Below are positions 1 through 64,000 of a stretch of 64,000 nucleotides of DNA, piece by piece. Positions within the stretch are counted from its first letter, which is position 1. Each line of letters begins with the position of its first letter. The position numbers and the translations under genes were made by a program. Source of the stretch: Gammaproteobacteria bacterium. GTDB lineage: Bacteria > Pseudomonadota > Gammaproteobacteria > Pseudomonadales > JAUIET01. The stretch is from contig JAUIHW010000006.1 of assembly GCA_030431775.1 (NCBI GenBank), forward strand, positions 1 to 64,000, written 5' to 3'. The notes beneath the pieces were generated by a model. That model did not search any database, had not been told where the DNA came from, and worked only from the letters and a program-made list of their open reading frames with translations.

Positions 1-236
1 GGATTTACGATGTAGGCAACCTCACAATTCTCCGGTATCTGCTGGAGAAATGACCGGCAAACCGTTGTTTTACCGGTCCCCACTTCACCACTCAACAGAA
101 CAAATCCGCCCTGATCGCCCACTCCATACAGCAAATGAGCCAGGGCTTCCTTGTGCTGCTCGCTTAGGAAGAGATAGTGTGGATCCGGCGCTATGGAAAA
201 CGGTTGATCGCGAAAACCAAAATAGTCTTTGTACAT
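1..236 (-). CDS. GspA/ExeA-like AAA ATPase (N-terminal part, cut by window edge)
   Basis: The ATG at 234-236 on the minus strand opens a frame that runs off the window edge, giving the first 78 residues. It starts MYKDYFGFRDQPFSIAPDP and continues to a Walker A segment, SGEVGTGKTT. This opening and P-loop are typical of the ExeA/GspA ATPase family, which in Aeromonas works with GspB on peptidoglycan to help assemble the type II secretin. It lies 6 bp after gspM in the same direction, so it is probably the next gene of the secretion operon. The C-terminal peptidoglycan-binding domain cannot be seen. Related ATPases also occur in Msh pilus and exopolysaccharide loci, so the GspA role rests on position. 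Confidence 0.85.
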   Translation of the reverse strand, partial: MYKDYFGFRDQPFSIAPDPHYLFLSEQHKEALAHLLYGVGDQGGFVLLSGEVGTGKTTVCRSFLQQIPENCEVAYIVN

Positions 237-242
237 ACCTGA

Positions 243-785
243 TTATTCCTGTAACACCAAGCTCACAGCCAGGCTGCCGGCCTCGCTGCGATCAAGTTGC
301 AACTGACGCACAGCGATGGAGTGACTCTTATGGAGTTCATCCAGCCATTGTGTCAGCGTTGGAAAGGTAGCTCCGTCCAGCCAGACTCGGACCGAGGTGT
401 CATTTACCGGCTCGAACCGGTTAAAGCTAAGCTGCCACTGCCTGGCTGTTGAAGACGCCACACTGAGCAACGACTGGCCTTCATTGCGTTGCTGTTCCTT
501 GTTGGCTGCGCCCAGGAAAACGCCTTTGTTTTGTTCGATAAGCTGTAGAGTTTCCAGGTTATACAGGTAAACTCTGCGGGCCTGTTCCGCGTAGTTATAG
601 GCGGGCTTTAGGAGCAGGCTGTAAATGACAAAGCCAATCAGGAAAGCCAGCAACAATTGCAAGGCAAGTTGGTCGCGAGCGGTCAACGAGCGATACTTCG
701 CCATCAGCCGCTGCAGTACGGGGAGGGTTTGCAGGCGATAGCTCAGCAGGGCGACGCTTTCTGAGAATTTGTCCAATACCAGCAT
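243..785 (-). CDS. gspM: Type II secretion system protein GspM
   Basis: This 180-residue protein has a short cytoplasmic N-terminus, one membrane segment at about residues 42-62 (LALQLLLAFLIGFVIYSLLL) and a periplasmic domain, which is the GspM layout. GspM is part of the inner-membrane platform and pairs with GspL. Its start overlaps the end of gspL by one base, which suggests translational coupling. The sequence is divergent, and position after gspL is a large part of the evidence. Confidence 0.88.
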   Translation of the reverse strand: MLVLDKFSESVALLSYRLQTLPVLQRLMAKYRSLTARDQLALQLLLAFLIGFVIYSLLLKPAYNYAEQARRVYLYNLETLQLIEQNKGVFLGAANKEQQRNEGQSLLSVASSTARQWQLSFNRFEPVNDTSVRVWLDGATFPTLTQWLDELHKSHSIAVRQLQLDRSEAGSLAVSLVLQE

Positions 786-2062
786 TAGATTAACTCCACC
801 CTTACCCGGCCATTAACGCGCCCGGAGTCTTCAACCGCGGACAACAATTCAACCGTTATTCGGTTGTTCTGTTTCAGCCTGCTGGTATATGCCTCCAGTT
901 GGTCAAGACTATCGGTTTCAAGCTCGAGTTCCAGCCCCTGACCGAAAGCGTCATATCGCAAGCTTTTGACAGGCATCGAACTGCCGTTCATGGCAAGTGA
1001 TGCGCGCTCCAGAAGGTACATAAACTCTCCGCTGGAAGAATTGCCATTGGCGCGCTTGAGATGACTTTGGAATTGCCGTCGCGGATCAAAAACGCGTTGC
1101 TCATCCGGGAAGACCTCAAGGTACTGCGCTATGCTTGCCTCTTGCTTGCTCTCTCCTTCTTTCGAAAACCACCAGGAGCTGGTTGCAAACAAGCCGAGCT
1201 CCGCAAATACAAACAGCGCTGCTGCTGCAACCATTGAATTCCATGGGATCAAGGACTTCTCACGCTCCTGGATCCGATAGCCACCCTGTAACAGATTAAG
1301 CGAATCGCTGATCGAGCGGACTGCTGTAGTGGCTTGAAGAACAATAGGGCTTTCTACAAATATCTGGCAATCAACGTTCAAGTGAGCCAGTTCATACTGA
1401 AAACGTTCCATCAGAGCACGCCCTGTAGCGTCTTTCTCCTGTGCCATGAGTGCTACATGCACACCATCGGCGGCCGCATTTTCGCCGCCCAGAACTTTTT
1501 GCGACCCTGACTGTGCAAAATGCAAGTCCAGATAATTGGCCAGGTTTTCGGGTTCAATTATTGTTCCATGGTAACGGCCAAACTGGATGACGGCATTGCC
1601 CTGCTCAAACAATACGCGTGCCCCTGGCCCGGTTTCCGGCAAATTCAGATAGTCCGGGGTAATAAGATAAGGCGCGAGGTCTGCCATGTACAACTGATCC
1701 AGCCAGTGGACCAGTTCGGCATGACCTACAACTGCTACGTGATTCAGTCCGGTGCCGGCATTCGGCGAAACGGCGATGTGCACATCATCAAGGTCTTCGG
1801 CCAGTTGCTCTTCAACAAGATACGGAATTACCTTTCTAACATGACTCGCGTGTTGTGCTTCAACCTCCACTTCCGTTGTCAGCACCCGACTGCCAGCAAC
1901 CAGCGCAATCAGACGAGTCTCCGCAGTCCATACGTGCTCCTTCAAGTCCGTAAGGGCATGGCAGCCTTCGCTGATAAGCGCTCCCTGGTCATCGAGTAAC
2001 GCCCAGTCACAACTTTCTCGCTCCTGAGTTTGTTCGGCCAAGCGAACACATAGGTAATTCAT
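785..2062 (-). CDS. gspL: Type II secretion system protein GspL
   Basis: This 425-residue protein has the GspL architecture. A cytoplasmic actin-like domain fills roughly residues 1-260, a single membrane segment lies near residues 275-295 (SMVAAAALFVFAELGLFATS), and a periplasmic ferredoxin-like domain follows. GspL ties the ATPase GspE to the inner-membrane platform and partners GspM. The ATG overlaps the gspK stop as ATGA. The length is normal for the family. Confidence 0.93.
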   Translation of the reverse strand: MNYLCVRLAEQTQERESCDWALLDDQGALISEGCHALTDLKEHVWTAETRLIALVAGSRVLTTEVEVEAQHASHVRKVIPYLVEEQLAEDLDDVHIAVSPNAGTGLNHVAVVGHAELVHWLDQLYMADLAPYLITPDYLNLPETGPGARVLFEQGNAVIQFGRYHGTIIEPENLANYLDLHFAQSGSQKVLGGENAAADGVHVALMAQEKDATGRALMERFQYELAHLNVDCQIFVESPIVLQATTAVRSISDSLNLLQGGYRIQEREKSLIPWNSMVAAAALFVFAELGLFATSSWWFSKEGESKQEASIAQYLEVFPDEQRVFDPRRQFQSHLKRANGNSSSGEFMYLLERASLAMNGSSMPVKSLRYDAFGQGLELELETDSLDQLEAYTSRLKQNNRITVELLSAVEDSGRVNGRVRVELI

Positions 2063-2973
2063 TGCTGATCCAGCCCTACCAATAACTCTTTGACGGCCGC
2101 AGGGCCCTCAACACTCTGCAATAATCTGATGCCTTTCTCTGAATCACGTTCAACACGCGCCATCAGATGTTTGACCTGTCCTGAAAAGCGCGCAACTGAT
2201 TGAATTTCAAAAAAACGACTCTTTACATCAAGCGTAGTCGAAGTCCCGTGATAGTTCGAAAATGGTTCGCCAGCAATCGTGCGAATTGGCTCTTTTTTGC
2301 GCGCATTGACTATTTTTCGAGCTTCATGCTGCGATTTGTTTCCCAGAGTGGCCGCTAGCAATGTCTCACTTGCGGTATTCACATTGAGCTTGCTGGCAAA
2401 TTCTGGCAGAGCAACAATGTACGTGGACAATCTGGCAAGTTCAGCGTCGCCCAGGCTTTCAAGGTAGGACAGTTCACGAATGTCCAGCAGCTCTTGGCGC
2501 CCAAGCAATGCTTCGATTTCCGGCAACGCTCGTTTGCTGATACCAAGCTTGCTGAACAAGCCGGCCAGAGTGGCCTTCGCCTGTTCGGCCTGCGGGCCGC
2601 GCAAATTGTTCACGTTCAAGCGGCTTTGCAAGTCGATCACTTTTACCGCTACTGTACCTTTTTCAATGTCAAACGGTGCAAATTGTTCTGCCCAGGCTTC
2701 CTTAAGGTGATCCACCGGTGCCTCGTCCGGAGAAGCGGTATCTTTCTGAACATCTTCAAACAGTACTTGACGAGCGAAGGAAACTCCGGATCTCGCATAC
2801 CAATATGCCTGTAAGCCCTCGCTGGACTGCTGCGCCATTTGCATTGACCCCGAGGTATGGCGCATCATTTGAGCAACCAGAACCGCTGCTACCGTCGTGA
2901 CCAAAAGCACGCTCAGCAAGGCAATGCCTTTCTGCTGTCGGGTCGTGATTGAGAAAACAGCCTGTGCAGTCAT
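2059..2973 (-). CDS. gspK: Type II secretion minor pseudopilin GspK
   Basis: This 304-residue protein has a prepilin-like N-terminus: the short basic leader ends in QQKG before IALLSVLLVTTVAAVLVAQM. GspK carries a large insert and caps the pseudopilus tip with GspI and GspJ. The KG/IALLSV cleavage site has isoleucine rather than phenylalanine at +1 and lacks the usual Glu5, as is common for GspK because it sits at the tip. The gene overlaps gspJ and gspL by ATGA, consistent with coupled translation. Confidence 0.93.
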   Translation of the reverse strand: MTAQAVFSITTRQQKGIALLSVLLVTTVAAVLVAQMMRHTSGSMQMAQQSSEGLQAYWYARSGVSFARQVLFEDVQKDTASPDEAPVDHLKEAWAEQFAPFDIEKGTVAVKVIDLQSRLNVNNLRGPQAEQAKATLAGLFSKLGISKRALPEIEALLGRQELLDIRELSYLESLGDAELARLSTYIVALPEFASKLNVNTASETLLAATLGNKSQHEARKIVNARKKEPIRTIAGEPFSNYHGTSTTLDVKSRFFEIQSVARFSGQVKHLMARVERDSEKGIRLLQSVEGPAAVKELLVGLDQQ

Positions 2974-3605
2974 TCACCCACCACGAGAATACGTCGCCAG
3001 CTTAGATTACGAGCATCAAGCTGCACTTCAACGGCAACAGCTTTTGGAGCAGCCGTTTCTTGATTGTTGGATTCGGGCGGCCAGTAGTTCCACCAGCGTC
3101 CGGATTCATCAAGCACACGCGCAGCAAAACTGCTGACTTCAGAGACGAGCAATTGTTCGTGCACTTCTTTTTTACCAGCAATGTGTGAGGCCTCTGGGAA
3201 AGAAACTCGTCTCAGCAGTACAGGGCTATCGCTGCCCTCAACTGGTCGCACCGCGTATTGTATATTGACGATTTCTGCCTCGTGCGCAGCAAGGCCGGTT
3301 TGGTAACCTATACGCTTAATCAGCAGTTCAGCATCAGCATTAACGCTTACTGGATTGAGAAGCGCACGATCAGTTTCAGGACCGGACCAGTTTATCTGCG
3401 GTGCCAGATGGCGAATATCAGACTCGATAATTCCTGTGGCCAGTGCGAGCTTGTCCTGTCGATACAATGAGCGAACCTGGTCATTTGCAACCGCCGCCGT
3501 ATTGGACAACAGGCTTAATGCTCCCACTGCCACGAGGCTAAAGATTGCCAACGCAGCCAGTATCTCTACCAGGGTGAAACCTCTGCTGTGACGCGAATCC
3601 GACAT
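2970..3605 (-). CDS. gspJ: Type II secretion minor pseudopilin GspJ
   Basis: This is a minor pseudopilin of about 211 residues with the leader SRHSRG followed by FTLVEILAALAIFSLVAV, giving the prepilin peptidase site G/F and Glu at +5. GspJ forms the tip complex with GspI, GspK and GspH. I chose the ATG at 3603-3605. An in-frame TTG at 3626 would add seven residues and overlap gspI, but it leaves an unusually long leader. Confidence 0.92.
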   Translation of the reverse strand: MSDSRHSRGFTLVEILAALAIFSLVAVGALSLLSNTAAVANDQVRSLYRQDKLALATGIIESDIRHLAPQINWSGPETDRALLNPVSVNADAELLIKRIGYQTGLAAHEAEIVNIQYAVRPVEGSDSPVLLRRVSFPEASHIAGKKEVHEQLLVSEVSSFAARVLDESGRWWNYWPPESNNQETAAPKAVAVEVQLDARNLSWRRILVVGE

Positions 3606-3609
3606 GCTG

Positions 3610-3993
3610 TCAATTCGCCCCAGCAAAAGTGATTAACTGAGCGGCGCGATAGGGTTCTTGGTTCTTGCTATGACGACGGTCCGGTGTCCAATAAACGTCG
3701 ATTGTGAGTTTTCGCATGTCTGGGCGAGGCGTGGTTTCAACCTGTGTGCGTACCTCCCAGTTCTGGCCATTACTGAGAATATCCTGGCGGCTTGTACCCA
3801 GTGCCGGCAAAGCCGTTTCAAGCTGTGTGAGCTCGGCCGTGTTGGCTGCCAGGGTATTGGCAGCAGCACGTAAGCGAAGCTTTTGAAGGCTTTCTGCAGA
3901 CAGCTGGGTTTGACTGGAGAGCGACATTGCTACCAACGCAAAAATCGCCATCGCGACCAACACTTCCAGTAACGTGAAACCTTTGCTGATCAT
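3610..3993 (-). CDS. gspI: Type II secretion minor pseudopilin GspI
   Basis: This 127-residue minor pseudopilin begins MISKG/FTLLEVLVAMAIF, a textbook prepilin peptidase site with Glu5. The length and the tryptophan-containing C-terminal domain fit GspI, which starts assembly of the pseudopilus tip. The ATG overlaps the gspH stop as ATGA. Confidence 0.93.
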   Translation of the reverse strand: MISKGFTLLEVLVAMAIFALVAMSLSSQTQLSAESLQKLRLRAAANTLAANTAELTQLETALPALGTSRQDILSNGQNWEVRTQVETTPRPDMRKLTIDVYWTPDRRHSKNQEPYRAAQLITFAGAN

Positions 3994-4529
3994 TGACTTA
4001 TCAGTTCAATATTAAATCCGTCGCTTTTTAACTCCAGCACTTTCCCTGGCCGATCCACTCGCTCTAGCCGGAAAGTAAAAGGGGTGGTCTCTCCGCTGGT
4101 GAAAAATGCTACCAGCGGGGTTAGCTCAGGCCCGACATCAGTCGCCTTGTTCCTATTACTATTTTCAATGACACTCAAGCGAATAGTATCTGGAATCGGC
4201 CTAAGCTTTTTGAACTCAGCCGCTTCCTGCCATTGCATTTTGTCTTCCAGCAACTGGCGTCTCAGGATAATTAGATCCTGCCCTTCGCGTCCGAGCGCGA
4301 AGACCTCTGATCGCTGATTGGCAGCGTGTTGCAGCTGGACGCTTGTCTGCTGCAATGATTGAGCGGTCTGGCTGAGCTGGTATCTGGCTCGGTCCGGTGG
4401 GCTCAGCACAGCCAAGCCGGTTACCAGGCCCAGCAGTAACAGGGCCAGCAATAATTCGATAAGCGTAAACCCTGAGTTTGCTAATCGAGGATAGTTGTAT
4501 TGCGACTGGCTTGTAGCTTGCTGTTTCAT
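3990..4529 (-). CDS. gspH: Type II secretion minor pseudopilin GspH
   Basis: This 179-residue pseudopilin has a longer leader of about 19 residues before NSG/FTLIELLLALLLLGLV. The region after the helix, with glutamine-rich LQHAANQRSEVFALGREG, fits GspH rather than the major pseudopilin GspG, because it lacks the GspG pattern of a conserved proline-rich loop and calcium-binding C-terminus. It follows gspF after only 14 bp, at the place where gspG would be expected. Confidence 0.85.
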   Translation of the reverse strand: MKQQATSQSQYNYPRLANSGFTLIELLLALLLLGLVTGLAVLSPPDRARYQLSQTAQSLQQTSVQLQHAANQRSEVFALGREGQDLIILRRQLLEDKMQWQEAAEFKKLRPIPDTIRLSVIENSNRNKATDVGPELTPLVAFFTSGETTPFTFRLERVDRPGKVLELKSDGFNIELISQ

Positions 4530-4543
4530 ACCATTACGGCTCG

Positions 4544-5758
4544 CTACAATAGCTGATTAAGCTCAAAGATTGGTTGCAAAATTGCCAGCACGATAATAAA
4601 GATAACGGTTCCTACCCCAAGCAAAATCGCCGGTTCCAGCAGCTTTAGGCTGCCATCTATTAAATAGTTTAGGCGGCGCTGCTCGTGTTCGGCCGCTTTC
4701 TCCAATAGCATGGAAAGATCACCGCTCGCCTCTCCGCTCGCCGTCATGTGCAACATCAAGGGCGAAAACACCCCACACTGATCCAGTGACTTGTGCAAAC
4801 TGCTTCCTTCTTCCAGGGATTTGATGGAATCCGCCAGCCGGGCTCTTACCCATTGATTACTCATTGCTTCGCGAGCGATGCGAACTCCATCCACTATGGG
4901 TATCCCGCCGCGCACCAGAATGCTGAGGGTATTGCTGAACTGAGCTGATGAACTGGCACGAAACAAGCGGCGAAGCAGGCGCGTGCTGACCCGAAAGCGA
5001 TCGAGACTCAAGCGAACCCGCGGAGTTTTGAGCGCTACGCGTAATGAAATTACCATTCCAGCAAGAACTGAAACAATTAGCCAGCCATTTTCTCTAAGCA
5101 AATCACTGGAGTAAATTAAGTAACGGGTAAGTACAGGTAGTTGTGCACCCTGCTCGGCAAAGACACCAACCACCTGCGGTACTACATAGGTGATCAATCC
5201 AACAACCATTAACAGGGCCACTCCCATCAACATACACGGGTAAAGCAGCGCCATTTTCACTTTATGCTGGGAGTCAGTGGAACGTTCAAGATGCTCCGCA
5301 AGCTGCTCCAGAACAGGTCCCAGATACCCGGAATGCTCACCTGCGCGCACCATCTCGCGATACGTTGCCGAAAAACTGTTCTTTTGTTTGAGCATTGCCT
5401 CTGACAAGGAATAACCTTCAACTACTTTGGCCCGCACTGACACCAAAACCGTACGGCTTTGCTGGTTTTCACTTTGTGATGCCACTGCTTGCAGAGCTTT
5501 ATCGACCGGCATGCCACTTTGAATCAGGGTTGCCAGCTGGCGGGTAATAAGTGCAAGCTCCGCTGCTGAAATTCTGCGCCTCCAGCGAAACACATCTAGC
5601 TTATCCGACTCTTGTTGGTCAACAGAGCCCTCAACCGACAGTGGCACAAGACCCCGCTGGCGCAATAGGTCACGGGCCTGTCGGCTGCTATCCGCCTCCA
5701 GCACACCTTTCTGTGTTTTTCCCTGGCTATCAAGGGCCGAAAATACGTACGCCGACAT
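4544..5758 (-). CDS. gspF: Type II secretion inner-membrane platform protein GspF
   Basis: This 404-residue polytopic protein has two T2SSF domains and three hydrophobic segments, near residues 167-200, 218-238 and 370-400. The motif AGEHSGYLGPVLEQLA and its repeat SGEASGDLSMLLEKAAE mark the duplicated domains. GspF is the core of the inner-membrane platform and contacts GspE and GspL. The gene lies 11 bp after gspE. Confidence 0.96.
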   Translation of the reverse strand: MSAYVFSALDSQGKTQKGVLEADSSRQARDLLRQRGLVPLSVEGSVDQQESDKLDVFRWRRRISAAELALITRQLATLIQSGMPVDKALQAVASQSENQQSRTVLVSVRAKVVEGYSLSEAMLKQKNSFSATYREMVRAGEHSGYLGPVLEQLAEHLERSTDSQHKVKMALLYPCMLMGVALLMVVGLITYVVPQVVGVFAEQGAQLPVLTRYLIYSSDLLRENGWLIVSVLAGMVISLRVALKTPRVRLSLDRFRVSTRLLRRLFRASSSAQFSNTLSILVRGGIPIVDGVRIAREAMSNQWVRARLADSIKSLEEGSSLHKSLDQCGVFSPLMLHMTASGEASGDLSMLLEKAAEHEQRRLNYLIDGSLKLLEPAILLGVGTVIFIIVLAILQPIFELNQLL

Positions 5759-5769
5759 CGTTTGACTCG

Positions 5770-7251
5770 TTACAAGGATTGAGTGACGCGGATCACTTCT
5801 TCGACTGTTGTCTCGTGATCAAGCACTTTCTGCTTGCCACAGGAAAGCAGATTAGTTGTGTTTAAACCGCTGGCCTCTCTTAAGTCGGCTTCGCTGGCAC
5901 CGGAGTGGATCAATTGCCTGGCAGTCTCATCAACCCTGAACAATTCGTAAATTCCTATTCGTCCTTTATAGCCACTGAAACGACAGCTTTCACAGCCTAC
6001 TGAATGACTGATCTCGATATCGCTGCTGCTTGCAACGCCTAAAAACTGCTTTTCTACGACGTCCGCCGGTCGCATTATTTTGCAGTCATTGCAGAGGGTT
6101 CGAACAAGACGCTGGGCCAGAACTCCCAATAAGCTAGAGGACAGCAGGAACGGCTCAACACCCATGTCTTTGAGCCGGGTGACTGAGCCCGCAGCACTGT
6201 TAGTATGTAGGGTTGACAGAACTAGATGCCCGGTTAGTGAGGCTTGGACAGCAATTTCAGCTGTTTCCCGATCTCGTATTTCACCGACCATCACGACGTC
6301 CGGATCCTGGCGCAACATGGCCCGCAACCCTCGAGCAAAATCCAAACCAGCCTTGCTGTTGACCTGCGATTGGCCGATGCCTTCCAAATTGTATTCAATA
6401 GGGTCTTCAATAGTTAGTATATTTTGGCTCTGGTCATTGATTTCACTGAGACTTGCGTACAGCGTTGTGCTTTTTCCCGAACCAGTGGGCCCGGCAACCA
6501 GTATGATCCCGTGAGGTTGGCGCACCAACGATCGATAATGCTGCAGAAGCTGAGCTTCCATGCCGATAGCGTCAAGGCTGAAGCTTTCGTTATTCTTATC
6601 GAGCAGGCGGAGTACAACCCTTTCACCGTAGCTGGAGGGAAGGGTCGAAACACGCACGTCAACATCTCGCCCCGATACGCGGACGGTCATCCGCCCATCT
6701 TGGGGAACTCGTTTTTCAGCGATATCCAGCTTCGCCATAACCTTGACTCGTGACACCAGCAAGGGTGCCAGTTCACGCTGGGGCTGTACCGCAGTTTGCA
6801 GAACACCATCGATCCGGAAGCGAACTGCCAAGGATTTCTCATAGGTTTCGAGATGGACGTCAGATGCGCCCTGCTTTACCGCCTGACCAAGGATTGCATT
6901 GATCAAGCGAATAATCGGCGCATCATCTTCTCGACTGAGCAGATCCTCGGCCTGCGGAAGTGAACTTGCAAGGCTGTCCAAATCCAGCTCGTCTCCCATT
7001 CCCTGAACAAGCCGCATGGCTTCGTTGCTGTCCTGCTGGTAGGCATCATTCAAGGCTTCTTCAAACTGCGACTGATCAAGAGTAACCATCCGAAAGCCGC
7101 TTTCGAGTCCAATAAAACGACGTGCCTCCGCGATGCTGGATGGCTTAGTGTCAGGCCTATACACCAACTGCAACTGCTCATTTTCATCTCGGCAGAAGAC
7201 ACCAAATTTTCTTGCGTAGGAAAGTGGAATTTTTTTCTCGGCGTTGTTCAA
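5770..7251 (-). CDS. gspE: Type II secretion ATPase GspE
   Basis: This 493-residue protein is the cytoplasmic hexameric ATPase that drives the pseudopilus. It has the N1E-type domain, Walker A GPTGSGKST at residues 254-262, an Asp box near 280-285 (IEDPIEY), Walker B with GEIRD near 322 and a His box, LSTLHTNSA. Two CxxC pairs (CNDC and CESC) form the zinc-binding C-module. The frame opens with TTG at 7249-7251. No strong ribosome site is visible, but the nearby segment IPLSYARKFGVF is where the family usually begins to align. Confidence 0.96.
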   Translation of the reverse strand: MNNAEKKIPLSYARKFGVFCRDENEQLQLVYRPDTKPSSIAEARRFIGLESGFRMVTLDQSQFEEALNDAYQQDSNEAMRLVQGMGDELDLDSLASSLPQAEDLLSREDDAPIIRLINAILGQAVKQGASDVHLETYEKSLAVRFRIDGVLQTAVQPQRELAPLLVSRVKVMAKLDIAEKRVPQDGRMTVRVSGRDVDVRVSTLPSSYGERVVLRLLDKNNESFSLDAIGMEAQLLQHYRSLVRQPHGIILVAGPTGSGKSTTLYASLSEINDQSQNILTIEDPIEYNLEGIGQSQVNSKAGLDFARGLRAMLRQDPDVVMVGEIRDRETAEIAVQASLTGHLVLSTLHTNSAAGSVTRLKDMGVEPFLLSSSLLGVLAQRLVRTLCNDCKIMRPADVVEKQFLGVASSSDIEISHSVGCESCRFSGYKGRIGIYELFRVDETARQLIHSGASEADLREASGLNTTNLLSCGKQKVLDHETTVEEVIRVTQSL

Positions 7252-7381
7252 ACTTTGACCTGATTGCGTGTGATGTTGAATAGATTGACTAAACTATAGT
7301 TGCGTCCGAAAGTTTCGACCAGTTGCGACTTGGGTTTCGCGAGCATTACTGCGCAGTATTTAGTCACTACAGATCACACAA
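7252..7381. promoter_or_regulatory. Divergent intergenic region between gspE and gspC
   Basis: The 130 bp between the two divergent secretion transcripts must carry promoters for both. The 8-bp palindrome ACTATAGT lies near 7294-7302 and supplies a TATAGT hexamer on each strand. No good -35 box lies at the right distance on either strand, so exact promoters are not assigned. Confidence 0.4.
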
Positions 7382-8047
7382 ATGATGGCATTCTTTAACG
7401 TTCGTTTCGCCGGCCGCCTCCCCACTTTGCTGGTGGCAGTCACCGTAGTCGGGCTCACAGCTGTCTGGTGCGTGCACGCTTTTTCACTTTGGAACGGCTT
7501 GCAACCGCAACCGCAAGTGATAAGGGTAGAAGCTGCTGAGACCTTTCAGTATGACCTGGCCACCATCACCGAAGGTGAATTGTTTTCTGACATTCCGGTA
7601 CAAAAAGCAACTCAAGAAGTCGCTGCGCCGAGCACCAACACTGCGCAGTATAAATTACAAGCTGTCTTTGCAAGCCGGAGCTCTGATCGGGGAAGCCGTG
7701 CAATTATTGAGTTACCCGGGGAAAGCCCTCGGCCGTTCAAAGTCGGCAGTCAGCTGGCTAACGGTATTGCCATTGAGCGTATTGAAGCAGACAGAGTGAT
7801 TATCAACAATAAAGGCCGGCTCGAGGCATTGGGGTTCCCGTCGCCAGCACACTCTCAGCGGCTAGAGGGACAGAATATGAAACAGGCTCAGAATTCTATG
7901 GAATCTACGGCCGAATCTCAGCAAGTCGCAAGTGTAGATACAGACTCTGAATTCAGCTCTATGATGAACGTTGCCTCAACCGATGAAAAGGTCAACCTGG
8001 TAAGGCGGCGATTGGAACAACTACGCAACCAGAGTCGACAAAGGTAG
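7382..8047 (+). CDS. gspC: Type II secretion protein GspC
   Basis: This 221-residue bitopic protein has a short cytoplasmic start, one membrane segment at about residues 14-34 and a periplasmic homology region (LQAVFASRSSDRGSRAIIEL to ALGF). That region binds the N0 domain of GspD and links the inner-membrane platform to the secretin. After it comes a polar tail ending in a short charged helix, in place of the PDZ domain of many GspC proteins. It is 5 bp upstream of gspD. Confidence 0.92.
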   Translation: MMAFFNVRFAGRLPTLLVAVTVVGLTAVWCVHAFSLWNGLQPQPQVIRVEAAETFQYDLATITEGELFSDIPVQKATQEVAAPSTNTAQYKLQAVFASRSSDRGSRAIIELPGESPRPFKVGSQLANGIAIERIEADRVIINNKGRLEALGFPSPAHSQRLEGQNMKQAQNSMESTAESQQVASVDTDSEFSSMMNVASTDEKVNLVRRRLEQLRNQSRQR

Positions 8048-8052
8048 AAATC

Positions 8053-10068
8053 TTGTTCATAACACACTGCTTTAATATGCTTAAAACAACCCATACTGCC
8101 CTGTTCCACATCGCCAGCGTTCGTCGAGGGTGTTTGCGTACAGCGCTGATTTTTTTGCTGGCAGCAAGCGGTCCATGGGTCAGTGCCGAGCCAGTGGAAG
8201 CCTATGACTCTGCTGAATCCGGCTTTACCATGAATATGCGCGACGCTGATATTCGTAGCGTTATTCAGTGGATGTCTGACCTAACCGGTAAAAATATACT
8301 CGTACACAATGCCGTTGAGGGAAAAGTAACCGTTATTTCCAGCGGCCCGGTAAGCCGTGAGGAGGCTTACCAGCTGTTTTTAGGCGCGCTGCAGGTGAAC
8401 GGTTTCGCAGCCCAGGAAAAAGACGGGGTTGTCCGGGTAATTCCTGAGAGCATTGCTGCCCAGGGCAGTACCCCATTCAGTGGCAGCAATGCTACCGATG
8501 TGGTCACCAGAGTGCTTCCAGTCCGTAACATACCCGCCGCACAGTTAACGGGAATTCTGAGACCACTGTTGCCATCACACTCTCAGATTACTGCAGACAC
8601 CACATCGAACTCATTAATCGTGGTGGACCGGGTCGACAACATTGAAAAGATAGAGCAGATTCTGACACGAATGGACAAGCCATCAAATGGGCAATTCGAT
8701 ATCATTCGGCTTGAGCATGCCAATGCCAGTGATATAGCACAGAGTTTACAGCAGCTTGTGCCTGGGGCTGGCGACTCATCAGCAGCCGGCTTTGACGTCA
8801 AGTTGTCAGTCGATGAACGCAGCAACAGCTTGCTGATGTTCGGTGACCCATCCAGGCGAAAAAATATGCGCTCCCTGATTGCCCAGTTGGATCAACCGGT
8901 CAGCGGAGACGGTTCTACTCAGGTTGTTTATCTGAACTATGTTGACGCTGCGGAGCTGGTCCCGATTCTCGAGGGAATGGCCGGCGTTAGCGCACGCGAG
9001 CAAGGCCAAGAGCGCCTTAATGTATCGGTACAAGCCAGCGAGAGCACCAATGCCCTGGTGATCAATGCACCGCCAGCATTAATGGCTGACATGAAACGGG
9101 TTGTTTCCCAAATCGATATTCGCAAAGCCCAGGTTTTAATAGAGGCACTGGTTGTTCAGGTCAACAATTCAATCGCTAATGATATTGGTGTAAGCTGGAC
9201 TACAACCGAAGCAGCCATTGCTGACCCGGACGGCGGCGTGTTGAGTGCAGTCAATACCCTTGGCAATCTTCCCTTGGCCGTGGTGTCCGATGCATTAACG
9301 GGAGAGCCCAATAGCGAAACCAATTTTAATCCGGCGGCTGGAGTAACATTCGGGTTTTTTAAAAATGGCTCTTTGCGCGCGGCAATCCGTGCACTGTCAA
9401 GCAACAACAACGCAAATATTCTGTCAACCCCGACCATTATTGCACTGGATAACGAAGAAGCTGAGTTATTGGTTGGACAAAGTGTGCCCTTTATTACTGG
9501 TCAGTCTACGGGCAACGCGTCCTCCACTGCAGACCCGTTTACAACCATCCAGCGACAGGATATTGGCACCGCTCTTCGAGTTACGCCGCGGATTAATCAG
9601 GGCGATTCCATTGCCCTGCAGATTGAGCAAACAACCGAGTCCATAGATCAGTCAGTAGATCCTTCAGTGGCCGCAGTCGCCTCGGACCTGATTACCCGAA
9701 AGACAGAAATGCGTACCCGCGCTCTTATCAAAGATGGCGAGGTTCTGGTGATTGGCGGCCTGATCAGCGATGAAGAAAGGCAACGACGGCAGAAAGTACC
9801 GGTGCTCGGAGATATTCCTGTGCTTGGCAAGCTGTTTGGATCCAAGGGCGTCACCAAGTCGAAGAGCAATCTGATGGTATTCATCCACCCGGTAATTCTG
9901 AAAGACGCGGAACACCGCCGGGAGCTCACCAGCAAACGGTACAACTTCATGCGCGACCAACAACAGGCCTTCGGTGAAAACAATTGGCTGAAAGATTACA
10001 AATTCAAGCCATTATTACCAGAGTTTGAATTGTACGCCCCAGCAAAGTACCACGCACAGGCGGACTAG
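8053..10068 (+). CDS. gspD: Type II secretion secretin GspD
   Basis: This outer-membrane secretin of up to 671 residues has a signal peptide (IFLLAASGPWVSAEP), N0 beginning FTMNMRDADIRSVIQWM, three N1-N3 repeats, and the C-terminal secretin domain with VPVLGDIPVLGKLFGS near residues 575-592. It forms the exit pore for folded exoproteins. The frame opens with TTG at 8053, 5 bp after gspC and preceded by AGG; an ATG at 8077 is an equally plausible start. No S-domain for a GspS pilotin is obvious. Confidence 0.96.
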   Translation: MFITHCFNMLKTTHTALFHIASVRRGCLRTALIFLLAASGPWVSAEPVEAYDSAESGFTMNMRDADIRSVIQWMSDLTGKNILVHNAVEGKVTVISSGPVSREEAYQLFLGALQVNGFAAQEKDGVVRVIPESIAAQGSTPFSGSNATDVVTRVLPVRNIPAAQLTGILRPLLPSHSQITADTTSNSLIVVDRVDNIEKIEQILTRMDKPSNGQFDIIRLEHANASDIAQSLQQLVPGAGDSSAAGFDVKLSVDERSNSLLMFGDPSRRKNMRSLIAQLDQPVSGDGSTQVVYLNYVDAAELVPILEGMAGVSAREQGQERLNVSVQASESTNALVINAPPALMADMKRVVSQIDIRKAQVLIEALVVQVNNSIANDIGVSWTTTEAAIADPDGGVLSAVNTLGNLPLAVVSDALTGEPNSETNFNPAAGVTFGFFKNGSLRAAIRALSSNNNANILSTPTIIALDNEEAELLVGQSVPFITGQSTGNASSTADPFTTIQRQDIGTALRVTPRINQGDSIALQIEQTTESIDQSVDPSVAAVASDLITRKTEMRTRALIKDGEVLVIGGLISDEERQRRQKVPVLGDIPVLGKLFGSKGVTKSKSNLMVFIHPVILKDAEHRRELTSKRYNFMRDQQQAFGENNWLKDYKFKPLLPEFELYAPAKYHAQAD

Positions 10069-10094
10069 CGAACCAGGGAAAACCCGCTTTTCTG

Positions 10095-11174
10095 TCAGCT
10101 AAACCAGCGCGAGTTAAAACGCTGCCACCAGCGTAACAGGAGGGAGTCGAGGCGGTTTTCCGCGGCCAGGCCAAGACGTTCCTGGACCGTTTTCTTGTGC
10201 TCGTATTTTAGTTGATAGAGTTCCGCGCAATCGGCTTTCGCTGTTAGATAGTCGTCACTGGTCGACAGCTCATCGATCAGATTCATTTCCATGGCCTTGC
10301 TTCCGTACCAGGTTTCCCCGGTTGCCACCTCATCAATTGCCAGGCTAGTTCGATTTTGCGCGACCCAGTCTTTAAACAGCTGGTGGGTTTGTTCCAACTC
10401 TTCAATGAATTTGCTGCGACCTTTATCGGTGTTTTCACCAAACAGGGTCAGCGTGCGTTTGTACTCGCCGGCCGTCAGTACTTCAACATCCACATCATGT
10501 TTTTTTAAAACCCGGTGAAAATTGGGAATCTGGGCGACCACACCGATCGAGCCAAGCACTGCAAAAGGAGCAGCCACAATTTTGTCGGCGATACAGGCCA
10601 TCATATATCCACCACTGGCCGCCACCTTATCCACGCAAACCGTTAGCGGTATGCCGCGCTGTTTGATTCTGGCCAGCTGAGACGCAGCCAGGCCATAACC
10701 ATGCACCAGGCCGCCAGGACTTTGCAGTTTTACAACAACCTCGTCCTGTTCACCGGCAATGGTCAACAGTGCGGTAATTTCCTCACGCAAATTCTGTACG
10801 CCAGAGGCCTGCATGTCACCGTCGAACTCGAGTACGTAAACACGCTGTATCGCGTCATCCGGCGCAGCTTCCGCAGCTGTTTTCTGGCGTTTTTTCAGCT
10901 GCTTTTTCTCATTTTTTAGGCGGTTTTTTTCTTCCCGAGCTGTTTGCTTTTGTTCGAGCTTGAACTGCTCCGGCGACAGCAGAGCTTCGCGCAGGCTGTC
11001 TTTCATCGCCTTGTAGCGATCATTCAAATGTTTGATGGTAATTTGCCCATCGGCCTGAGACTGACGGCGTTGGGATGTTTGCGCAACACTGGCAGCAATA
11101 AAAAGCAGTGCCACAACAACAGTGACAACTTTCGCGAGAAAGAGCCCATACTCTGCAAGAACTTCAAGCAACAC
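10095..11174 (-). CDS. sohB: Inner-membrane S49 peptidase SohB
   Basis: This protease of about 359 residues belongs to the SohB family of the S49 (signal peptide peptidase A) group. It has an N-terminal membrane segment (LFLAKVVTVVVALLFIAASV), a highly charged Lys/Glu coiled linker, and the catalytic domain with QSPGG, the nucleophile serine in KVAASGGYMMA, and FAVLGSIGVVA. I chose the GTG at 11172-11174 because GGAGG sits five bases upstream. A TTG at 11198 would add eight residues. SohB is thought to degrade membrane-derived peptides. It converges with gspD. Confidence 0.93.
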   Translation of the reverse strand: MLLEVLAEYGLFLAKVVTVVVALLFIAASVAQTSQRRQSQADGQITIKHLNDRYKAMKDSLREALLSPEQFKLEQKQTAREEKNRLKNEKKQLKKRQKTAAEAAPDDAIQRVYVLEFDGDMQASGVQNLREEITALLTIAGEQDEVVVKLQSPGGLVHGYGLAASQLARIKQRGIPLTVCVDKVAASGGYMMACIADKIVAAPFAVLGSIGVVAQIPNFHRVLKKHDVDVEVLTAGEYKRTLTLFGENTDKGRSKFIEELEQTHQLFKDWVAQNRTSLAIDEVATGETWYGSKAMEMNLIDELSTSDDYLTAKADCAELYQLKYEHKKTVQERLGLAAENRLDSLLLRWWQRFNSRWFS

Positions 11175-11231
11175 AACTGCCTCCGAGCGCCTGATCAAAC
11201 GCGGCAGTATATAGTATTCATTGCTGGAAAG

Positions 11232-11888
11232 TTACTGCCAGGTATCGGTTGCCTGCTCGGCCACATCATTAGCCGGCTGTGCGAGTAAACCCGAGCGCGT
11301 CAGCACTATGTCATACCGGGCATTATGAGTCATAGGCATATACACGGCGCTGCCGTATTGTGGACGAATCCACGGCAGGTATTGGTGAGTCTTGTGTAAC
11401 AACTTCCAGGTATCAATTCGATAATTTGAGTCGCCGATCTCATGCACAAATCGCGGTGCATTCCGTGCCTGTTGTAAGGTCAGATAGCGACCGGACAAAC
11501 GCCCGAGTCGGTACAATGGCTGGAGTCCCATCTTGGTGGCCAATCCTCGCCAGCTGATCACCCGCACATCCAGCTGCCATTCGTCACCTCGCAGCTCGAA
11601 ACGCTGATCGGACCTGCCTGGGATGCTAAGTGTAGCGATAAACACCTGTGGTTTGAATTCCGTCAATCGTAGCTGTGCAACCGTCTCCTGGTTTTGCCAG
11701 TGGCTATAATCGCGAAGATCAAGTGCCAGGGAAGCGGCCATAAAACCCAGCAACAGTAGAGCGACGCCCAGGTTCCCTCGAATCCATGGTCCTAACCAGC
11801 CGCGCCGAAAAAGCAGCCGAAAGACTGCCCAAACGCTGAGCAGCGTTATTGACCAGGCCAGTAACTGAAGCCCCGTTTCTCCACTCAT
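11232..11888 (-). CDS. Conserved membrane protein of unknown function
   Basis: This 218-residue protein has two predicted membrane helices near the N-terminus (about 7-27 and 40-58) and a soluble, probably periplasmic domain with several tryptophans. I do not recognise a named domain. Similar proteins next to fimL or dnaQ in Pseudomonas-like genomes are often loosely labelled multidrug transporters, which this topology does not support. It lies 21 bp after fimL in the same direction. Confidence 0.75.
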   Translation of the reverse strand: MSGETGLQLLAWSITLLSVWAVFRLLFRRGWLGPWIRGNLGVALLLLGFMAASLALDLRDYSHWQNQETVAQLRLTEFKPQVFIATLSIPGRSDQRFELRGDEWQLDVRVISWRGLATKMGLQPLYRLGRLSGRYLTLQQARNAPRFVHEIGDSNYRIDTWKLLHKTHQYLPWIRPQYGSAVYMPMTHNARYDIVLTRSGLLAQPANDVAEQATDTWQ

Positions 11889-11909
11889 CCCTGTGCAGTC
11901 ACGAGCTGA

Positions 11910-13598
11910 TTAGGCGGCCATCGCCGGGTAACCTATTTCTGTTAGACTGTCGTCGGCCACATTAAGAACGTCGTCTCCGCAGGTGTTGCGCGCCTGAAGT
12001 TGCGCCAGATAGTATTCAAGACTGATTAATGCATCGGCGAGAGTATGCAGGAGACTTTCGTCTTTAGCTGACTCCTTGCCAAGAGCCGACTCGATGAAAC
12101 GCGTAGCCCGAAGCAGAATGTCGGCGGCCCGCGCTTCGTGCAGAATTTCCAGCCCACCGCGTACTGATCGCAGAGTAGTGGCGATGTTGCCGAGGTGAGC
12201 CTCGTCGAATCCACTCTCAACGTAGGAAGTAATCGCTCTTTTGGCCAGATTCAGGCCCGCTTGAGATTCACCAATAACCGCCAATTCCGCACTACTAAGC
12301 GCAGTTTGGTCAGCTCTCTCGACAGGGTCTTGCTGTTGCCCTACCGGCACCCTGGCATTTTCCAGTACGCTCTCCAGCATGATCAGCACATCGGCCAGAG
12401 GCATTACCCTGTCCCAGGTGACGTTATCGGGCGCCTCTACCCAGCTTTTTACTTCACTGGCACGCGCTGCAAGCAGTTGCGCCAACGTTTCGCCACCCAG
12501 GCCTTGCAGAGAGTTCAGCATTTCCACCAATTGGCCGTGCAATCTGTCCAGGTCTTCTGTCTGGTATTGGTCCGCACGCGAGGCCGCGTCGAGATACTCT
12601 CGGCTTGAAGCCAGCAGGTTCGTTAGGGTGTCGAGTCGTGCCTGTTCAATATCCCTATTGAGCTGGTATACGTACGCCATATCGGCCTGTAAGCTGGCTT
12701 CTGTTTCACTGCAATCGATGTTTATTTGCGTGCTAACCAGCTCAGCCAGAGGGCCAGGATTGCTTACCAAACCTATCAAGTAAACCCATTCAGCTTGTGT
12801 ATCTGCGTCCGGAAAGCGGCTGATCTGGCCGGCGGTCTGAGCAGCGAAGAGGCGAAAAATCTTGTCAACAGCCATCAGCAGGCGCTGTCTAGAAAAATCC
12901 AGCGCCAACCTGCCTTCTGAGAACTCACACACCGCAGCTGCAATCAGCAACCAGATCTGCCCGCCGGGATGCTGTCTTAACAGGCCATACATGCGCTCGG
13001 TGGCCCGCTGCATCAGTGCCAGCGCCGCCCTCGAGTCTTCATCTCTGATAAGGCCGATAATGCCGGTCTGGTACATCTGGCGCAGCCGCCGGATGGATAG
13101 AGCGAGACGGTCAGCATCTGTCTCAGAGTCGAGCGCCAACTCTGGAGAGCTGAGTTCGCCCTGCAGTGCAAACTCACTGAATGTGTGCTCGACCAGCCGA
13201 GGAAGGCCTGCAAGGCTTCGTATTAAGTTCAGCGCCGGTAACAACAAGGCTGGTTTTCCAGAGCCACTCGCCCGAACGTAATCAAGGTAGCTTGGCATGG
13301 CCGAGAGTGCCTGAGCGACAGCAAAGACACTATTGTCATTGAGCCGGCAATCACCCGCAATCAACTTCTGCAACAAGTGTTCTAGGTCGCGCCCCAACTC
13401 GCACATACCGTGCAATTCCAGCAAAGCAAGCGCTCCGTTTGCCTGCAGAACATTTTGCAGGCTCGCCTTTAGCTGAGTTGTGTCTTCCGGGTTTGCCTGG
13501 ACCGCCTGCCAGGATTCAAAGGCCAGTTGCAGGGTTTCCCCTAGCTCACCGGAAACTATGCTTAATGATGACAGGTTCACAGAAGAATAAGCGCTCAC
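11910..13598 (-). CDS. fimL: FimL-like protein (ChpA N-terminal homologue, no kinase domain)
   Basis: This 562-residue soluble protein aligns by eye with the N-terminal half of the pilus chemotaxis kinase ChpA, from ELGETLQLAFESWQAVQANP through LIRSLAG to the end, LADALISLEYYLAQLQ. It has no histidine kinase, CheW or receiver domain. That is the make-up of FimL, which in P. aeruginosa supports type IV pilus function and cAMP signalling with FimV and PilG. Where ChpA has a histidine in its first Hpt-like domain, this protein has NVLQANGA, so phosphotransfer looks lost. The GTG start has GGAGG six bases upstream. The neighbours dnaQ and rnhA match the Pseudomonas locus. Confidence 0.85.
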   Translation of the reverse strand: MSAYSSVNLSSLSIVSGELGETLQLAFESWQAVQANPEDTTQLKASLQNVLQANGALALLELHGMCELGRDLEHLLQKLIAGDCRLNDNSVFAVAQALSAMPSYLDYVRASGSGKPALLLPALNLIRSLAGLPRLVEHTFSEFALQGELSSPELALDSETDADRLALSIRRLRQMYQTGIIGLIRDEDSRAALALMQRATERMYGLLRQHPGGQIWLLIAAAVCEFSEGRLALDFSRQRLLMAVDKIFRLFAAQTAGQISRFPDADTQAEWVYLIGLVSNPGPLAELVSTQINIDCSETEASLQADMAYVYQLNRDIEQARLDTLTNLLASSREYLDAASRADQYQTEDLDRLHGQLVEMLNSLQGLGGETLAQLLAARASEVKSWVEAPDNVTWDRVMPLADVLIMLESVLENARVPVGQQQDPVERADQTALSSAELAVIGESQAGLNLAKRAITSYVESGFDEAHLGNIATTLRSVRGGLEILHEARAADILLRATRFIESALGKESAKDESLLHTLADALISLEYYLAQLQARNTCGDDVLNVADDSLTEIGYPAMAA

Positions 13599-13849
13599 AA
13601 GCCCTCCGCTTAGATACTGGATACTCGCTGTCCTTGCTGGTACCGGATTGACTGTTCATCAATAAAGTATAAACAAGATCCTTAATTCTGCCGGTTGTTC
13701 TGCATACACTTCAAAGATTTGCGCCACATCGGCAAAACCCGCTATGTACCTGTCAATTGCCTGAATTGTGATCGGTGTCACCCTGGCGCAGCAATCTGTG
13801 GCGCTGGGCGCCGCCAATCTGCCGGCCGGCGGGTCGCTTCAGCCAGAGC
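13599..13849. other. Intergenic region between fimL and dnaQ
   Basis: These 251 bp carry no convincing gene. On the minus strand there is a hairpin, GGCGC-CCA-GCGCC, at 13800-13812 shortly after dnaQ, without a T-run. There is also a perfect TTGACA near 13752-13757 and a TATACT near 13667-13672, but neither has a good partner box. A fimL promoter is probably here. Confidence 0.4.
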
Positions 13850-14566
13850 CTACTGGTCGGCCTGCAGCCAAATGCACTGGCCATTGTTGTGCTCGGCAAT
13901 GGCCTCCAGTAAACGCTGGTGCTCCTCAAGTTCAGCGACCGACGGTTCAATAATCAAGCCGCCAGCCCGGTTGGTGACTGGTCGATAAGAACTGTTGGTG
14001 GACGGCGAGTCGCTTTGTTTGCGAGATTCGCGATCCAGGCCCAGGTCGGTTTGACCACCGGTCATGGTCAAATACACGTCGGCCAGAATTTCTGCGTCGA
14101 GCAGTGCTCCGTGAAGTTCGCGCTGCGAGTTATCAACGTCATAACGTTTACATAACGCGTCAAGATTGTTCTTTTGTCCGGGATGGCGAGCTCTGGCGAG
14201 CAGCAGAGAGTCCACTACGCTGCACAGGTTTCCTAAGCGCTCATCACGGCCACACAGTGCCAGTTCATTGTCCAGAAAGCCGATATCGAAAGCCGCGTTG
14301 TGAATCACCAGTTCCGCGTCGCGAATAAAGTCCAGAAATTCATCAACAATTGCGCGGAAAACCGGTTTGTCCTGCAAACTTTCCAGGCTGATGCCATGAA
14401 CTTCCTGCGCGCCCTCGTCTATGTCGCGCTCGGGGTTGATGTACTGGTGATAATGACGGCCCGTCAGGCGACGGTTGACCACCTCCACGCCACCAATTTC
14501 TATGATGCGGTGGCCGCTGCGGTATTCCAGCCCGGTGGTTTCCGTATCAAGAACTATCTGTCTCAT
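13850..14566 (-). CDS. dnaQ: DNA polymerase III epsilon subunit (3'-5' exonuclease)
   Basis: This 238-residue proofreading exonuclease has Exo I DTETTG (Asp7, Glu9), Exo II around [14 protein letters not shown] and the Exo III region ending [14 protein letters not shown], with the DEDDh histidine. The C-terminal tail for binding the alpha subunit follows a polar linker. Its ATG overlaps the rnhA stop by four bases, so the two are translated from one message. In E. coli the same two genes are divergent. Confidence 0.97.
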
Positions 14567-15006
14567 AACTCATCGATTCCACGGTTCGCCAGTTGATCGG
14601 CCAATTCGTTATCCGGGTGCCCACTGTGGCCCTTCACCCAATGCCAGGCCACCCTGTGTTGCTGAACCAGCGCATCCAGCTCTTGCCATAAATCAACATT
14701 CTTGACTGGCTTTTTGGCCGAGGTGCGCCATCCATTGCGCTTCCAGGTGAGCAGCCATTCCGTAATGCCTTTGCGAACATATTGTGAATCGGTGGTCAGA
14801 TCTACCACACAGTATTGGCGAAGCGCCCGCAAGCCTTCAATAGCCGCTCGCAGTTCCATGCGATTATTAGTGGTTTGTGGCTCACCTCCATACAAGTGCT
14901 TCTCATGCTCGCCACTGCGCAAAACTACCCCCCAACCGCCCGGGCCAGGATTACCACGACAGGCTCCGTCCGAAAAGAGCTCAACGGCTGGCGGCTCACT
15001 GCTCAT
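14563..15006 (-). CDS. rnhA: Ribonuclease HI
   Basis: This 147-residue enzyme cuts the RNA strand of RNA-DNA hybrids. It has the catalytic acidic residues in [16 protein letters not shown] (Asp13), [15 protein letters not shown] and the late ELADQLA Asp. The basic protrusion [19 protein letters not shown] is present, as in the E. coli type. Length is normal. Its start overlaps the methyltransferase stop by 11 bp. Confidence 0.98.
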
Positions 15007-15760
15007 CGTCAGCCTGCATCGCCGCGCGAGTGCTCGGTTTGATAATGGGCACAGCTAAACCATGTGATAGATCAGCCCAGCGTTTCCTGACCGGGGTTAA
15101 GGTACTATGACGCTTTTTGGCAGCCAGCAGCGCACCGGCGCCAAAAGGCCGAGTAATGCCCGCCAGTGGGCTCTGGTATTTTTCCAACCGCCGGGCACTC
15201 ACGCCGCTATCCAGTTTTGGTAAATGCCAACAGTAGTCTGTACTCGCGATTGCGAAATCCAGCAAGCGCAGCCAATCGGACAACTTTGCTGTACTCAAAG
15301 CCTGCATATGCCAGGATCGCCGTTTGAAGTGTCTGCTGAACAATTGCTGCGCGAAAAAAACGCTCCACGGATTGAAAGACACAATGACCAGTTGTCCTTC
15401 CGGTCGTATGACCCTGGCGGCTTCCCGTAGGATGGCATGTGGATCAAGGGCAAATTCGAGAACATGGTGCAAAACCACACAGTCCAGGCTGTGTTGCTCC
15501 AGTGGCAAACTGTCAAAACTGGCCAGTGCCGCGTGCCCGCTGTCGGGCACCGGGTAAGGTGCCATGGAAAAGCTGTGGCTTATCTGATTCTGTGAAACCA
15601 GGTTGATGTTGTCCAAAATACTCAATTGCAGGAGGTGAACACCGCAGAATGAGGACAGTGCGCGGTCAAGCATTTTCTGTTCACAACGCAGATAGGCCTG
15701 CCCCGCTTCGGAATACAGCCAGCGCACTGCGCGAGCTTGTTGCTCTCTGGGTTCTGTCAT
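14996..15760 (-). CDS. SAM-dependent methyltransferase (YafS type)
   Basis: This class I methyltransferase of about 254 residues belongs to the YafS-like group found beside gloB and rnhA in many gammaproteobacteria. It has LLQLSILDN in place of a canonical motif [20 protein letters not shown] as motif IV region and [22 protein letters not shown] as the post-motif. The frame can be extended to 15913, but the ATG at 15758-15760 fits the family and avoids overlap with the gloB leader. Its substrate is unknown. Confidence 0.88.
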
Positions 15761-15875
15761 CGCCTGATGGTAACGTAAAGCGTAGTCCCACGGAATGACG
15801 GCGTGAAAAATATGACATTTGCAGCCAGTGCGGTTACTATTTTCGCCGCGATTTATACCGTTCAGGGAGTTCAGC

Positions 15876-16667
15876 GTGCTGCAAGTCACCCCTATTGGGG
15901 CTTTCAATGACAATTATATCTGGTTGCTGCGACCGGCAGATGGTAGTGAGGCCTGGGTGGTCGACCCCGGTGATGCAGCCCCGGTTCTCGCAGAGCTCGA
16001 ACGCTTGCAACTGGAGCTGGCAGGTATACTGATCACCCATCACCATTTCGATCATGTTGGTGGTATCGAAGCACTCAGAAAGCACGCTGCCGACCAGGGT
16101 CGTGAGCTGGTGATATACGGCCCGGACAATCCGGCCATCGACGGTATCTCTCACCCGCTGCGCGAAGGTGACTGTGCCGAAGTATTGGATACTCGTTTTA
16201 CCGTGTACGAAGTGCCCGGGCATACCCTGGATCACATCGCGTATTTCGCCGCAGAGGGCGCCTCATCGCCCATTTTATTCTGTGGTGATACCCTGTTCGC
16301 GGGCGGTTGTGGGCGGCTGTTTGAAGGCCAGCCTGAACAAATGTGGAACTCCCTGCTCAGTTTGCGTGACTTGCCTGACGAAACCCTGGTTTACTGCGCT
16401 CACGAATACACCCTGGCCAACCTGGATTTTGCGCGGGTTGTCGAGCCCGATAATCAAACCTTACTGCAGCGTATACGATCAGACCAGGACCGGCGCAGGC
16501 GTGGGGAGCCCACTGTACCAAGTCGTTTGGCAATCGAGTGTTCCACCAATCCATTTTTGCGAGCTGACTGTCCAGCCGTGCAAGCCGCCGCTAGACAGCG
16601 TGGCGGCAATCTTAACCAGGACGCTCAGGTATTTGCAGAGATTCGTGCCTGGAAAGACAGCTTTTGA
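15876..16667 (+). CDS. gloB: Hydroxyacylglutathione hydrolase (glyoxalase II)
   Basis: This metallo-beta-lactamase-fold enzyme of 263 residues hydrolyses S-lactoylglutathione in the second step of methylglyoxal detoxification. The metal motif THHHFDHVGG, GHTLDHIAYF, the aspartate in FCGDTLFAGGCGRLFEG and CAHEYTLANL are all present. I chose the GTG at 15876, which has GGGAG six bases upstream and gives the family start LQVTPIGAFNDNYIWLL. The upstream ATG at 15819 is unlikely. It diverges from the methyltransferase gene. Confidence 0.97.
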   Translation: MLQVTPIGAFNDNYIWLLRPADGSEAWVVDPGDAAPVLAELERLQLELAGILITHHHFDHVGGIEALRKHAADQGRELVIYGPDNPAIDGISHPLREGDCAEVLDTRFTVYEVPGHTLDHIAYFAAEGASSPILFCGDTLFAGGCGRLFEGQPEQMWNSLLSLRDLPDETLVYCAHEYTLANLDFARVVEPDNQTLLQRIRSDQDRRRRGEPTVPSRLAIECSTNPFLRADCPAVQAAARQRGGNLNQDAQVFAEIRAWKDSF

Positions 16668-16682
16668 AGCATAAGGTGGTTG

Positions 16683-16700
16683 AGCTTCTATAATTAAAAG
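16683..16700 (+). promoter_or_regulatory. Probable -10 element for mltD
   Basis: A perfect TATAAT lies at 16689-16694, 50 bp before the mltD start. The best -35 candidate is TTGAAG with a 19-bp spacer, inside the end of gloB. This is a likely but not proven promoter. Confidence 0.4.
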
Positions 16701-16743
16701 AATCACCCGCCTTCTGCTTTCAGGCTGGAACACTGCAGTAATT

Positions 16744-18387
16744 ATGTTAAATATCAAATACTTCAAGCCATTATCTCCACTTATTCTACTTATGATCGGG
16801 AGCTGTACCATGCCCCCGAACGGAGCAGCTCCGGCCCCTGCGCCTGCGCCTGCAGTCTTGATCTCAGCCAGTCCACCCATTACCGAGGCCACACCGCACG
16901 CTGACGAGTTGCCATATTGCGTGCCCGAAGACAACCTGGCCGAGCAATGGCTGCAAGACCCAAGCAATGCGGCACCTTTTTTGCCGGCGGTTGGCCAGCG
17001 CAACCTCTGGGAGGATATTGTGGGTGGCTTTCAATTGTCGGCCATCAAACACGCACGCATCCAATCGCAAAAACGCTGGTTTCTTCGTAACCCAGACTAC
17101 ATGGAGCGGGTCAGCCGGAGAGCGACCCGGTACCTGAATTACGTCGTCAATGAGCTAAAGCACGCCGACATGCCGCTGGAAATCGCCTTATTGCCAATTG
17201 TGGAGAGTGCCTTTGATCCATTTGCCTACAGTCACGGCAGGGCTTCGGGTATGTGGCAGTTCATCGGGCCCACTGGCAGACAATATGGCATGGAACAAAA
17301 TTGGTGGTACGACGGACGCCGCGATGTGGTCAGTTCAACCGCCGGCGCCATTGCTTATTTGACGGACCTTCATCAGACCTTTGATGGTGACTGGTTGCTC
17401 GCCCTGGCGGCCTATAACACTGGTGAAGGCAATGTCAAAAAAGCGATTCGGCGAAACCGGCGCGCTGGCAAACCAGGCGATTTTTGGAGTCTGCGACTGC
17501 CGCGCGAAACTCGAGCCTATGTGCCACGCCTGCTCGCCGTAGCGGAGCTGTTGCAAGACCGCGCTAACAATGGGCTGCCTTTTCTGGAGATAGCTGCGGA
17601 GCCTTATTTTACGCAGGTCGATATCGGCTCGCAGTTGGATCTGGCTCAGGCGGCGGCGATGGCGGGCATCGACACTGAGGAAATATATTTGCTTAATCCA
17701 GGGCTCAACCGCTGGGCGACTCCGCCAGACGGCCCACACCGCCTATTAATTCCTACCGCCAGCGCAGAGCAGTTCAAACAATCCTTACGCAAACTTCCCG
17801 CAGAGAAGCGGGTCAGCTGGCAACGCTACACCATTCAACGCGGCGACACTCTATCGGTCATCGCGCGCAGGTTCCATACTACGGTTGGCGTCATCAAAAA
17901 CGCCAACCGATTAAAAAGCAGCCGCATCCGCGAGAAGCAGACACTGCTGATACCTGCAGCCATCAAGAATGAGCAGCTATACTCGCTCAGTGAAGAGCAA
18001 CGGCTGGCGCGTAAGGCGGGGAACAGTCGCGGTGGTACCCAGAGGGTCAATTACACGGTTCGCAGTGGTGACAGTCTGTGGAGCATTGCGAAACGCTTCA
18101 ATGTGTCTATCCGCAACCTGGCTTACTGGAATGACATGGTCCCAAAAGACACTCTGCGAGTTGGCCAGAGCCTGACGGTTTGGACCAGGGGAGCGGATAT
18201 AGCGCAGTCAAAAATGATCCGCAAAGTAGGCTACAAAGTGCGTCGCGGCGACTCTCTGTACCGAATTGCTCGTCGTTTTAATCTCGAAACCGGTGACATT
18301 ACCCGTTGGAACGATATCACACGCAGCAGTATCCTGTATCCTGGGCAGCGCCTTACTCTGTATGTCGATGTGCGTAATTCAATCTAG
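16744..18387 (+). CDS. mltD: Membrane-bound lytic murein transglycosylase D
   Basis: This is a 547-residue lipoprotein. The signal peptide ends in LLMIGSC, a lipobox, followed by a Pro/Ala linker. The SLT catalytic domain spans about residues 130-260, with the catalytic Glu in LLPIVESAFDPFAYS and the motifs GMWQFIGPTGRQYG and ALAAYNTGEGNV. Three LysM peptidoglycan-binding repeats follow, near 360-402, 436-479 and 498-541. The enzyme cleaves glycan strands to anhydromuropeptides in the periplasm. The third LysM is a little shorter than some homologues, but the protein looks complete. Confidence 0.97.
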   Translation: MLNIKYFKPLSPLILLMIGSCTMPPNGAAPAPAPAPAVLISASPPITEATPHADELPYCVPEDNLAEQWLQDPSNAAPFLPAVGQRNLWEDIVGGFQLSAIKHARIQSQKRWFLRNPDYMERVSRRATRYLNYVVNELKHADMPLEIALLPIVESAFDPFAYSHGRASGMWQFIGPTGRQYGMEQNWWYDGRRDVVSSTAGAIAYLTDLHQTFDGDWLLALAAYNTGEGNVKKAIRRNRRAGKPGDFWSLRLPRETRAYVPRLLAVAELLQDRANNGLPFLEIAAEPYFTQVDIGSQLDLAQAAAMAGIDTEEIYLLNPGLNRWATPPDGPHRLLIPTASAEQFKQSLRKLPAEKRVSWQRYTIQRGDTLSVIARRFHTTVGVIKNANRLKSSRIREKQTLLIPAAIKNEQLYSLSEEQRLARKAGNSRGGTQRVNYTVRSGDSLWSIAKRFNVSIRNLAYWNDMVPKDTLRVGQSLTVWTRGADIAQSKMIRKVGYKVRRGDSLYRIARRFNLETGDITRWNDITRSSILYPGQRLTLYVDVRNSI

Positions 18388-18436
18388 GGAAGCGCGAAAT
18401 ATAGGCTATGATGCGCATTTGTCTGATCTGCCTTTT

Positions 18437-19132
18437 ATGAAGCTGCGTTGCCCACCCGTTCGGCTACCTCTGTCGCTGTGCTTTGTCTTCCTACTCTCGG
18501 CCTGTACGGCTTCGACTGGCTTACAACAATCGACCACAGCGCTAGAGACTGCGATCAACGGGCAAGTCGTTGAGTATCCTGAATCGGGCTTTCAGGGAGC
18601 CCCCTCATCACCTTCGCCTGCTGTCATCAATGCTCAGTTGTGGTTTCCAGCCATTGCGGGCCATTTCTATGGTACGCCGAATCTGCAAAAGAGCTGGCAC
18701 GCCTCATTGGACGAGGCGGGCGGGTTTCAGCTGCCCTCCACCACCCAGATTGAGCAGGAACTCAGCAAGCTGGCAAGACCTTTTGACGAACAGGAAACGG
18801 CCATTCTTGTGGAACCCGCCGCAACTCGTGTCGCCCGTTTAAAAACCTATGTGATCAGCGAATTTGACGGAGAGGCCGTCGGAACAGCGCGTTGGCAGGC
18901 CAGCAAGCACCGCTCAGAGTTATTGTTGGTCTATTTTGATCGACCCTGCCAAGTGCTTGGCTCGCTGTTTTTTGCCGGCCAGGAACACCGCTTTGACGTC
19001 CGGGTTCCTGAGGCAGGTCTCTACTGGCTGGCCCGCCGACACAGCCTTTTTGGTGTGCGGCCGTACCGAGCTGTCGCATTGACTCAGCCCGTGGTTGCGG
19101 TTGCCCCACCCTCCACTACAGCCGTCGAATAA
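18437..19132 (+). CDS. Predicted lipoprotein of unknown function
   Basis: This protein of about 231 residues starts MKLRCPPVRLPLSLCFVFLL and has a lipobox, LLSAC, predicting a lipidated envelope protein. The mature part contains no family I recognise. An Asp/Arg-rich centre is followed by a compact C-terminal segment with FFAGQEHRFDVRVPEAGLYW. The open frame extends back into mltD, but the ATG at 18437 gives a proper signal peptide. It follows mltD by 49 bp and could be read with it. Confidence 0.75.
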   Translation: MKLRCPPVRLPLSLCFVFLLSACTASTGLQQSTTALETAINGQVVEYPESGFQGAPSSPSPAVINAQLWFPAIAGHFYGTPNLQKSWHASLDEAGGFQLPSTTQIEQELSKLARPFDEQETAILVEPAATRVARLKTYVISEFDGEAVGTARWQASKHRSELLLVYFDRPCQVLGSLFFAGQEHRFDVRVPEAGLYWLARRHSLFGVRPYRAVALTQPVVAVAPPSTTAVE

Positions 19133-19275
19133 GTTTACAACCTTTTGTTGATATAGATTAGGTTAACATCCTAAGTTGTTGTTTTTATAAAATATTTTAA
19201 ATCTGGCCTGCTTCCTGCATTTTACCGTCTAAGCTAACTGTAGTTGTTCCGAATAATCGGACGGGGGTAAAGCAA

Positions 19276-19671
19276 ATGCTTAAACGTCAGGGCGAAGAAC
19301 ATATTGAAACCCAGTTTTATCGCACCGAGCGCTTCGTACAAATTAACGCGAGCTGGTTTTTCATGGCGCGTGATGGTGTGCAGGAGGGCCCGTTTAACAA
19401 TAGAGCAGAAGCCCAGGAAGCACTGCAGCTCTATTTGTCGGTCGTGAAAAGCGGCCTGCTCGATTCGCTCCATGAGACCAATTCACGCCACAGCGGAGAC
19501 CTGCGCCAGGCTGAAAAACCGGCTTACCCGTTCAGCAAGGTCGCAACCGTACACAAAGCACCTTTTAAAGTTCAGCGCATCGAGTTCACTCCGGTCGCTC
19601 AGGATGTTCAGGAAATCGATAATGCCTCATCGAGCTGCGCAAACGACAGCTTTCACTTTTGCTGCCTCTAG
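19276..19671 (+). CDS. DUF6316-family protein with cysteine-rich tail
   Basis: This 131-residue soluble protein begins with a segment that looks like DUF6316: RQGEEHIETQFYRTERFVQ, then SWFFMARDGVQEGPFNNRAEA. The rest is polar and less ordered, and the protein ends with one cysteine at SSSCANDS followed by a CCL terminus. The function of the family is unknown. It is preceded by 143 bp of AT-rich DNA, suggesting its own promoter, and GGGGGT lies eight bases before the ATG. Confidence 0.7.
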   Translation: MLKRQGEEHIETQFYRTERFVQINASWFFMARDGVQEGPFNNRAEAQEALQLYLSVVKSGLLDSLHETNSRHSGDLRQAEKPAYPFSKVATVHKAPFKVQRIEFTPVAQDVQEIDNASSSCANDSFHFCCL

Positions 19672-19692
19672 CAGTCCCTAATCAGGGACTGC
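19671..19692. terminator. Hairpin between convergent genes
   Basis: A perfect 9-bp stem (GCAGTCCCT / AGGGACTGC) with a 4-base loop spans the 3' ends of the DUF6316 gene and the catalase-fold gene, including the latter's stop codon. There is no clear T-run on either strand, so a bidirectional terminator is likely but not certain. Confidence 0.5.
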
Positions 19693-20805
19693 CCTGTTCA
19701 TGGCAGCCCTGACTCGATGAATGTGGTCGTAAACCTGCAGGCGGGCCCGATTGATAGCACCGAGGGGCCGATGTGCTGGAATGGAATGCCATGGGTTGTA
19801 TGACATGGCTTCGCAGCGATCTGCCGGAATGGAAACATTCACCTGCTGCGGCGGAAACTCAATGTGAGCTACTTTGATAAATTCCGCCTCTTCCTCCGGC
19901 CATTCGTCCACCACGTCCTCAACCGACATAGATCGAGCGCTGCGAGCTTGCACCATGAATTCCATACAAGCGCCGCTTTCCATCAGCCTCGCCTTAAGCG
20001 CTTCATGTAATTTGTTTGGGCTTTGCGGTGGCTTTTCTTGACCAGCTTGCAATGTTTCACAGGCTTGCACTGAATATTTGACAGCGGTTCTGGCTTCACC
20101 CAGGCCAAATTGATAGGGTACAGCTGACCAGTATCGCGCCTGCAAAGGGTCATCGGTCTCATTACTCAGCATTTTTAGCGCATTAAGCGTACCCTGGAGG
20201 CCGAGCAGAAAAGGGATTTCAAGATAGTTCCACCACGAACCACTTTGTGTTATTTCAAAAAAGCGGGCGTAGTCACTGGCACTATTAATAAAAAAAGCCG
20301 GGTGAGTAATCAGCAAGAAGTCCTGGCTACTGCTTTGTGTCGGAACAGCCAGTAGCTTCCGACCACTGACACCCTGCAATTTGATAGCCATTCCTCTCGT
20401 ATCACCTTCACGGTCATCACTGTCCGGGTCCGGACTGCCGTTTGAAAACCGCACGATAGCGGGATACTGCTGGCCAGCTTGAAAAACACCTTGGTTGAAG
20501 CGAGCAGGCAAATCAGCAAGGACGATAAACTGGGCTCGCACACAGGCGTGCGCCTTGGGATGAGCATCCCTCCGGTATTCTCCTGGCGCATAGAGGCTGT
20601 GCAACTGTTGCTCAATAGTGGCTGTCAAGCGCTGTACCGCCCGCTGCTCGCCCGGTTGAAGCTGCTCTCCTAGGTGGGTATCAGGCGTTGGATAGCCGCG
20701 TGCTGCAGTTTCCCCCATGGCCTGAGCAGTAAGCATCAGGCCGTTCAGAATCCACAATGTCAGCCAGGGTATACCCGATACTAAGTGGTGACTGCTATTC
20801 TTCAT
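19678..20805 (-). CDS. Exported catalase-fold (SrpA-like) heme protein
   Basis: This 375-residue protein has an N-terminal signal-like hydrophobic segment (PWLTLWILNGLMLTAQA), predicting export, and then a catalase-related domain. Recognisable pieces are HAKGxx-like HPKAHACVRAQF, IVRFSNGSPDPDSDDREGDTRGMAIKL, DFLLITHPAFF and the possible heme-ligand tyrosine region ARYWSAVPYQFG. Such proteins, often called catalase family or SrpA-like, usually have weak peroxidase or fatty-acid oxygenase-like activity and lack the full-length catalase C-terminus. The actual substrate cannot be told from the sequence. It is divergent from the DUF2835 gene with only 42 bp between them. Confidence 0.85.
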   Translation of the reverse strand: MKNSSHHLVSGIPWLTLWILNGLMLTAQAMGETAARGYPTPDTHLGEQLQPGEQRAVQRLTATIEQQLHSLYAPGEYRRDAHPKAHACVRAQFIVLADLPARFNQGVFQAGQQYPAIVRFSNGSPDPDSDDREGDTRGMAIKLQGVSGRKLLAVPTQSSSQDFLLITHPAFFINSASDYARFFEITQSGSWWNYLEIPFLLGLQGTLNALKMLSNETDDPLQARYWSAVPYQFGLGEARTAVKYSVQACETLQAGQEKPPQSPNKLHEALKARLMESGACMEFMVQARSARSMSVEDVVDEWPEEEAEFIKVAHIEFPPQQVNVSIPADRCEAMSYNPWHSIPAHRPLGAINRARLQVYDHIHRVRAAMNRAVPD

Positions 20806-20847
20806 GGGGTTATTCTCATATTATAAGTAATCAGCAATTGGAAATTT

Positions 20848-21069
20848 ATGGAAGAATTCCAGGTGCATTTGGCTCTATCGAGAGCTGAACTGCTCAAATA
20901 CTATCACGGCCATGCTCAGACAATAGTGGCCACTTGCGTTGATGGACGCCGCATACGCTTCCCGGCACATCATGTGCGGCGCTTTGTGACCAAGCAGGGA
21001 ATCTATGGACGTTTCCTGCTGCAAGTAAACAATTCCAAACTGACCCGTATCACGCGCTTGAACCGGTAA
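20848..21069 (+). CDS. DUF2835 family protein
   Basis: This 73-residue protein matches the DUF2835 pattern: FQVHLALSRAELLKYYHG, DGRRIRFPAHHVRRFVT and GIYGRFLLQ. Members are common in Pseudomonas and marine gammaproteobacteria, and their function is unknown. GGAA lies six bases before the ATG. The size is normal for the family. Confidence 0.88.
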   Translation: MEEFQVHLALSRAELLKYYHGHAQTIVATCVDGRRIRFPAHHVRRFVTKQGIYGRFLLQVNNSKLTRITRLNR

Positions 21070-21160
21070 CACCTACTCTTCATCCAGCAGACACATTCAG
21101 CCTTGGTTCATTTGCCTCGAACTAGGATGAAACCACACTCTTGAAAATGAGGTGGAATCA

Positions 21161-21553
21161 ATGCTCAGGAAGGTATTTTTGAGCTTACTTACAGCTCTGC
21201 TAATCGGCAACAATGTGCACGCGTCACCCAAAGCGAATCTATCGCAGTTCGACACGTTAACGCATTTTCCTGCCTGGACAATCAATGCTTGGCAAGCGCT
21301 TAATTCGAAAGCACTGATTATCGAACGGTCTCCGTCGAAGGCTTATCTGCTGATCTTGAATCGACCACTGCCCCAATTGCGTTTCAACGAAACCATTCAG
21401 GTATCGCAAACAGGGTCACAGGTGCACGCCGGGTTTGACCATGTGCGAGTGGTTGATCGCTTATTTTATTCGATACCCGCGTACATCGATACGATTTACC
21501 GACTCGACAGCCGTGACGATATTAAACTGGCCCGCCAATTGGTGAACGGCTAG
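21161..21553 (+). CDS. Exported protein, DUF6491-like
   Basis: This protein of 130 residues has a signal peptide (VFLSLLTALLIGNNVHASP) and a small domain that resembles DUF6491: a W-rich opening, YLLILNRPLPQLRF, and GFDHVRVVDR followed by an IYRLD motif. The two cysteines usual in that family appear to be replaced here, so the assignment is tentative. The ATG at 21161 has GAGGTGG five bases before it. A GTG at 21152 is in frame but less likely. Confidence 0.65.
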   Translation: MLRKVFLSLLTALLIGNNVHASPKANLSQFDTLTHFPAWTINAWQALNSKALIIERSPSKAYLLILNRPLPQLRFNETIQVSQTGSQVHAGFDHVRVVDRLFYSIPAYIDTIYRLDSRDDIKLARQLVNG

Positions 21554-21592
21554 CGTCGCGAACAGTAAGGCGACGAACGAATGCTCTCCTTG

Positions 21593-21635
21593 GGCAGGCT
21601 CTGTGCAAATTTTGCTCACCCCTGCCGTTTTTTTT
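21593..21635 (+). terminator. Rho-independent terminator
   Basis: A hairpin with stem GGCAGG / CCTGCC and an inner GCAA/TTGC pairing is followed by eight T residues at 21628-21635. It sits 40 bp after the DUF6491-like gene on the same strand. Confidence 0.85.
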
Positions 21636-21721
21636 CTAACAGGTTTTTTGCGTTTATGAGAATTGGTTCTATTCTTTAAGTGTGACCAGTTCACTTTTCT
21701 TGTGATTACCCATTCACTTTG

Positions 21722-22504
21722 ATGACTAGCGAGACCAAAAAAATGAGTGAGAATAATACTAACCCCCCGGTTATGGAAGTCGATGAAGCAGGCTCTTCGT
21801 CGAAGGACAAGCCAAGTTCTGAAGACAAAAATAACAAGTCCAGCGTATCGTCCGAATCAGCTAAATCGGCGCAACAGGCGGGAGCCGATGCTGCGAAAGC
21901 GGCCACAGACGCAGCAATCCCTACACCCGCTGCCGAAGATGATCTTGGCAAGGTTCAGGAGCTGCTGTTTGGCAATCAACTCCGTGCCATCAATCAAAAA
22001 ATCATGCTGGTTCACAAAGACTTTAAGCAGACCATTAGTGATTTGGATCGCAAAATAGATAAGCAGTTGAACGACCAGGACACCGCCATGAAAAAAGAAC
22101 TGGCCGGTGTTGTTGATCAATTACGAGCCGAAACCAAAGCTCGCGAAAATGCTGTTGAAAGTTCCGGAGTGGAAATCCGTAAGGCCAGCAATAATTTGCA
22201 GGACCGGATATCCGCAATGGAAAAAACTCACGCGGCATCCAAAGCTGCCGTAGAGGACCAGCTCACCCAGAATGTTCGTGAACTGGAACGCAAACTGGAA
22301 CAGGTCCAAAGTTCCTTGCAGGCGCAGATCGACGGCGCGCGCAATACGCTGGATGACAATAAAGTCGACCGAGCAGCCTTGTCGGAGTTGCTGGGCGGAA
22401 TTGCGCAACAAATCAGTTCCATTGATAACATACCAACGGTTACCCAACGGACTGAGGAGGCGGCTAACGCTTCGGCAGCACCACCCAATACCCGAACGGC
22501 TTAA
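21722..22504 (+). CDS. Coiled-coil protein of unknown function
   Basis: This acidic protein of about 260 residues has a low-complexity Ser/Lys/Asp-rich N-terminus (residues 1-70), a short motif DDLGKVQELLFGNQLRAI, then a long heptad-type coiled coil to about residue 235 and a disordered tail. No signal peptide or membrane segment is present. The ELLFGNQ-R start of the coil recurs in uncharacterised proteins of marine gammaproteobacteria. ATG codons at 21722 and 21743 are both possible; neither has a strong ribosome site. The transcript ends at a clear terminator. Confidence 0.75.
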   Translation: MTSETKKMSENNTNPPVMEVDEAGSSSKDKPSSEDKNNKSSVSSESAKSAQQAGADAAKAATDAAIPTPAAEDDLGKVQELLFGNQLRAINQKIMLVHKDFKQTISDLDRKIDKQLNDQDTAMKKELAGVVDQLRAETKARENAVESSGVEIRKASNNLQDRISAMEKTHAASKAAVEDQLTQNVRELERKLEQVQSSLQAQIDGARNTLDDNKVDRAALSELLGGIAQQISSIDNIPTVTQRTEEAANASAAPPNTRTA

Positions 22505-22527
22505 GTTCCGTTCCAGGTTTCGCTCCG

Positions 22528-22559
22528 AAAAGGAGGCAGTAATCGCTGCCTCCTTTTTT
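22528..22559 (+). terminator. Rho-independent terminator
   Basis: A 12-bp stem (AAAAGGAGGCAG / CTGCCTCCTTTT) with loop TAATCG ends in a run of six T residues. It terminates the coiled-coil gene. The matching A-run means it may also stop the convergent helicase gene, whose stop codon lies at 22561. Confidence 0.93.
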
Positions 22560-22560
22560 G

Positions 22561-25500
22561 TTACAGTTCCAAAAGTGTTTGCTGCAGAACAAAGTACACA
22601 GCGATTCGAGCGGAGCCCCCAAGAACCTCGCGATAGCGTTGCAGCTGAGGCCTATGAGTCTCTGCCAAGGATTGCAAGGCTTCCGGCTCCATGCATTCCT
22701 TCAAGTGAATCTTGAAATCCACGATCCAGCGATTACCCTGAGTATCAACGAACGTCCTGTCTATTACGATAGTTCGTTTGACGCCCTCATCTTGATAGCT
22801 GTAACTGACTTCTCGCTGGCACTCAGTATGCGTGGCGGCAAATATCCATTGGTTGTCTACATCTCGCTCCAGCGAATAAAATACCCTACGCAGCCATTCA
22901 ACGCCGGCTGCCAGGTTATTTCTGAGTCCGGCCTGCTTTAACTGGGTCATGAGCGCGTGCTCTGGCGGGTAATCGCTCGCTTGCCCGGTAGGCACGCCGA
23001 AGGCCAGGTACTGGTGTGCAACCACGCCCACCGCTCTTGCCAGCTGCGCATCGATCATGGCTTGTTTTCTAGGTGCACTTGGCATCCGGCCAAGCTTAGT
23101 TGTCGCTACGCCGACACTTCGCTGGGGGCTGGCCAGCTGCTCTATGGCTTGTCGACTCAAGCGACCTTGCGTAGCTGGCTCATTATTTTGTCGATCGCCG
23201 TCTGCATGCGCGGAGTCCAGCAATACTGCCGGCTCCGGCAACTGTGGCCAGAGCAATTGTGCGAAGGAGTTTGCCGGGCTGTCCTGTGTATCCGGGTCAA
23301 CGGCGGATTCAATGCCTCGATAAAGATAGAGGCGATATCGAGCACGGGTACAGGCAACATAAAGCAGCCTCGCGGTTTCTTGAATTTGTTGCTGCCGCGC
23401 CTGGTAGCGCAAATACTCATAGCAATCTTTGTGGTGGCTTCCTGCCGCATCGTTAAGACCTATCAACAAGTTTGTACTGCCATCGTCGTGGTACAGTTCC
23501 TGCCAGATCATCAGCTCTTTCTCTGCTGAACGCGGAGCCTTCTCAAGCGCCGGTAGAAAAACGGTATCAAATTCAAGCCCTTTGGACTTGTGGATAGTCA
23601 ATACTTCAACAGAAAATTCATCAGAAGGCTGGACCGGCACATAGCTGCGCATGAAGTGCCGTTTAACACGCTCCCAATTCAAGCTTTCGCCGTGACTGCT
23701 CAGTTGGCACAATTGCAGGAAAAATCGGGTTTGCAAACGCTGTTCATCGGCGCTGTTGTATACCCAGTGTCCACCCAGCCTGCGCCAGAATTCCAGTGCG
23801 TTGTCATGCAATGACGCTCTGCCCGCAGTTTTCTGATGCTGGTTCAATGCCGACTGCAACAAACTGATACGCAGACGACTTTCCTCGCTAAAACCAGGAT
23901 CATTTAATGCCACCTCCAAGCGGGACGACAAGTCTTGCTGGTCATTCTGTGAAATCCTCCAGCAATCAGCATTACTCAAGCCAAGCATGGGAGACCTGAG
24001 CAAGCCATACCAAGATTGCTGCTCAGCCGGTGAAAGGCAAAAATGAACGACCAGCAACATGTCAAAAACAACGGGTTTGTTTGTCAGCAAGTCAAACTCA
24101 TGAGCCAGCCAGGGAATTCCCCATTGCTGAAAAGCCTGCAGCAATTCCTGCGCTTGCGCTCTGTTTCGCACCAGAACCCCAACAGTTTGTTCAGGCGCTG
24201 TGTTTTTCAAAGCGACTATTTTTTGACAGATATCTGACGTTTCGGCCCACCGCTGCTCTTGGTCCACGATGCAGTTGAAGCAAACCACTTCTGAGTGTTC
24301 GACGTCATCAAGTACCGATTCCGATCGAATATGAGCTGCCCTATTCGACCGCCAATCACTGTCTTGAGGAAAGATACGACTGAAGCAATGGTTAACCCAT
24401 GTCACCAGGGGCCGAGACGAACGAAAATTGCGTGTCAGGTTCACCGCTTGGAGCGCTTGCCCGGAGAAACCCTGCTCACGGGCCCGCATGAAAAGTCCTA
24501 CCCTGGCATTTCGAAATGCGTAAATGGATTGCATTGCATCACCGACGACAAACAAGCTTTTTTGGTCACCGAGGTTGTCTGACCAGCCTTTACACAGCAG
24601 GTTGACCAGGTCGAATTGCAACTGGGAAGTATCCTGAAACTCATCAATCAGCAAATGATTAATTCTCTGATCAAGCTGCTGTGCGATTCCGTCGTCGTAC
24701 TGAATAGCCTGCAAAGCCGCCAGACTGTTAGCGACAAAGTCGGCCTGTTGATGCTGCCTGAATTCAACTTCCAGCAGTGCCATGGCGTAGCGAACGACAT
24801 TCAGAACGGAGAGCTGAACTGATTCAGAGTCTTCGGAGCTTGTCAGGTCGGGAAAAGTCTGCAGCTCGTGCAGCATTTGCCGCAGCTCATCCGTCGTTTC
24901 TTCGAGCTGCTCACGTAAGCGCTTAAACTCCTCCGGTGTGTGCTGTGGATTTTGGCTCTTGGGTGGAAAACCCTGCTTCACGTTAACAAGTTTTCGATAG
25001 TTGCCGTCTCTAGTAATAAAAAAACGGGCTACCGCTTTCCAGGCACCTAAGTTGGACACAAGCGGTGGGGGAAGCCCTTTTCCAAAGTCCCAGTCGGTAC
25101 CTGTATTGATACCAGTCGCCAGCAGATTCTCGCTGGCAAACTGTAGTAGCTCCGCAGCAGATTGCGAAAACGGCGCCAACAACAAGGCTAGCCGAGAGAT
25201 TTTCTGCTCAGCATACTGGTGCCAGGTATCACCCAGTTGTTCAGCCAAATCCACTGGCCTGGCATCAAGCTTTTCAAACACCACTCGCCATTGTTCGCGG
25301 TTGGCCAATACCGACACCAACAGACTCTTGAGTTGCTCAGCCTTGTAATCAACCAGAGCTAACAGTTTTCGGAGGTCGTCAGCCGGTTCTACACCATCAT
25401 TGAGTCGTTCAAATAAGGCGTCGACGGCCAGCTCATAGAATCGTTCGGGCTCCTCGGACAGCGCTGCGACTCCGCCGGCACCGCTACTGATCGGTAGCTG

Positions 25501-25911
25501 CCTGACCAGCTGGGTGCACAAGGCATCAAATGTCATCACTCGAAGCCGCGCCGGATTGCTCAACAATCGCCAGCCGCGAAGATCATCAAGCTCCAGCGCA
25601 TCCCGTGCAAGTCGCCAGGTGGTCTGCCGATGCTCAGGCAGTTCCTTGGATTCGCTTTCAGGTGTGCTCCGGGCCAGCCGCAGCGCCTCCATTATTCGTT
25701 CCCGCATCTCGGAAACCGCCTTGCGGGTAAAAGTAATGGCCAGAATTTCTTCCGGCTCATTGGTGCCACTAAGCAGGGAGAGAAATCGTTGCGTCAGGAG
25801 CTCTGTTTTACCGCTGCCAGCGGGTGCACTGACAGCAAAGGATTTCGTCCGATCCAGCACCAACTGGCGGACAAGCGGATCTGATAGATGCTCACTTTCA
25901 GTTAACTGCAT
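22561..25911 (-). CDS. AddA-like UvrD/RecB helicase-nuclease
   Basis: This protein of 1116 residues is a superfamily 1A helicase fused to a PD-(D/E)XK nuclease. Visible motifs are Walker A SAPAGSGKTELLTQRF (about 29-44), motif II LIDEFQDTSQLQF, motif III VVGDAMQSIYAFR, NLTRNFRS, motif V LTIHKSKGLEFDTVFLPAL and motif VI RLLYVACTRARY. At the C-terminus a nuclease core has IDRTF, WIVDFKIH and QLQRYREVL. This layout is that of AddA. The ATG at 25911 overlaps the end of its partner by 14 bp; a longer frame to 26124 exists but lies inside the partner gene. It is likely to process DNA ends for recombination repair. Confidence 0.92.
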   Translation of the reverse strand: MQLTESEHLSDPLVRQLVLDRTKSFAVSAPAGSGKTELLTQRFLSLLSGTNEPEEILAITFTRKAVSEMRERIMEALRLARSTPESESKELPEHRQTTWRLARDALELDDLRGWRLLSNPARLRVMTFDALCTQLVRQLPISSGAGGVAALSEEPERFYELAVDALFERLNDGVEPADDLRKLLALVDYKAEQLKSLLVSVLANREQWRVVFEKLDARPVDLAEQLGDTWHQYAEQKISRLALLLAPFSQSAAELLQFASENLLATGINTGTDWDFGKGLPPPLVSNLGAWKAVARFFITRDGNYRKLVNVKQGFPPKSQNPQHTPEEFKRLREQLEETTDELRQMLHELQTFPDLTSSEDSESVQLSVLNVVRYAMALLEVEFRQHQQADFVANSLAALQAIQYDDGIAQQLDQRINHLLIDEFQDTSQLQFDLVNLLCKGWSDNLGDQKSLFVVGDAMQSIYAFRNARVGLFMRAREQGFSGQALQAVNLTRNFRSSRPLVTWVNHCFSRIFPQDSDWRSNRAAHIRSESVLDDVEHSEVVCFNCIVDQEQRWAETSDICQKIVALKNTAPEQTVGVLVRNRAQAQELLQAFQQWGIPWLAHEFDLLTNKPVVFDMLLVVHFCLSPAEQQSWYGLLRSPMLGLSNADCWRISQNDQQDLSSRLEVALNDPGFSEESRLRISLLQSALNQHQKTAGRASLHDNALEFWRRLGGHWVYNSADEQRLQTRFFLQLCQLSSHGESLNWERVKRHFMRSYVPVQPSDEFSVEVLTIHKSKGLEFDTVFLPALEKAPRSAEKELMIWQELYHDDGSTNLLIGLNDAAGSHHKDCYEYLRYQARQQQIQETARLLYVACTRARYRLYLYRGIESAVDPDTQDSPANSFAQLLWPQLPEPAVLLDSAHADGDRQNNEPATQGRLSRQAIEQLASPQRSVGVATTKLGRMPSAPRKQAMIDAQLARAVGVVAHQYLAFGVPTGQASDYPPEHALMTQLKQAGLRNNLAAGVEWLRRVFYSLERDVDNQWIFAATHTECQREVSYSYQDEGVKRTIVIDRTFVDTQGNRWIVDFKIHLKECMEPEALQSLAETHRPQLQRYREVLGGSARIAVYFVLQQTLLEL

Positions 25912-28609
25912 ATCGGCAAACCGCACTAAAATCACAGTTCCTGCAGGTCTGCAACCCCCGATAAGGTGTGATAGCAGCATGCCCCGTCGCAAACTCCTGT
26001 TCGAGTAGCTGTAACTGAATTCGCCACTGGTCAATCCGCTCTTCCATCTCTTCAGCCTGCAGGCCGCGCGGTAAACGTTTCTTTTGCAGTGGCATGTCAA
26101 CTTCCTGCGCAGCAGCCAGCCCAATCCAGCTCAATTCATCGGCTCCGAGCCGGCACAATGCGGCACCGGCTGGAGCACCGAGAGCCTCATGCGTGTATCG
26201 GGTCATATAAAATGGCAATTGCGGTGTTGTTAGGCGATCATCCAACAATCTTGCCGGCTGAATAACCCCCGTTTTGTACTCAATAACAATAAGCTTGCCA
26301 TCCTGCAGTCTATCCACACGGTCGAGCCTATATTGTATTGGCACATTGGCAATTGTGGTTTCCTGCAGTTGTTCAAGTTCAACTATGCTAAATGGTAATC
26401 GCTGTTGCTCTGCTTCCAGCCAGGCCTGAACAACAGACCGCATTCTTGCTGCTTCGAGATCGATAAGAGCCTCGATCTTGCGGGCTCGAAGGCGTTTTTT
26501 CAACTGCCCGACACTGTCTTCAATAGCCTGGTTGACCAGCGCGGTCAGTTTATCAACCGGGCAATTATTCAACGCTTCTTGACTGCCCAGATTTCCCCAT
26601 ACGGTCTCCATGACCTGGTGCAACATCTGTCCTCGGTCTCTGCCGTCCAGCCCAAGAACCGGTTCATCAAAAGTTCTAATTTTGCAACGATGTTTAGCGA
26701 ATGCCTTGAATGGACAAAGCCCCTGGTTTTCAAGGATTGCGACCCCGCCACGAATAGTTTCGCCCACCTGGACACTCAGGGATTGATCATCGCTAACATA
26801 ATCTGTGAGCCAGCACCCTTTGACCGTACCCAGCAGGTTCGAGTCGATATCCTTAAGCACCAGTTGGCCGTTAATCAGTGGGCTGACTTTGGGCGTGCTG
26901 CCATCATCACTGGCTGCGCAGGAGATGACAATCTCATCACAGCGCTGCTTGAATCCCTGTAACAAGCGCTTAGCGAACTCCTCCTCCCGGCGTGCGTCGC
27001 AGTGCGGCATTGTAAGATGCACCTGCATTTCCCAAGGTATAAACGGACTTGGCCGGGCTGCTGCTGGCCAACTGGATTCAGACAGCCCAACAAGCCGTAC
27101 GCTATCGAAATGCATTCCGGCCGCCTCAAGGTAGCCGAGTACCTGGACCGGCTGCTCCACGTTTTGTGACTGAAATACCTGGTTTGCGCACAGATCTTTA
27201 ATAACGCCCAACGCTTGACTGAAATTAACCTTGGCCTGCTTTCCAAAGCGCACTGCCGCCAGCTGGCTTGCTGTTTCAAGAAGCTCAAGCCAGGCCTCCA
27301 GCTGTTGGTATTCAGTGGAGTTCAATGTGGCCGGACCCGGCCATCCCACTGAATTTAATAACTCACTGATCACCTCAAGCCAGGCCTCAAAGCGCTGCTC
27401 TTTAAAACGGCTGGCGGTCAAAATCGCCTGCATTATTTGCGCCAATCGTGGACACAATATTGACCCAGCCCCATGGCCGTGTTGCTGTCGGGTCGCTGCG
27501 AAATGGATATCTCCGGTCGTTAGCCGGGCACTTGCCAGCTGACGCAAGTTGAACTCCAGGTCACTCAACGCCGAGCTTGAATCGCTCGCGTGATGAGCGA
27601 AAAATGGTGAGTACAAAAGCTCGGGTAAATTCTGCACTGGCAATTCGCGAACCACTAGTTCAAGTAAATTAATGGCGGCGCTGATGAGCGGAACACTAGC
27701 CAGTGAACGCCCTGCGGTGATATTAAAAGCGCCTTTCAAAGACCGGCCAGAAGTGTCTGAATACTGTCCAAAAACCCTATCAAAAACAAATCTGACCTCC
27801 TCCTGACGAGCTGAAAGATCAGGTATGACAACTGCCGTGGTTGCCTGTGGAGCAGCCCTGATTTGCTCTACCGCCCAAAGTGCTGCGGCAAACATTTCAT
27901 GCTGCTCCGATTCATAGCCAAAAATTTCGCTAGGAACAAAGCGGTCTGTATCGCTTAATGCATCCAGGCTGTCGGTCGATATTGACCAAGCAAGAAACAA
28001 TTGTGTTTGCGCAGGTACCAGTTCGTCGCAAGCAAAAAGCAGGATCGGATCACTGGCAAGCGGCTCCAACTTGGATAGTTCGTTAGCAAGGCAGGCCGCA
28101 CTGATGGCTCCCAAGTCGTCGCAGGCGTTGACGAAGCGTCGTTGGCAGCGCAGAAAGAACTCGCTATCTTCACGATAGCTGAATCGGGCTCTTAGCGCTG
28201 GATCATCAAGGTCTACCGACCAATCACAGAGCATCTTCCAGGCTGAAGCCAGTTGTTCTATTGCAGTATCGGGGTGCAACAACGGGCGGCTTTCTTGAGC
28301 GACAGCCTGCCGCCATATCTCCCTCTCTTCTGCTTCGCTTAAAATGTATCTTCGGGTGCAGCTTTCCACGCCCTTGAACATACCCTGTTGCCAAAGCTCT
28401 TGCAGCCAGTCGGTAATCGCCACAGTGCGCAATGGTTGCCATACCTTTTCCCCACGACGCGTCTGCTGGGCTGCAAACCAATCGTTTAGTGCCCGCGCAA
28501 GCCGACGGTTCGGCGTCAAAATAGTTTGATAGCGGCGAAGTTCTGCGAGCCCAGACTGCAGCACTTCTGTCAATTCAAGATGCATTGGTATAAAATTTCC
28601 GGCTGCCAT
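25898..28609 (-). CDS. AddB-like nuclease (TIGR03623-type probable DNA repair protein)
   Basis: This 903-residue protein carries a degraded helicase-like N-terminus (ILTPNRRLARALNDWF) and a C-terminal PD-(D/E)XK nuclease with YRLDRVDRL and VIEYKTG. Cysteines at GLCPFKAF and the final CRNCDFSAVC give the C-...-C-x2-C-x5-C pattern of the AddB iron-sulfur staple. It resembles the family often annotated as probable DNA repair protein, found paired with an AddA-type helicase in gammaproteobacteria. It is shorter than Bacillus AddB. An alternative ATG lies at 28585. It overlaps the helicase gene by 14 bp. Confidence 0.9.
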   Translation of the reverse strand: MAAGNFIPMHLELTEVLQSGLAELRRYQTILTPNRRLARALNDWFAAQQTRRGEKVWQPLRTVAITDWLQELWQQGMFKGVESCTRRYILSEAEEREIWRQAVAQESRPLLHPDTAIEQLASAWKMLCDWSVDLDDPALRARFSYREDSEFFLRCQRRFVNACDDLGAISAACLANELSKLEPLASDPILLFACDELVPAQTQLFLAWSISTDSLDALSDTDRFVPSEIFGYESEQHEMFAAALWAVEQIRAAPQATTAVVIPDLSARQEEVRFVFDRVFGQYSDTSGRSLKGAFNITAGRSLASVPLISAAINLLELVVRELPVQNLPELLYSPFFAHHASDSSSALSDLEFNLRQLASARLTTGDIHFAATRQQHGHGAGSILCPRLAQIMQAILTASRFKEQRFEAWLEVISELLNSVGWPGPATLNSTEYQQLEAWLELLETASQLAAVRFGKQAKVNFSQALGVIKDLCANQVFQSQNVEQPVQVLGYLEAAGMHFDSVRLVGLSESSWPAAARPSPFIPWEMQVHLTMPHCDARREEEFAKRLLQGFKQRCDEIVISCAASDDGSTPKVSPLINGQLVLKDIDSNLLGTVKGCWLTDYVSDDQSLSVQVGETIRGGVAILENQGLCPFKAFAKHRCKIRTFDEPVLGLDGRDRGQMLHQVMETVWGNLGSQEALNNCPVDKLTALVNQAIEDSVGQLKKRLRARKIEALIDLEAARMRSVVQAWLEAEQQRLPFSIVELEQLQETTIANVPIQYRLDRVDRLQDGKLIVIEYKTGVIQPARLLDDRLTTPQLPFYMTRYTHEALGAPAGAALCRLGADELSWIGLAAAQEVDMPLQKKRLPRGLQAEEMEERIDQWRIQLQLLEQEFATGHAAITPYRGLQTCRNCDFSAVCRYAVN

Positions 28610-28662
28610 GTAAAATGCTGGCGCCTTGCCGCGTAAGCTGTAACCCGGATACTGACTAAACC

Positions 28663-29775
28663 ATGACCCAGAGTGACCAAGCCGAGAGCGTAGCAGTAGA
28701 AACCTCGCTGGACAATGTCAACATTGCAAAGCAGTTGGTGCTATGCCCTCCGGAAAGCCTAAAGTATCAATTGCCGGCCAGCGATACAGTAACTGCGAAT
28801 ATTGCTGCCGGACGGCAAACCGTTCAGAATATTCTTGACCGACGTGACCCGCGCCTTTTTCTGGTGGTTGGCCCCTGCTCTATTCATGATATCGACGCTG
28901 CCCTGGAGTATGCCCAGCGCCTTAAGACCCTTGCCGATGAGGTGTCCGATACGCTCGTCCTGGTTATGCGGGTATATTTTGAAAAACCGCGCACAACAGT
29001 TGGTTGGAAAGGCCTGATTAACGATCCTTATATGAACGATTCGTTCAAAATAGAGGAAGGTTTAAAAATCGGTCGTCAGCTGCTGCTGGACATTGCAGCA
29101 ATGGGACTGCCCACCGCAACCGAAGCACTTGACCCAATTTCACCGCAATACCTGCAAGACCTAATTTGCTGGTCGGCAATAGGCGCGCGAACAACCGAGT
29201 CGCAAACCCACCGCGAAATGGCCAGCGGACTTTCCTGCGCGGTTGGCTTCAAAAACGGTACCGATGGTGGACTCGATGTCGCAATCAATGCCTTGAAATC
29301 TGTGGCCAAGCCGCACCGTTTTCTCGGGATTAATTCATCAGGACAAGTCGCTGTGACCCACACCAAAGGAAATCGCTATGCGCACCTTGTGCTACGCGGC
29401 GGCTCTGAGGGCCCGAATTACGATTCAGTCCATGTCCAGTTAGCGGAAGCGGCCTTAAGCAAGGCCGGTGTCAGCTCGAATATCATGGTTGACTGCAGCC
29501 ACGCAAACTCAAATAAGGACGCGGCTTTGCAAACATTGGTGCTGGACAATGTGTGCAGTCAGGTTGTCGATGGAAACCGCTCCATTATCGGGCTGATGCT
29601 TGAAAGCCACTTACACTTCGGGCGGCAGGACATCCCCAGCGATCTTAGCCAATTGGAATACGGAGTGTCGGTAACCGATGCATGCATCGATTGGCCAACG
29701 ACCAGGGACGCTGTACGCTCCATGCGGGATAAATTGCGAGCTGTGGTTTCCGAGCGGGCACAATCTCCCTGTTAA
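28663..29775 (+). CDS. aroF: 3-deoxy-7-phosphoheptulonate synthase (AroF type)
   Basis: This 370-residue class I DAHP synthase catalyses the first step of the shikimate pathway from phosphoenolpyruvate and erythrose 4-phosphate. It has VVGPCSIHD, MRVYFEKPRTTVGWKGLI, GARTTESQTHREMASGLS, VGFKNGTDG and IMVDCSHANSNKD. The N-terminal part (LDNVNIAKQLVLCPPESLK) resembles the tyrosine-sensitive AroF more than AroG, but the inhibitor is not proven by this. Its 3' end converges with nfuA after 14 bp. Confidence 0.93.
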   Translation: MTQSDQAESVAVETSLDNVNIAKQLVLCPPESLKYQLPASDTVTANIAAGRQTVQNILDRRDPRLFLVVGPCSIHDIDAALEYAQRLKTLADEVSDTLVLVMRVYFEKPRTTVGWKGLINDPYMNDSFKIEEGLKIGRQLLLDIAAMGLPTATEALDPISPQYLQDLICWSAIGARTTESQTHREMASGLSCAVGFKNGTDGGLDVAINALKSVAKPHRFLGINSSGQVAVTHTKGNRYAHLVLRGGSEGPNYDSVHVQLAEAALSKAGVSSNIMVDCSHANSNKDAALQTLVLDNVCSQVVDGNRSIIGLMLESHLHFGRQDIPSDLSQLEYGVSVTDACIDWPTTRDAVRSMRDKLRAVVSERAQSPC

Positions 29776-29789
29776 CTCTTTAGGTCGAC

Positions 29790-30368
29790 TTAAAAATAGG
29801 CATTGCTTCGATCAGAGTGGTCGGTTGCGTCGCGCACACCGCTTAGCCCGACAACCTGTTCAAGCAGGGTTTTCTCAACCCCGTCCTTGAGCGTGGCATC
29901 CACCATTCCACAGCCCTGACAACCTCCGCCGAATTGCAAAACGGCGATACCGGACTCATCAACTTCAACCAGGCTGACTTCTCCACCATGCGCTGCCAGA
30001 GCAGGATTGACCTCGTTGTAGAGGACATAATTGATTCGGTCTTCTATCGGGCTGTCATCCTGGATTTTCGGCATTTTTGAGTTCGGCGCCTTAATAGTCA
30101 GCTGTCCGCCCATTCGGTCTTTGTCGAAGTCGACAACAGCCTCTTCAAGATATGGCTCAGACCGCTTGTCAAAGTACGCATCAAACCGGGCATAGCCGAC
30201 TTTCACGTCATTGTCACGTAGATCTTCCTGACGACAATAAGCGATACAGGTTTCAGCCCTGGGCGTGCCAGGGTCGTTAATAAAGACCCGTATTCCCAGC
30301 ACAGTGTCGTCTTGCTTCTCCAGCAAGCCTGCAAGATAATCGACAGCGGGATCGGTGATCGTAATCAT
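29790..30368 (-). CDS. nfuA: Fe-S biogenesis protein NfuA
   Basis: This 192-residue protein joins an N-terminal degenerate A-type domain (residues 1-100) to a C-terminal Nfu domain with the cluster-binding CQGC at 150-153. NfuA carries [4Fe-4S] clusters to target proteins under oxidative or iron stress. Both domains are intact and length is normal. Confidence 0.97.
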
Positions 30369-30413
30369 TACCAGTTCCTGTTAAACCTACATTATGCGAA
30401 TCAATTAACGTTC

Positions 30414-30650
30414 ATGGCAGACCAAACACCACTCAACAACGACACTGAACCCGACCACCGCCCCGTGAGCTTCTGGCAGGTCGTTGGCAGTGTGCTGGCC
30501 GGGGCGCTCGGCGTACAAAGCCGTAAGAATCGCGAGCGTGATTTTTCTCAGCGCAGCTTTCTACCGTACATCATCGGCGGCCTGGTCTTTACCGTCGCTT
30601 TTGTTGGCAGCCTGATTTTGCTGGTAAACGTATTGCTTGCCAGCGCGTAA
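30414..30650 (+). CDS. DUF2970 family membrane protein
   Basis: This 78-residue protein has the DUF2970 features: VGSVLAGALGVQSRKNRERDFS, followed by a C-terminal membrane helix of about 25 residues. Function is unknown. The frame can be extended upstream into nfuA, but the ATG at 30414 starts the recognised family. It diverges from nfuA. Confidence 0.85.
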   Translation: MADQTPLNNDTEPDHRPVSFWQVVGSVLAGALGVQSRKNRERDFSQRSFLPYIIGGLVFTVAFVGSLILLVNVLLASA

Positions 30651-30676
30651 CGGGCTATCGCAACAACTCAAAAAAA

Positions 30677-30799
30677 CTATTGGCCCGCCACCCAAAAGGT
30701 TACGGTCACAACAAACAATAGGATCAGTGCTACGGCAGCCATGGCATCCGCGGCGCTGTCCGCCTGATCAGAGTCAGTATGTTGAGAGTCAGAGCTCAT
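30677..30799 (-). CDS. 40-residue single-pass membrane protein
   Basis: A short frame on the minus strand encodes MSSDSQHTDSDQADSAADAM and then a hydrophobic helix (AAVALILLFVVTVTFWVAG) ending in Gln. The strong ribosome site GAGGA lies six bases before the ATG, and the frame fills the gap upstream of cysI. The polar, acidic N-terminus and one helix suggest a small inner-membrane protein. Similar tiny proteins sit near cysI in Pseudomonas-like genomes, as far as I recall. The function is unknown. Confidence 0.75.
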   Translation of the reverse strand: MSSDSQHTDSDQADSAADAMAAVALILLFVVTVTFWVAGQ

Positions 30800-31006
30800 C
30801 GGCTATCCTCATCTGTTGATACAGTGTATTGACCCAACGGATCAATTTGACAATTATACCTTACAACACCGGGCAGCGCGTCTTCAACACAGTGAAATAC
30901 TTCTAAGGATATTCCAATTTGCTGTATCTAAGCTCATGATTGCATTAGTGTTTAAGCCCGACATCGTGTATCCTTTCCGCGCCATCCTTCAGTCTCAAGT
31001 ATTTTC
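30800..31006. promoter_or_regulatory. Divergent upstream region of cysI
   Basis: These 207 bp separate the 40-residue protein gene and cysI and should hold promoters for both. A TTGACA occurs on the plus strand at 30847-30852, and the same AT-rich patch gives a TATAAT on the minus strand at 30853-30858. Neither has a convincing partner hexamer at the right distance. A CysB site would be expected here, but I cannot define one. Confidence 0.4.
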
Positions 31007-32668
31007 GTGTATCGCTACGACCATTACGATCAGCAGCTAGTCATGGAACGTGTCGCTCAGTTTCGTCAGCAAACTGAGCGCTACCTGTCAGGTGAAATCA
31101 GCGAGGCGGAGTTTCTACCGCTGCGCTTGCAAAACGGCCTGTATATCCAACGACTTGCCCCCATGCTGCGAATTGCAATTCCTTATGGAATGCTCTCGTC
31201 AACACAGCTGCACAAGCTGGCCGATATCAGCCGCGATTATGACAAGGGCTATGCGCATTTTACGACCCGACAAAACCTGCAGCTGAACTGGCCCAAGCTG
31301 GCCGAGGTCCCGGATATTCTCGAAGAATTGGCCTCAGTTGAAATGCATGCGATACAGACCAGTGGCAACTGCATTCGTAATACGACGACCGACCAGTTCG
31401 CCGGCGTCGCTGCTGATGAGCTTGAAGACCCCCGACCCTATTGTGAGCTGATTCGTCAATGGTCCACATTTCACCCGGAATTTGCCTACCTGCCTAGAAA
31501 GTTCAAAATTGCGGTTTGTGCTTCCGAAACGGATCGCGCGGCATCGCAGGTTCACGATATCGGACTGCACTTGAAGCACAACGACCGAGGCGAGACAGGC
31601 TTTACCGTTTTTGTAGGTGGCGGTCTCGGTCGCACCCCAGTGATTGGAACCCGCATCTGTGAGTTCATGCCACGAGCTGAAATACTAAACTATCTGGACG
31701 CCATACTGCGGGTGTATAACCAGTTGGGCCGACGGGATAACAAATACAAGGCGCGGATAAAAATTCTGGTTCGAGCGCTGGGTGCCGATGCATTTCGTGA
31801 CAAAGTTCAGCAGGAGTTCGAATTGGTTCGCGGCGGTGAAATGACGGTACCCGACAGCGAATTCCAGCGCATGGCCGGTTTTTTTACCACTCCGGACTAT
31901 GAGTCTTGCGATGCCGCAGCGGTGAGTACCGCTGTAAGGCGCCAGGCCAGTGACGATCGGGCTTTCGCACGTTGGCTCGAGCGCAACGTAAGCACGCATA
32001 AAACCCCGGGTTACGCTGCGGTCACGCTGTCTCTCAAACCAACTGGCATCGCTCCCGGGGATGCCACCGAGCAGCAGATGCATGCGGCCGCCGAACTCGC
32101 CGACAGTTACTCGTTTGGCGAATTGCGGGTGAGCCATGAACAAAACCTTATTCTTGCCGACGTCAGGCAAGCCGACTTGTACCCATTGTGGAAACAAGCA
32201 CAGGCCGCCGGCATGGCGACACCGAATATTGGCACTTTGAACGACATGATCTGCTGTCCTGGCGGAGACTTCTGCTCCTTAGCCAATGCCAAGTCCATTC
32301 CCATTGCGGAAGCTATTCAACGCCAGTTTGATGACCTTGATTACCTGTATGACATTGGCGAAGTAGACCTGAATATTTCCGGCTGTATGAACGCTTGTGG
32401 TCACCACCACGTGGGCCACATAGGCATTCTTGGTGTGGATAAAAAGGGTCAGGAATTTTATCAGGTGCAGCTGGGTGGTGATTCCGGGCATGAAGCCTCG
32501 CTTGGCAAGGTGCTGGGGCCGTCATTTTCGCAAGACGAGGTCCCTGGGGTCATCAACAGTCTGATAGAGGTTTATTTGGCCAGGCGACAGGGCGATGAGC
32601 TGTTTATAGACACCTATCGGCGCATCGGTATCGAGCCTTTCAAAACACGGGTTTACAGCAATGACTGA
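31007..32668 (+). CDS. cysI: Sulfite (nitrite/sulfite) reductase hemoprotein subunit
   Basis: This 553-residue enzyme has the two ferredoxin-like and two siroheme domains of the CysI/NirA family. Siroheme and [4Fe-4S] ligands are seen in CCPGGDFC (C-x5-C) and SGCMNACG (C-x3-C). HFTTRQNLQLNW and the NCIRNTTTD segment bind substrate and cofactor. It most likely reduces sulfite to sulfide for cysteine synthesis. The start is GTG at 31007, giving the family opening YRYDHYDQ. It overlaps the DUF934 gene by 8 bp; that pairing supports assimilatory sulfate reduction. Confidence 0.94.
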   Translation: MYRYDHYDQQLVMERVAQFRQQTERYLSGEISEAEFLPLRLQNGLYIQRLAPMLRIAIPYGMLSSTQLHKLADISRDYDKGYAHFTTRQNLQLNWPKLAEVPDILEELASVEMHAIQTSGNCIRNTTTDQFAGVAADELEDPRPYCELIRQWSTFHPEFAYLPRKFKIAVCASETDRAASQVHDIGLHLKHNDRGETGFTVFVGGGLGRTPVIGTRICEFMPRAEILNYLDAILRVYNQLGRRDNKYKARIKILVRALGADAFRDKVQQEFELVRGGEMTVPDSEFQRMAGFFTTPDYESCDAAAVSTAVRRQASDDRAFARWLERNVSTHKTPGYAAVTLSLKPTGIAPGDATEQQMHAAAELADSYSFGELRVSHEQNLILADVRQADLYPLWKQAQAAGMATPNIGTLNDMICCPGGDFCSLANAKSIPIAEAIQRQFDDLDYLYDIGEVDLNISGCMNACGHHHVGHIGILGVDKKGQEFYQVQLGGDSGHEASLGKVLGPSFSQDEVPGVINSLIEVYLARRQGDELFIDTYRRIGIEPFKTRVYSND

Positions 32669-33173
32669 GCTGGATAACCCGATGATCAAAGACGGCGTAC
32701 TGTGCGAAAATCACTGGCAACTGGTGCCTAAAGGTCACCCTGAGCTGCCAGGCGCAGCCAATATTATAGTGCCCGCTTTACTGGCTTTGGAGCATCAGGA
32801 GCGCATAGCACAGCGCAACGACATCGCCGTTTGGCTGGATAGTGACGAACCGCCAGAACTGATTGCCGACCAGCTACCCCAGTATTGCTTTATTGCCATC
32901 AATTTCCCCGTCTTTTCTGATGGCAGAGGCTATAGTTACGCCAGAACCTTGCGGCAGCGATTTCAGTATTGCGGCGAAGTTAGAGCTATCGGCGATGTAC
33001 TATTGGAACAATTATTCTATCTTCATCGTTGTGGGTTTAGCGCCTTTGAGCTGCGCGAGGACCAGAACATCGAGGAAGCCTTGCTGCGTTTCAACGATTT
33101 CAGCGAAGCGTATCAAAGCGGTGGTGACCAGCTGCAAAGCGTACTCAGCAAACGACTTCAACAATCAAATTAG
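32661..33173 (+). CDS. DUF934 family protein (sulfite reductase partner)
   Basis: This 170-residue protein has DUF934 features: NIIVPALLAL, VWLDSDEPPE, FPVFSDGRGYSYARTLRQR and DVLLEQLFYLHRCGFSAFELRE. Members are nearly always next to cysI in proteobacteria and are presumed to support electron delivery or assembly of the sulfite reductase. It overlaps cysI by 8 bp, so the two are probably coupled. Confidence 0.93.
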   Translation: MTELDNPMIKDGVLCENHWQLVPKGHPELPGAANIIVPALLALEHQERIAQRNDIAVWLDSDEPPELIADQLPQYCFIAINFPVFSDGRGYSYARTLRQRFQYCGEVRAIGDVLLEQLFYLHRCGFSAFELREDQNIEEALLRFNDFSEAYQSGGDQLQSVLSKRLQQSN

Positions 33174-33182
33174 CCTGGCACC

Positions 33183-34352
33183 TTGGAACAGGAAGCAATT
33201 ACCTTTTCGTTCTTTCTGGTTTTTACCGGAGCAGCGGTACTCGCGACATTCGCTCTGGCAACCCGACAACCCATCATTATTGCCTATATAGCGCTGGGCG
33301 TTATCTTGGGCCCTTCAGTGCTCAAACTGATCGATGACGTCGACCTGATTTCAGACATATCAAAAATTGGAATCGTGTTTCTGCTGTTCTTACTCGGGCT
33401 TGATATGCACCCGCAGAGCCTGCTGCACATCCTGCGCAAGGCTGTCATTGTCGGTATTCTCAGCTGCCTGGTATTTGCGCTTGCGGGCTTTGCTATCGCG
33501 ACAGCCTTTAATTACCCCCCGGTTGAGAGCGCCATCATTGGCGCAGCAATGATGTTTTCAAGCACGATCATCGGTATCAAGCTGCTGCCATCTACGGTAC
33601 TTCATCACAAGCACGCCGGGGAGCTCATGATCGGCCTGTTATTGGTGCAGGATTTTATCGCCATCATCATACTTAGTGTGCTGTTAAGCGGACAGGATGG
33701 GGAGCTGCATGTATCCCGCCTTGGGCTTGCGGCGCTGAGCTTACCGGTGCTCACCATTCTGGCGTTCACGCTCGTGCGCTTGGTTTTGCTTCCGACCATT
33801 GCCCGGTTCGATAAATTTCATGAGTATATTTTTCTGCTGGCCTTGGGCTGGTGTCTGGGGTTTGCAGAACTGGCCCATGTAGCCGGCCTATCCCATGAGA
33901 TTGGCGCCTTCGTAGCTGGCGTCTCCCTGGCCAGCAGCCCTATTGCACTCTACATTGTCGAGCAATTAAGACCGCTCAGAGATTTCTTTCTGGTGTTGTT
34001 CTTTTTCTCGTTGGGCGCTGGCTTTAATCTACAAATGTTACCTGAGATCTTCTGGCCCGCCTTGGTCTTGGGTGTACTTATGCTCGGATTAAAGCCTCTG
34101 ACGTTTCGTTTACTGCTCGGCCAGGTCAGCGAGAAGAAACGCCTTGCTTGGGATGTGGGGCTTCGCCTGGGCCAGAACAGCGAATTCTCCTTGATGATTG
34201 CCTATGTGGCCGCGAGTGCGTCGCTGATCAGTGCGGAGGCATCTCACCTGATCCAGGCGACAGCTGTCTACACCTTTCTTGTTTCATCGTATATCGTGAT
34301 CTTCAGTGTACCCAATCCCATAGCGGTTAGAGACCACCTGCGTCGCGACTAG
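33183..34352 (+). CDS. CPA2-family cation:proton antiporter
   Basis: This 389-residue membrane protein has about 12 hydrophobic segments and fits the Na+/H+ exchanger (CPA2) domain, as in KefB/KefC and related YbaL proteins. GLDMHPQSL, SSTIIGIKLLPST and the HEIGAFVAGVSLASSP motif are typical. It lacks the C-terminal TrkA-N (RCK) regulatory domain, so control by NAD(H) or glutathione as in Kef channels is not expected. The frame opens with TTG, 9 bp after the DUF934 gene. Ion specificity cannot be told. Confidence 0.9.
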   Translation: MEQEAITFSFFLVFTGAAVLATFALATRQPIIIAYIALGVILGPSVLKLIDDVDLISDISKIGIVFLLFLLGLDMHPQSLLHILRKAVIVGILSCLVFALAGFAIATAFNYPPVESAIIGAAMMFSSTIIGIKLLPSTVLHHKHAGELMIGLLLVQDFIAIIILSVLLSGQDGELHVSRLGLAALSLPVLTILAFTLVRLVLLPTIARFDKFHEYIFLLALGWCLGFAELAHVAGLSHEIGAFVAGVSLASSPIALYIVEQLRPLRDFFLVLFFFSLGAGFNLQMLPEIFWPALVLGVLMLGLKPLTFRLLLGQVSEKKRLAWDVGLRLGQNSEFSLMIAYVAASASLISAEASHLIQATAVYTFLVSSYIVIFSVPNPIAVRDHLRRD

Positions 34353-34377
34353 TGAGCCGTTGCCAGTGACCGGCTAT

Positions 34378-35007
34378 TCAAGATGACTCTTTGGAATAGG
34401 TCAGCGCAAAGCTAATCGGCACGTTCGGGCTAATTGAATTCAAGCCGGCCAGTTCACGGAGCTTTTCCAAACCCGCAAGCATGCCGAACTGTTCAGCATT
34501 AACTACCAGCGGACTCGAACTGATCGCCTGCACACTGCCATCGGCCAATACGGTAAGCACAAACTGCACGTCGAGATCGAGCTCTACACCATGCATACTG
34601 ACTGTTGCTGACACTGAGCTTTGCAGGCTCTCTCCTCTGCCCATCGACACCAGATCGAGATCGCTCATGGATATCGGTGCAGTCACTGTGGCCGTAGCGA
34701 ACTTCGGCACCTTAAACAGGTGCTCGCGCATTCGCTCATTACGGATTGGAATTCCTGTTTGGACGCTCGCCAAATCAATTTCCAGCTTGGCAGTTTGCTC
34801 CGCCAACAAAGTCCCAGACAGCACTGCAAATTGATGGGTTTCCACAATAGAGCCGTTTTTTACGCTGGCAAAACTCAGCTTGGAGCGCTGCTGATCAAGT
34901 GTCCAGGCTGTGGGCGCACTGTTGGCAACTTCCGGCCCCGAATTTCCCGCGCAGGCAAGCAACATAAACAAAGCTGCGAAACCTGACAATAGCCGCATCG
35001 ATAACAT
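34378..35007 (-). CDS. YceI-family lipoprotein
   Basis: This protein of about 209 residues is a lipid-binding YceI-type beta-barrel domain (TWTLD-like AWTLDQQRSKLSFASVKNG to FALTYSK). A signal peptide with lipobox LLAC predicts a lipoprotein, unlike the soluble periplasmic E. coli YceI. YceI proteins bind polyisoprenoids or amides in the periplasm. I chose the ATG at 35007, since the longer frame to 35172 runs through the etfA terminator. Confidence 0.85.
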   Translation of the reverse strand: MLSMRLLSGFAALFMLLACAGNSGPEVANSAPTAWTLDQQRSKLSFASVKNGSIVETHQFAVLSGTLLAEQTAKLEIDLASVQTGIPIRNERMREHLFKVPKFATATVTAPISMSDLDLVSMGRGESLQSSVSATVSMHGVELDLDVQFVLTVLADGSVQAISSSPLVVNAEQFGMLAGLEKLRELAGLNSISPNVPISFALTYSKESS

Positions 35008-35061
35008 TCCATTAGCCTCGCAAGTTAATCGAAACACAGTGTATCGACTTACCACAAAAAG

Positions 35062-35089
35062 AAAAACCCCAGTACAGGCTGGGGTTTTT
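35062..35089 (-). terminator. Rho-independent terminator after etfA
   Basis: A perfect 11-bp stem (AAAAACCCCAG / CTGGGGTTTTT) with a six-base loop lies 27 bp after the etfA stop. The stem is flanked by A/T tracts on both sides, so it can act on either strand. Confidence 0.93.
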
Positions 35090-35116
35090 CTCGTGGAAGC
35101 ACTTTTTTGGAAGTCC

Positions 35117-36046
35117 TTACAAGGCTTCTGCAAGCTCCGGCATGGCTTCAAATAAGTCCGCCACCAGGCCATAGTCGGCTACCTGAAATATAGGCGCGTC
35201 CTCGTCCTTGTTGATGGCAACAATGACCTTGCTGTCTTTCATGCCAGCCAGATGCTGAATTGCTCCGGAAATTCCAACCGCAATGTACAGGTTCGGCGCA
35301 ACGATCTTGCCGGTCTGGCCGACCTGCATGTCATTGGGCACAAAGCCCGCGTCTACAGCGGCGCGTGACGCCCCTATAGCCGCTCCCAGCTTCTCGGCAA
35401 CCGCCTCAAGCAGCTTGAAATTGTCTCCGTTTTGCATACCGCGACCGCCGGAGATAACCACATCGGCGCTGGTCAGCTCAGGCCCTTCGGAGCTGGCTAC
35501 GTCCTCACCTACAAAGCTGGAAACACCCGCATCGTGCACCGCGTCAACCGCGTCTACACTGGCTGAACCGCCTTCCGCTGCCACCGCATCAAAACCGGTA
35601 GTTCGTATGCTGATTACCTTGATAGGGTCCTCAGACTGCACAGTAGCAATAATATTGCCAGCATAAATTGGCCGTTCGAATGTGTCTTCGCTCACCACAG
35701 CGGTTACATCCGACAGTTGAGCAACGTCAAGCAATGCTGCTACCCTGGGCAACAGGTTTTTGCCATTGGTAGTAGCTGGAGCCAGGATATGTGAATAATC
35801 CTTGCCAAGGTCAGCCACCAGCAGGCCAAGATTCTCCGCCAACTGGTGCTCATACGCGGCGTTGTCGGCGTGCAATACTTTGGACACACCCTCAACTTTG
35901 GCCGCCTGCTCAGCCGCTGCGGAACAACCGCTACCAGCGACCAAAACATCGATATCAGCTCCAATCTCCTTGGCCGCAGCCACCACATTTAAGGTGGCGT
36001 CTTTGAGGCTCGTGTTGTCATGTTCTGCAATTACTAAAATACTCAT
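35117..36046 (-). CDS. etfA: Electron transfer flavoprotein alpha subunit
   Basis: This 309-residue subunit has the ETF alpha domain and the C-terminal FAD-binding motif, from [19 protein letters not shown] to [20 protein letters not shown] and [11 protein letters not shown]. With EtfB it accepts electrons from acyl-CoA and other dehydrogenases and passes them to ETF-QO. It starts at the stop of etfB with a one-base overlap. Confidence 0.97.
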
Positions 36047-36795
36047 TAGATTACCTTCGCCTCGTTTTTCAGTTTATCCACCAGCTCAGCGACGCTCTCG
36101 ACTTTAATTCCTGCTTCACGTTCAGGCGGCGGCGCGACTTTAACGATTTTGACGCCCGCCTTAAGCTCTACGCCCAAATCAGCGGGCGTTTTCACGTCCA
36201 ATGGCTTTTTCTTGGCCTTCATAATATTTGGCAGTGATGCGTAGCGCGGCTCGTTTAACCGCAGGTCAGTTGTCACCACCGCCGGCAGCTTGAGGCTGAC
36301 CGTTTGCAGGCCGCCATCGACTTCACGGGTAACCAGTGCTTTACCATCTTCTATCTTCAGCTCTGAGGCAAATGTGCCCTGCCCCATTCCGCCCAAGGCA
36401 GCGAGCATCTGCCCGGTCTGGTTGTTGTCCCCATCGATGCTTTGCTTGCCAAGAATGATTAACTGAGCTTCTTCCTGCTTCATCACTTCATTGAGCAACT
36501 TGGCAACGCCCAGAGGTTGCGCCTCTTCGTCGGTTTCCACCAATATCCCGCGATCGACACCAAGCGCAAGTGCAGTACGAATCTGCTCTTGTGAAGACTT
36601 GTCCCCAATGGAAACCGCAACGACTTCGCTGGCTACTCCAGCCTCTTTCATTCGAACAGCCTCCTCAACCGCAATTTCACAAAATGGGTTGATGGACATT
36701 TTGACGTTGTTGAGGTCGGGACCGCTCCCGTCTCCTTTCGGGCGAACTTTGACGTTATAGTCCGCCACGCGCTTCACAGCTACTAGTACTTTCAT
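36046..36795 (-). CDS. etfB: Electron transfer flavoprotein beta subunit
   Basis: This 249-residue ETF beta subunit begins [18 protein letters not shown] and has the family signature around [20 protein letters not shown] and [16 protein letters not shown]. It binds AMP and forms the heterodimer with EtfA. It is the first gene of the two-gene operon and is divergent from the ETF-QO gene. Confidence 0.97.
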
Positions 36796-37069
36796 GAATG
36801 TCTCGCGTAGGTTTGTGTGTGGGTAAGGGTTTTACGGCCGTGCCAACTGCCAGTTGTTGCGCATGGCCAGAAAAACGCGCTGTATGGTGCCCGCAATCCA
36901 TTCCAAGGTCAAGTTTGTGGCTCAGCACTATTACGGCTTTCCGACCAGCGTCGACCAGAGACTAGGTAATAAAGCCTTTTCATTCAACCACATAGCTCAT
37001 TTAGTTCTTTCGCTAGAGTTCCTCCACTAGTATAATGTGCGCCCTTTTTATCGTCAGCTGGAGTGTATT
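36796..37069. promoter_or_regulatory. Divergent promoter region between etfB and ETF-QO
   Basis: This 274-bp region separates the two divergent electron-transfer transcripts. A perfect TATAAT at 37031-37036 on the plus strand lies 34 bp before the ETF-QO GTG, giving a very short leader; its -35 is poor. No obvious promoter or PsrA/FadR-type GAAAC/GTTTC operator is seen for etfBA. Confidence 0.5.
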
Positions 37070-38719
37070 GTGGAACGAGAAGCCATGGAAGTAGATGTCC
37101 TCATCGTTGGTGCGGGTCCGGCTGGCCTGTCCACTGCCTGTCAGCTTGCCCAACTGGCCCAGGTCAATGAGCAGGAACTATCAATCTGTGTGGTCGAAAA
37201 AGGTTCAGAGGTGGGTGCCCATATTCTCTCCGGGGCCGTCATGGACCCCCGTGCTATGAACGAGCTGTTCCCGGACTGGAAAGAACGGGGAGCACCGTTG
37301 CAAACCGAGGTAAGCGAAGACCGGGTGCTGTACGTAACTGGGGAAAACAGTAGTCATAAAGTACCCTTACTATTTGCCCCCGGCTTTAAAAATCATGGGA
37401 ATTATGTCATCAGCCTGGGCAATGTTTGCCGTTGGCTGGCGGAGCAAGCTGAGGGCATGGGGGTTGAGATTTATCCGGGCTTTGCTGCGGCGGAGATACT
37501 GTTTAACGACGACGGCAGTGTCAAAGGCGTGGCTACCGGTGATATGGGCGTTGGCGCAGATGGCCAACCCAAAGACAGCTACATGCTGGGCATGGAGCTG
37601 CATGCAAAATACACTGTTTTCGCCGAAGGTTGTCGTGGCCACCTGGGCAAACAGTTGATTGAGCGTTTCCAACTGGATGCCGGCAAAGACCCCCAACACT
37701 ACGGGATTGGGTTTAAGGAGATCTGGGAGATTGCTCCCGAGAAGCATCAGCCGGGGCTGGTCATACACACCACTGGATGGCCGGCGGCGAAAAATACGGC
37801 TTCTGGCAGTTACATGTACCACGCCGAAGACAATCAAGTAGCGCTTGGCTATGTAGTGCCTCTCAGTTACGACAACCCACACCTGTCACCTTTCGATGAA
37901 TTTCAACAGTGGAAACACCAGGCCCAGATCAAGCAGTTTCTCGAAGGAGGTAAGCGTCTAAGTTATGGTGCCCGCGCTTTAATTAAAGGTGGGCCGCAGT
38001 CGCGCCCAACCATGCATTTTCCCGGTGGCTTACTGGTGGGTGATGATGCCGGAACCTTGAACTTCGCGCGAATCAAAGGCTCTCATACTGCGATGAAATC
38101 CGGTATGTTGGCCGCACAATGCCTGTTCGACGCACTGCAGAAAGGTGATCAGGCTGAACGCGATCTGGCCAGCTATGCGGAACTGTTTGATAATTCCTGG
38201 CTTTCAGACGAACTCAACAAGTGGCGAAATTTTGGGCCTCTATTGCATAAATTCGGCGGCTTCCTTGGGGCCGCTTTGGCATTTGTTGACCAGGGGATAT
38301 TCCAAGGCAAATTGCCAGTTACCCTGAGTGATCCGAAACCAGATCACGCCGCTCTTAAGCCCGCGGCTGACATGCCAAAAATCGACTATCCGAAGCCTGA
38401 CAACGTGATCAGTTTCGACAAACTGTCCTCAGTGTTTCTGTCTAATACTAATCATGAGGAAGACCAGCCCTGCCACCTGACCCTGAAGGATTCCACAATT
38501 CCCATTCAGCAAAACCTGCCCAAGTATGACGAACCAGCACAGCGCTACTGTCCAGCAGGCGTCTATGAGGTGGTGGAGTCGGAAAGCGGTGAACCCAGTT
38601 TTCAGATCAATGCACAAAACTGCGTGCACTGCAAAACCTGCGACATCAAAGACCCGGCGCAGAATATAGTTTGGGTTGTGCCAGAAGGCGGTGGCGGACC
38701 AAATTATCCGAATATGTGA
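37070..38719 (+). CDS. etfD: Electron transfer flavoprotein-ubiquinone oxidoreductase
   Basis: This 549-residue membrane-associated enzyme passes electrons from reduced ETF to ubiquinone. The N-terminal FAD motif VGAGPAGLSTACQLAQ, the second FAD/substrate region GPQSRPTMHFPGG and GDDAGTLNFARIKGSHTAMKSG, and a C-terminal [4Fe-4S] ferredoxin-like part (RYCPAG and CVHCKTC) are complete. I chose the GTG at 37070, with GGAG six bases before it, giving VEREAMEVD as in Pseudomonas homologues. The longer frame to 37037 would start inside the promoter. Confidence 0.95.
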   Translation: MEREAMEVDVLIVGAGPAGLSTACQLAQLAQVNEQELSICVVEKGSEVGAHILSGAVMDPRAMNELFPDWKERGAPLQTEVSEDRVLYVTGENSSHKVPLLFAPGFKNHGNYVISLGNVCRWLAEQAEGMGVEIYPGFAAAEILFNDDGSVKGVATGDMGVGADGQPKDSYMLGMELHAKYTVFAEGCRGHLGKQLIERFQLDAGKDPQHYGIGFKEIWEIAPEKHQPGLVIHTTGWPAAKNTASGSYMYHAEDNQVALGYVVPLSYDNPHLSPFDEFQQWKHQAQIKQFLEGGKRLSYGARALIKGGPQSRPTMHFPGGLLVGDDAGTLNFARIKGSHTAMKSGMLAAQCLFDALQKGDQAERDLASYAELFDNSWLSDELNKWRNFGPLLHKFGGFLGAALAFVDQGIFQGKLPVTLSDPKPDHAALKPAADMPKIDYPKPDNVISFDKLSSVFLSNTNHEEDQPCHLTLKDSTIPIQQNLPKYDEPAQRYCPAGVYEVVESESGEPSFQINAQNCVHCKTCDIKDPAQNIVWVVPEGGGGPNYPNM

Positions 38720-38734
38720 GACGGACATTAGGCA

Positions 38735-39271
38735 TCAGGATTCTGCTACCCCCAATCTAAAGCGGTAGCTTCCGGACTGCAACCAGAACTCGACCCCGCC
38801 GTTTGCGCCAGTAATCTGCTCGGCTTGGCCTGCCCAGTCGTAATACACGTTTCTGTTTACCTTGGCCCATAAACCGCGTCGAACATAAACGTAAGGTATT
38901 TCATTGTGCAGCTCTACCTTGTGCTGCTCACTGAGCATAAGCGCCTCGTCGACGTTGGTCCGAACCAGCAGGCTGCTATCTGAACGAATGGACTCCAGAA
39001 CAACAAAGGGTGCATCATCCACCTGAATTTGCAAGCTCTCCACAGGGCTTACTAGTCGATAGCTACCATCTTCCTCACGACACAGAATCGAAGCAAAGAG
39101 CTTTACCATTTCTCGCCGGTTTATTGGGCTCCCCTGGTACAACCAGGTACCGTCACTGAGAATACGCATGTCTATAGCGGCATGCCTTTGTGGGTGCCAG
39201 CTCTCAATTGGTGGCAGAGACCGACCTTTTACATCCTTGATGGACTCGAACAGCGCCTCAAGTCGTTGCAT
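38735..39271 (-). CDS. DUF1285 family protein
   Basis: This 178-residue protein matches DUF1285: PIESWHPQRHAAIDMRI, GTWLYQGSPINRREMVKLF and YRLVSPVESLQIQVDDAPF. A crystal structure of a family member is known, but the role is not. It follows serA by 11 bp in the same direction. Confidence 0.92.
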   Translation of the reverse strand: MQRLEALFESIKDVKGRSLPPIESWHPQRHAAIDMRILSDGTWLYQGSPINRREMVKLFASILCREEDGSYRLVSPVESLQIQVDDAPFVVLESIRSDSSLLVRTNVDEALMLSEQHKVELHNEIPYVYVRRGLWAKVNRNVYYDWAGQAEQITGANGGVEFWLQSGSYRFRLGVAES

Positions 39272-39282
39272 GGGGCAATAGG

Positions 39283-40467
39283 CTATGGACAGCGAGATTC
39301 CAGCGCATGGACGCTGATAATTCCGTCGATGGCCGCGATCTCCGCCAATATATCGGCGCTGGGTTCCTGCTCCAGATCCATTAGTGTATAGGCAATTTCT
39401 CCACGGCTTTTGTTCAACATATCGATAATATTGATGTCGTGTGCTGAAATCTTCTCAAGAATACTACCGAGCATCTTGGGAACATTTCGGTTACTGATTG
39501 CAACTCTGTAGCCAGGACTTTTTTCAAGAACAAGTGTCGGGTAGTTGACCGAGTTCTTTATATTACCGTTTTCCAAAAAATCCCGCAGCTGATTGGCCGC
39601 CATTACCGCACAGTTTTCTTCTGCCTCAATGGTGCTGGCTCCAATATGCGGCATCAGAATCGCGTTGGGCTCAGCAATCAGTTCGGGGCTGGGAAAGTCG
39701 CTGATGTACTTACCCAGCTGATTGTTTTGCAGAGCATGCACTACCGCTTTGCTATCAACGACTTCGGCTCGAGCAAAATTCATTAAACGAGCCGTTGGCT
39801 TAAAACATGCCAGAAGGTCAGTGTTTATCAGTCCACGTGTACTGTCCAACACAGGCAAATGAAGACTTATGTAGTCAGCCTTGCTGACCAGCGATTGGAG
39901 ATTTTCCATACTCCGAACCTCACTGGGTAATCGCCAGGCCGCCTGCACGGAAATCGCCGGGTCATAGCCGAGAACTTCCATGCCCAACATTAAACCAGCT
40001 TCAGCAACGAGAGAACCGATTGCGCCGAGACCAACAACTCCGAGCTTTTTTCCAACCAGCTCATCCCCTTTGAAACGCTTTTTTTCCTTCTCAAGCAGAT
40101 TGTTCAGTTCTATATGGCTTTGAATATCGGCTAATTCAGACACGAAACGTATGCCACCGGCAATATCACGCGAACCGAGTAGCAATCCGGCAATCACCAG
40201 TTCTTTTACCGCATTTGCGTTAGCGCCAGGCGTATTGAATACAACGATTCCACGTTCTGTACAATCTTCTACCGGAATGTTGTTGACACCAGCTCCCGCT
40301 CTGGCAACACACTGTACATCCGGGCCGATTTCATCGAGCGCCAGTTTATGGCTTCTCAATACGATGGCATCGGGATGACTGATGTCGCTGGCCACTTCGT
40401 AACAGTCTCTAGGAAACTGCTCCAGACCTTTTAACGCGATCGAATTGAAGGTCTTGACCTTATACAC
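39283..40467 (-). CDS. serA: D-3-phosphoglycerate dehydrogenase
   Basis: This 394-residue dehydrogenase oxidises 3-phosphoglycerate in the first step of serine synthesis. The N-terminal substrate domain, the Rossmann motif VGLGAIGSLVAEAGLMLGM (about 149-167), the HIGASTIEAEENCA active-site histidine region and a C-terminal ACT domain for serine feedback are present. The GTG at 40465-40467 has AAGGAG four bases upstream. The longer frame to 40515 lacks such a site. Confidence 0.93.
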   Translation of the reverse strand: MYKVKTFNSIALKGLEQFPRDCYEVASDISHPDAIVLRSHKLALDEIGPDVQCVARAGAGVNNIPVEDCTERGIVVFNTPGANANAVKELVIAGLLLGSRDIAGGIRFVSELADIQSHIELNNLLEKEKKRFKGDELVGKKLGVVGLGAIGSLVAEAGLMLGMEVLGYDPAISVQAAWRLPSEVRSMENLQSLVSKADYISLHLPVLDSTRGLINTDLLACFKPTARLMNFARAEVVDSKAVVHALQNNQLGKYISDFPSPELIAEPNAILMPHIGASTIEAEENCAVMAANQLRDFLENGNIKNSVNYPTLVLEKSPGYRVAISNRNVPKMLGSILEKISAHDINIIDMLNKSRGEIAYTLMDLEQEPSADILAEIAAIDGIISVHALESRCP

Positions 40468-40542
40468 ACTGTTCTCCTTTGGTACTACGATTCCAGTTAT
40501 CTCAGGGGGCGCCAATGATAACAGAAGCGAGTCGGCACGAAG

Positions 40543-41292
40543 TCAACGTTTGGGCAATTCAATCGCTTCATAGCTGAGCAGCGGGTCAGCTTTCCAGAAT
40601 CGAAATATGGCATTCGGATACTGGCTACAGAGTGCAGCCGCGTGTTCCTCCCCCACCTCGAACAACTGGAAATACCAGCGAGCAGGATCAGGCTCCACAG
40701 CCGAGTCGGCGGAGAAGCCGATTGGGTGCTGGTTCAAAGAAAAAGAAAATTTACCAAGGGGAATGGCAAGGCCTTTGCCTTTCGCCTTTATGAAACTCTC
40801 CTTTAAGGTCCAATAGTCGAAAAAACGTTGTCGCTGATCACTGTGAGGCGCACCGAGCAGTTCTTCTATTTCCATTTTTGAAAAATAACGGTGGGCAATT
40901 TCCGGCCCTCTGACCTTGCGGTTGCGATACTCCACGTCAAATCCCAGTTCTTTGTCCTCACAGACGGCCATCGCCTGCAAACCCTGAGTATGAGACAGAC
41001 TGAATTGCAAGCCTTCAAAACCCGAATTTAGAATGTACGGCTTACCATGTGTGCCTTTTCGGAAACGCCAGTCGGATAAGGGTATTTGGTGATACTGACT
41101 CAATACAAATCGGGTAAAGGCATGGCTGATGCAAAACTGTTGTGCGTGCCGAGGGAATTTGAAGCGCATCATTCGCGCAAGCTCTTCTTGGTCCAAAACC
41201 GATCGCAGCAAGTTTTGGTAAGCTTGGTCTACCGGCAATTCGGATGGCCGGCATATCCAAATGTCGACATGGCGAGGGCTTAGTGTCAGCAC
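40543..41292 (-). CDS. 4'-phosphopantetheinyl transferase (Sfp type)
   Basis: This 249-residue Sfp-type transferase moves phosphopantetheine from CoA to carrier proteins. The magnesium-binding GFDVEYRNR and the WTLKESFIKAKGKGL motif are present, as well as FSLSHTQGL. It starts with GTG, two bases from the ppiD stop. Sfp types usually serve polyketide, peptide or polyunsaturated fatty acid synthases, and no such target is in the window. It may also modify AcpP. Confidence 0.92.
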   Translation of the reverse strand: MLTLSPRHVDIWICRPSELPVDQAYQNLLRSVLDQEELARMMRFKFPRHAQQFCISHAFTRFVLSQYHQIPLSDWRFRKGTHGKPYILNSGFEGLQFSLSHTQGLQAMAVCEDKELGFDVEYRNRKVRGPEIAHRYFSKMEIEELLGAPHSDQRQRFFDYWTLKESFIKAKGKGLAIPLGKFSFSLNQHPIGFSADSAVEPDPARWYFQLFEVGEEHAAALCSQYPNAIFRFWKADPLLSYEAIELPKR

Positions 41293-41294
41293 GC

Positions 41295-43181
41295 CTAATC
41301 AATTATGGCAATATTTGCAGAATTCCTCAGAGACTGAAAGAAGCTCTCAAAACTACGATTGCCATTGAGCTGGGCCAGATTGGCCTGGAGCATCCGCTGC
41401 TCCTCTCCGGGGACCCGATTAATATTGCCAGCCTGTACATTGCTCACCTCAATGACAGCTCGATCGCCATTAACTAGCCGCGCAATGGCGTACGCTGTGC
41501 CGTTATTGGCAGCAAAGCTGTCCTGGGCAAAAGCCGCATCGACGACAGGCCTGGGCAAGGTAATATTGTTACGCGCCGCCTGTAATTGCACCTGCCACTC
41601 CAGTTTGGTCTCATCGGCTGCCGCCTCTACTGAGCGCTTTTCCTGCACAACCGCCAACACTTGTTCAGCCTTTTCTTCGCTGAGCGAGTCAAGCCGTTGT
41701 TGTTCAATCTCGGCACGAATTTGTTCCGCTACGGTGATTAAGGACTTGGGCTCTGCTTCGCGAAATTCATTTAAACGCATAATGACAACGCGATCATCGC
41801 CCAACTCTACTTCAGAGCTACTGTGGCCTTCACTCAAAAACTCATCGCTGAAAGCCCGTTCCCGGACTGCCGGAAAAGAGGCGATGCCAGTTCCCTCAGA
41901 GCGCGTAAAAAATTCTGTAGTTTGCAGTGGTAAATTGAACTCCTCTGCCGCGAGACTGAGATCGTCGCTACCAAAAGTAGCATTGGCAAGGTCCTCGATT
42001 GCGGTTACATATTCGGGCGTTGCTGTCGCCGCTTGTAACTCACGCGCGATGCGGTCGCGGCTTTCTTCCAGCGATGGGTACTCAGTTTGTTCAACACCAA
42101 GCAGTTTTAAAATATGAACACCACTGGGAGATTCAACCGGCTGGCTGAATTCACCCACCTGCAGTCTTTGCAGTGCCGGGTCAAACTCAGGAAACACACC
42201 ACTTTCGACCACTCCCAGTCTACCGCCATTGTCAGCACTGCCCGGATCATCGGAATACTCAGCAGCCAGCTCGGAGAATTCCAAGCCGTCAGCAAGCTTT
42301 TGCAGGACTTCCTGTGCACGTTTCTGTGCCTGCTCAAGGTCACGCTCGGCTTCTGTAGTAGCAATCAGAATATGCGCCAACTCCCACTCAGAGTCGGGTT
42401 CGTAGGCAGCCTTCTCACGCTCATAAGTAGCCAGAATATCTTCCTCACTGACTGCTGAGAAAAAGTCACTGAGCTTGAGCTCCAGATAATTCAGCCGTAT
42501 CGACTCCTGCTGCATAAACCGCTGCTGATTTTCCTGATAATACGCTGCTATGTCGTCATCGCTCACTGGGTTCATGGCTTCAGGATCAGCAGCAGGCACC
42601 GTAATATAGCGAATATCACGACGCTCATCGGTCACCATCGCAAGTGTTGCTACGTCCCGATTGGTTGCAAAAGCCGAGCCAGCCAGGCCGCTCAGCAGGT
42701 GATTCGCTGTTATCTGGGTCCTGAGTTGCGAGCGGTGCTCTCCTGGGAGCATTCCATTGGCTCGCAACAGCCCTTCATATCGCTCGCTTGAAAACTGGCC
42801 CGCTTCCTGAAACTCTGGGCGGCTGACGATTTGTTCGTCCAGCAGTCGATCCGAAGCAACCAGGCCCAATTCGTTTGCAGCGTCTTTGTACAACTGCCTT
42901 TGCACCAGCGACTCCAGTACTCGTGGCTTCAAGCTGGCATCACTGATTAGATTAGGGTCATAGGCGTCGCCCAACTGAGCTCTTAAATTTTCCTTTTGAA
43001 TGGCGATGCCTCGCAGCAACTCGCGCTCGGTAATTTCCGTACCATTGATTTCGGCAACCGTTTTCTCGCCACCACCGGCAAAAAATGAATCAATCCCGAA
43101 GAAAACAAATGGAATGATCATCAGCAACACGATGCCTTTGGCAATAGTGCTCTGCGCATTATCTCGAATATTTTGCAACAT
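41295..43181 (-). CDS. ppiD: Peptidylprolyl isomerase PpiD (SurA_N/parvulin)
   Basis: This 628-residue periplasmic chaperone is anchored by an N-terminal helix (GIVLLMIIPFVFFGIDSFF). A SurA-N-like chaperone region, the parvulin domain (about 265-360, ELAHILI...GGRLGVVESGVFPEF...SGVHILKL) and a C-terminal SurA-N-like part follow. PpiD interacts with SecYEG and exported proteins. The order ppiD-hupB-lon-clpX-clpP-tig is conserved in gammaproteobacteria. Confidence 0.96.
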   Translation of the reverse strand: MLQNIRDNAQSTIAKGIVLLMIIPFVFFGIDSFFAGGGEKTVAEINGTEITERELLRGIAIQKENLRAQLGDAYDPNLISDASLKPRVLESLVQRQLYKDAANELGLVASDRLLDEQIVSRPEFQEAGQFSSERYEGLLRANGMLPGEHRSQLRTQITANHLLSGLAGSAFATNRDVATLAMVTDERRDIRYITVPAADPEAMNPVSDDDIAAYYQENQQRFMQQESIRLNYLELKLSDFFSAVSEEDILATYEREKAAYEPDSEWELAHILIATTEAERDLEQAQKRAQEVLQKLADGLEFSELAAEYSDDPGSADNGGRLGVVESGVFPEFDPALQRLQVGEFSQPVESPSGVHILKLLGVEQTEYPSLEESRDRIARELQAATATPEYVTAIEDLANATFGSDDLSLAAEEFNLPLQTTEFFTRSEGTGIASFPAVRERAFSDEFLSEGHSSSEVELGDDRVVIMRLNEFREAEPKSLITVAEQIRAEIEQQRLDSLSEEKAEQVLAVVQEKRSVEAAADETKLEWQVQLQAARNNITLPRPVVDAAFAQDSFAANNGTAYAIARLVNGDRAVIEVSNVQAGNINRVPGEEQRMLQANLAQLNGNRSFESFFQSLRNSANIAIID

Positions 43182-43256
43182 CTGAGACCTTGCTCCGATT
43201 ACAGGTGGGAAGTTGGCAGGTGAACGTGAATACCTTCCTCGTTCACCCGGTGGGTG

Positions 43257-43532
43257 TTACCCGTTCAGTGCATCCTTAAGCGCTTTACCCGCTTTGAACG
43301 AAGGTACCTTCGCAGCAGGAATTTCCATGCTTGCTCCTGTTTGCGGATTACGGCCGGTTCGAGCCGCGCGGTCTTTCGATTGAAAAGTACCGAAGCCGAC
43401 CAACGCTACACTATCACCTTTCTTCAGTGCATCTGTGATGGCGTCCAGCGTCGCTTCCAGTGATCTGGACGCACTTGCTTTGGACAGATCCGCCGCTTCG
43501 GCAATAGCATCTACTAACTCTGCTTTGTTCAC
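43257..43532 (-). CDS. hupB: DNA-binding protein HU-beta
   Basis: This 91-residue HU protein begins at GTG (43532) as [18 protein letters not shown], with AAGGGGA five bases upstream. The DNA-intercalating arm has [20 protein letters not shown] with the conserved RNP and proline. HU bends and compacts DNA. The longer frame back to 43556 is not needed. Confidence 0.97.
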
Positions 43533-43565
43533 ACAAGTCCCCTTAAAGTTCATCATTACAGTTCT

Positions 43566-43587
43566 ATTTTGTGCTCAAGCACAAAAT
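43566..43587. repeat. Perfect 22-bp palindrome in the hupB leader
   Basis: The sequence ATTTTGTGCT-CA-AGCACAAAAT is a perfect inverted repeat with 10-bp arms. On the minus strand it lies between a plausible hupB promoter (TTGACC and TAAACT, 18-bp spacer, at 43592-43621) and the hupB ribosome site. It could be an operator, a lon transcript hairpin or a leader stem-loop. No T-run follows. Confidence 0.75.
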
Positions 43588-43679
43588 GACGCGCGAGTTT
43601 AGCCAAGTGGCCAGTTGTTGGTCAAGTAAGTCCAACCGGGCATTGTGCGAGTTCGCGTAACCGCACACGCCAGATTCGG

Positions 43680-46094
43680 TTAATGCGCCTTCGGACGAGG
43701 TTTGCCCCTCCGCTCGCCTTCCACCGCAGTTTTGTCTGCAGCAGGATAATACTCTTCGTCACTGAGCGGCTCTGGCATGTGCTCCAGAGCCAACTCCAGC
43801 ACCTCATCAATCCATTTAACAGGCTTTATTTCCAGGTCCTGCTTGATGTTATCAGGAATATCCTTGAGTCCGCGTTCGTTTTCCTCTGGAATGATCACGC
43901 ATTTGATGCCGCCACGATGAGCCGCCAACAGTTTTTCTTTAAGGCCACCAATTTTTAAAACCTGACCTCTCAGGGTAATTTCGCCAGTCATCGCAATGTC
44001 GGAACGCACTGGTATATTGGTCAATACAGAGACCAATGCGGTACACATGCCGATTCCAGCACTTGGCCCATCCTTTGGGGTAGCTCCTTCAGGAACGTGT
44101 ATGTGCACGTCCAGCTTTTCGTGAAAATCCGCTCGAATACCAAGCACTTGCGCCCTGCTTCTCACTACTGTGGTGGCCGCCTGAATAGACTCCTGCATGA
44201 CGTCGCCCAGGGAACCGGTTTTCACATGAACACCTTTGCCGCTGACACAGGCTGCCTCGATGGTGAGTAACTCGCCTCCAACTTCCGTCCAGGCAAGGCC
44301 CGTAACCTGCCCGACCTGATTCATTTCTTCTGCGATACCATAGCTGAATTTGCGAACACCGCAATAATGATCAACCAACTCAGAATCGACGCTGATCGGT
44401 GCATCACGCTCGCCCGTGGTCAATTCTCTAACCGCTTTACGACATATTTTAGCGATCTCTCTTTCCAGGCCCCGAACTCCAGATTCGCGCGTGTAATAAC
44501 GAATCAAGTCAGTCAGAGCCGAGTCATCAAGAACCAGCTCCTGTTTTTTTAGACCATTATTCTTTTTCTGCTTGGGCGCGAGATAGCGATGCGCAATATT
44601 CAACTTTTCTTCTTCGGTATAACCTGGCAGACGAATAACTTCCATCCGATCCAGTAACGGCGCCGGAATGTTCATCGAGTTTGATGTGCAGATGAACATC
44701 ACGTCCGACAGATCGTAGTCAACTTCCAGATAATGGTCATTAAAGCTGTTGTTTTGCTCAGGATCTAACACTTCAAGCAGAGCAGAGGCGGGATCTCCTC
44801 GATGATCCATCCCCATCTTGTCAATCTCATCCAGGAGAAACAATGGGTTTTTCACGCCTGCCTTAGACATTTTCTGCAGGATTTTGCCAGGCAAAGAGCC
44901 TATGTAAGTTCGTCTATGGCCGCGAATTTCAGCCTCATCACGGACACCACCCAATGCCATTCGAACAAACTTGCGATTCGTTGCCCGGGCGATTGATTCG
45001 CCCAATGAGGTTTTACCAACGCCCGGTGGGCCTACCAAGCACAGCACAGGCCCTTTTAGTTTCTTGACCCGCTTTTGCACCGCAAGAAACTCCAGTATGC
45101 GGTCCTTCACTTCTTCAAGACCGTAGTGATCCTCGTCGAGGACCTTCTCCGCCTTGCTGAGGTCCAGCTGGACCCGGCTACGTTTCTTCCAAGGAATATT
45201 CACTAACCATTCAATATAGCTTCTTACGACCGATGCTTCTGCCGACATGGGCGACATCATCTTCAGCTTATTGATCTCTGTGTCCGCCTTCTCCCTGGCT
45301 TCCTTTGGCATACCACTGTCTTCAATTCTGGACTGCAGGGCCTCAACCTCATTGGGCACCTCATCCATATCACCAAGCTCTTTCTGAATGGCCTTCATCT
45401 GCTCATTCAAATAATACTCACGCTGGCTTTTTTCCATTTGTTTCTTGACCCGCCCACGCACACGCTTCTCAACGTGGATGAGATCAAGCTCGGCTTCCAT
45501 CAGCGAAAGCAATTGTTCAATGCGATTCTCGGTATCGGCTATTTCCAGCAGTTCCTGCTTTTGGTCAATACTGAGGGCCATGTGTGAAGCCACAGTATCA
45601 GAAAGCCTACCCGGATCATCAATTCCCGTCAGAGACGACAGCACTTCTTTCGGGACCTTTTTGGTGAGCTTAACGTACTGCTCAAAGTCTTTCTGTAGCG
45701 TAGCAACATAAGCATCAGCTTCAGCCTCGGCGAGATTTCTTTGCGGCAAAACCTCACCACTCGCCTCAAAATAGTCGCCTGAGGTATCAATTGACACAAC
45801 GCGAACACGTTGCAGACCTTCAACCAGCACCTTGACAGTTCCATCTGGCAGTTTAAGTAACTGCAATATACTGGCGACCGTACCAATTTCGTATAGATCA
45901 TCCTGCGCGGGATCGTCCTGCCCGGCTTCGCGTTGTGCAACCAGAAGTATCTGTTTGTCATCGGTCATCGCTGCTTCGAGTGCTTCGATGGATTTATCCC
46001 GACCTACAAAAAGCGGGATAACCATGTGCGGGTAGACCACGACATCTCTTAGCGGCAGCAAGGGCAATTGGCTTACACGTTCTATATCGCTCAT
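43680..46094 (-). CDS. lon: ATP-dependent protease Lon
   Basis: This 804-residue protease has the N-terminal LON substrate domain ([19 protein letters not shown]), the AAA+ module with Walker A GPPGVGKT and [10 protein letters not shown], and the C-terminal peptidase with catalytic serine in PKDGPSAG and lysine in LAAHRGG-preceding [12 protein letters not shown]. It degrades misfolded and regulatory proteins. It lies between hupB and clpX as in related genomes. A heat-shock promoter would be expected upstream, but no good match was found. Confidence 0.98.
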
Positions 46095-46159
46095 AGACTA
46101 TCTGGGAATAATTAGACTGACGGTACAAATATACAGGATGCCAGACATGTTTGCTTGGC

Positions 46160-46215
46160 AAAAAGGCGTCAAAAAGCCCGCTATAAGGCTATTTCTTCAG
46201 GGGTTTTTGCTACGG
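46160..46215 (-). terminator. Possible weak terminator between clpX and lon
   Basis: On the minus strand, after clpX, a short stem (AGCC / GGCT) near 46176-46191 is followed by TTTTT. The stem has only four to five base pairs, so this is tentative. Confidence 0.35.
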
Positions 46216-46290
46216 CTACGGCTTGACGCCAGCAGGTCTCTTGCATGCGCGCTTACAAGGCTGCACTGCACCGCTTTAAGCCGCCGGTGG

Positions 46291-47595
46291 TTACTCGGAT
46301 GGCGAGGCCTGACCGTTCTGAGATGTTTTTTGCGCCTGCGGCTCAGTTTCATACACCAACAGCGGCTCAGAATCGCCATTGATGACCGAAGCGTCAATAA
46401 CAACCTTGGAAACTTCCTTCTGCGATGGAATGTTGTACATCGTATCCAATAACACAGCTTCCAGGATTGACCGCAGCCCACGTGCGCCGGTTTTGCGCAA
46501 CATTGCCTTTTCAGCGATCGCGCGCAATCCGTCTTCCCGGAAATCCACTTCGACATTTTCCATTTCGAACAGCTTGCCAAACTGCTTGGTAAGCGCATTG
46601 CGTGGCTCAGTAAGAATGCGCACCAGTGCATCGACATCCAGTTCTTCAAGCGTTGCAATCACCGGCAGACGCCCAACGAATTCAGGAATCAATCCGTAGC
46701 GTACCAGATCTTCGGGCTCAAGATCTTTAAGCATAGCGCCAAAACTCTTGCCGTCCTTGCTTTTAACTTCAGCATTAAAACCGATTCCACTTTTTTCAGA
46801 ACGATCCCGAATAACCTTATCCAGGCCGGCAAATGCGCCGCCGCAGATGAACAAAATGTTTGAGGTATCGACCTGTAGGAATTCCTGCTGGGGATGCTTG
46901 CGGCCGCCTTGAGGGGGTACCGAGGCGATAGTACCTTCTATCAATTTCAGCAGCGCCTGCTGCACACCTTCACCGGACACGTCCCGAGTGATCGATGGAT
47001 TGTCTGATTTACGGGAGATCTTATCAATCTCGTCGATGTAAACAATCCCCATTTGAGCCTTGTCAACATCGTAGTCGCATTTCTGCAGTAACTTTTGAAT
47101 GATGTTTTCCACGTCTTCGCCGACATAGCCGGCCTCAGTCAACGTAGTCGCATCAGCAATGGTAAACGGCACGTCCAGCAAGCGAGCAAGTGTCTCTGCA
47201 AGCAGGGTTTTACCACTGCCGGTGGGACCCACAAGCAGAATATTCGACTTGCTAAGCTCAACATCATCTTTTTTGGCGTCGCCGTATTTAAGACGCTTAT
47301 AGTGGTTGTATACAGCGACTGCCAGTACCTTTTTGGCTGCAGCCTGCCCGATAACGTACTCGTCAAGAATAACGTCTATTTCGTTGGGCGTGGGAAGCTT
47401 GTCCTGCTGGGCATCCCCGCTGCCTTCCTGAACTTCTTCGCGGATTATATCGTTGCATAGATCCACACATTCATCGCAGATGAACACGGACGGCCCGGCA
47501 ATGAGCTTGCGCACTTCGTGCTGGCTTTTCCCGCAAAAGGAACAATACAGCAGTTTGCCGGAATCTTCGTTGTTGCCTGTGCCGTCTTCAGCCAT
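46291..47595 (-). CDS. clpX: ATP-dependent Clp protease ATP-binding subunit ClpX
   Basis: This 434-residue unfoldase starts with a zinc-binding domain (C18, C21, C40 and C43) and continues with the AAA+ module: [27 protein letters not shown] and the sensor-2 region [15 protein letters not shown]. ClpX unfolds substrates and feeds them into ClpP. It ends in a short disordered tail, which is normal. Confidence 0.98.
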
Positions 47596-47747
47596 CTACT
47601 ATCACCTTGCTCATAGTATCGATAAAACTTTGATACCGTTTAGGAACGCTGTATTTTGTCATTCAGGGTCTAAGATGCGACGTTTTCAGGCGCATTTCAA
47701 GTCCCGAATGGAGATTCACCCACTTTTTTGACTCAGCGGGGCCAAAA

Positions 47748-48383
47748 TCACTCCTCAGCGGCTGGCGCTCGCTTGTCCAACACCGAATCGATCAATCCGT
47801 AATCAGCAGATTGCTGAGCATTCATAAAGTTGTCTCGTTCGGTATCTTGCGCAATCGTCTCGATACTTTGACCCGTATGTTCCGCCATCAGTTCATTCAG
47901 TCTTTGCCGTAAAATGAGAATTTCCTTGGCATGAATGTCAATATCGGTCGCCTGCCCCTGAACTCCGCTACTTGGCTGGTGGATCATTACCCGGGAATTT
48001 GGCAAGGCGTAGCGTTTGCCTTTGGTGCCGCCAGAGAGCAAAAATGCCCCCATGCTGGCCGCAATTCCCATGCAAATTGTGCTGACGTCGCAACGGATAA
48101 ATTGCATGGTGTCGTAAATGGCTAGGCCCGCCGACACGGATCCTCCCGGCGAATTAATATACATATTTATATCTTTATCCGGATTTTCCGACTCGAGGAA
48201 CAGCAATTGGGCAACGATCAGATTGGCCATGTTGTCCTCAACCGGACCCACTACGAATATCAGCCGCTCTTTAAGCAACCTGGAGTAGATGTCGTAGGCT
48301 CGCTCGCCACGGGCTGATTGCTCCACTACCATGGGAACAAGGCCGAGATTGTTGACTTCAAGATCGGATATGCTTTGGGACAT
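47748..48383 (-). CDS. clpP: ATP-dependent Clp protease proteolytic subunit ClpP
   Basis: This 211-residue serine protease forms the tetradecameric chamber of ClpXP. The triad serine (Ser110, in [11 protein letters not shown]) and histidine (His135, in VMIHQPSSG) are visible, with the aspartate in the family position within the following helix region. It is 152 bp upstream of clpX, so clpX may also have its own promoter. Confidence 0.98.
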
Positions 48384-48539
48384 TCAGAATTCTCTGCTTG
48401 CAAGTGAATAATACGACGGACGGCAGAACGATTTCCTGCCGGTCACTTAAGTGTAGTATGTTGACAGTTCAGCTGGTGCCGTCAATCGGCTACTTTCAGA
48501 CAAATTGCCAGTGATAAGGCACCACCGTGCTACCGCCGG

Positions 48540-49847
48540 TCACCCTGCGCTGGGCTGTACCGCCGTTTTGTAGTCTTGTTCGGCTTCAATCTGCCGCATA
48601 CTGCTAAGCAACTGGTCGACCACCTGCTGCTCCAGGGTGGCGGCTTTCACCGATTCCAGCTGCTGCTCATTGCTGTAATACCACTGCACGACTTCCTCAG
48701 GATTCTCATAGGCCGCCGCAAGGTCTTCCAGAGTCTCCCTGACTTTATCGGGGTCAGCCGTCAGCTCCTGCTGGCGAATAATCTCTCCCATGATCAGCCC
48801 CAGTTTCACCCGCCGTTCGGCTTGCTCCCGAAACAATTCATCTGGCAACATGGAACTGTCAAACTGGCTGGCATCGCCACCAAACTGCTGAATAGATTGA
48901 TTGCGCAGCGCTGCAATTTCATTGCTGATGAGTACCTGAGGCACCTGAATCTCATGACTCTCTATCAAAGCTTCCAACACCTGGTTTTTCAGCTTGTTCT
49001 GAATAGAGTTTTTTAGCTCCCGTTCCATATTGGCTCGTAATTCATTTCTGAATGCTTCTTCCGTGCCCTCTTCCACACCCAGCTTTTGGTAAAGCTCTTC
49101 ATTAAGCTCAGCTGGCTGCAGCCGGGAAACAGTATTCACGGTCACATCAAAAACAACGGCGGCGCCCTGCAGATCTTCCTTATGGTAATCTTCAGGAAAA
49201 GTCAGCTCCAGCTGCCGCTCATCGCCTGCAGTAGCTCCAATCAAACCGTCTTCGAAGCCTTTGATCATACGCTGCGAGCCAAGCACCAGATCACTGCCAT
49301 CGGCACTTCCGCCTTCAAATTCCGCGCCGTCTTTGCGGCCTTTGTAATCAATATTAAGTCGGTCTCCGTCTTCCGCGGCACCTTCAACTTCCAGCCATTC
49401 GCCTTGTTGCTTGCGCAGCGTGTCAACCATCTCGTCGACGTCTGCGTCGGTTACCTCAGCCACAACGAGCTCAACCTCGCGATCACTCAGGTCAGCGATC
49501 GCAAACTCCGGATAGACTTCAAAGGTTGCGACATACTGGAAATCCCGGCCTTCTTGCAACGCTTTCGGTTCGATGCTTGGGGCGCCGGCAGGCCTCAACT
49601 TCTCCTGCTCCACCGCCTCGTAAAAAGTCTGACTCATTACTTCGCCAGCAACTTCTTGGCGTACGCCCTCGCCAAAGCGTTGCTTGACAATGCGCATCGG
49701 CACCTTGCCTGGTCGAAAGCCATCAATTCTCACATTCGGCAGGGCTTTCTGGAGCCGGGCATTGACTTCTTTCTCAATTCGTTCAGCGGGCACGCCCACC
49801 GTTAATCTCCGTTCCAGACCACTGGTAGTCTCAATGGAAACCTGCAT
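48540..49847 (-). CDS. tig: Trigger factor (ribosome-associated chaperone)
   Basis: This 435-residue chaperone has the ribosome-binding motif GFRPGKVP at residues 43-50, the central FKBP-type isomerase domain (about 160-245, DRLNIDYKGRKDGAEFEGG), and the C-terminal chaperone arms. It binds nascent chains at the ribosome exit. GAGG lies seven bases before the ATG. The gene begins 57 bp after the tRNA-Leu gene in the same direction. Confidence 0.97.
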   Translation of the reverse strand: MQVSIETTSGLERRLTVGVPAERIEKEVNARLQKALPNVRIDGFRPGKVPMRIVKQRFGEGVRQEVAGEVMSQTFYEAVEQEKLRPAGAPSIEPKALQEGRDFQYVATFEVYPEFAIADLSDREVELVVAEVTDADVDEMVDTLRKQQGEWLEVEGAAEDGDRLNIDYKGRKDGAEFEGGSADGSDLVLGSQRMIKGFEDGLIGATAGDERQLELTFPEDYHKEDLQGAAVVFDVTVNTVSRLQPAELNEELYQKLGVEEGTEEAFRNELRANMERELKNSIQNKLKNQVLEALIESHEIQVPQVLISNEIAALRNQSIQQFGGDASQFDSSMLPDELFREQAERRVKLGLIMGEIIRQQELTADPDKVRETLEDLAAAYENPEEVVQWYYSNEQQLESVKAATLEQQVVDQLLSSMRQIEAEQDYKTAVQPSAG

Positions 49848-49903
49848 GCATAGACCTCTTCAAAGACCGCACATCCCGCTGAATGAATCGGGACGAGCAT
49901 GAT

Positions 49904-50119
<216 letters not shown>

Positions 50120-51415
50120 TCAATGTGGATATGCGAATAACAACTGTGCGCCTTCAGAACTGCTGTTGACAAGCGTAGCGGGTAACGCCGCCGCCGGCAG
50201 GAGAACGGCTTGTTCAGGCTGCAGTTCCAGCTGACCGCAACGAGCGCTGCCACCAACTAACATCAATAGCAGGTAACGGCCACCGTCTGTGGTCAGCTGA
50301 AAGCGTTCCCCGGCTGGCAGGTCACAGCGGAAGGCCTGAAAACTATCGAAATCGACGATTTTCTGCGTACGGACAGCGCCATGAAACAATTCCGGCATAC
50401 TTGGTGGCGAATAATCCTCTATTCGGCTGACCTCCAGGGCTTCCTGGGTATCCCAGTGACTCTGAGTGAGCACTTTTTGCGCAAAGGAAACAATCTTGCG
50501 TTCATACACAGGCGTTTGAAATTCAACCGCACGCACACCATGCTGCAGCGAATGTGGCAAACAGCGGGGTATAACAACGACATCGCCTACTGAGAGGGGG
50601 TACATGGCCGTGTAACTTTCCATCTCTGCACGCAGCCTCGCCTCAGCCTCCTGCAACTCCACCGGCACAACGCGCTGTGCTACTTCCGCACGCTGCACAG
50701 TGGCGACATCCGCTTGGTCTGCAAGGTGCTGATCAAGTTGCCGGTCGATCATTGTTCGCACCTCATAGTAACGTTCAACGGACGCCTGATAAGCTTGCTT
50801 GAACGCTTCATCACTGGCATACCGCGCTCGCTTAGCGGGATCAAAACCTATCCTGATTCCGCCCTGCCCGTCTGGCCACGCGGACGGGTCGATAGCGGTA
50901 ATCACATAAACCTCCTGCTTTACCTCATGCAACTCGAAGTAGAGGTCACCAATGATTGGCTCAGGAGAGGGATCAAGAATTTTAAGAAGCACCGGATCAC
51001 GATCATTAAAACCAGACAGTGATTGCGGCAATGCAGCGATCAGCCATGGCAGCGGACAGCAACCTGTGGCGGTTTGTACCGCGCACACGGCCCGTTCTTC
51101 AATGCCGGTAAACCAGATTTCCCGGCCCCAGGGCTTGGCAATGTATTCTGGCGACAGGTGCAAGGGTGCACTCGGGTCAACGACCGGCAGCTGCCAACGG
51201 ACTGCAATCTCATCGAGAGAACTGCCATCTTTGAGCGCGGCGAGCACGCCGGATTGGAGTGCGGTGCGATCGGTCAACATGACTCGCTTGAGCTCACCAG
51301 AGTGCATCTCAAACAGCCCCAACAGCGGTAAAGCTGTGGCATCACCCCGCCAATAAGCTCGCAGAGCAATGATCCGTAATTCGAATACAAGACCACCGGT
51401 AGTTTCGCGCGCCAC
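50120..51415 (-). CDS. Mannose-6-phosphate isomerase-like (cupin) protein
   Basis: This protein of about 431 residues has pieces of type I phosphomannose isomerase: YIAKPWGREIWFTG, the metal-binding-like FELHEVKQEVYVI and a C-terminal cupin with LPHSLQHGVRAVEFQTPVYERKI. It is shorter on several conserved loops than ManA, so the sugar substrate is uncertain. The annotated GTG at 51415 has no ribosome site. Upstream in frame, ALNSAADWLAGEF reads like protein, and a CTG at 51451 lies seven bases after a perfect GGAGG, so the true start may be farther upstream. It lies just after the GH84 gene, which suggests a joint role. Confidence 0.8.
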   Translation of the reverse strand: MARETTGGLVFELRIIALRAYWRGDATALPLLGLFEMHSGELKRVMLTDRTALQSGVLAALKDGSSLDEIAVRWQLPVVDPSAPLHLSPEYIAKPWGREIWFTGIEERAVCAVQTATGCCPLPWLIAALPQSLSGFNDRDPVLLKILDPSPEPIIGDLYFELHEVKQEVYVITAIDPSAWPDGQGGIRIGFDPAKRARYASDEAFKQAYQASVERYYEVRTMIDRQLDQHLADQADVATVQRAEVAQRVVPVELQEAEARLRAEMESYTAMYPLSVGDVVVIPRCLPHSLQHGVRAVEFQTPVYERKIVSFAQKVLTQSHWDTQEALEVSRIEDYSPPSMPELFHGAVRTQKIVDFDSFQAFRCDLPAGERFQLTTDGGRYLLLMLVGGSARCGQLELQPEQAVLLPAAALPATLVNSSSEGAQLLFAYPH

Positions 51416-51447
51416 GAACTCGCCAGCGAGCCAGTCTGCTGCACTAT

Positions 51448-52524
51448 TCAGGGCATCGCCTCCGTTAAACAGGCTGGATCGAACACATACTCACCATTGA
51501 GCCAGTCACGGATTTCCTGCGCTGCAGAGCCCGTATGAGGCTTGTAGCGCTCTAGCATTTCTCTGCGTTGCGCCAATGACAGCCTGTGCAAGCCAATCTC
51601 AGTCATGGCTTCTCTGTCCTTTGTGAGTTCACATGCTAAAGCATTGCCCAGCTCAGCACTGCAACGTTCCATAAAGGTCAGCGGTGGCGTAGCCGGCCCG
51701 CCCGCTCCATAACAGTTAGGTAAAGTCGCTAATGCCAACCGGGATAGATGACATTGATTCATAGGGTTCGCGTAGTGAGCGTCCACCCATTGACCCAGGT
51801 TTGGGTCACGCCCGGAGAATGGATTGATATGCAGGAAATTGCTGGCTCGCTCACCGTCATTCACGGGGTAATTGTCCCACAGAGTCAGTGGGCGGCGGAG
51901 GCGGCGCGAGATGTGCTCAAGGTCCTCTGCAGCGATAGAAGTCGAGCAGACCTTGTTTCCAGTCCAGAATACGCCAACCTCCGGGGACAACTCCTGACCG
52001 AGAACATCCCAATAAGTGTCGGGCATTGGGCCGAATACCCGTTCCAGCACCGGGTCGCAGGAGTAGTAGGTCGGGCACATGATCAGCTGGCTGGCAAGCT
52101 GTCTTTCACGTACAAACTCCAGAACCTTAACCTGCCGCTCGGCTAAATCCGCATGGTCACAACACATGTCATCAAACAGCACTGCCAGACAATCCAGCTG
52201 TAGGGCTTCCAGTACCTCAAGTTTTGCCGCAAGCAGGCTTTGTTCCTTGCGACCGAATTGATTAACCGCACCGAGCGGGGACAGGCCTACTCCCCAACGA
52301 ATACCGTACTCCGCGCAACAGGCGGACAGGTTTTTCAGACGCTGCTTAAGCTGGCTTGGAAATGGCTCAGCCCAGGCAGAGCGCAAACTGGTCTCGGACT
52401 TTGGCGCATAAATATAATCGCTGAACCCCGCACGGGCCGACCAGGCTATCGTGTCGAGGCGGTCCTGATCAGACCAGCAACGGCCGTAAAAACCTTCCAG
52501 TATGCCCAATCGTGGAATGCTCAT
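51448..52524 (-). CDS. GH84 family glycosidase (O-GlcNAcase-like)
   Basis: This 358-residue protein has the fold signature of glycoside hydrolase family 84: GILEGFYGRCWS at the start, the paired catalytic aspartates in VLFDDMCCD (Asp118 and Asp119), and VGVFWTGNKVCS, LTLWDNYPVND and INPFSGRDP in the C-terminal half. These match the catalytic core of human O-GlcNAcase and bacterial homologues, which remove beta-linked GlcNAc by substrate-assisted catalysis. There is no signal peptide, so the enzyme should be cytosolic, and no accessory domain. The substrate could be imported chitin or peptidoglycan fragments or another GlcNAc conjugate. Confidence 0.88.
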   Translation of the reverse strand: MSIPRLGILEGFYGRCWSDQDRLDTIAWSARAGFSDYIYAPKSETSLRSAWAEPFPSQLKQRLKNLSACCAEYGIRWGVGLSPLGAVNQFGRKEQSLLAAKLEVLEALQLDCLAVLFDDMCCDHADLAERQVKVLEFVRERQLASQLIMCPTYYSCDPVLERVFGPMPDTYWDVLGQELSPEVGVFWTGNKVCSTSIAAEDLEHISRRLRRPLTLWDNYPVNDGERASNFLHINPFSGRDPNLGQWVDAHYANPMNQCHLSRLALATLPNCYGAGGPATPPLTFMERCSAELGNALACELTKDREAMTEIGLHRLSLAQRREMLERYKPHTGSAAQEIRDWLNGEYVFDPACLTEAMP

Positions 52525-52652
52525 TGCAGCTCGGGGGGAAATAAATCGATGTTACACAAAAACCCGATTGCTCACAAAGCACCAGAAATAACCGGTCACT
52601 GCCAAAAATGAGAGTTGAATAACATTAACGCCCAATTAATTTGATCAATTAT
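52525..52652. other. AT-rich region between GH84 gene and candidate sRNA
   Basis: This divergent spacer has a palindrome, TTGATCAA, at about 52640-52647. It probably holds the promoter of the GH84 gene. No gene is seen. Confidence 0.4.
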
Positions 52653-52680
52653 TAGACAATCTGAGATTTTACGCCATACT
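52653..52680 (+). promoter_or_regulatory. Probable sigma70 promoter of candidate sRNA
   Basis: TAGACA at 52653-52658 and CATACT at 52675-52680 are separated by 16 bp, with AT-rich DNA upstream. The predicted start site is near 52687. The match is five of six and four of six positions. Confidence 0.5.
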
Positions 52681-52686
52681 GAAAGT

Positions 52687-52808
52687 AAGCCTGCGGTGAT
52701 TAACTCACTCAGGTCAGGAAGCCCAGTGCTTCAACCTGGATTTTATCCTTGTAGTTTCACTCCTATTGGTCTTAACCCGAAATCCCCCCAGGTTTCGGGT
52801 ATTTTTTT
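52687..52808 (+). ncRNA. Candidate small RNA with hairpin and terminator
   Basis: Between the promoter and a strong terminator lies a stretch with no open frame. A two-part hairpin is visible at 52710-52738: outer stem CAGGT/ACCTG and inner stem GAAGC/GCTTC with loop CCAGT. The transcript would be about 120 nucleotides. It does not match any small RNA I recognise. It is free-standing, because the next gene downstream is on the opposite strand. Confidence 0.6.
52775..52808 (+). terminator. Rho-independent terminator
   Basis: An 8-bp stem (ACCCGAAA / TTTCGGGT) with a C-rich ten-base loop is followed by ATTTTTTT. On the minus strand there is no T-run, so it acts on the plus strand. Confidence 0.88.
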
Positions 52809-52811
52809 ATG

Positions 52812-52957
52812 TACAGGACGTACAGTAGTTCGCGAGAGCCATGGATGGCGGTAGCGACTATTACAGGACGTACAGTAGTTCGCGAGAGCCATGGATGGCG
52901 GTAGCGACTATTACAGGACGTACAGTAGTTCGCGAGAGTCATGGATAAGGCAGCGAC
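52812..52957. repeat. 50-bp direct tandem repeat, three copies
   Basis: Three units start at 52812, 52862 and 52912 with an exact period of 50. Copies 1 and 2 are identical over the full unit. Copy 3 matches for the first 28 bases and then differs, including one deleted base. The core contains TTCGCGAG and CATGGATGG. The block starts four bases after the terminator. It contains no spacers, and the short open frame across it is not a gene. A dispersed intergenic repeat family is likely. Confidence 0.93.
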
Positions 52958-53012
52958 AGGCTGACGCAGTGACTGGCTGACAAAGCGCGAGCCGAGGGAC
53001 TTGCAGACTTGG

Positions 53013-53363
53013 CTACATGGTATGTGTTGGTCGATCGGAATCGAGGGCACCTGCAAGATAAGTTTCTATTTTTTTGCTGGCTGTATCGTCGAGATTACTG
53101 AATTGCACACCAATGCCAGCCGCTCTGTTTCCTTGCGCACCTTTTGGAGTCATCCAGACCACTTTGCCGGCAACTGGGATTTTCTCCGGCTCATCCATCA
53201 AGTTAAGAAGCATGAATACTTCGTCCCCAATCGAGTAGCTTTTATTGGTTGGTATGAACAGGCCGCCGTTTTCCAGAAACGGCATATACGCGGCGTACAG
53301 CACGGCCTTATCTTTTATTGTTAGTGACAGAATGCCATTACTGGCACCGGGTCGGGCACTCAT
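53013..53363 (-). CDS. pilZ: PilZ-domain protein (type IV pilus assembly PilZ)
   Basis: This 116-residue protein is the PilZ of the tmk-holB-pilZ cluster. It has YMPFLENGGLFIPT and the GEVF-like GDEVFMLLNLMDEP, KVVWMTPKGAQGNRAAGIGVQF. The RxxxR and DxSxxG motifs for cyclic-di-GMP are absent, as in the founding PilZ, which does not bind the nucleotide but acts with PilB and FimX in pilus assembly. In Pseudomonas tatD usually follows, but here repeats do. Confidence 0.94.
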   Translation of the reverse strand: MSARPGASNGILSLTIKDKAVLYAAYMPFLENGGLFIPTNKSYSIGDEVFMLLNLMDEPEKIPVAGKVVWMTPKGAQGNRAAGIGVQFSNLDDTASKKIETYLAGALDSDRPTHTM

Positions 53364-53417
53364 AGCGCTTTACACCAAAAACAGTTTTCTTCCATCTAGA
53401 ATAGTCCAGGATGACGC

Positions 53418-54383
53418 TCATTGCTCAATACAGGCCTGCAATTCTGCCAGTAAACTTTCACTTGCCAACTGCTCATTTAAAAAACTACCTGCCTGCATCG
53501 CCCTGCTCAAGCCCAAAACATCCTGCGCATGCCTCAGCAAATTGAACGCATTCGGGCGCGCTTTATGTACTGCGTCGCGGAGCTCAGCTGACAAGATTGC
53601 GGAGTCCAAGCCAGCGAGAAACCTGCCCATCTCCAGTAGCAAACGATAATAATCTGCACAAATATCACTCAAGGAATAGCCGCTCAGTTGCTTTGCCAAT
53701 TTCCCTGGCGTTCCTTTACCGGCCAGCGTGGCGCTAACAGCTGTTTGCAAGGCCGCCCCGCGCTCAAGCCACTGTTGACCTTGCTGCGCGACCAATAAGG
53801 GCTTGCCCGGCCAGTAGGACAATAGCTCATCAATAGCAGCCTGGTCGCCAGCGTGCGTTTGCAGCCAGGCCCTACTCTGCTCCCTGGTCGGACTGTTTAA
53901 GGCATGAATTTGACACCGCGAGCGGATGGTACTCGGCAGCCGGCCAGCCAAGGCACTGCTGAGAAGAAAGAACGTTTCTGGAGGCGGCTCCTCAAGTGAC
54001 TTAAGCAAAGCGTTGGCGGCCGCACGATTAAACCGTTCAGCGTCTGGGACCAGGATAACTTTCCGCGCAGCCACCTGCGCAGTTTGGTTGATTTTTTCGA
54101 CAACCGCCCGCACGGTATCAATGGTAATGCCTGCCTTACCCTCTTCGGGAACCAGATAGTGGATATCCGGATGGGTTTCCGCCGCCAACAGTTGACAGGA
54201 ATGACAGTGTCTACAGACAAGCAGCGGGCCTTCCTCACACAGCAGGCTTGAGGCCAGGGAGTACAAACATTCTTTTTTGCCAATCCCGGTTTCGCCAACC
54301 AGCAACAATGCATGCGCCAGCTCCCCTTTGTCGGCCAATTGGCGGAACCTGGAAAGCAGCGCGTCATGCCAGGGTAAGTTCAT
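53418..54383 (-). CDS. holB: DNA polymerase III delta' subunit
   Basis: This 321-residue clamp-loader subunit has a P-loop-like VGETGIGKKE, a zinc motif with CRHCHSC and the SLEEPPPETFFLLSS and RSRCQIHAL motifs. It loads the sliding clamp with tau/gamma and delta. It lies 19 bp after tmk in the conserved order tmk-holB-pilZ. Confidence 0.96.
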   Translation of the reverse strand: MNLPWHDALLSRFRQLADKGELAHALLLVGETGIGKKECLYSLASSLLCEEGPLLVCRHCHSCQLLAAETHPDIHYLVPEEGKAGITIDTVRAVVEKINQTAQVAARKVILVPDAERFNRAAANALLKSLEEPPPETFFLLSSALAGRLPSTIRSRCQIHALNSPTREQSRAWLQTHAGDQAAIDELLSYWPGKPLLVAQQGQQWLERGAALQTAVSATLAGKGTPGKLAKQLSGYSLSDICADYYRLLLEMGRFLAGLDSAILSAELRDAVHKARPNAFNLLRHAQDVLGLSRAMQAGSFLNEQLASESLLAELQACIEQ

Positions 54384-54402
54384 TGCGCAGAGCCCACCTT
54401 AT

Positions 54403-55035
54403 TCAGAGTTTCTCCAGCTGTAACTTTACAATATTAGCCAATTCCTGCTGCACTCTGTCCAGAGCCTGACTCGCGTCCACTACATGAAACCGCCGCGGAT
54501 CTTGCCTTGCTCTTTCCAGGTAAGCCTCGCGCACTCGCTCGAAAAACGACTGTGGCTCAATTTCAAAGCGGTCCAGATCGGCGCGCTGCCGTGCTCTGTC
54601 CAGGCCGACTTCCGGTGGCACATCCAGCAATATTGTTGCATCTGGTTGCAAACCCTGTTGAACGATGTTCTCCAACTCTTCTATTAAGTCTGTCGAAAGC
54701 TCGCGCCCACCCCCTTGGTAGGCATAAGTTGCGTCCGTAAATCGATCACACAACACCCAGGTTCCCGCGTTAAGCGCCGGCCGAATAACCTCGCTGATGT
54801 GCTGAGCGCGGGCAGCGAACACAAGCAGGAGTTCTGCAACCGAATCAAATTGACTGTTCTCACGGTCCAAAAGCAGCAAGCGAATTTTTTCGGCAAGTGG
54901 CGTTCCTCCGGGCTCGCGGCTCGTGATAAAGGGAATATCATTTTCTTCGAGGCACTGCTGCAGAAACGCCATATTAGTGGTCTTACCCACGCCCTCGCCG
55001 CCCTCGACCGTGATAAACAAGCCCCGCTTAGTCAC
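54403..55035 (-). CDS. tmk: Thymidylate kinase
   Basis: This 210-residue kinase phosphorylates dTMP to dTDP. It has the P-loop EGGEGVGKTTNMAFLQ, the DRFTDATYAYQGGGREL motif and the lid region. The start is GTG, nine bases after mltG. Confidence 0.97.
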   Translation of the reverse strand: MTKRGLFITVEGGEGVGKTTNMAFLQQCLEENDIPFITSREPGGTPLAEKIRLLLLDRENSQFDSVAELLLVFAARAQHISEVIRPALNAGTWVLCDRFTDATYAYQGGGRELSTDLIEELENIVQQGLQPDATILLDVPPEVGLDRARQRADLDRFEIEPQSFFERVREAYLERARQDPRRFHVVDASQALDRVQQELANIVKLQLEKL

Positions 55036-55044
55036 ACTTTACTC

Positions 55045-56082
55045 TCATGGTGCAGACCGATAGTTCTGACGCCGACGTTGTATTTGGTATTCCCTGACCG
55101 CTTGTTCATGCTCTTGAAGAGATTTTGAAAATACATGACTGCCATCCCCTTTTGCGACAAAGTACAGGGCATCACCGGACTCCGGGTGCAAAGCCGCTCG
55201 AATCGCTTCCCGACCAGGTAGCGCTATCGGGGTGGGTGGCAGGCCGTTTCGGGTATAGGTATTGTACGGTGTATCTGTACGCAGGTCGCTGCGTCGAAGG
55301 TTCCCATCAAAGTTTTCGCCCAAACCATAGATCACGGTTGGGTCAGTTTGCAGTCGCATACCAAGCTGCAAACGACGCACGAAAACACCGGCAATCTGCG
55401 AGCGCTCTTCCGGTTTGCCCGTTTCTTTCTCAACGATTGATGCCATGATCAGGGCATCATACGCAGACTCATAGGGCAGCTCTTCAGCGCGCTTCGCCCA
55501 CTCCTCGGCAAGCACTGATTGCATTCTCTGCAAGCCCTGACGAAGCAGTTCAATATCGCTGGTTCCGGCCGCATAACGAAGCGTATCCGGAAAAAACCAG
55601 CCCTCTAAGGAGTGTGTGTTTTTCAGGCCAAGCAGCCTGATCAATTCCGCTTCAGACAGCTCTGCCACGGTATTGGCAACGGTCGCCTCATCACGCAATT
55701 GCTTGCGCAATTCGCCATAAGTACTGCCCTCAACGACTGTCAAGCTTTGCAGAATGACTTCCCCTCGCACCAACGCATCTAACACTTCCAGCGGAGTTTG
55801 CCCGGACAGCAAGCGATAATTGCCAGCTTGTATACGCGTGGCCAGGCCTTGGTAGCGCGAATACGCGATCCAGGGTTCCGGGTGTTTCAGCCAACCGGCG
55901 GATTGCAGCTTGCCAGCAACATCTCGCACCGATTCTCCCGAGAGGACCTGCAATTCCATGCTGGAACCCGCTTCCAGCGGTATTGGGGTATTGAGCCACT
56001 TCCAGACATAAGCCAGTGCCCCGCCCGCTAGCAAGGCAACAATCACCATCAGGTAAAAAGCAGTTTTCAGTAGTGCTCTCAA
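55045..56082 (-). CDS. mltG: Endolytic murein transglycosylase MltG
   Basis: This 345-residue inner-membrane enzyme has one N-terminal helix, a LysM-like subdomain and the YceG catalytic domain, with the glutamate in ASIVEKETGKPEER, and FPDTLRYA and NTYTRNGLPPTPIALPG motifs. It cuts nascent glycan strands and may set their length. The start is TTG, overlapping pabC as TTGA. Confidence 0.96.
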   Translation of the reverse strand: MRALLKTAFYLMVIVALLAGGALAYVWKWLNTPIPLEAGSSMELQVLSGESVRDVAGKLQSAGWLKHPEPWIAYSRYQGLATRIQAGNYRLLSGQTPLEVLDALVRGEVILQSLTVVEGSTYGELRKQLRDEATVANTVAELSEAELIRLLGLKNTHSLEGWFFPDTLRYAAGTSDIELLRQGLQRMQSVLAEEWAKRAEELPYESAYDALIMASIVEKETGKPEERSQIAGVFVRRLQLGMRLQTDPTVIYGLGENFDGNLRRSDLRTDTPYNTYTRNGLPPTPIALPGREAIRAALHPESGDALYFVAKGDGSHVFSKSLQEHEQAVREYQIQRRRQNYRSAP

Positions 56083-56963
56083 GGCCGCTGCCCCAATAAG
56101 GAATGTCGTGCAGCCTGCACGGCTGCAGTACCGATCGAGCCGATCGAGAATGGGCTGTCCTCAATAGAGGATACCGGAAGTACTCCAATCAGACTGTTGC
56201 AAAGCAAACATTCATCTGCCGCTTGCAGGTCTTGCAGGCTGTAGCTGCCAATTTCACAGCGCACGTCCAGCGCAGGAAAAATCGATTCGAGCAGTTCCGC
56301 GCGCATGACACCCGCTACGCCGCACATGGACAGATCTGGGGTGTACGCCACATTGTTTCTGACAAAAAACAAATTACTTTTCGTGCCTTCGATAACATTC
56401 CCGAACGCATCCTGCATCAGGCCCTCGTAAACCATCGGGTCCTGCCACTCGGATCGCGCCAGCACCTGTTCCAGACGGTTCAAATGCTTACAGCCTGCCA
56501 GCGTTTTGCTATGCGCCAAAGTCTGTTGACAAAGCCGCACTCGCACGCCGTGCTCCCTAGTAAAGTCGTCAGGTAATGTAAAAGCGCTACCGCTTACAAT
56601 AACGCTCGGCACGGTATCAGCCGGCGGCGCATAACCACGTGCTCCCTGGCCACGGGTTACTATGCACTTCAGCACCCCGGTGCCAGTGGGCATCCACTGT
56701 TGGGCATAGCTTTGTAACTGTTCTGGAAAATCCGTGCTCAGAGGGTTGATCTGTAAGCGCTGTAAGCCCAGTTGCAGCCTACTGAGATGGCGCGATAATA
56801 GCGGTATGTGGCCACTGTTGACCAACATGGTTTCAAACACGCCATCACCATACTGCAGGCCGCGATCGGCTATCGGCAAGCAGTCGCTCTGTTCACCGTT
56901 GATCAGTGTCGGGTAGGTTTTACTGTCACCGGCGCTTGCAGCTCCCACCGACCGCGAGTTCAC
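56079..56963 (-). CDS. pabC: Aminodeoxychorismate lyase
   Basis: This 294-residue class IV PLP enzyme makes 4-aminobenzoate for folate from aminodeoxychorismate. [15 protein letters not shown], the PLP lysine in [12 protein letters not shown] and [10 protein letters not shown] motifs are present. The start is GTG, overlapping the fabF stop as GTGA. The N-terminal 14 residues look like an unstructured extension. Confidence 0.94.
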
Positions 56964-58201
56964 GATAGCGCTTGGAACAACAGGCTACCGTTAGTGCCGC
57001 CAAATCCGAAAGAGTTCGACAAAGCGACTTTAATCGGCATATCGCGCGCAGTGTGCGGAACGAAATCCAGGTCGCATTGTTCATCTGGCTGATCCAGGTT
57101 GATAGTCGGTGGAGCGATAGCGTCGCGGATTGCCAATATCGAAAAAATCGCCTCGACAGCACCAGCCGCTCCCAATAAATGCCCTATCATGGATTTGGTG
57201 GAGCTGACCGCCACTTTATCAGCCGCAGCCCCTAATACGGAGCGAATAGCCAGGCACTCAGCGAGGTCGCCTGCCGAAGTGGATGTTCCGTGCGCATTTA
57301 TATAATTCACTGCTGCCGCATCAATTTGCGCATCGGCAATGGCGTTGCGCATTGCAGCGGCCGCACCGGCACCGTCCTCTGGCGGAGAGGTCATATGGTG
57401 GGCATCGCCGCTCATACCAAAACCGACAAGCTCAGCATAGATCTTTGCACCGCGCTTTTTGGCGTGTTCATATTCTTCGAGGAGCAGAGCGCCCGCCCCA
57501 TCGCCTAATACAAAACCATCGCGGTCTTTATCCCAGGGGCGACTGGCAGACTGTGGGTCTTCGTTTCTGGTGGACAACGCTCGCGCTGCGGCAAAACCGC
57601 CCAGCCCAACCGGAGTGGTGGCCATTTCCGCACCGCCAACCAGCATCGCATCAACCTCGCCCCATTGAATCAATCGCGCGCCCATGCCAATGTTATGGGT
57701 TCCGGTTGTGCATGCCGTGGTTACGGCCAGATTTGGGCCAGTAAAACCATAATGAATGGACAAATTGCCTGAGATCATGTTGCAAATGGACCCTGGCACA
57801 AAAAATGGCGAAATACGTCGTGGTCCGGATTTCTCCAAAATAGCGTGGCTTTTTTCTATGAAACCTATTCCACCAATTCCGCTGCCGATCGCCGAACCAA
57901 CGCGATGGGCATTTTTTTCATTTATATCCAGCCCTGCATCCCGCATCGCCTGCATGCCGGCAACCATGCCGTACTGAATGAACAAATCCATCTTGCGGGC
58001 ATCTTTGGGTTCCAGGTAACCATCAGTAGAAAAGTCGTCGACCCCGGCACCAAATCGTGTGCTGAAAGCGGACACATCAAACTGTTCAATGGGCGCTACA
58101 CCGCTTTCGGCCGCGACTATCTTCTGCCAACTGCCTTCTACTGAGCACGCCAGAGGAGACACCATGCCCATACCGGTTACGACTACACGTTTACGGCTCA
58201 C
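56960..58201 (-). CDS. fabF: Beta-ketoacyl-ACP synthase II
   Basis: This 413-residue condensing enzyme elongates acyl-ACP with malonyl-ACP. The active-site cysteine is Cys164 ([10 protein letters not shown]), and the two histidines are in [11 protein letters not shown] and [15 protein letters not shown]. Length and motifs are complete. It follows acpP after a terminator-like hairpin. Confidence 0.97.
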
Positions 58202-58230
58202 TTTTTTACCTCATTACCCTGAAATACAAA

Positions 58231-58258
58231 AGCCGCTGACCAATATTGGCCAGCGGCT
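58231..58258 (-). terminator. Terminator or attenuator between acpP and fabF
   Basis: On the minus strand a 14-bp stem (AGCCGCTGGCCAAT / ATTGGTCAGCGGCT, one G-T pair) lies 19 bp after the acpP stop and is followed by TTTTG. It should stop or reduce transcription into fabF, which would explain higher acpP expression. Confidence 0.85.
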
Positions 58259-58277
58259 CTTACGGCTGGTCACAGAC

Positions 58278-58511
58278 TCAGGTGTTAGCGGTGATGTAAT
58301 CGATGGCCAACTGAACTGTTGTAATGGTTTCCGCTTCCTCATCAGGAATTTCGGTTTCGAACTCTTCCTCAAGAGCCATTACCAGCTCGACAGTGTCCAA
58401 GGAGTCAGCGCCCAGGTCTTCAACAAAAGAAGCTGAGTTCTGTATCTCATCCTCTTTTACCCCCAGCTGTTCGCTAACGATCTTCTTCACTCGTTCTTCA
58501 ATGCTGCTCAT
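58278..58511 (-). CDS. acpP: Acyl carrier protein
   Basis: This 77-residue acidic carrier has the phosphopantetheine serine at Ser37 in [11 protein letters not shown]. It carries growing acyl chains. Length and sequence are typical. Confidence 0.99.
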
Positions 58512-58730
58512 TTTTTGTGAGACTCCTATTGCTCTAGCTATCGTACGGGTCCGCCAAACGGAAGGCCCCTGTTGTAGTGTTTGTAATCCAGTTCTCTTTG
58601 TCGTTGGCGTCCGCTAGCGAAGGCCAGTAACCAGCTCCTGAAGCGCGCATTTTACAACAAAACGGAATACATTAAAGTGGCATTGCTCATGTTGACCCAG
58701 TTTCATTATAAGCGCTTTTAAAACAATGGC
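58512..58730. promoter_or_regulatory. Intergenic region between fabG and acpP
   Basis: These 219 bp probably hold the acpP promoter. An AGGAG site lies 11 bases before the ATG. No clear promoter hexamers or other gene were identified. Confidence 0.45.
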
Positions 58731-59456
58731 TTATGACATATACATTCCGCCATTTACGTGAATTGTTTCACCACTGATGTATGCCGCAGCGTCACTGGCA
58801 AGGAAATTAACCACCGCTGCTACCTCCTCGGCGGCCCCCAGACGGGCCAATGGAATTTGTGTCAACATGGCTTGTTGTTGCTGTTCCGACAGTTCACGGG
58901 TCATGTCGGTGTCTATAAACCCAGGAGCCACAACGTTGACGGTGATGCCGCGGGAACCCACTTCCCGCGCCAGCGATCTTGAGAACCCTCCCAAAGCCGC
59001 TTTGCTGGCCGCATAATTGCTTTGTCCGGCATTACCCATTGAGCCCACGACCGAACTGATATTGATAATTCGTCCCTGTCGGGCCCTGGTCATACCTTTC
59101 AGGAACGCTTTGCTCAACGTGAATACCGCGGTGAGATTAGTATCGATAACCTGTTCCCATTCCTCCTGCTTCATTCTTAGCAGCAAATTATCCCGGGTAA
59201 TTCCAGCATTGTTGACCAACACGGCCGGCTGACCGATTTCGGCCACCGCCGTCAGAAAGTCACCCACGGATTGAGCATCGCCAACATCCAGTCGCAGGCC
59301 AGTTCCGTTGGGCAGGGCTGCTGTAATCGCTTCTGCACCGGCGCTGCTGGTGGCGGTCCCTATCACGAAGTAATGGTTACTGAGTGCCTCTGCTATGGCT
59401 TTGCCTATTCCTCTACTGGCGCCTGTAACGACCGCTATAGCTTGTTCTTCGCTCAT
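58731..59456 (-). CDS. fabG: 3-oxoacyl-ACP reductase
   Basis: This 241-residue short-chain dehydrogenase reduces 3-ketoacyl-ACP with NADPH. TGASRGIG at 11-18, NNAGITRDNLL and the YAASKAAL catalytic pair are present. Its ATG overlaps fabD as ATGA. Confidence 0.98.
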   Translation of the reverse strand: MSEEQAIAVVTGASRGIGKAIAEALSNHYFVIGTATSSAGAEAITAALPNGTGLRLDVGDAQSVGDFLTAVAEIGQPAVLVNNAGITRDNLLLRMKQEEWEQVIDTNLTAVFTLSKAFLKGMTRARQGRIINISSVVGSMGNAGQSNYAASKAALGGFSRSLAREVGSRGITVNVVAPGFIDTDMTRELSEQQQQAMLTQIPLARLGAAEEVAAVVNFLASDAAAYISGETIHVNGGMYMS

Positions 59457-60418
59457 GAGCTTAAGTCTCCTGGGTGACTGATCAATTCATTCATACTGTC
59501 GCGATTGTGTAAAGCAGTAACCGGCATCGCCCGGGAAATTCGCTTGTTCAAGCCACTGAGTACTTTCCCCGGTCCACATTCCGCTATCTGCTGCACACCA
59601 GCGGCTTGCAATTGTTCAACACAACGCACCCAAGGTACCGGGCTACTGATTTGTTCAACCAGCAATTGTTTAATCTTCTGTGGTTGAGCTTCTGTCTGAC
59701 AATGAACATTGTGCACTACTGGAATCTGGGGTGGCGACAGGCTCAATTGCTGCAAGTCTTCCTGCAAGCGTTGCCCAGCCGGTTCCATTAATGGCGTGTG
59801 GAAAGGTGCGCTGACCGGCAGTCGCATCGCACGCTTGGCCCCGGCTGATTTACAGCCTTCTATTGCAGCATCCACAGCTCCACTGTGTCCGGCTATAACC
59901 ACCTGACCGGGCGCATTGAAATTCACTGCACACACGCATTGCTCGCCCGAGTGTTCAGCACACACCGTATTCACTTCTTCATCCGACAGGCCGATGATCG
60001 CTGCCATACTGCCAGTACCCACAGGCACAGCGTTTTGCATGTACTCACCCCGTTTTTGCACCAGTCTCACGGCATCCGAAAAGCCTATGACGCCAGCACA
60101 TACCAGGGCAGAAAATTCGCCCAGGCTATGCCCTGCCATGATCGCTGGACGCAGTTGCGTACTATCGCACCACAGCCGCCACAACGCGACACTGGCGGTG
60201 AGAATCAATGGTTGGGTGTTTGCGGTTAAATTCTGTTGCTCTTCTGGGCCCTTTTGGGCCAATTCCCAAAGATCCAGCTCAATCGCCTCTGAGGCTTCCG
60301 CAAACGTTGCCACAACACGGGCTTCACTCTCCAGATCGGCCAACATGCCGATCGACTGTGAGCCCTGTCCGGGGAAGACAAAGGCTAATTTTTCGCACTG
60401 TTCAGGCATACTATTCAC
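59453..60418 (-). CDS. fabD: Malonyl-CoA:ACP transacylase
   Basis: This 321-residue transacylase loads malonate onto AcpP. The nucleophile is Ser98 in GHSLGEFSAL, with FPGQGSQ near the start and the histidine in SAPFHTPLM. The first start is GTG at 60418, overlapping plsX as GTGA; an ATG at residue 4 is an alternative. Confidence 0.97.
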   Translation of the reverse strand: MNSMPEQCEKLAFVFPGQGSQSIGMLADLESEARVVATFAEASEAIELDLWELAQKGPEEQQNLTANTQPLILTASVALWRLWCDSTQLRPAIMAGHSLGEFSALVCAGVIGFSDAVRLVQKRGEYMQNAVPVGTGSMAAIIGLSDEEVNTVCAEHSGEQCVCAVNFNAPGQVVIAGHSGAVDAAIEGCKSAGAKRAMRLPVSAPFHTPLMEPAGQRLQEDLQQLSLSPPQIPVVHNVHCQTEAQPQKIKQLLVEQISSPVPWVRCVEQLQAAGVQQIAECGPGKVLSGLNKRISRAMPVTALHNRDSMNELISHPGDLSS

Positions 60419-61380
60419 TCCGACGCAAAAGGTTTATTGTTCATTGTACTCAGCCAGTCGCCCGCTACCATGTCGCAAGCTTGCTGCAAGGATTTCAGGA
60501 AGGCGCCTCCGTCGGCACTGCCGTGGCTTTTTACCACAACACCATTTAGGCCGAGAAAGAAAGCGCCATTATGTTGCCCCGGCCCGAATTGCCGCTTGAC
60601 TGCTTCCAGCGCAGATGCCTCCCGATCGGACAGCAGGCCCTCCAAACTGGAGAGCAGCATATTTGCTGCGCCTTCAGCTGACTTGAGTGCAATATTGCCA
60701 CTGAAGCCGTCGCAGACCACAATATCAAGCTCGCAAGCAAATAGCGCGTCGGCTTCTATATAGCCACAAAAGTTCAAACCCGGGCAGCGGGCCAACAGCT
60801 GGGCAGCCTGCCGGGTATGACGATTCCCCTTCCCCGCTTCCCGACCATTCGACAGTATTCCAATGCGCGCCTTACGGAGCCCGTCACGCAGAAAGGCTAA
60901 TTCTGCTGCAAGCAGCGCAAATTCATACAGGTTTCGTGCAGTGCACTCGGCATTGGCACCGAGGTCTAGAAGATAGGTTTTGCGGTTTTCATAGCCAAAC
61001 TGCTTGCAGATTGCCGGTCGGTGAATGCCGGGCATACGGCCAAGTAAACGCAGGCCGGCAACCACCAGGGCTGCGCTACTGCCAGCGCTGATGCACGCGT
61101 CGGCCTCTCCATTGGCAACACTGGCAACGGCTTTAAACAGGGCGCTTTCCCTGCCACGAACCAGCACTGCCTTGCCGTCGCACTGATCCGCATCCAGCGC
61201 TTGGGCTGTCCGAATAGTCAATCGCTCAGAATTCTCGTCGCTTAGGTGGCGGCGCAGCTCATGCCTGTTACCATACAGCACGACGTCAACATCGCTGCGC
61301 TGCATGAGCAATTGCTCAACAGCTGGCACCGTGGTTGGCGGGCCGAAGTCACCACCCATGACGTCTATCGCAAGACGCAC
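60415..61380 (-). CDS. plsX: Phosphate acyltransferase PlsX
   Basis: This 321-residue enzyme makes acyl-phosphate from acyl-ACP for phospholipid synthesis. It starts MRLAIDVMGGDFGPP and has the family segments LVVAGLRLLGR, LDLGANAECT and DIVVCDGFSGNIALK. The start is GTG. Length is on the short side but within the family. Confidence 0.97.
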   Translation of the reverse strand: MRLAIDVMGGDFGPPTTVPAVEQLLMQRSDVDVVLYGNRHELRRHLSDENSERLTIRTAQALDADQCDGKAVLVRGRESALFKAVASVANGEADACISAGSSAALVVAGLRLLGRMPGIHRPAICKQFGYENRKTYLLDLGANAECTARNLYEFALLAAELAFLRDGLRKARIGILSNGREAGKGNRHTRQAAQLLARCPGLNFCGYIEADALFACELDIVVCDGFSGNIALKSAEGAANMLLSSLEGLLSDREASALEAVKRQFGPGQHNGAFFLGLNGVVVKSHGSADGGAFLKSLQQACDMVAGDWLSTMNNKPFASE

Positions 61381-61422
61381 AAGAAGCCGCCCGGACCCTA
61401 TTTGACTCGTGGCGAGGTCGTT

Positions 61423-61605
61423 TTAGTCGTCGTTCTGAATATCCAGAACTTTACGACCACGGTAAAAGCCGTCTGCTGTAATGTGATGACGACGATGCCG
61501 TTCGCCAGTTGTCTGGTCGACGCTCAGGGTCGCTTCTCCCAGGCCATCATGAGAACGGCGCTGGCCACGGCGTGATCGGGTTACTTTGCTTTTCTGTACA
61601 GCCAT
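61423..61605 (-). CDS. rpmF: 50S ribosomal protein L32
   Basis: This 60-residue basic protein begins [20 protein letters not shown], the L32 signature. It has no zinc-binding cysteines, so it is the zinc-free form. It lies between yceD and plsX as in most proteobacteria. Confidence 0.98.
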
Positions 61606-61646
61606 GGCTATACCTCCGTTAATAAACTCATCAGCGGCGCCCGGGC

Positions 61647-62150
61647 TTAGCGCCTATTTAACATGTCAGCCAGGTCGGCAAAAGGCCGCCGGGTATCCCT
61701 GTTCTCCGTCGTTTCCACCGCTTGCGGCTGGTGGGTATTGCAGTGCTCTGGATGCATGCTGATCATCGGCAATGCCAGCAACATCTCATCTTCAACCAGA
61801 GCATGCAGGTTGATGCTGTCATTGCGCAACAAACAGGGCTCAAGCGGTTCGGGCAAGTCAACCCCATCACTACTGACCAATGCCAGATGAAACTCCTGTT
61901 CTATCTGCAATGGCATCGCCTTCAGGCATCTCTGACAGAAGACCGCGCACTCAGCACTGACATTTCCGCTGATTAGCCAGCGTTGCTCATCATCTTTGGC
62001 AAACGCCAACTCGACCCAAGCGTGCCCACTGCTATCGGCCAACAGATCAACCACCCGCGCAAGCTTAGCCATGCTAACCTGGCCGGAAATCACTGCCTCG
62101 CGGGCAATCATTTTCGCGGCCCCGACTGTCCTTGGTAATTCCCGATCCAC
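61647..62150 (-). CDS. yceD: YceD/DUF177 family protein
   Basis: This 167-residue protein belongs to the DUF177 family linked to 23S rRNA accumulation, and is nearly always next to rpm[21 protein letters not shown] with a CxxC and DEMLLALP are recognisable. The start is GTG at 62150; an ATG at residue 14 is another option. Confidence 0.94.
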
Positions 62151-62186
62151 AGCCTATCTCGGCACCCCGGCTGACACAGGCGCGCA

Positions 62187-62215
62187 ATCATAGGGATCTG
62201 ACAGCCCTCTGTCAA
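62187..62215 (-). promoter_or_regulatory. Near-consensus sigma70 promoter for yceD-rpmF-plsX-fab
   Basis: On the minus strand TTGACA (62210-62215) and TATGAT (62187-62192) are separated by exactly 17 bp. The match is 11 of 12 positions. It lies 37 bp upstream of the yceD start. An inverted repeat, TGACAG/CTGTCA, at 62199-62214 overlaps the -35 box and spacer, and could be an operator. Confidence 0.8.
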
Positions 62216-62294
62216 AGCCAATTATTTAGCGTAATAGCACCCACTACGGCTACTCGCGGGGGGCTTGAGAGGCTCAATCGATGCTTGGCAGGCG

Positions 62295-63275
62295 CTAGCG
62301 CAATTCAGGGTAAGTCAATTCAGCACGGCTTGCCGCAACGATACCGGCGCCAATCTGTGCCCCGAGACGACTCAGCGCCTGTTGCAAAGGATCAGGCCGA
62401 ACAGTGTAATCAACCATCTCCTCGACCCCCACCAAATCTCTCGCGATTGAGCCCGGACTCGCCAGGCCATCCAAAAGGCCAAGATCCACCGCTTGCTCAC
62501 CTGTCCAGATCAGCCCGGAAAACAGTGTGGGGTCATCAGCCAGGCGCTCTCCACGACCTTCTCTAACCACGTTCACAAATTGATCATGTGTGACCTTCAG
62601 TACCCCACCCCAGAACTCCACCTGTTGCGGATTCTCCGGAGCGAAAGGATCAAGAAAGGCCTTATGTTCACCGGCTGTGTATTGACGCCGCTCTACTCCA
62701 AGCTTTTCCAGCGTTTCAACAAAGCCAAAACCCGAACCGACTACTCCAATAGAGCCCACAAGGCTGGCCTTGTCGGCATAGATTTCATCAGCCGCCACGG
62801 CAATATAGTAGGCACCGGATGCACCGATTTCAGCAATGCTGGCGTACACTTTCTTGTCGGTGTGCAGCGCCCGCAGGCGTTTGATTTCATCATACACTTT
62901 ACCCGCCTGGACAGGGCTGCCACCTGGACTATTGATATTCAGCAAAATTGCAGCCGCGTTTTCATTGTCGAATGCGCGGCGCAACGCACTGGCGATCGCA
63001 TTGGCATTCGCTTGTTCATCCGCCGCAATCACTCCATCGACATCGATGACCGCCACATGCTCTTCGGCCGCGCCCATCAGGCCGGTACGGGCACTACCAA
63101 CAACCAGCGCGATGGTGACCGCCGCCAGATAAGCAAAGGTCAGCAACTTGAAAAATACCCCCCAGCGACGCGCTTTGCGCTGCTCTTCAAGCGACTTGAG
63201 CGCTACATTCTCAAGTGCGTGTATCGCCTCATGATTGTCTGTTCGGTAACTGTCGTTTTGTTCGGATTGGCTCAT
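62295..63275 (-). CDS. sppA: Signal peptide peptidase SppA (36 kDa type)
   Basis: This 326-residue S49 protease has one N-terminal membrane segment at about residues 43-63, NINSPGGSPVQAGKVYDEI, the nucleophile serine in GASGAYYIAVAAD and SLVGSIGVVGSGFG. It removes leftover signal peptides. The gene follows the HAD phosphatase as in Pseudomonas. The window thus has two S49 proteases, SohB and SppA. Confidence 0.96.
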   Translation of the reverse strand: MSQSEQNDSYRTDNHEAIHALENVALKSLEEQRKARRWGVFFKLLTFAYLAAVTIALVVGSARTGLMGAAEEHVAVIDVDGVIAADEQANANAIASALRRAFDNENAAAILLNINSPGGSPVQAGKVYDEIKRLRALHTDKKVYASIAEIGASGAYYIAVAADEIYADKASLVGSIGVVGSGFGFVETLEKLGVERRQYTAGEHKAFLDPFAPENPQQVEFWGGVLKVTHDQFVNVVREGRGERLADDPTLFSGLIWTGEQAVDLGLLDGLASPGSIARDLVGVEEMVDYTVRPDPLQQALSRLGAQIGAGIVAASRAELTYPELR

Positions 63276-63317
63276 CGATTGTCCTGGCAGTGACGGCTAG
63301 GCCGCATCTGTGTAAGT

Positions 63318-63971
63318 CTAGCAGCCTAATTGCTCTTTTAACCAGACACCCAGTTGGGCGTGCGAGTCGGCAATGTAGGCGGGTCGAGCAGATTGCAGTC
63401 TGGGCCGATCGTGTACCCCAAAGCTAACGCCAACGCCGATCGTACCGGCCTGGCGCGCCATGTGCAGGTCAAATTCAGTATCGCCAATCATACAGGCCTG
63501 GTCGCTGCTGACCGCAAACTCCGCCATTAACTCCAGCAACATTTTCGGGTGAGGTTTGGATGCCGTTTCATCGGCACAACGGCTACTGTCAAAGTAGCGC
63601 CCCACGCCCGACTGTTCGAAAACCCGGTTGAGGCCGCGACGGCTTTTCCCGGTTGCCACCGCCAGCGTATGGCCTCGCTCGCGCAGCTCTGCTAAAAGTT
63701 CCAGGCTACCCGGGAAAAACTCGCAGGGTTTGGCGGTGTCTTCAGCGAGAAAATGTCGGGCGTAAGCCTGTTGCAGTGCGCTCTTTTGCCGTTGGCTGGC
63801 CTCGGGAAACAGGGTACTGCTCGCCTCATGCATCCCCAGGCCAATGATCTGGCGGATTTGATTTCCATCGAGGCGCTCCAGCCCGACTTCATCCATGGCC
63901 TGCTGCAGACAGCGAACAATCTTGCCTGCAGAGTCCATTAATGTGCCGTCCCAGTCAAATACTACTAGCAT
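63318..63971 (-). CDS. HAD-superfamily phosphatase (phosphoglycolate phosphatase-like)
   Basis: This HAD hydrolase of about 217 residues has motif I VFDWDGTLMDSA, motif II VATGKSRRG and motif IV IGDTEFDLHMA. It resembles Gph-type phosphatases, and the gene usually lies between rluC and sppA. The ATG at 63971 is chosen; a TTG at 63977 is two codons upstream. Confidence 0.93.
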   Translation of the reverse strand: MLVVFDWDGTLMDSAGKIVRCLQQAMDEVGLERLDGNQIRQIIGLGMHEASSTLFPEASQRQKSALQQAYARHFLAEDTAKPCEFFPGSLELLAELRERGHTLAVATGKSRRGLNRVFEQSGVGRYFDSSRCADETASKPHPKMLLELMAEFAVSSDQACMIGDTEFDLHMARQAGTIGVGVSFGVHDRPRLQSARPAYIADSHAQLGVWLKEQLGC

Positions 63972-64000
63972 ATTCAATTACTTACTTAGCTTTTCTAGAA

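Follow-up and report, generated by a model that had tools for sequence, protein, structure and literature searches.

A predicted small RNA in a Pseudomonadales genome is very probably a diverged homologue of RgsA (P16)

The window analysed here is a stretch of 64,000 nucleotides from a gammaproteobacterium of the order Pseudomonadales (contig JAUIHW010000006.1), and the locus under study lies between two protein-coding genes in its last fifth. The first-pass annotation had placed at this locus a promoter-like pair, a nested hairpin and a strong terminator, which together would delimit a transcript of about 120 nucleotides. All three are present (52653–52680, 52689–52714 and 52775–52808, respectively), and the predicted transcript (52687–52808) is 122 nt long. 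The neighbouring genes are also oriented as described there, with the upstream NAGidase gene pointing away from the element and the downstream PilZ gene pointing towards it. The features of the locus, together with those of the proposed target gene, are as follows.

51448–52524, minus strand: NAGidase (PF07555) gene, divergent neighbour, with the same location in L002 (the sister genome) and L026
52653–52658, plus strand: −35-like element TAGACA, which aligns at equal spacing with the conserved TGG-type element of relatives
52674–52680, plus strand: −10 element CCATACT of the sigma-S (RpoS) type
52687–52808, plus strand: predicted small RNA transcript of about 122 nt, RgsA/P16 homologue, with the start inferred from the position of the −10 element
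52689–52714, plus strand: 5' nested hairpin (fold prediction), in place of the C-rich-loop hairpin of relatives
52718–52732, plus strand: second hairpin of the GGAAG/CUUC type, like the GGAAG...CUUCC hairpin of the sister genome
52738–52748, plus strand: small hairpin GGAUUUUAUCC directly 5' of the core, with a GGA...UCC stretch that is alike in several relatives
52754–52773, plus strand: conserved core GTTTCACTCCTATTGGTCTT, largely unpaired, proposed antisense seed
52759–52768, plus strand: core bases complementary to the acpP leader
52775–52808, plus strand: intrinsic terminator, a stem-loop (52775–52800) followed by a run of seven T (52802–52808), with compensatory changes in relatives
53013–53363, minus strand: PilZ-domain gene, convergent neighbour, common to Pseudomonas-type rgsA loci
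58278–58511, minus strand: acpP (acyl carrier protein), proposed target mRNA
58522–58531, minus strand: acpP Shine–Dalgarno region CAATAGGAGT, perfect complement of 52759–52768

The promoter-like pair has the form TAGACA-16-CATACT, with a gap of 16 bases. Scans of the single sequence over a 2.5 kb region found two promoters compared to 1.9 expected and four terminators compared to 2.4 expected, neither of which is above chance. The argument that the element exceeds chance is therefore based on its conservation across relatives and not on these scans. Besides the terminator, the fold of the predicted transcript has three hairpins and a stretch that is mostly unpaired; its energy is −34.6 kcal/mol (z = −2.68; one of 200 shuffled sequences folded as well). 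For the longer interval of the first-pass annotation the value is z = −2.04, with 11 of 200 shuffles as good. A tandem repeat with a 50-bp unit (2.7 copies, 98% match) occupies positions 52812–52946, starting three bases past the T run of the terminator. An 18-base piece of this repeat occurs twice without mismatch in the genome, both times at this site, and with two mismatches in three more places; the repeated stretch at this location in the sister genome is a different one. On the other side of the locus, the NAGidase gene is closely followed by a 431-aa frame (50120–51415, minus strand) that has no Pfam match at E = 0.001.

At its gathering thresholds, Rfam, whose use as a check had been suggested with the original description, recognises only a tRNA in the window. 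A permissive scan of 501 bases yielded RgsA (RF00628, alias P16) as the best match, with 38 bits and E = 1.4e-7, aligned end to end over model positions 1–194. A default Rfam scan misses the element because 38 bits fall short of the gathering cut-off of 88.4 bits. That cut-off is a rule for inclusion in Rfam and not a biological trait, and we therefore call the element an RgsA homologue rather than a member of RF00628 by rule. The clearest part of the alignment is GUUUCACUCCUAUUGGUCUUAACCCGAAAUC...CCCCCAG, and in this permissive alignment the model's 5' hairpin is left without an equivalent in the window. As in RgsA, a conserved 3' core is followed by an intrinsic terminator, and a −10 element of the sigma-S type is present at the sequence level together with a predicted transcript length near 120 nt (122 nt when the T run is counted in full). 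The other permissive matches (NsiR1 with 25.6 bits, snoU18, Betaproteobacteria toxic sRNA and mir-4866) are below their own cut-offs and were rejected; the NsiR1 match covers the core and the terminator. Plasmid records contained no match to the element. The first-pass annotation knew of no small RNA with this structure; judging from the sequence, the RNA is very probably of a known kind and not new, namely an RgsA homologue that has diverged below the Rfam cut-off.

The distribution of the element was surveyed in several samples. By DNA similarity, the 3' stretch was found in 11 of 56 relatives including the genome of the window itself, and the RF00628 model matched 16 of the same 56 (again including the window's genome) at E = 0.01 or better, with a single match over the cut-off. 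The model matched none of 14 control genomes. A covariance model of the 3' part built from ten sequences (the window and nine relatives), here referred to as R1, matched 96 of 390 genomes from the order (86 not counting the ten source genomes) and three of 369 genomes in a class-wide sample, all three from the same order. The E-values of R1 are rough, and these large screens used stricter filters, by which weak matches are lost. One locus (L011) had been left out of the R1 seed as divergent; R1 nevertheless detects it with 36.6 bits. A pattern scan of named genomes, with a pattern designed to exclude the Pseudomonas form of the core seen in the Rfam consensus, provided 67 stretches with the core in genera that include Microbulbifer, Endozoicomonas, Kistimonas, Pseudomaricurvus, Exilibacterium, Sessilibacter, Atopomonas and some Pseudomonas. 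Going by their labels, two of the 67 would fall outside the order, Salinisphaera sp. G21_0 (L060) and an uncultured Alteromonadales bin (L052). In total, 118 loci were inspected and 114 of them gave a core, 82 of which are distinct (the window, L001, included); L011, L105, L106 and L117 gave no core by the expression used, with L106 and L117 carrying core variants. The 82 elements are not independent, as many are from Microbulbifer and most come from the pattern scan, in which a portion of the core is fixed. In one family, three genomes (G138, G205 and G225) each contain two RgsA-like elements located about 38–42 kb apart on the same contig, which suggests old duplicates. We recognised no report of RgsA outside Pseudomonas in the literature searched, which consisted of open-licence papers.

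The promoter is conserved across this set. The motif NNATACT is present in 76 of the 82 elements compared to 7.0 in shuffled sequences (80 bases before the core were examined), and its end is located 68–131 bases before the core. In an alignment of 80 elements, where ATAAT was also allowed and positions were numbered relative to the initial A of ATACT, T occupies position −6 in 71 elements, as it does in the window, and the −35-like element at positions −23 to −21 consists of T (70 of 80), G (73) and G (68), compared to T-A-G in the window. On sequence grounds, the conserved −10 region fits the RpoS consensus TGN(0-2)CCATACT as given in PMC2375449. The genes rpoS and hfq are both present in the window's genome.

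The terminator is equally constant, with a stem that starts within four bases of GGTCTT in each of the 81 elements whose 3' end is complete. Covariation was assessed with an alignment of 90 matches (62 distinct) that was fitted to R1 and consequently leans towards the R1 structure. In this alignment 90.8% of the terminator cells are paired, compared to 72.7% after shuffling and at most 60.0% when the structure is slid along the alignment, and eight of the ten pairs of the helix are changed on both sides, compared to 6.1 in shuffles (5 of 500 as high). The 5' domain is not the same from lineage to lineage, and an alignment of 28 full-length elements consequently gave no useful consensus structure (RNAalifold returned three pairs, none of them covarying). 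We therefore restrict the claim of covariation to the terminator. Compensatory changes in relatives had been named beforehand as a check on the element; they are found in the terminator helix, and for the 5' hairpins the alignment of 28 elements offered no consensus structure on which to show them. With the promoter, core and terminator all conserved and compensatory changes in the terminator stem, the proposal of a free-standing small RNA gene, not a leader, is supported, and the sequence indicates that the locus is very probably a real small RNA gene.

The 5' domain is the variable part of the element. In 74 of the 82 elements it contains five or more consecutive C, compared to 15.8 expected, and in both such elements that were folded (L067 and L090) this C run is located in a hairpin loop. 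By eye, six of the remaining eight elements have a run of four C, and the window and its sister genome (L001 and L002) have none. To judge from these sequences, the C-rich 5' loop of relatives is gone in the window's genus. The hairpin with a C-rich loop is our own observation of a feature common in relatives and not a published criterion for RgsA.

Gene order provides a further link to Pseudomonas, where the gene after rgsA is an opposing tatD as described in PMC2375449. Three Pseudomonas loci (L014, L018 and L024) and one Stutzerimonas locus (L061) have tatD and then pilZ downstream in convergent orientation, the locus in a Spongiibacteraceae record (L026) has the order NAGidase–rgsA–tatD–pilZ, and NAGidase–rgsA–pilZ is the order in both the window and its sister genome. 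Within 3.2 kb surrounding the element of the window, pilZ is present and tatD was not found. The stretch 52809–53012, where the L026, Pseudomonas and Stutzerimonas loci have tatD, holds the tandem repeat instead. Within the DNA examined, pilZ is located downstream in opposing orientation in 19 of the 82 elements and tatD in 17. The position of rgsA is not universal, because other loci adjoin different gene families, and many loci are too short to judge.

It could be argued that the element is an unrelated lineage-specific small RNA that resembles RgsA only at the core and terminator. The match is under the Rfam cut-off, the 5' hairpin of the family is unmatched, and the 5' half is only 53% identical (39 of 73 columns) even to that of the sister genome, all of which speak for such an RNA. 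However, the match takes in the unpaired core and not the terminator alone, the promoter elements are found at the same spacing, and intermediates and shared neighbours tie the element to the Pseudomonas rgsA. This chain of intermediates largely refutes an unrelated origin, which we regard as very unlikely. Still less probable is a protein-sequestering RNA of the RsmX/Y/Z (CsrB) type. Two GGA triplets are located 5' of the core and RgsA of Pseudomonas is indirectly under GacA (PMC2375449), but the ANGGA motif is absent from the predicted transcript as read from the sequence, and the same source describes no derepression of hcnA by the P. fluorescens RgsA, which has a single motif. The claim that the transcript has no open frame does not hold strictly, since a 52-codon GTG frame (52696–52854) is mechanically open. 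The longest closed frame within the element has a median of 15 aa and a maximum of 31 over the 82 elements; the GTG frame crosses the terminator and enters the tandem repeat, it is unlikely to be coding, and the chance that it represents a small protein gene is very low.

RgsA of Pseudomonas is a 120-nt, RpoS-dependent RNA with a part in the survival of peroxide by P. fluorescens (both from PMC2375449); in P. syringae it co-precipitates with Hfq (PMC3709562). One review lists fis and acpP as repressed by base pairing with RgsA and rpoS as lowered (PMC9308961), and another describes inhibition of fis and acpP translation by RgsA with Hfq (PMC8395346). In the window, the acpP leader is located 5.7 kb away on the other strand, and its sequence over the Shine–Dalgarno region is the exact complement of ten core bases, such that the core ACUCCUAUUG covers the Shine–Dalgarno sequence with 10 matched bases. 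The predicted duplex has an energy of −19.6 kcal/mol, and 5 of 322 background starts are as strong. The 322 background starts were called in 344 kb of the genome and in two small loci, and the acpP leader was scored separately because it is absent from this set. The leaders of fis and rpoS show no unusual complementarity to the core, the only part tested, with 168 and 68 of the 322 background starts as strong, respectively. The strongest complementarity to the core among the 322 (−24.3 kcal/mol) belongs to a called start near position 15889 (15860–15949, minus strand). This frame overlaps the start of an opposite, more gene-like frame of 282 aa, which by eye has the look of a metal-dependent hydrolase; the leader is probably not real, and the complementarity is probably antisense to coding sequence rather than to a leader.

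Comparisons among genomes were used to assess the acpP pairing more widely. Out of 32 genomes in which both genes were sought, 29 were kept; G287 and G208 were dropped because the expression missed the core, and G169 because its leader is cut by the end of the locus. With one genome per genus, 13 of 14 genera pair better than the mean of shuffled leaders, and five of the 14 beat 95% of the shuffles while nine do not. The values can vary within a genus: in g53, where tatD is located beside rgsA, the representative genome G341 has −17.6 (28 of 500 shuffles as good), compared to −27.7 and −30.2 in G146 and G289 (none of 500 for either). The pairing is weaker in the sister genome (G001), at −14.7 with 59 of 500 shuffles as good. 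When each RgsA was compared with its own and with swapped acpP leaders, own pairs were no better, either among the 29 genomes (2117 of 5000 permutations as good) or among the 14 genera (3353 of 5000). This result indicates that the pairing is not visibly co-evolved, and that part of the signal comes from the resemblance of the core to an anti-Shine–Dalgarno sequence. On the complementarity found, acpP is the likeliest target here, and its repression would be expected from the Pseudomonas work.

These results lead us to propose, with a probability of about 0.88, that the locus is rgsA (P16), encoding an RNA of about 122 nt that would be driven by sigma-S and would pair through its core, assisted by Hfq, with mRNA leaders, of which acpP is the best-supported target. 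The homology, the conservation of promoter and terminator, the presence of rpoS, hfq and acpP, and the complementarity were obtained here; transcription by RpoS, binding of Hfq and repression of acpP are what we infer from work in Pseudomonas. In the proposed mechanism, the sigma-S-type promoter would produce the RNA in stationary phase or under stress, and transcription would end at the strong intrinsic terminator. Assisted by Hfq, the core GUUUCACUCCUAUUGGUCUU, which is predicted to be mostly single-stranded, could then pair with target leaders and cover the acpP Shine–Dalgarno sequence CAAUAGGAGU over 10 bases, and the synthesis of acyl carrier protein would thereby be repressed. The most likely form of action is thus that of an RpoS-driven, Hfq-assisted antisense RNA.

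What is new is the range beyond Pseudomonas and, as read from the sequences, the loss of the C-rich loop in the window's genus. RgsA, a regulatory RNA induced by stress and known from Pseudomonas (the only genus in the RgsA papers cited), also occurs in genera such as Microbulbifer and Endozoicomonas and in the window's genus, and the Rfam cut-off passes only one of the 16 relatives that the RF00628 model itself finds in the sample of 56. Within the diverged set, the constant parts (promoter, core and terminator) can be told apart from the variable 5' domain; the set also points to acpP as possibly a long-kept target and makes natural variants available for probing the function of the 5' loop. 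It is tempting to speculate further that RgsA is an ancestral, order-wide part of the general stress response, with the silencing of acpP as its oldest job, coupling sigma-S to membrane lipid synthesis, and that the window's genus has a pared-down form that kept the acpP-pairing core and lost the C-rich 5' loop along with a second group of targets. We consider this scenario tentative and somewhat more likely to be wrong than right.

SdsR of enterobacteria is a stationary-phase RNA of about 100 nt that depends on both RpoS and Hfq. It is a functional parallel to the window RNA and not a claim of homology. RsmX, RsmY and RsmZ are, like RgsA, small RNAs of Pseudomonas under GacA, the control of RgsA being indirect (PMC2375449); unlike the window RNA, which is without ANGGA, they sequester RsmA via several unpaired GGA motifs. 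The closest comparison is with RgsA/P16 (RF00628) of Pseudomonas. The window RNA differs from it in the core (CCUAUUGG compared to CCUAAUGG), in a score below the Rfam cut-off, in a 5' hairpin without the C-rich loop, in the absence of an adjacent tatD, and in a core without sign of fis or rpoS pairing. The two share a length of about 120 nt, a sigma-S-type promoter, a gene located near pilZ, complementarity to acpP, and a core ACUCCUAAUGGUCUUAACCC that leads into a terminator whose loop is C-rich.
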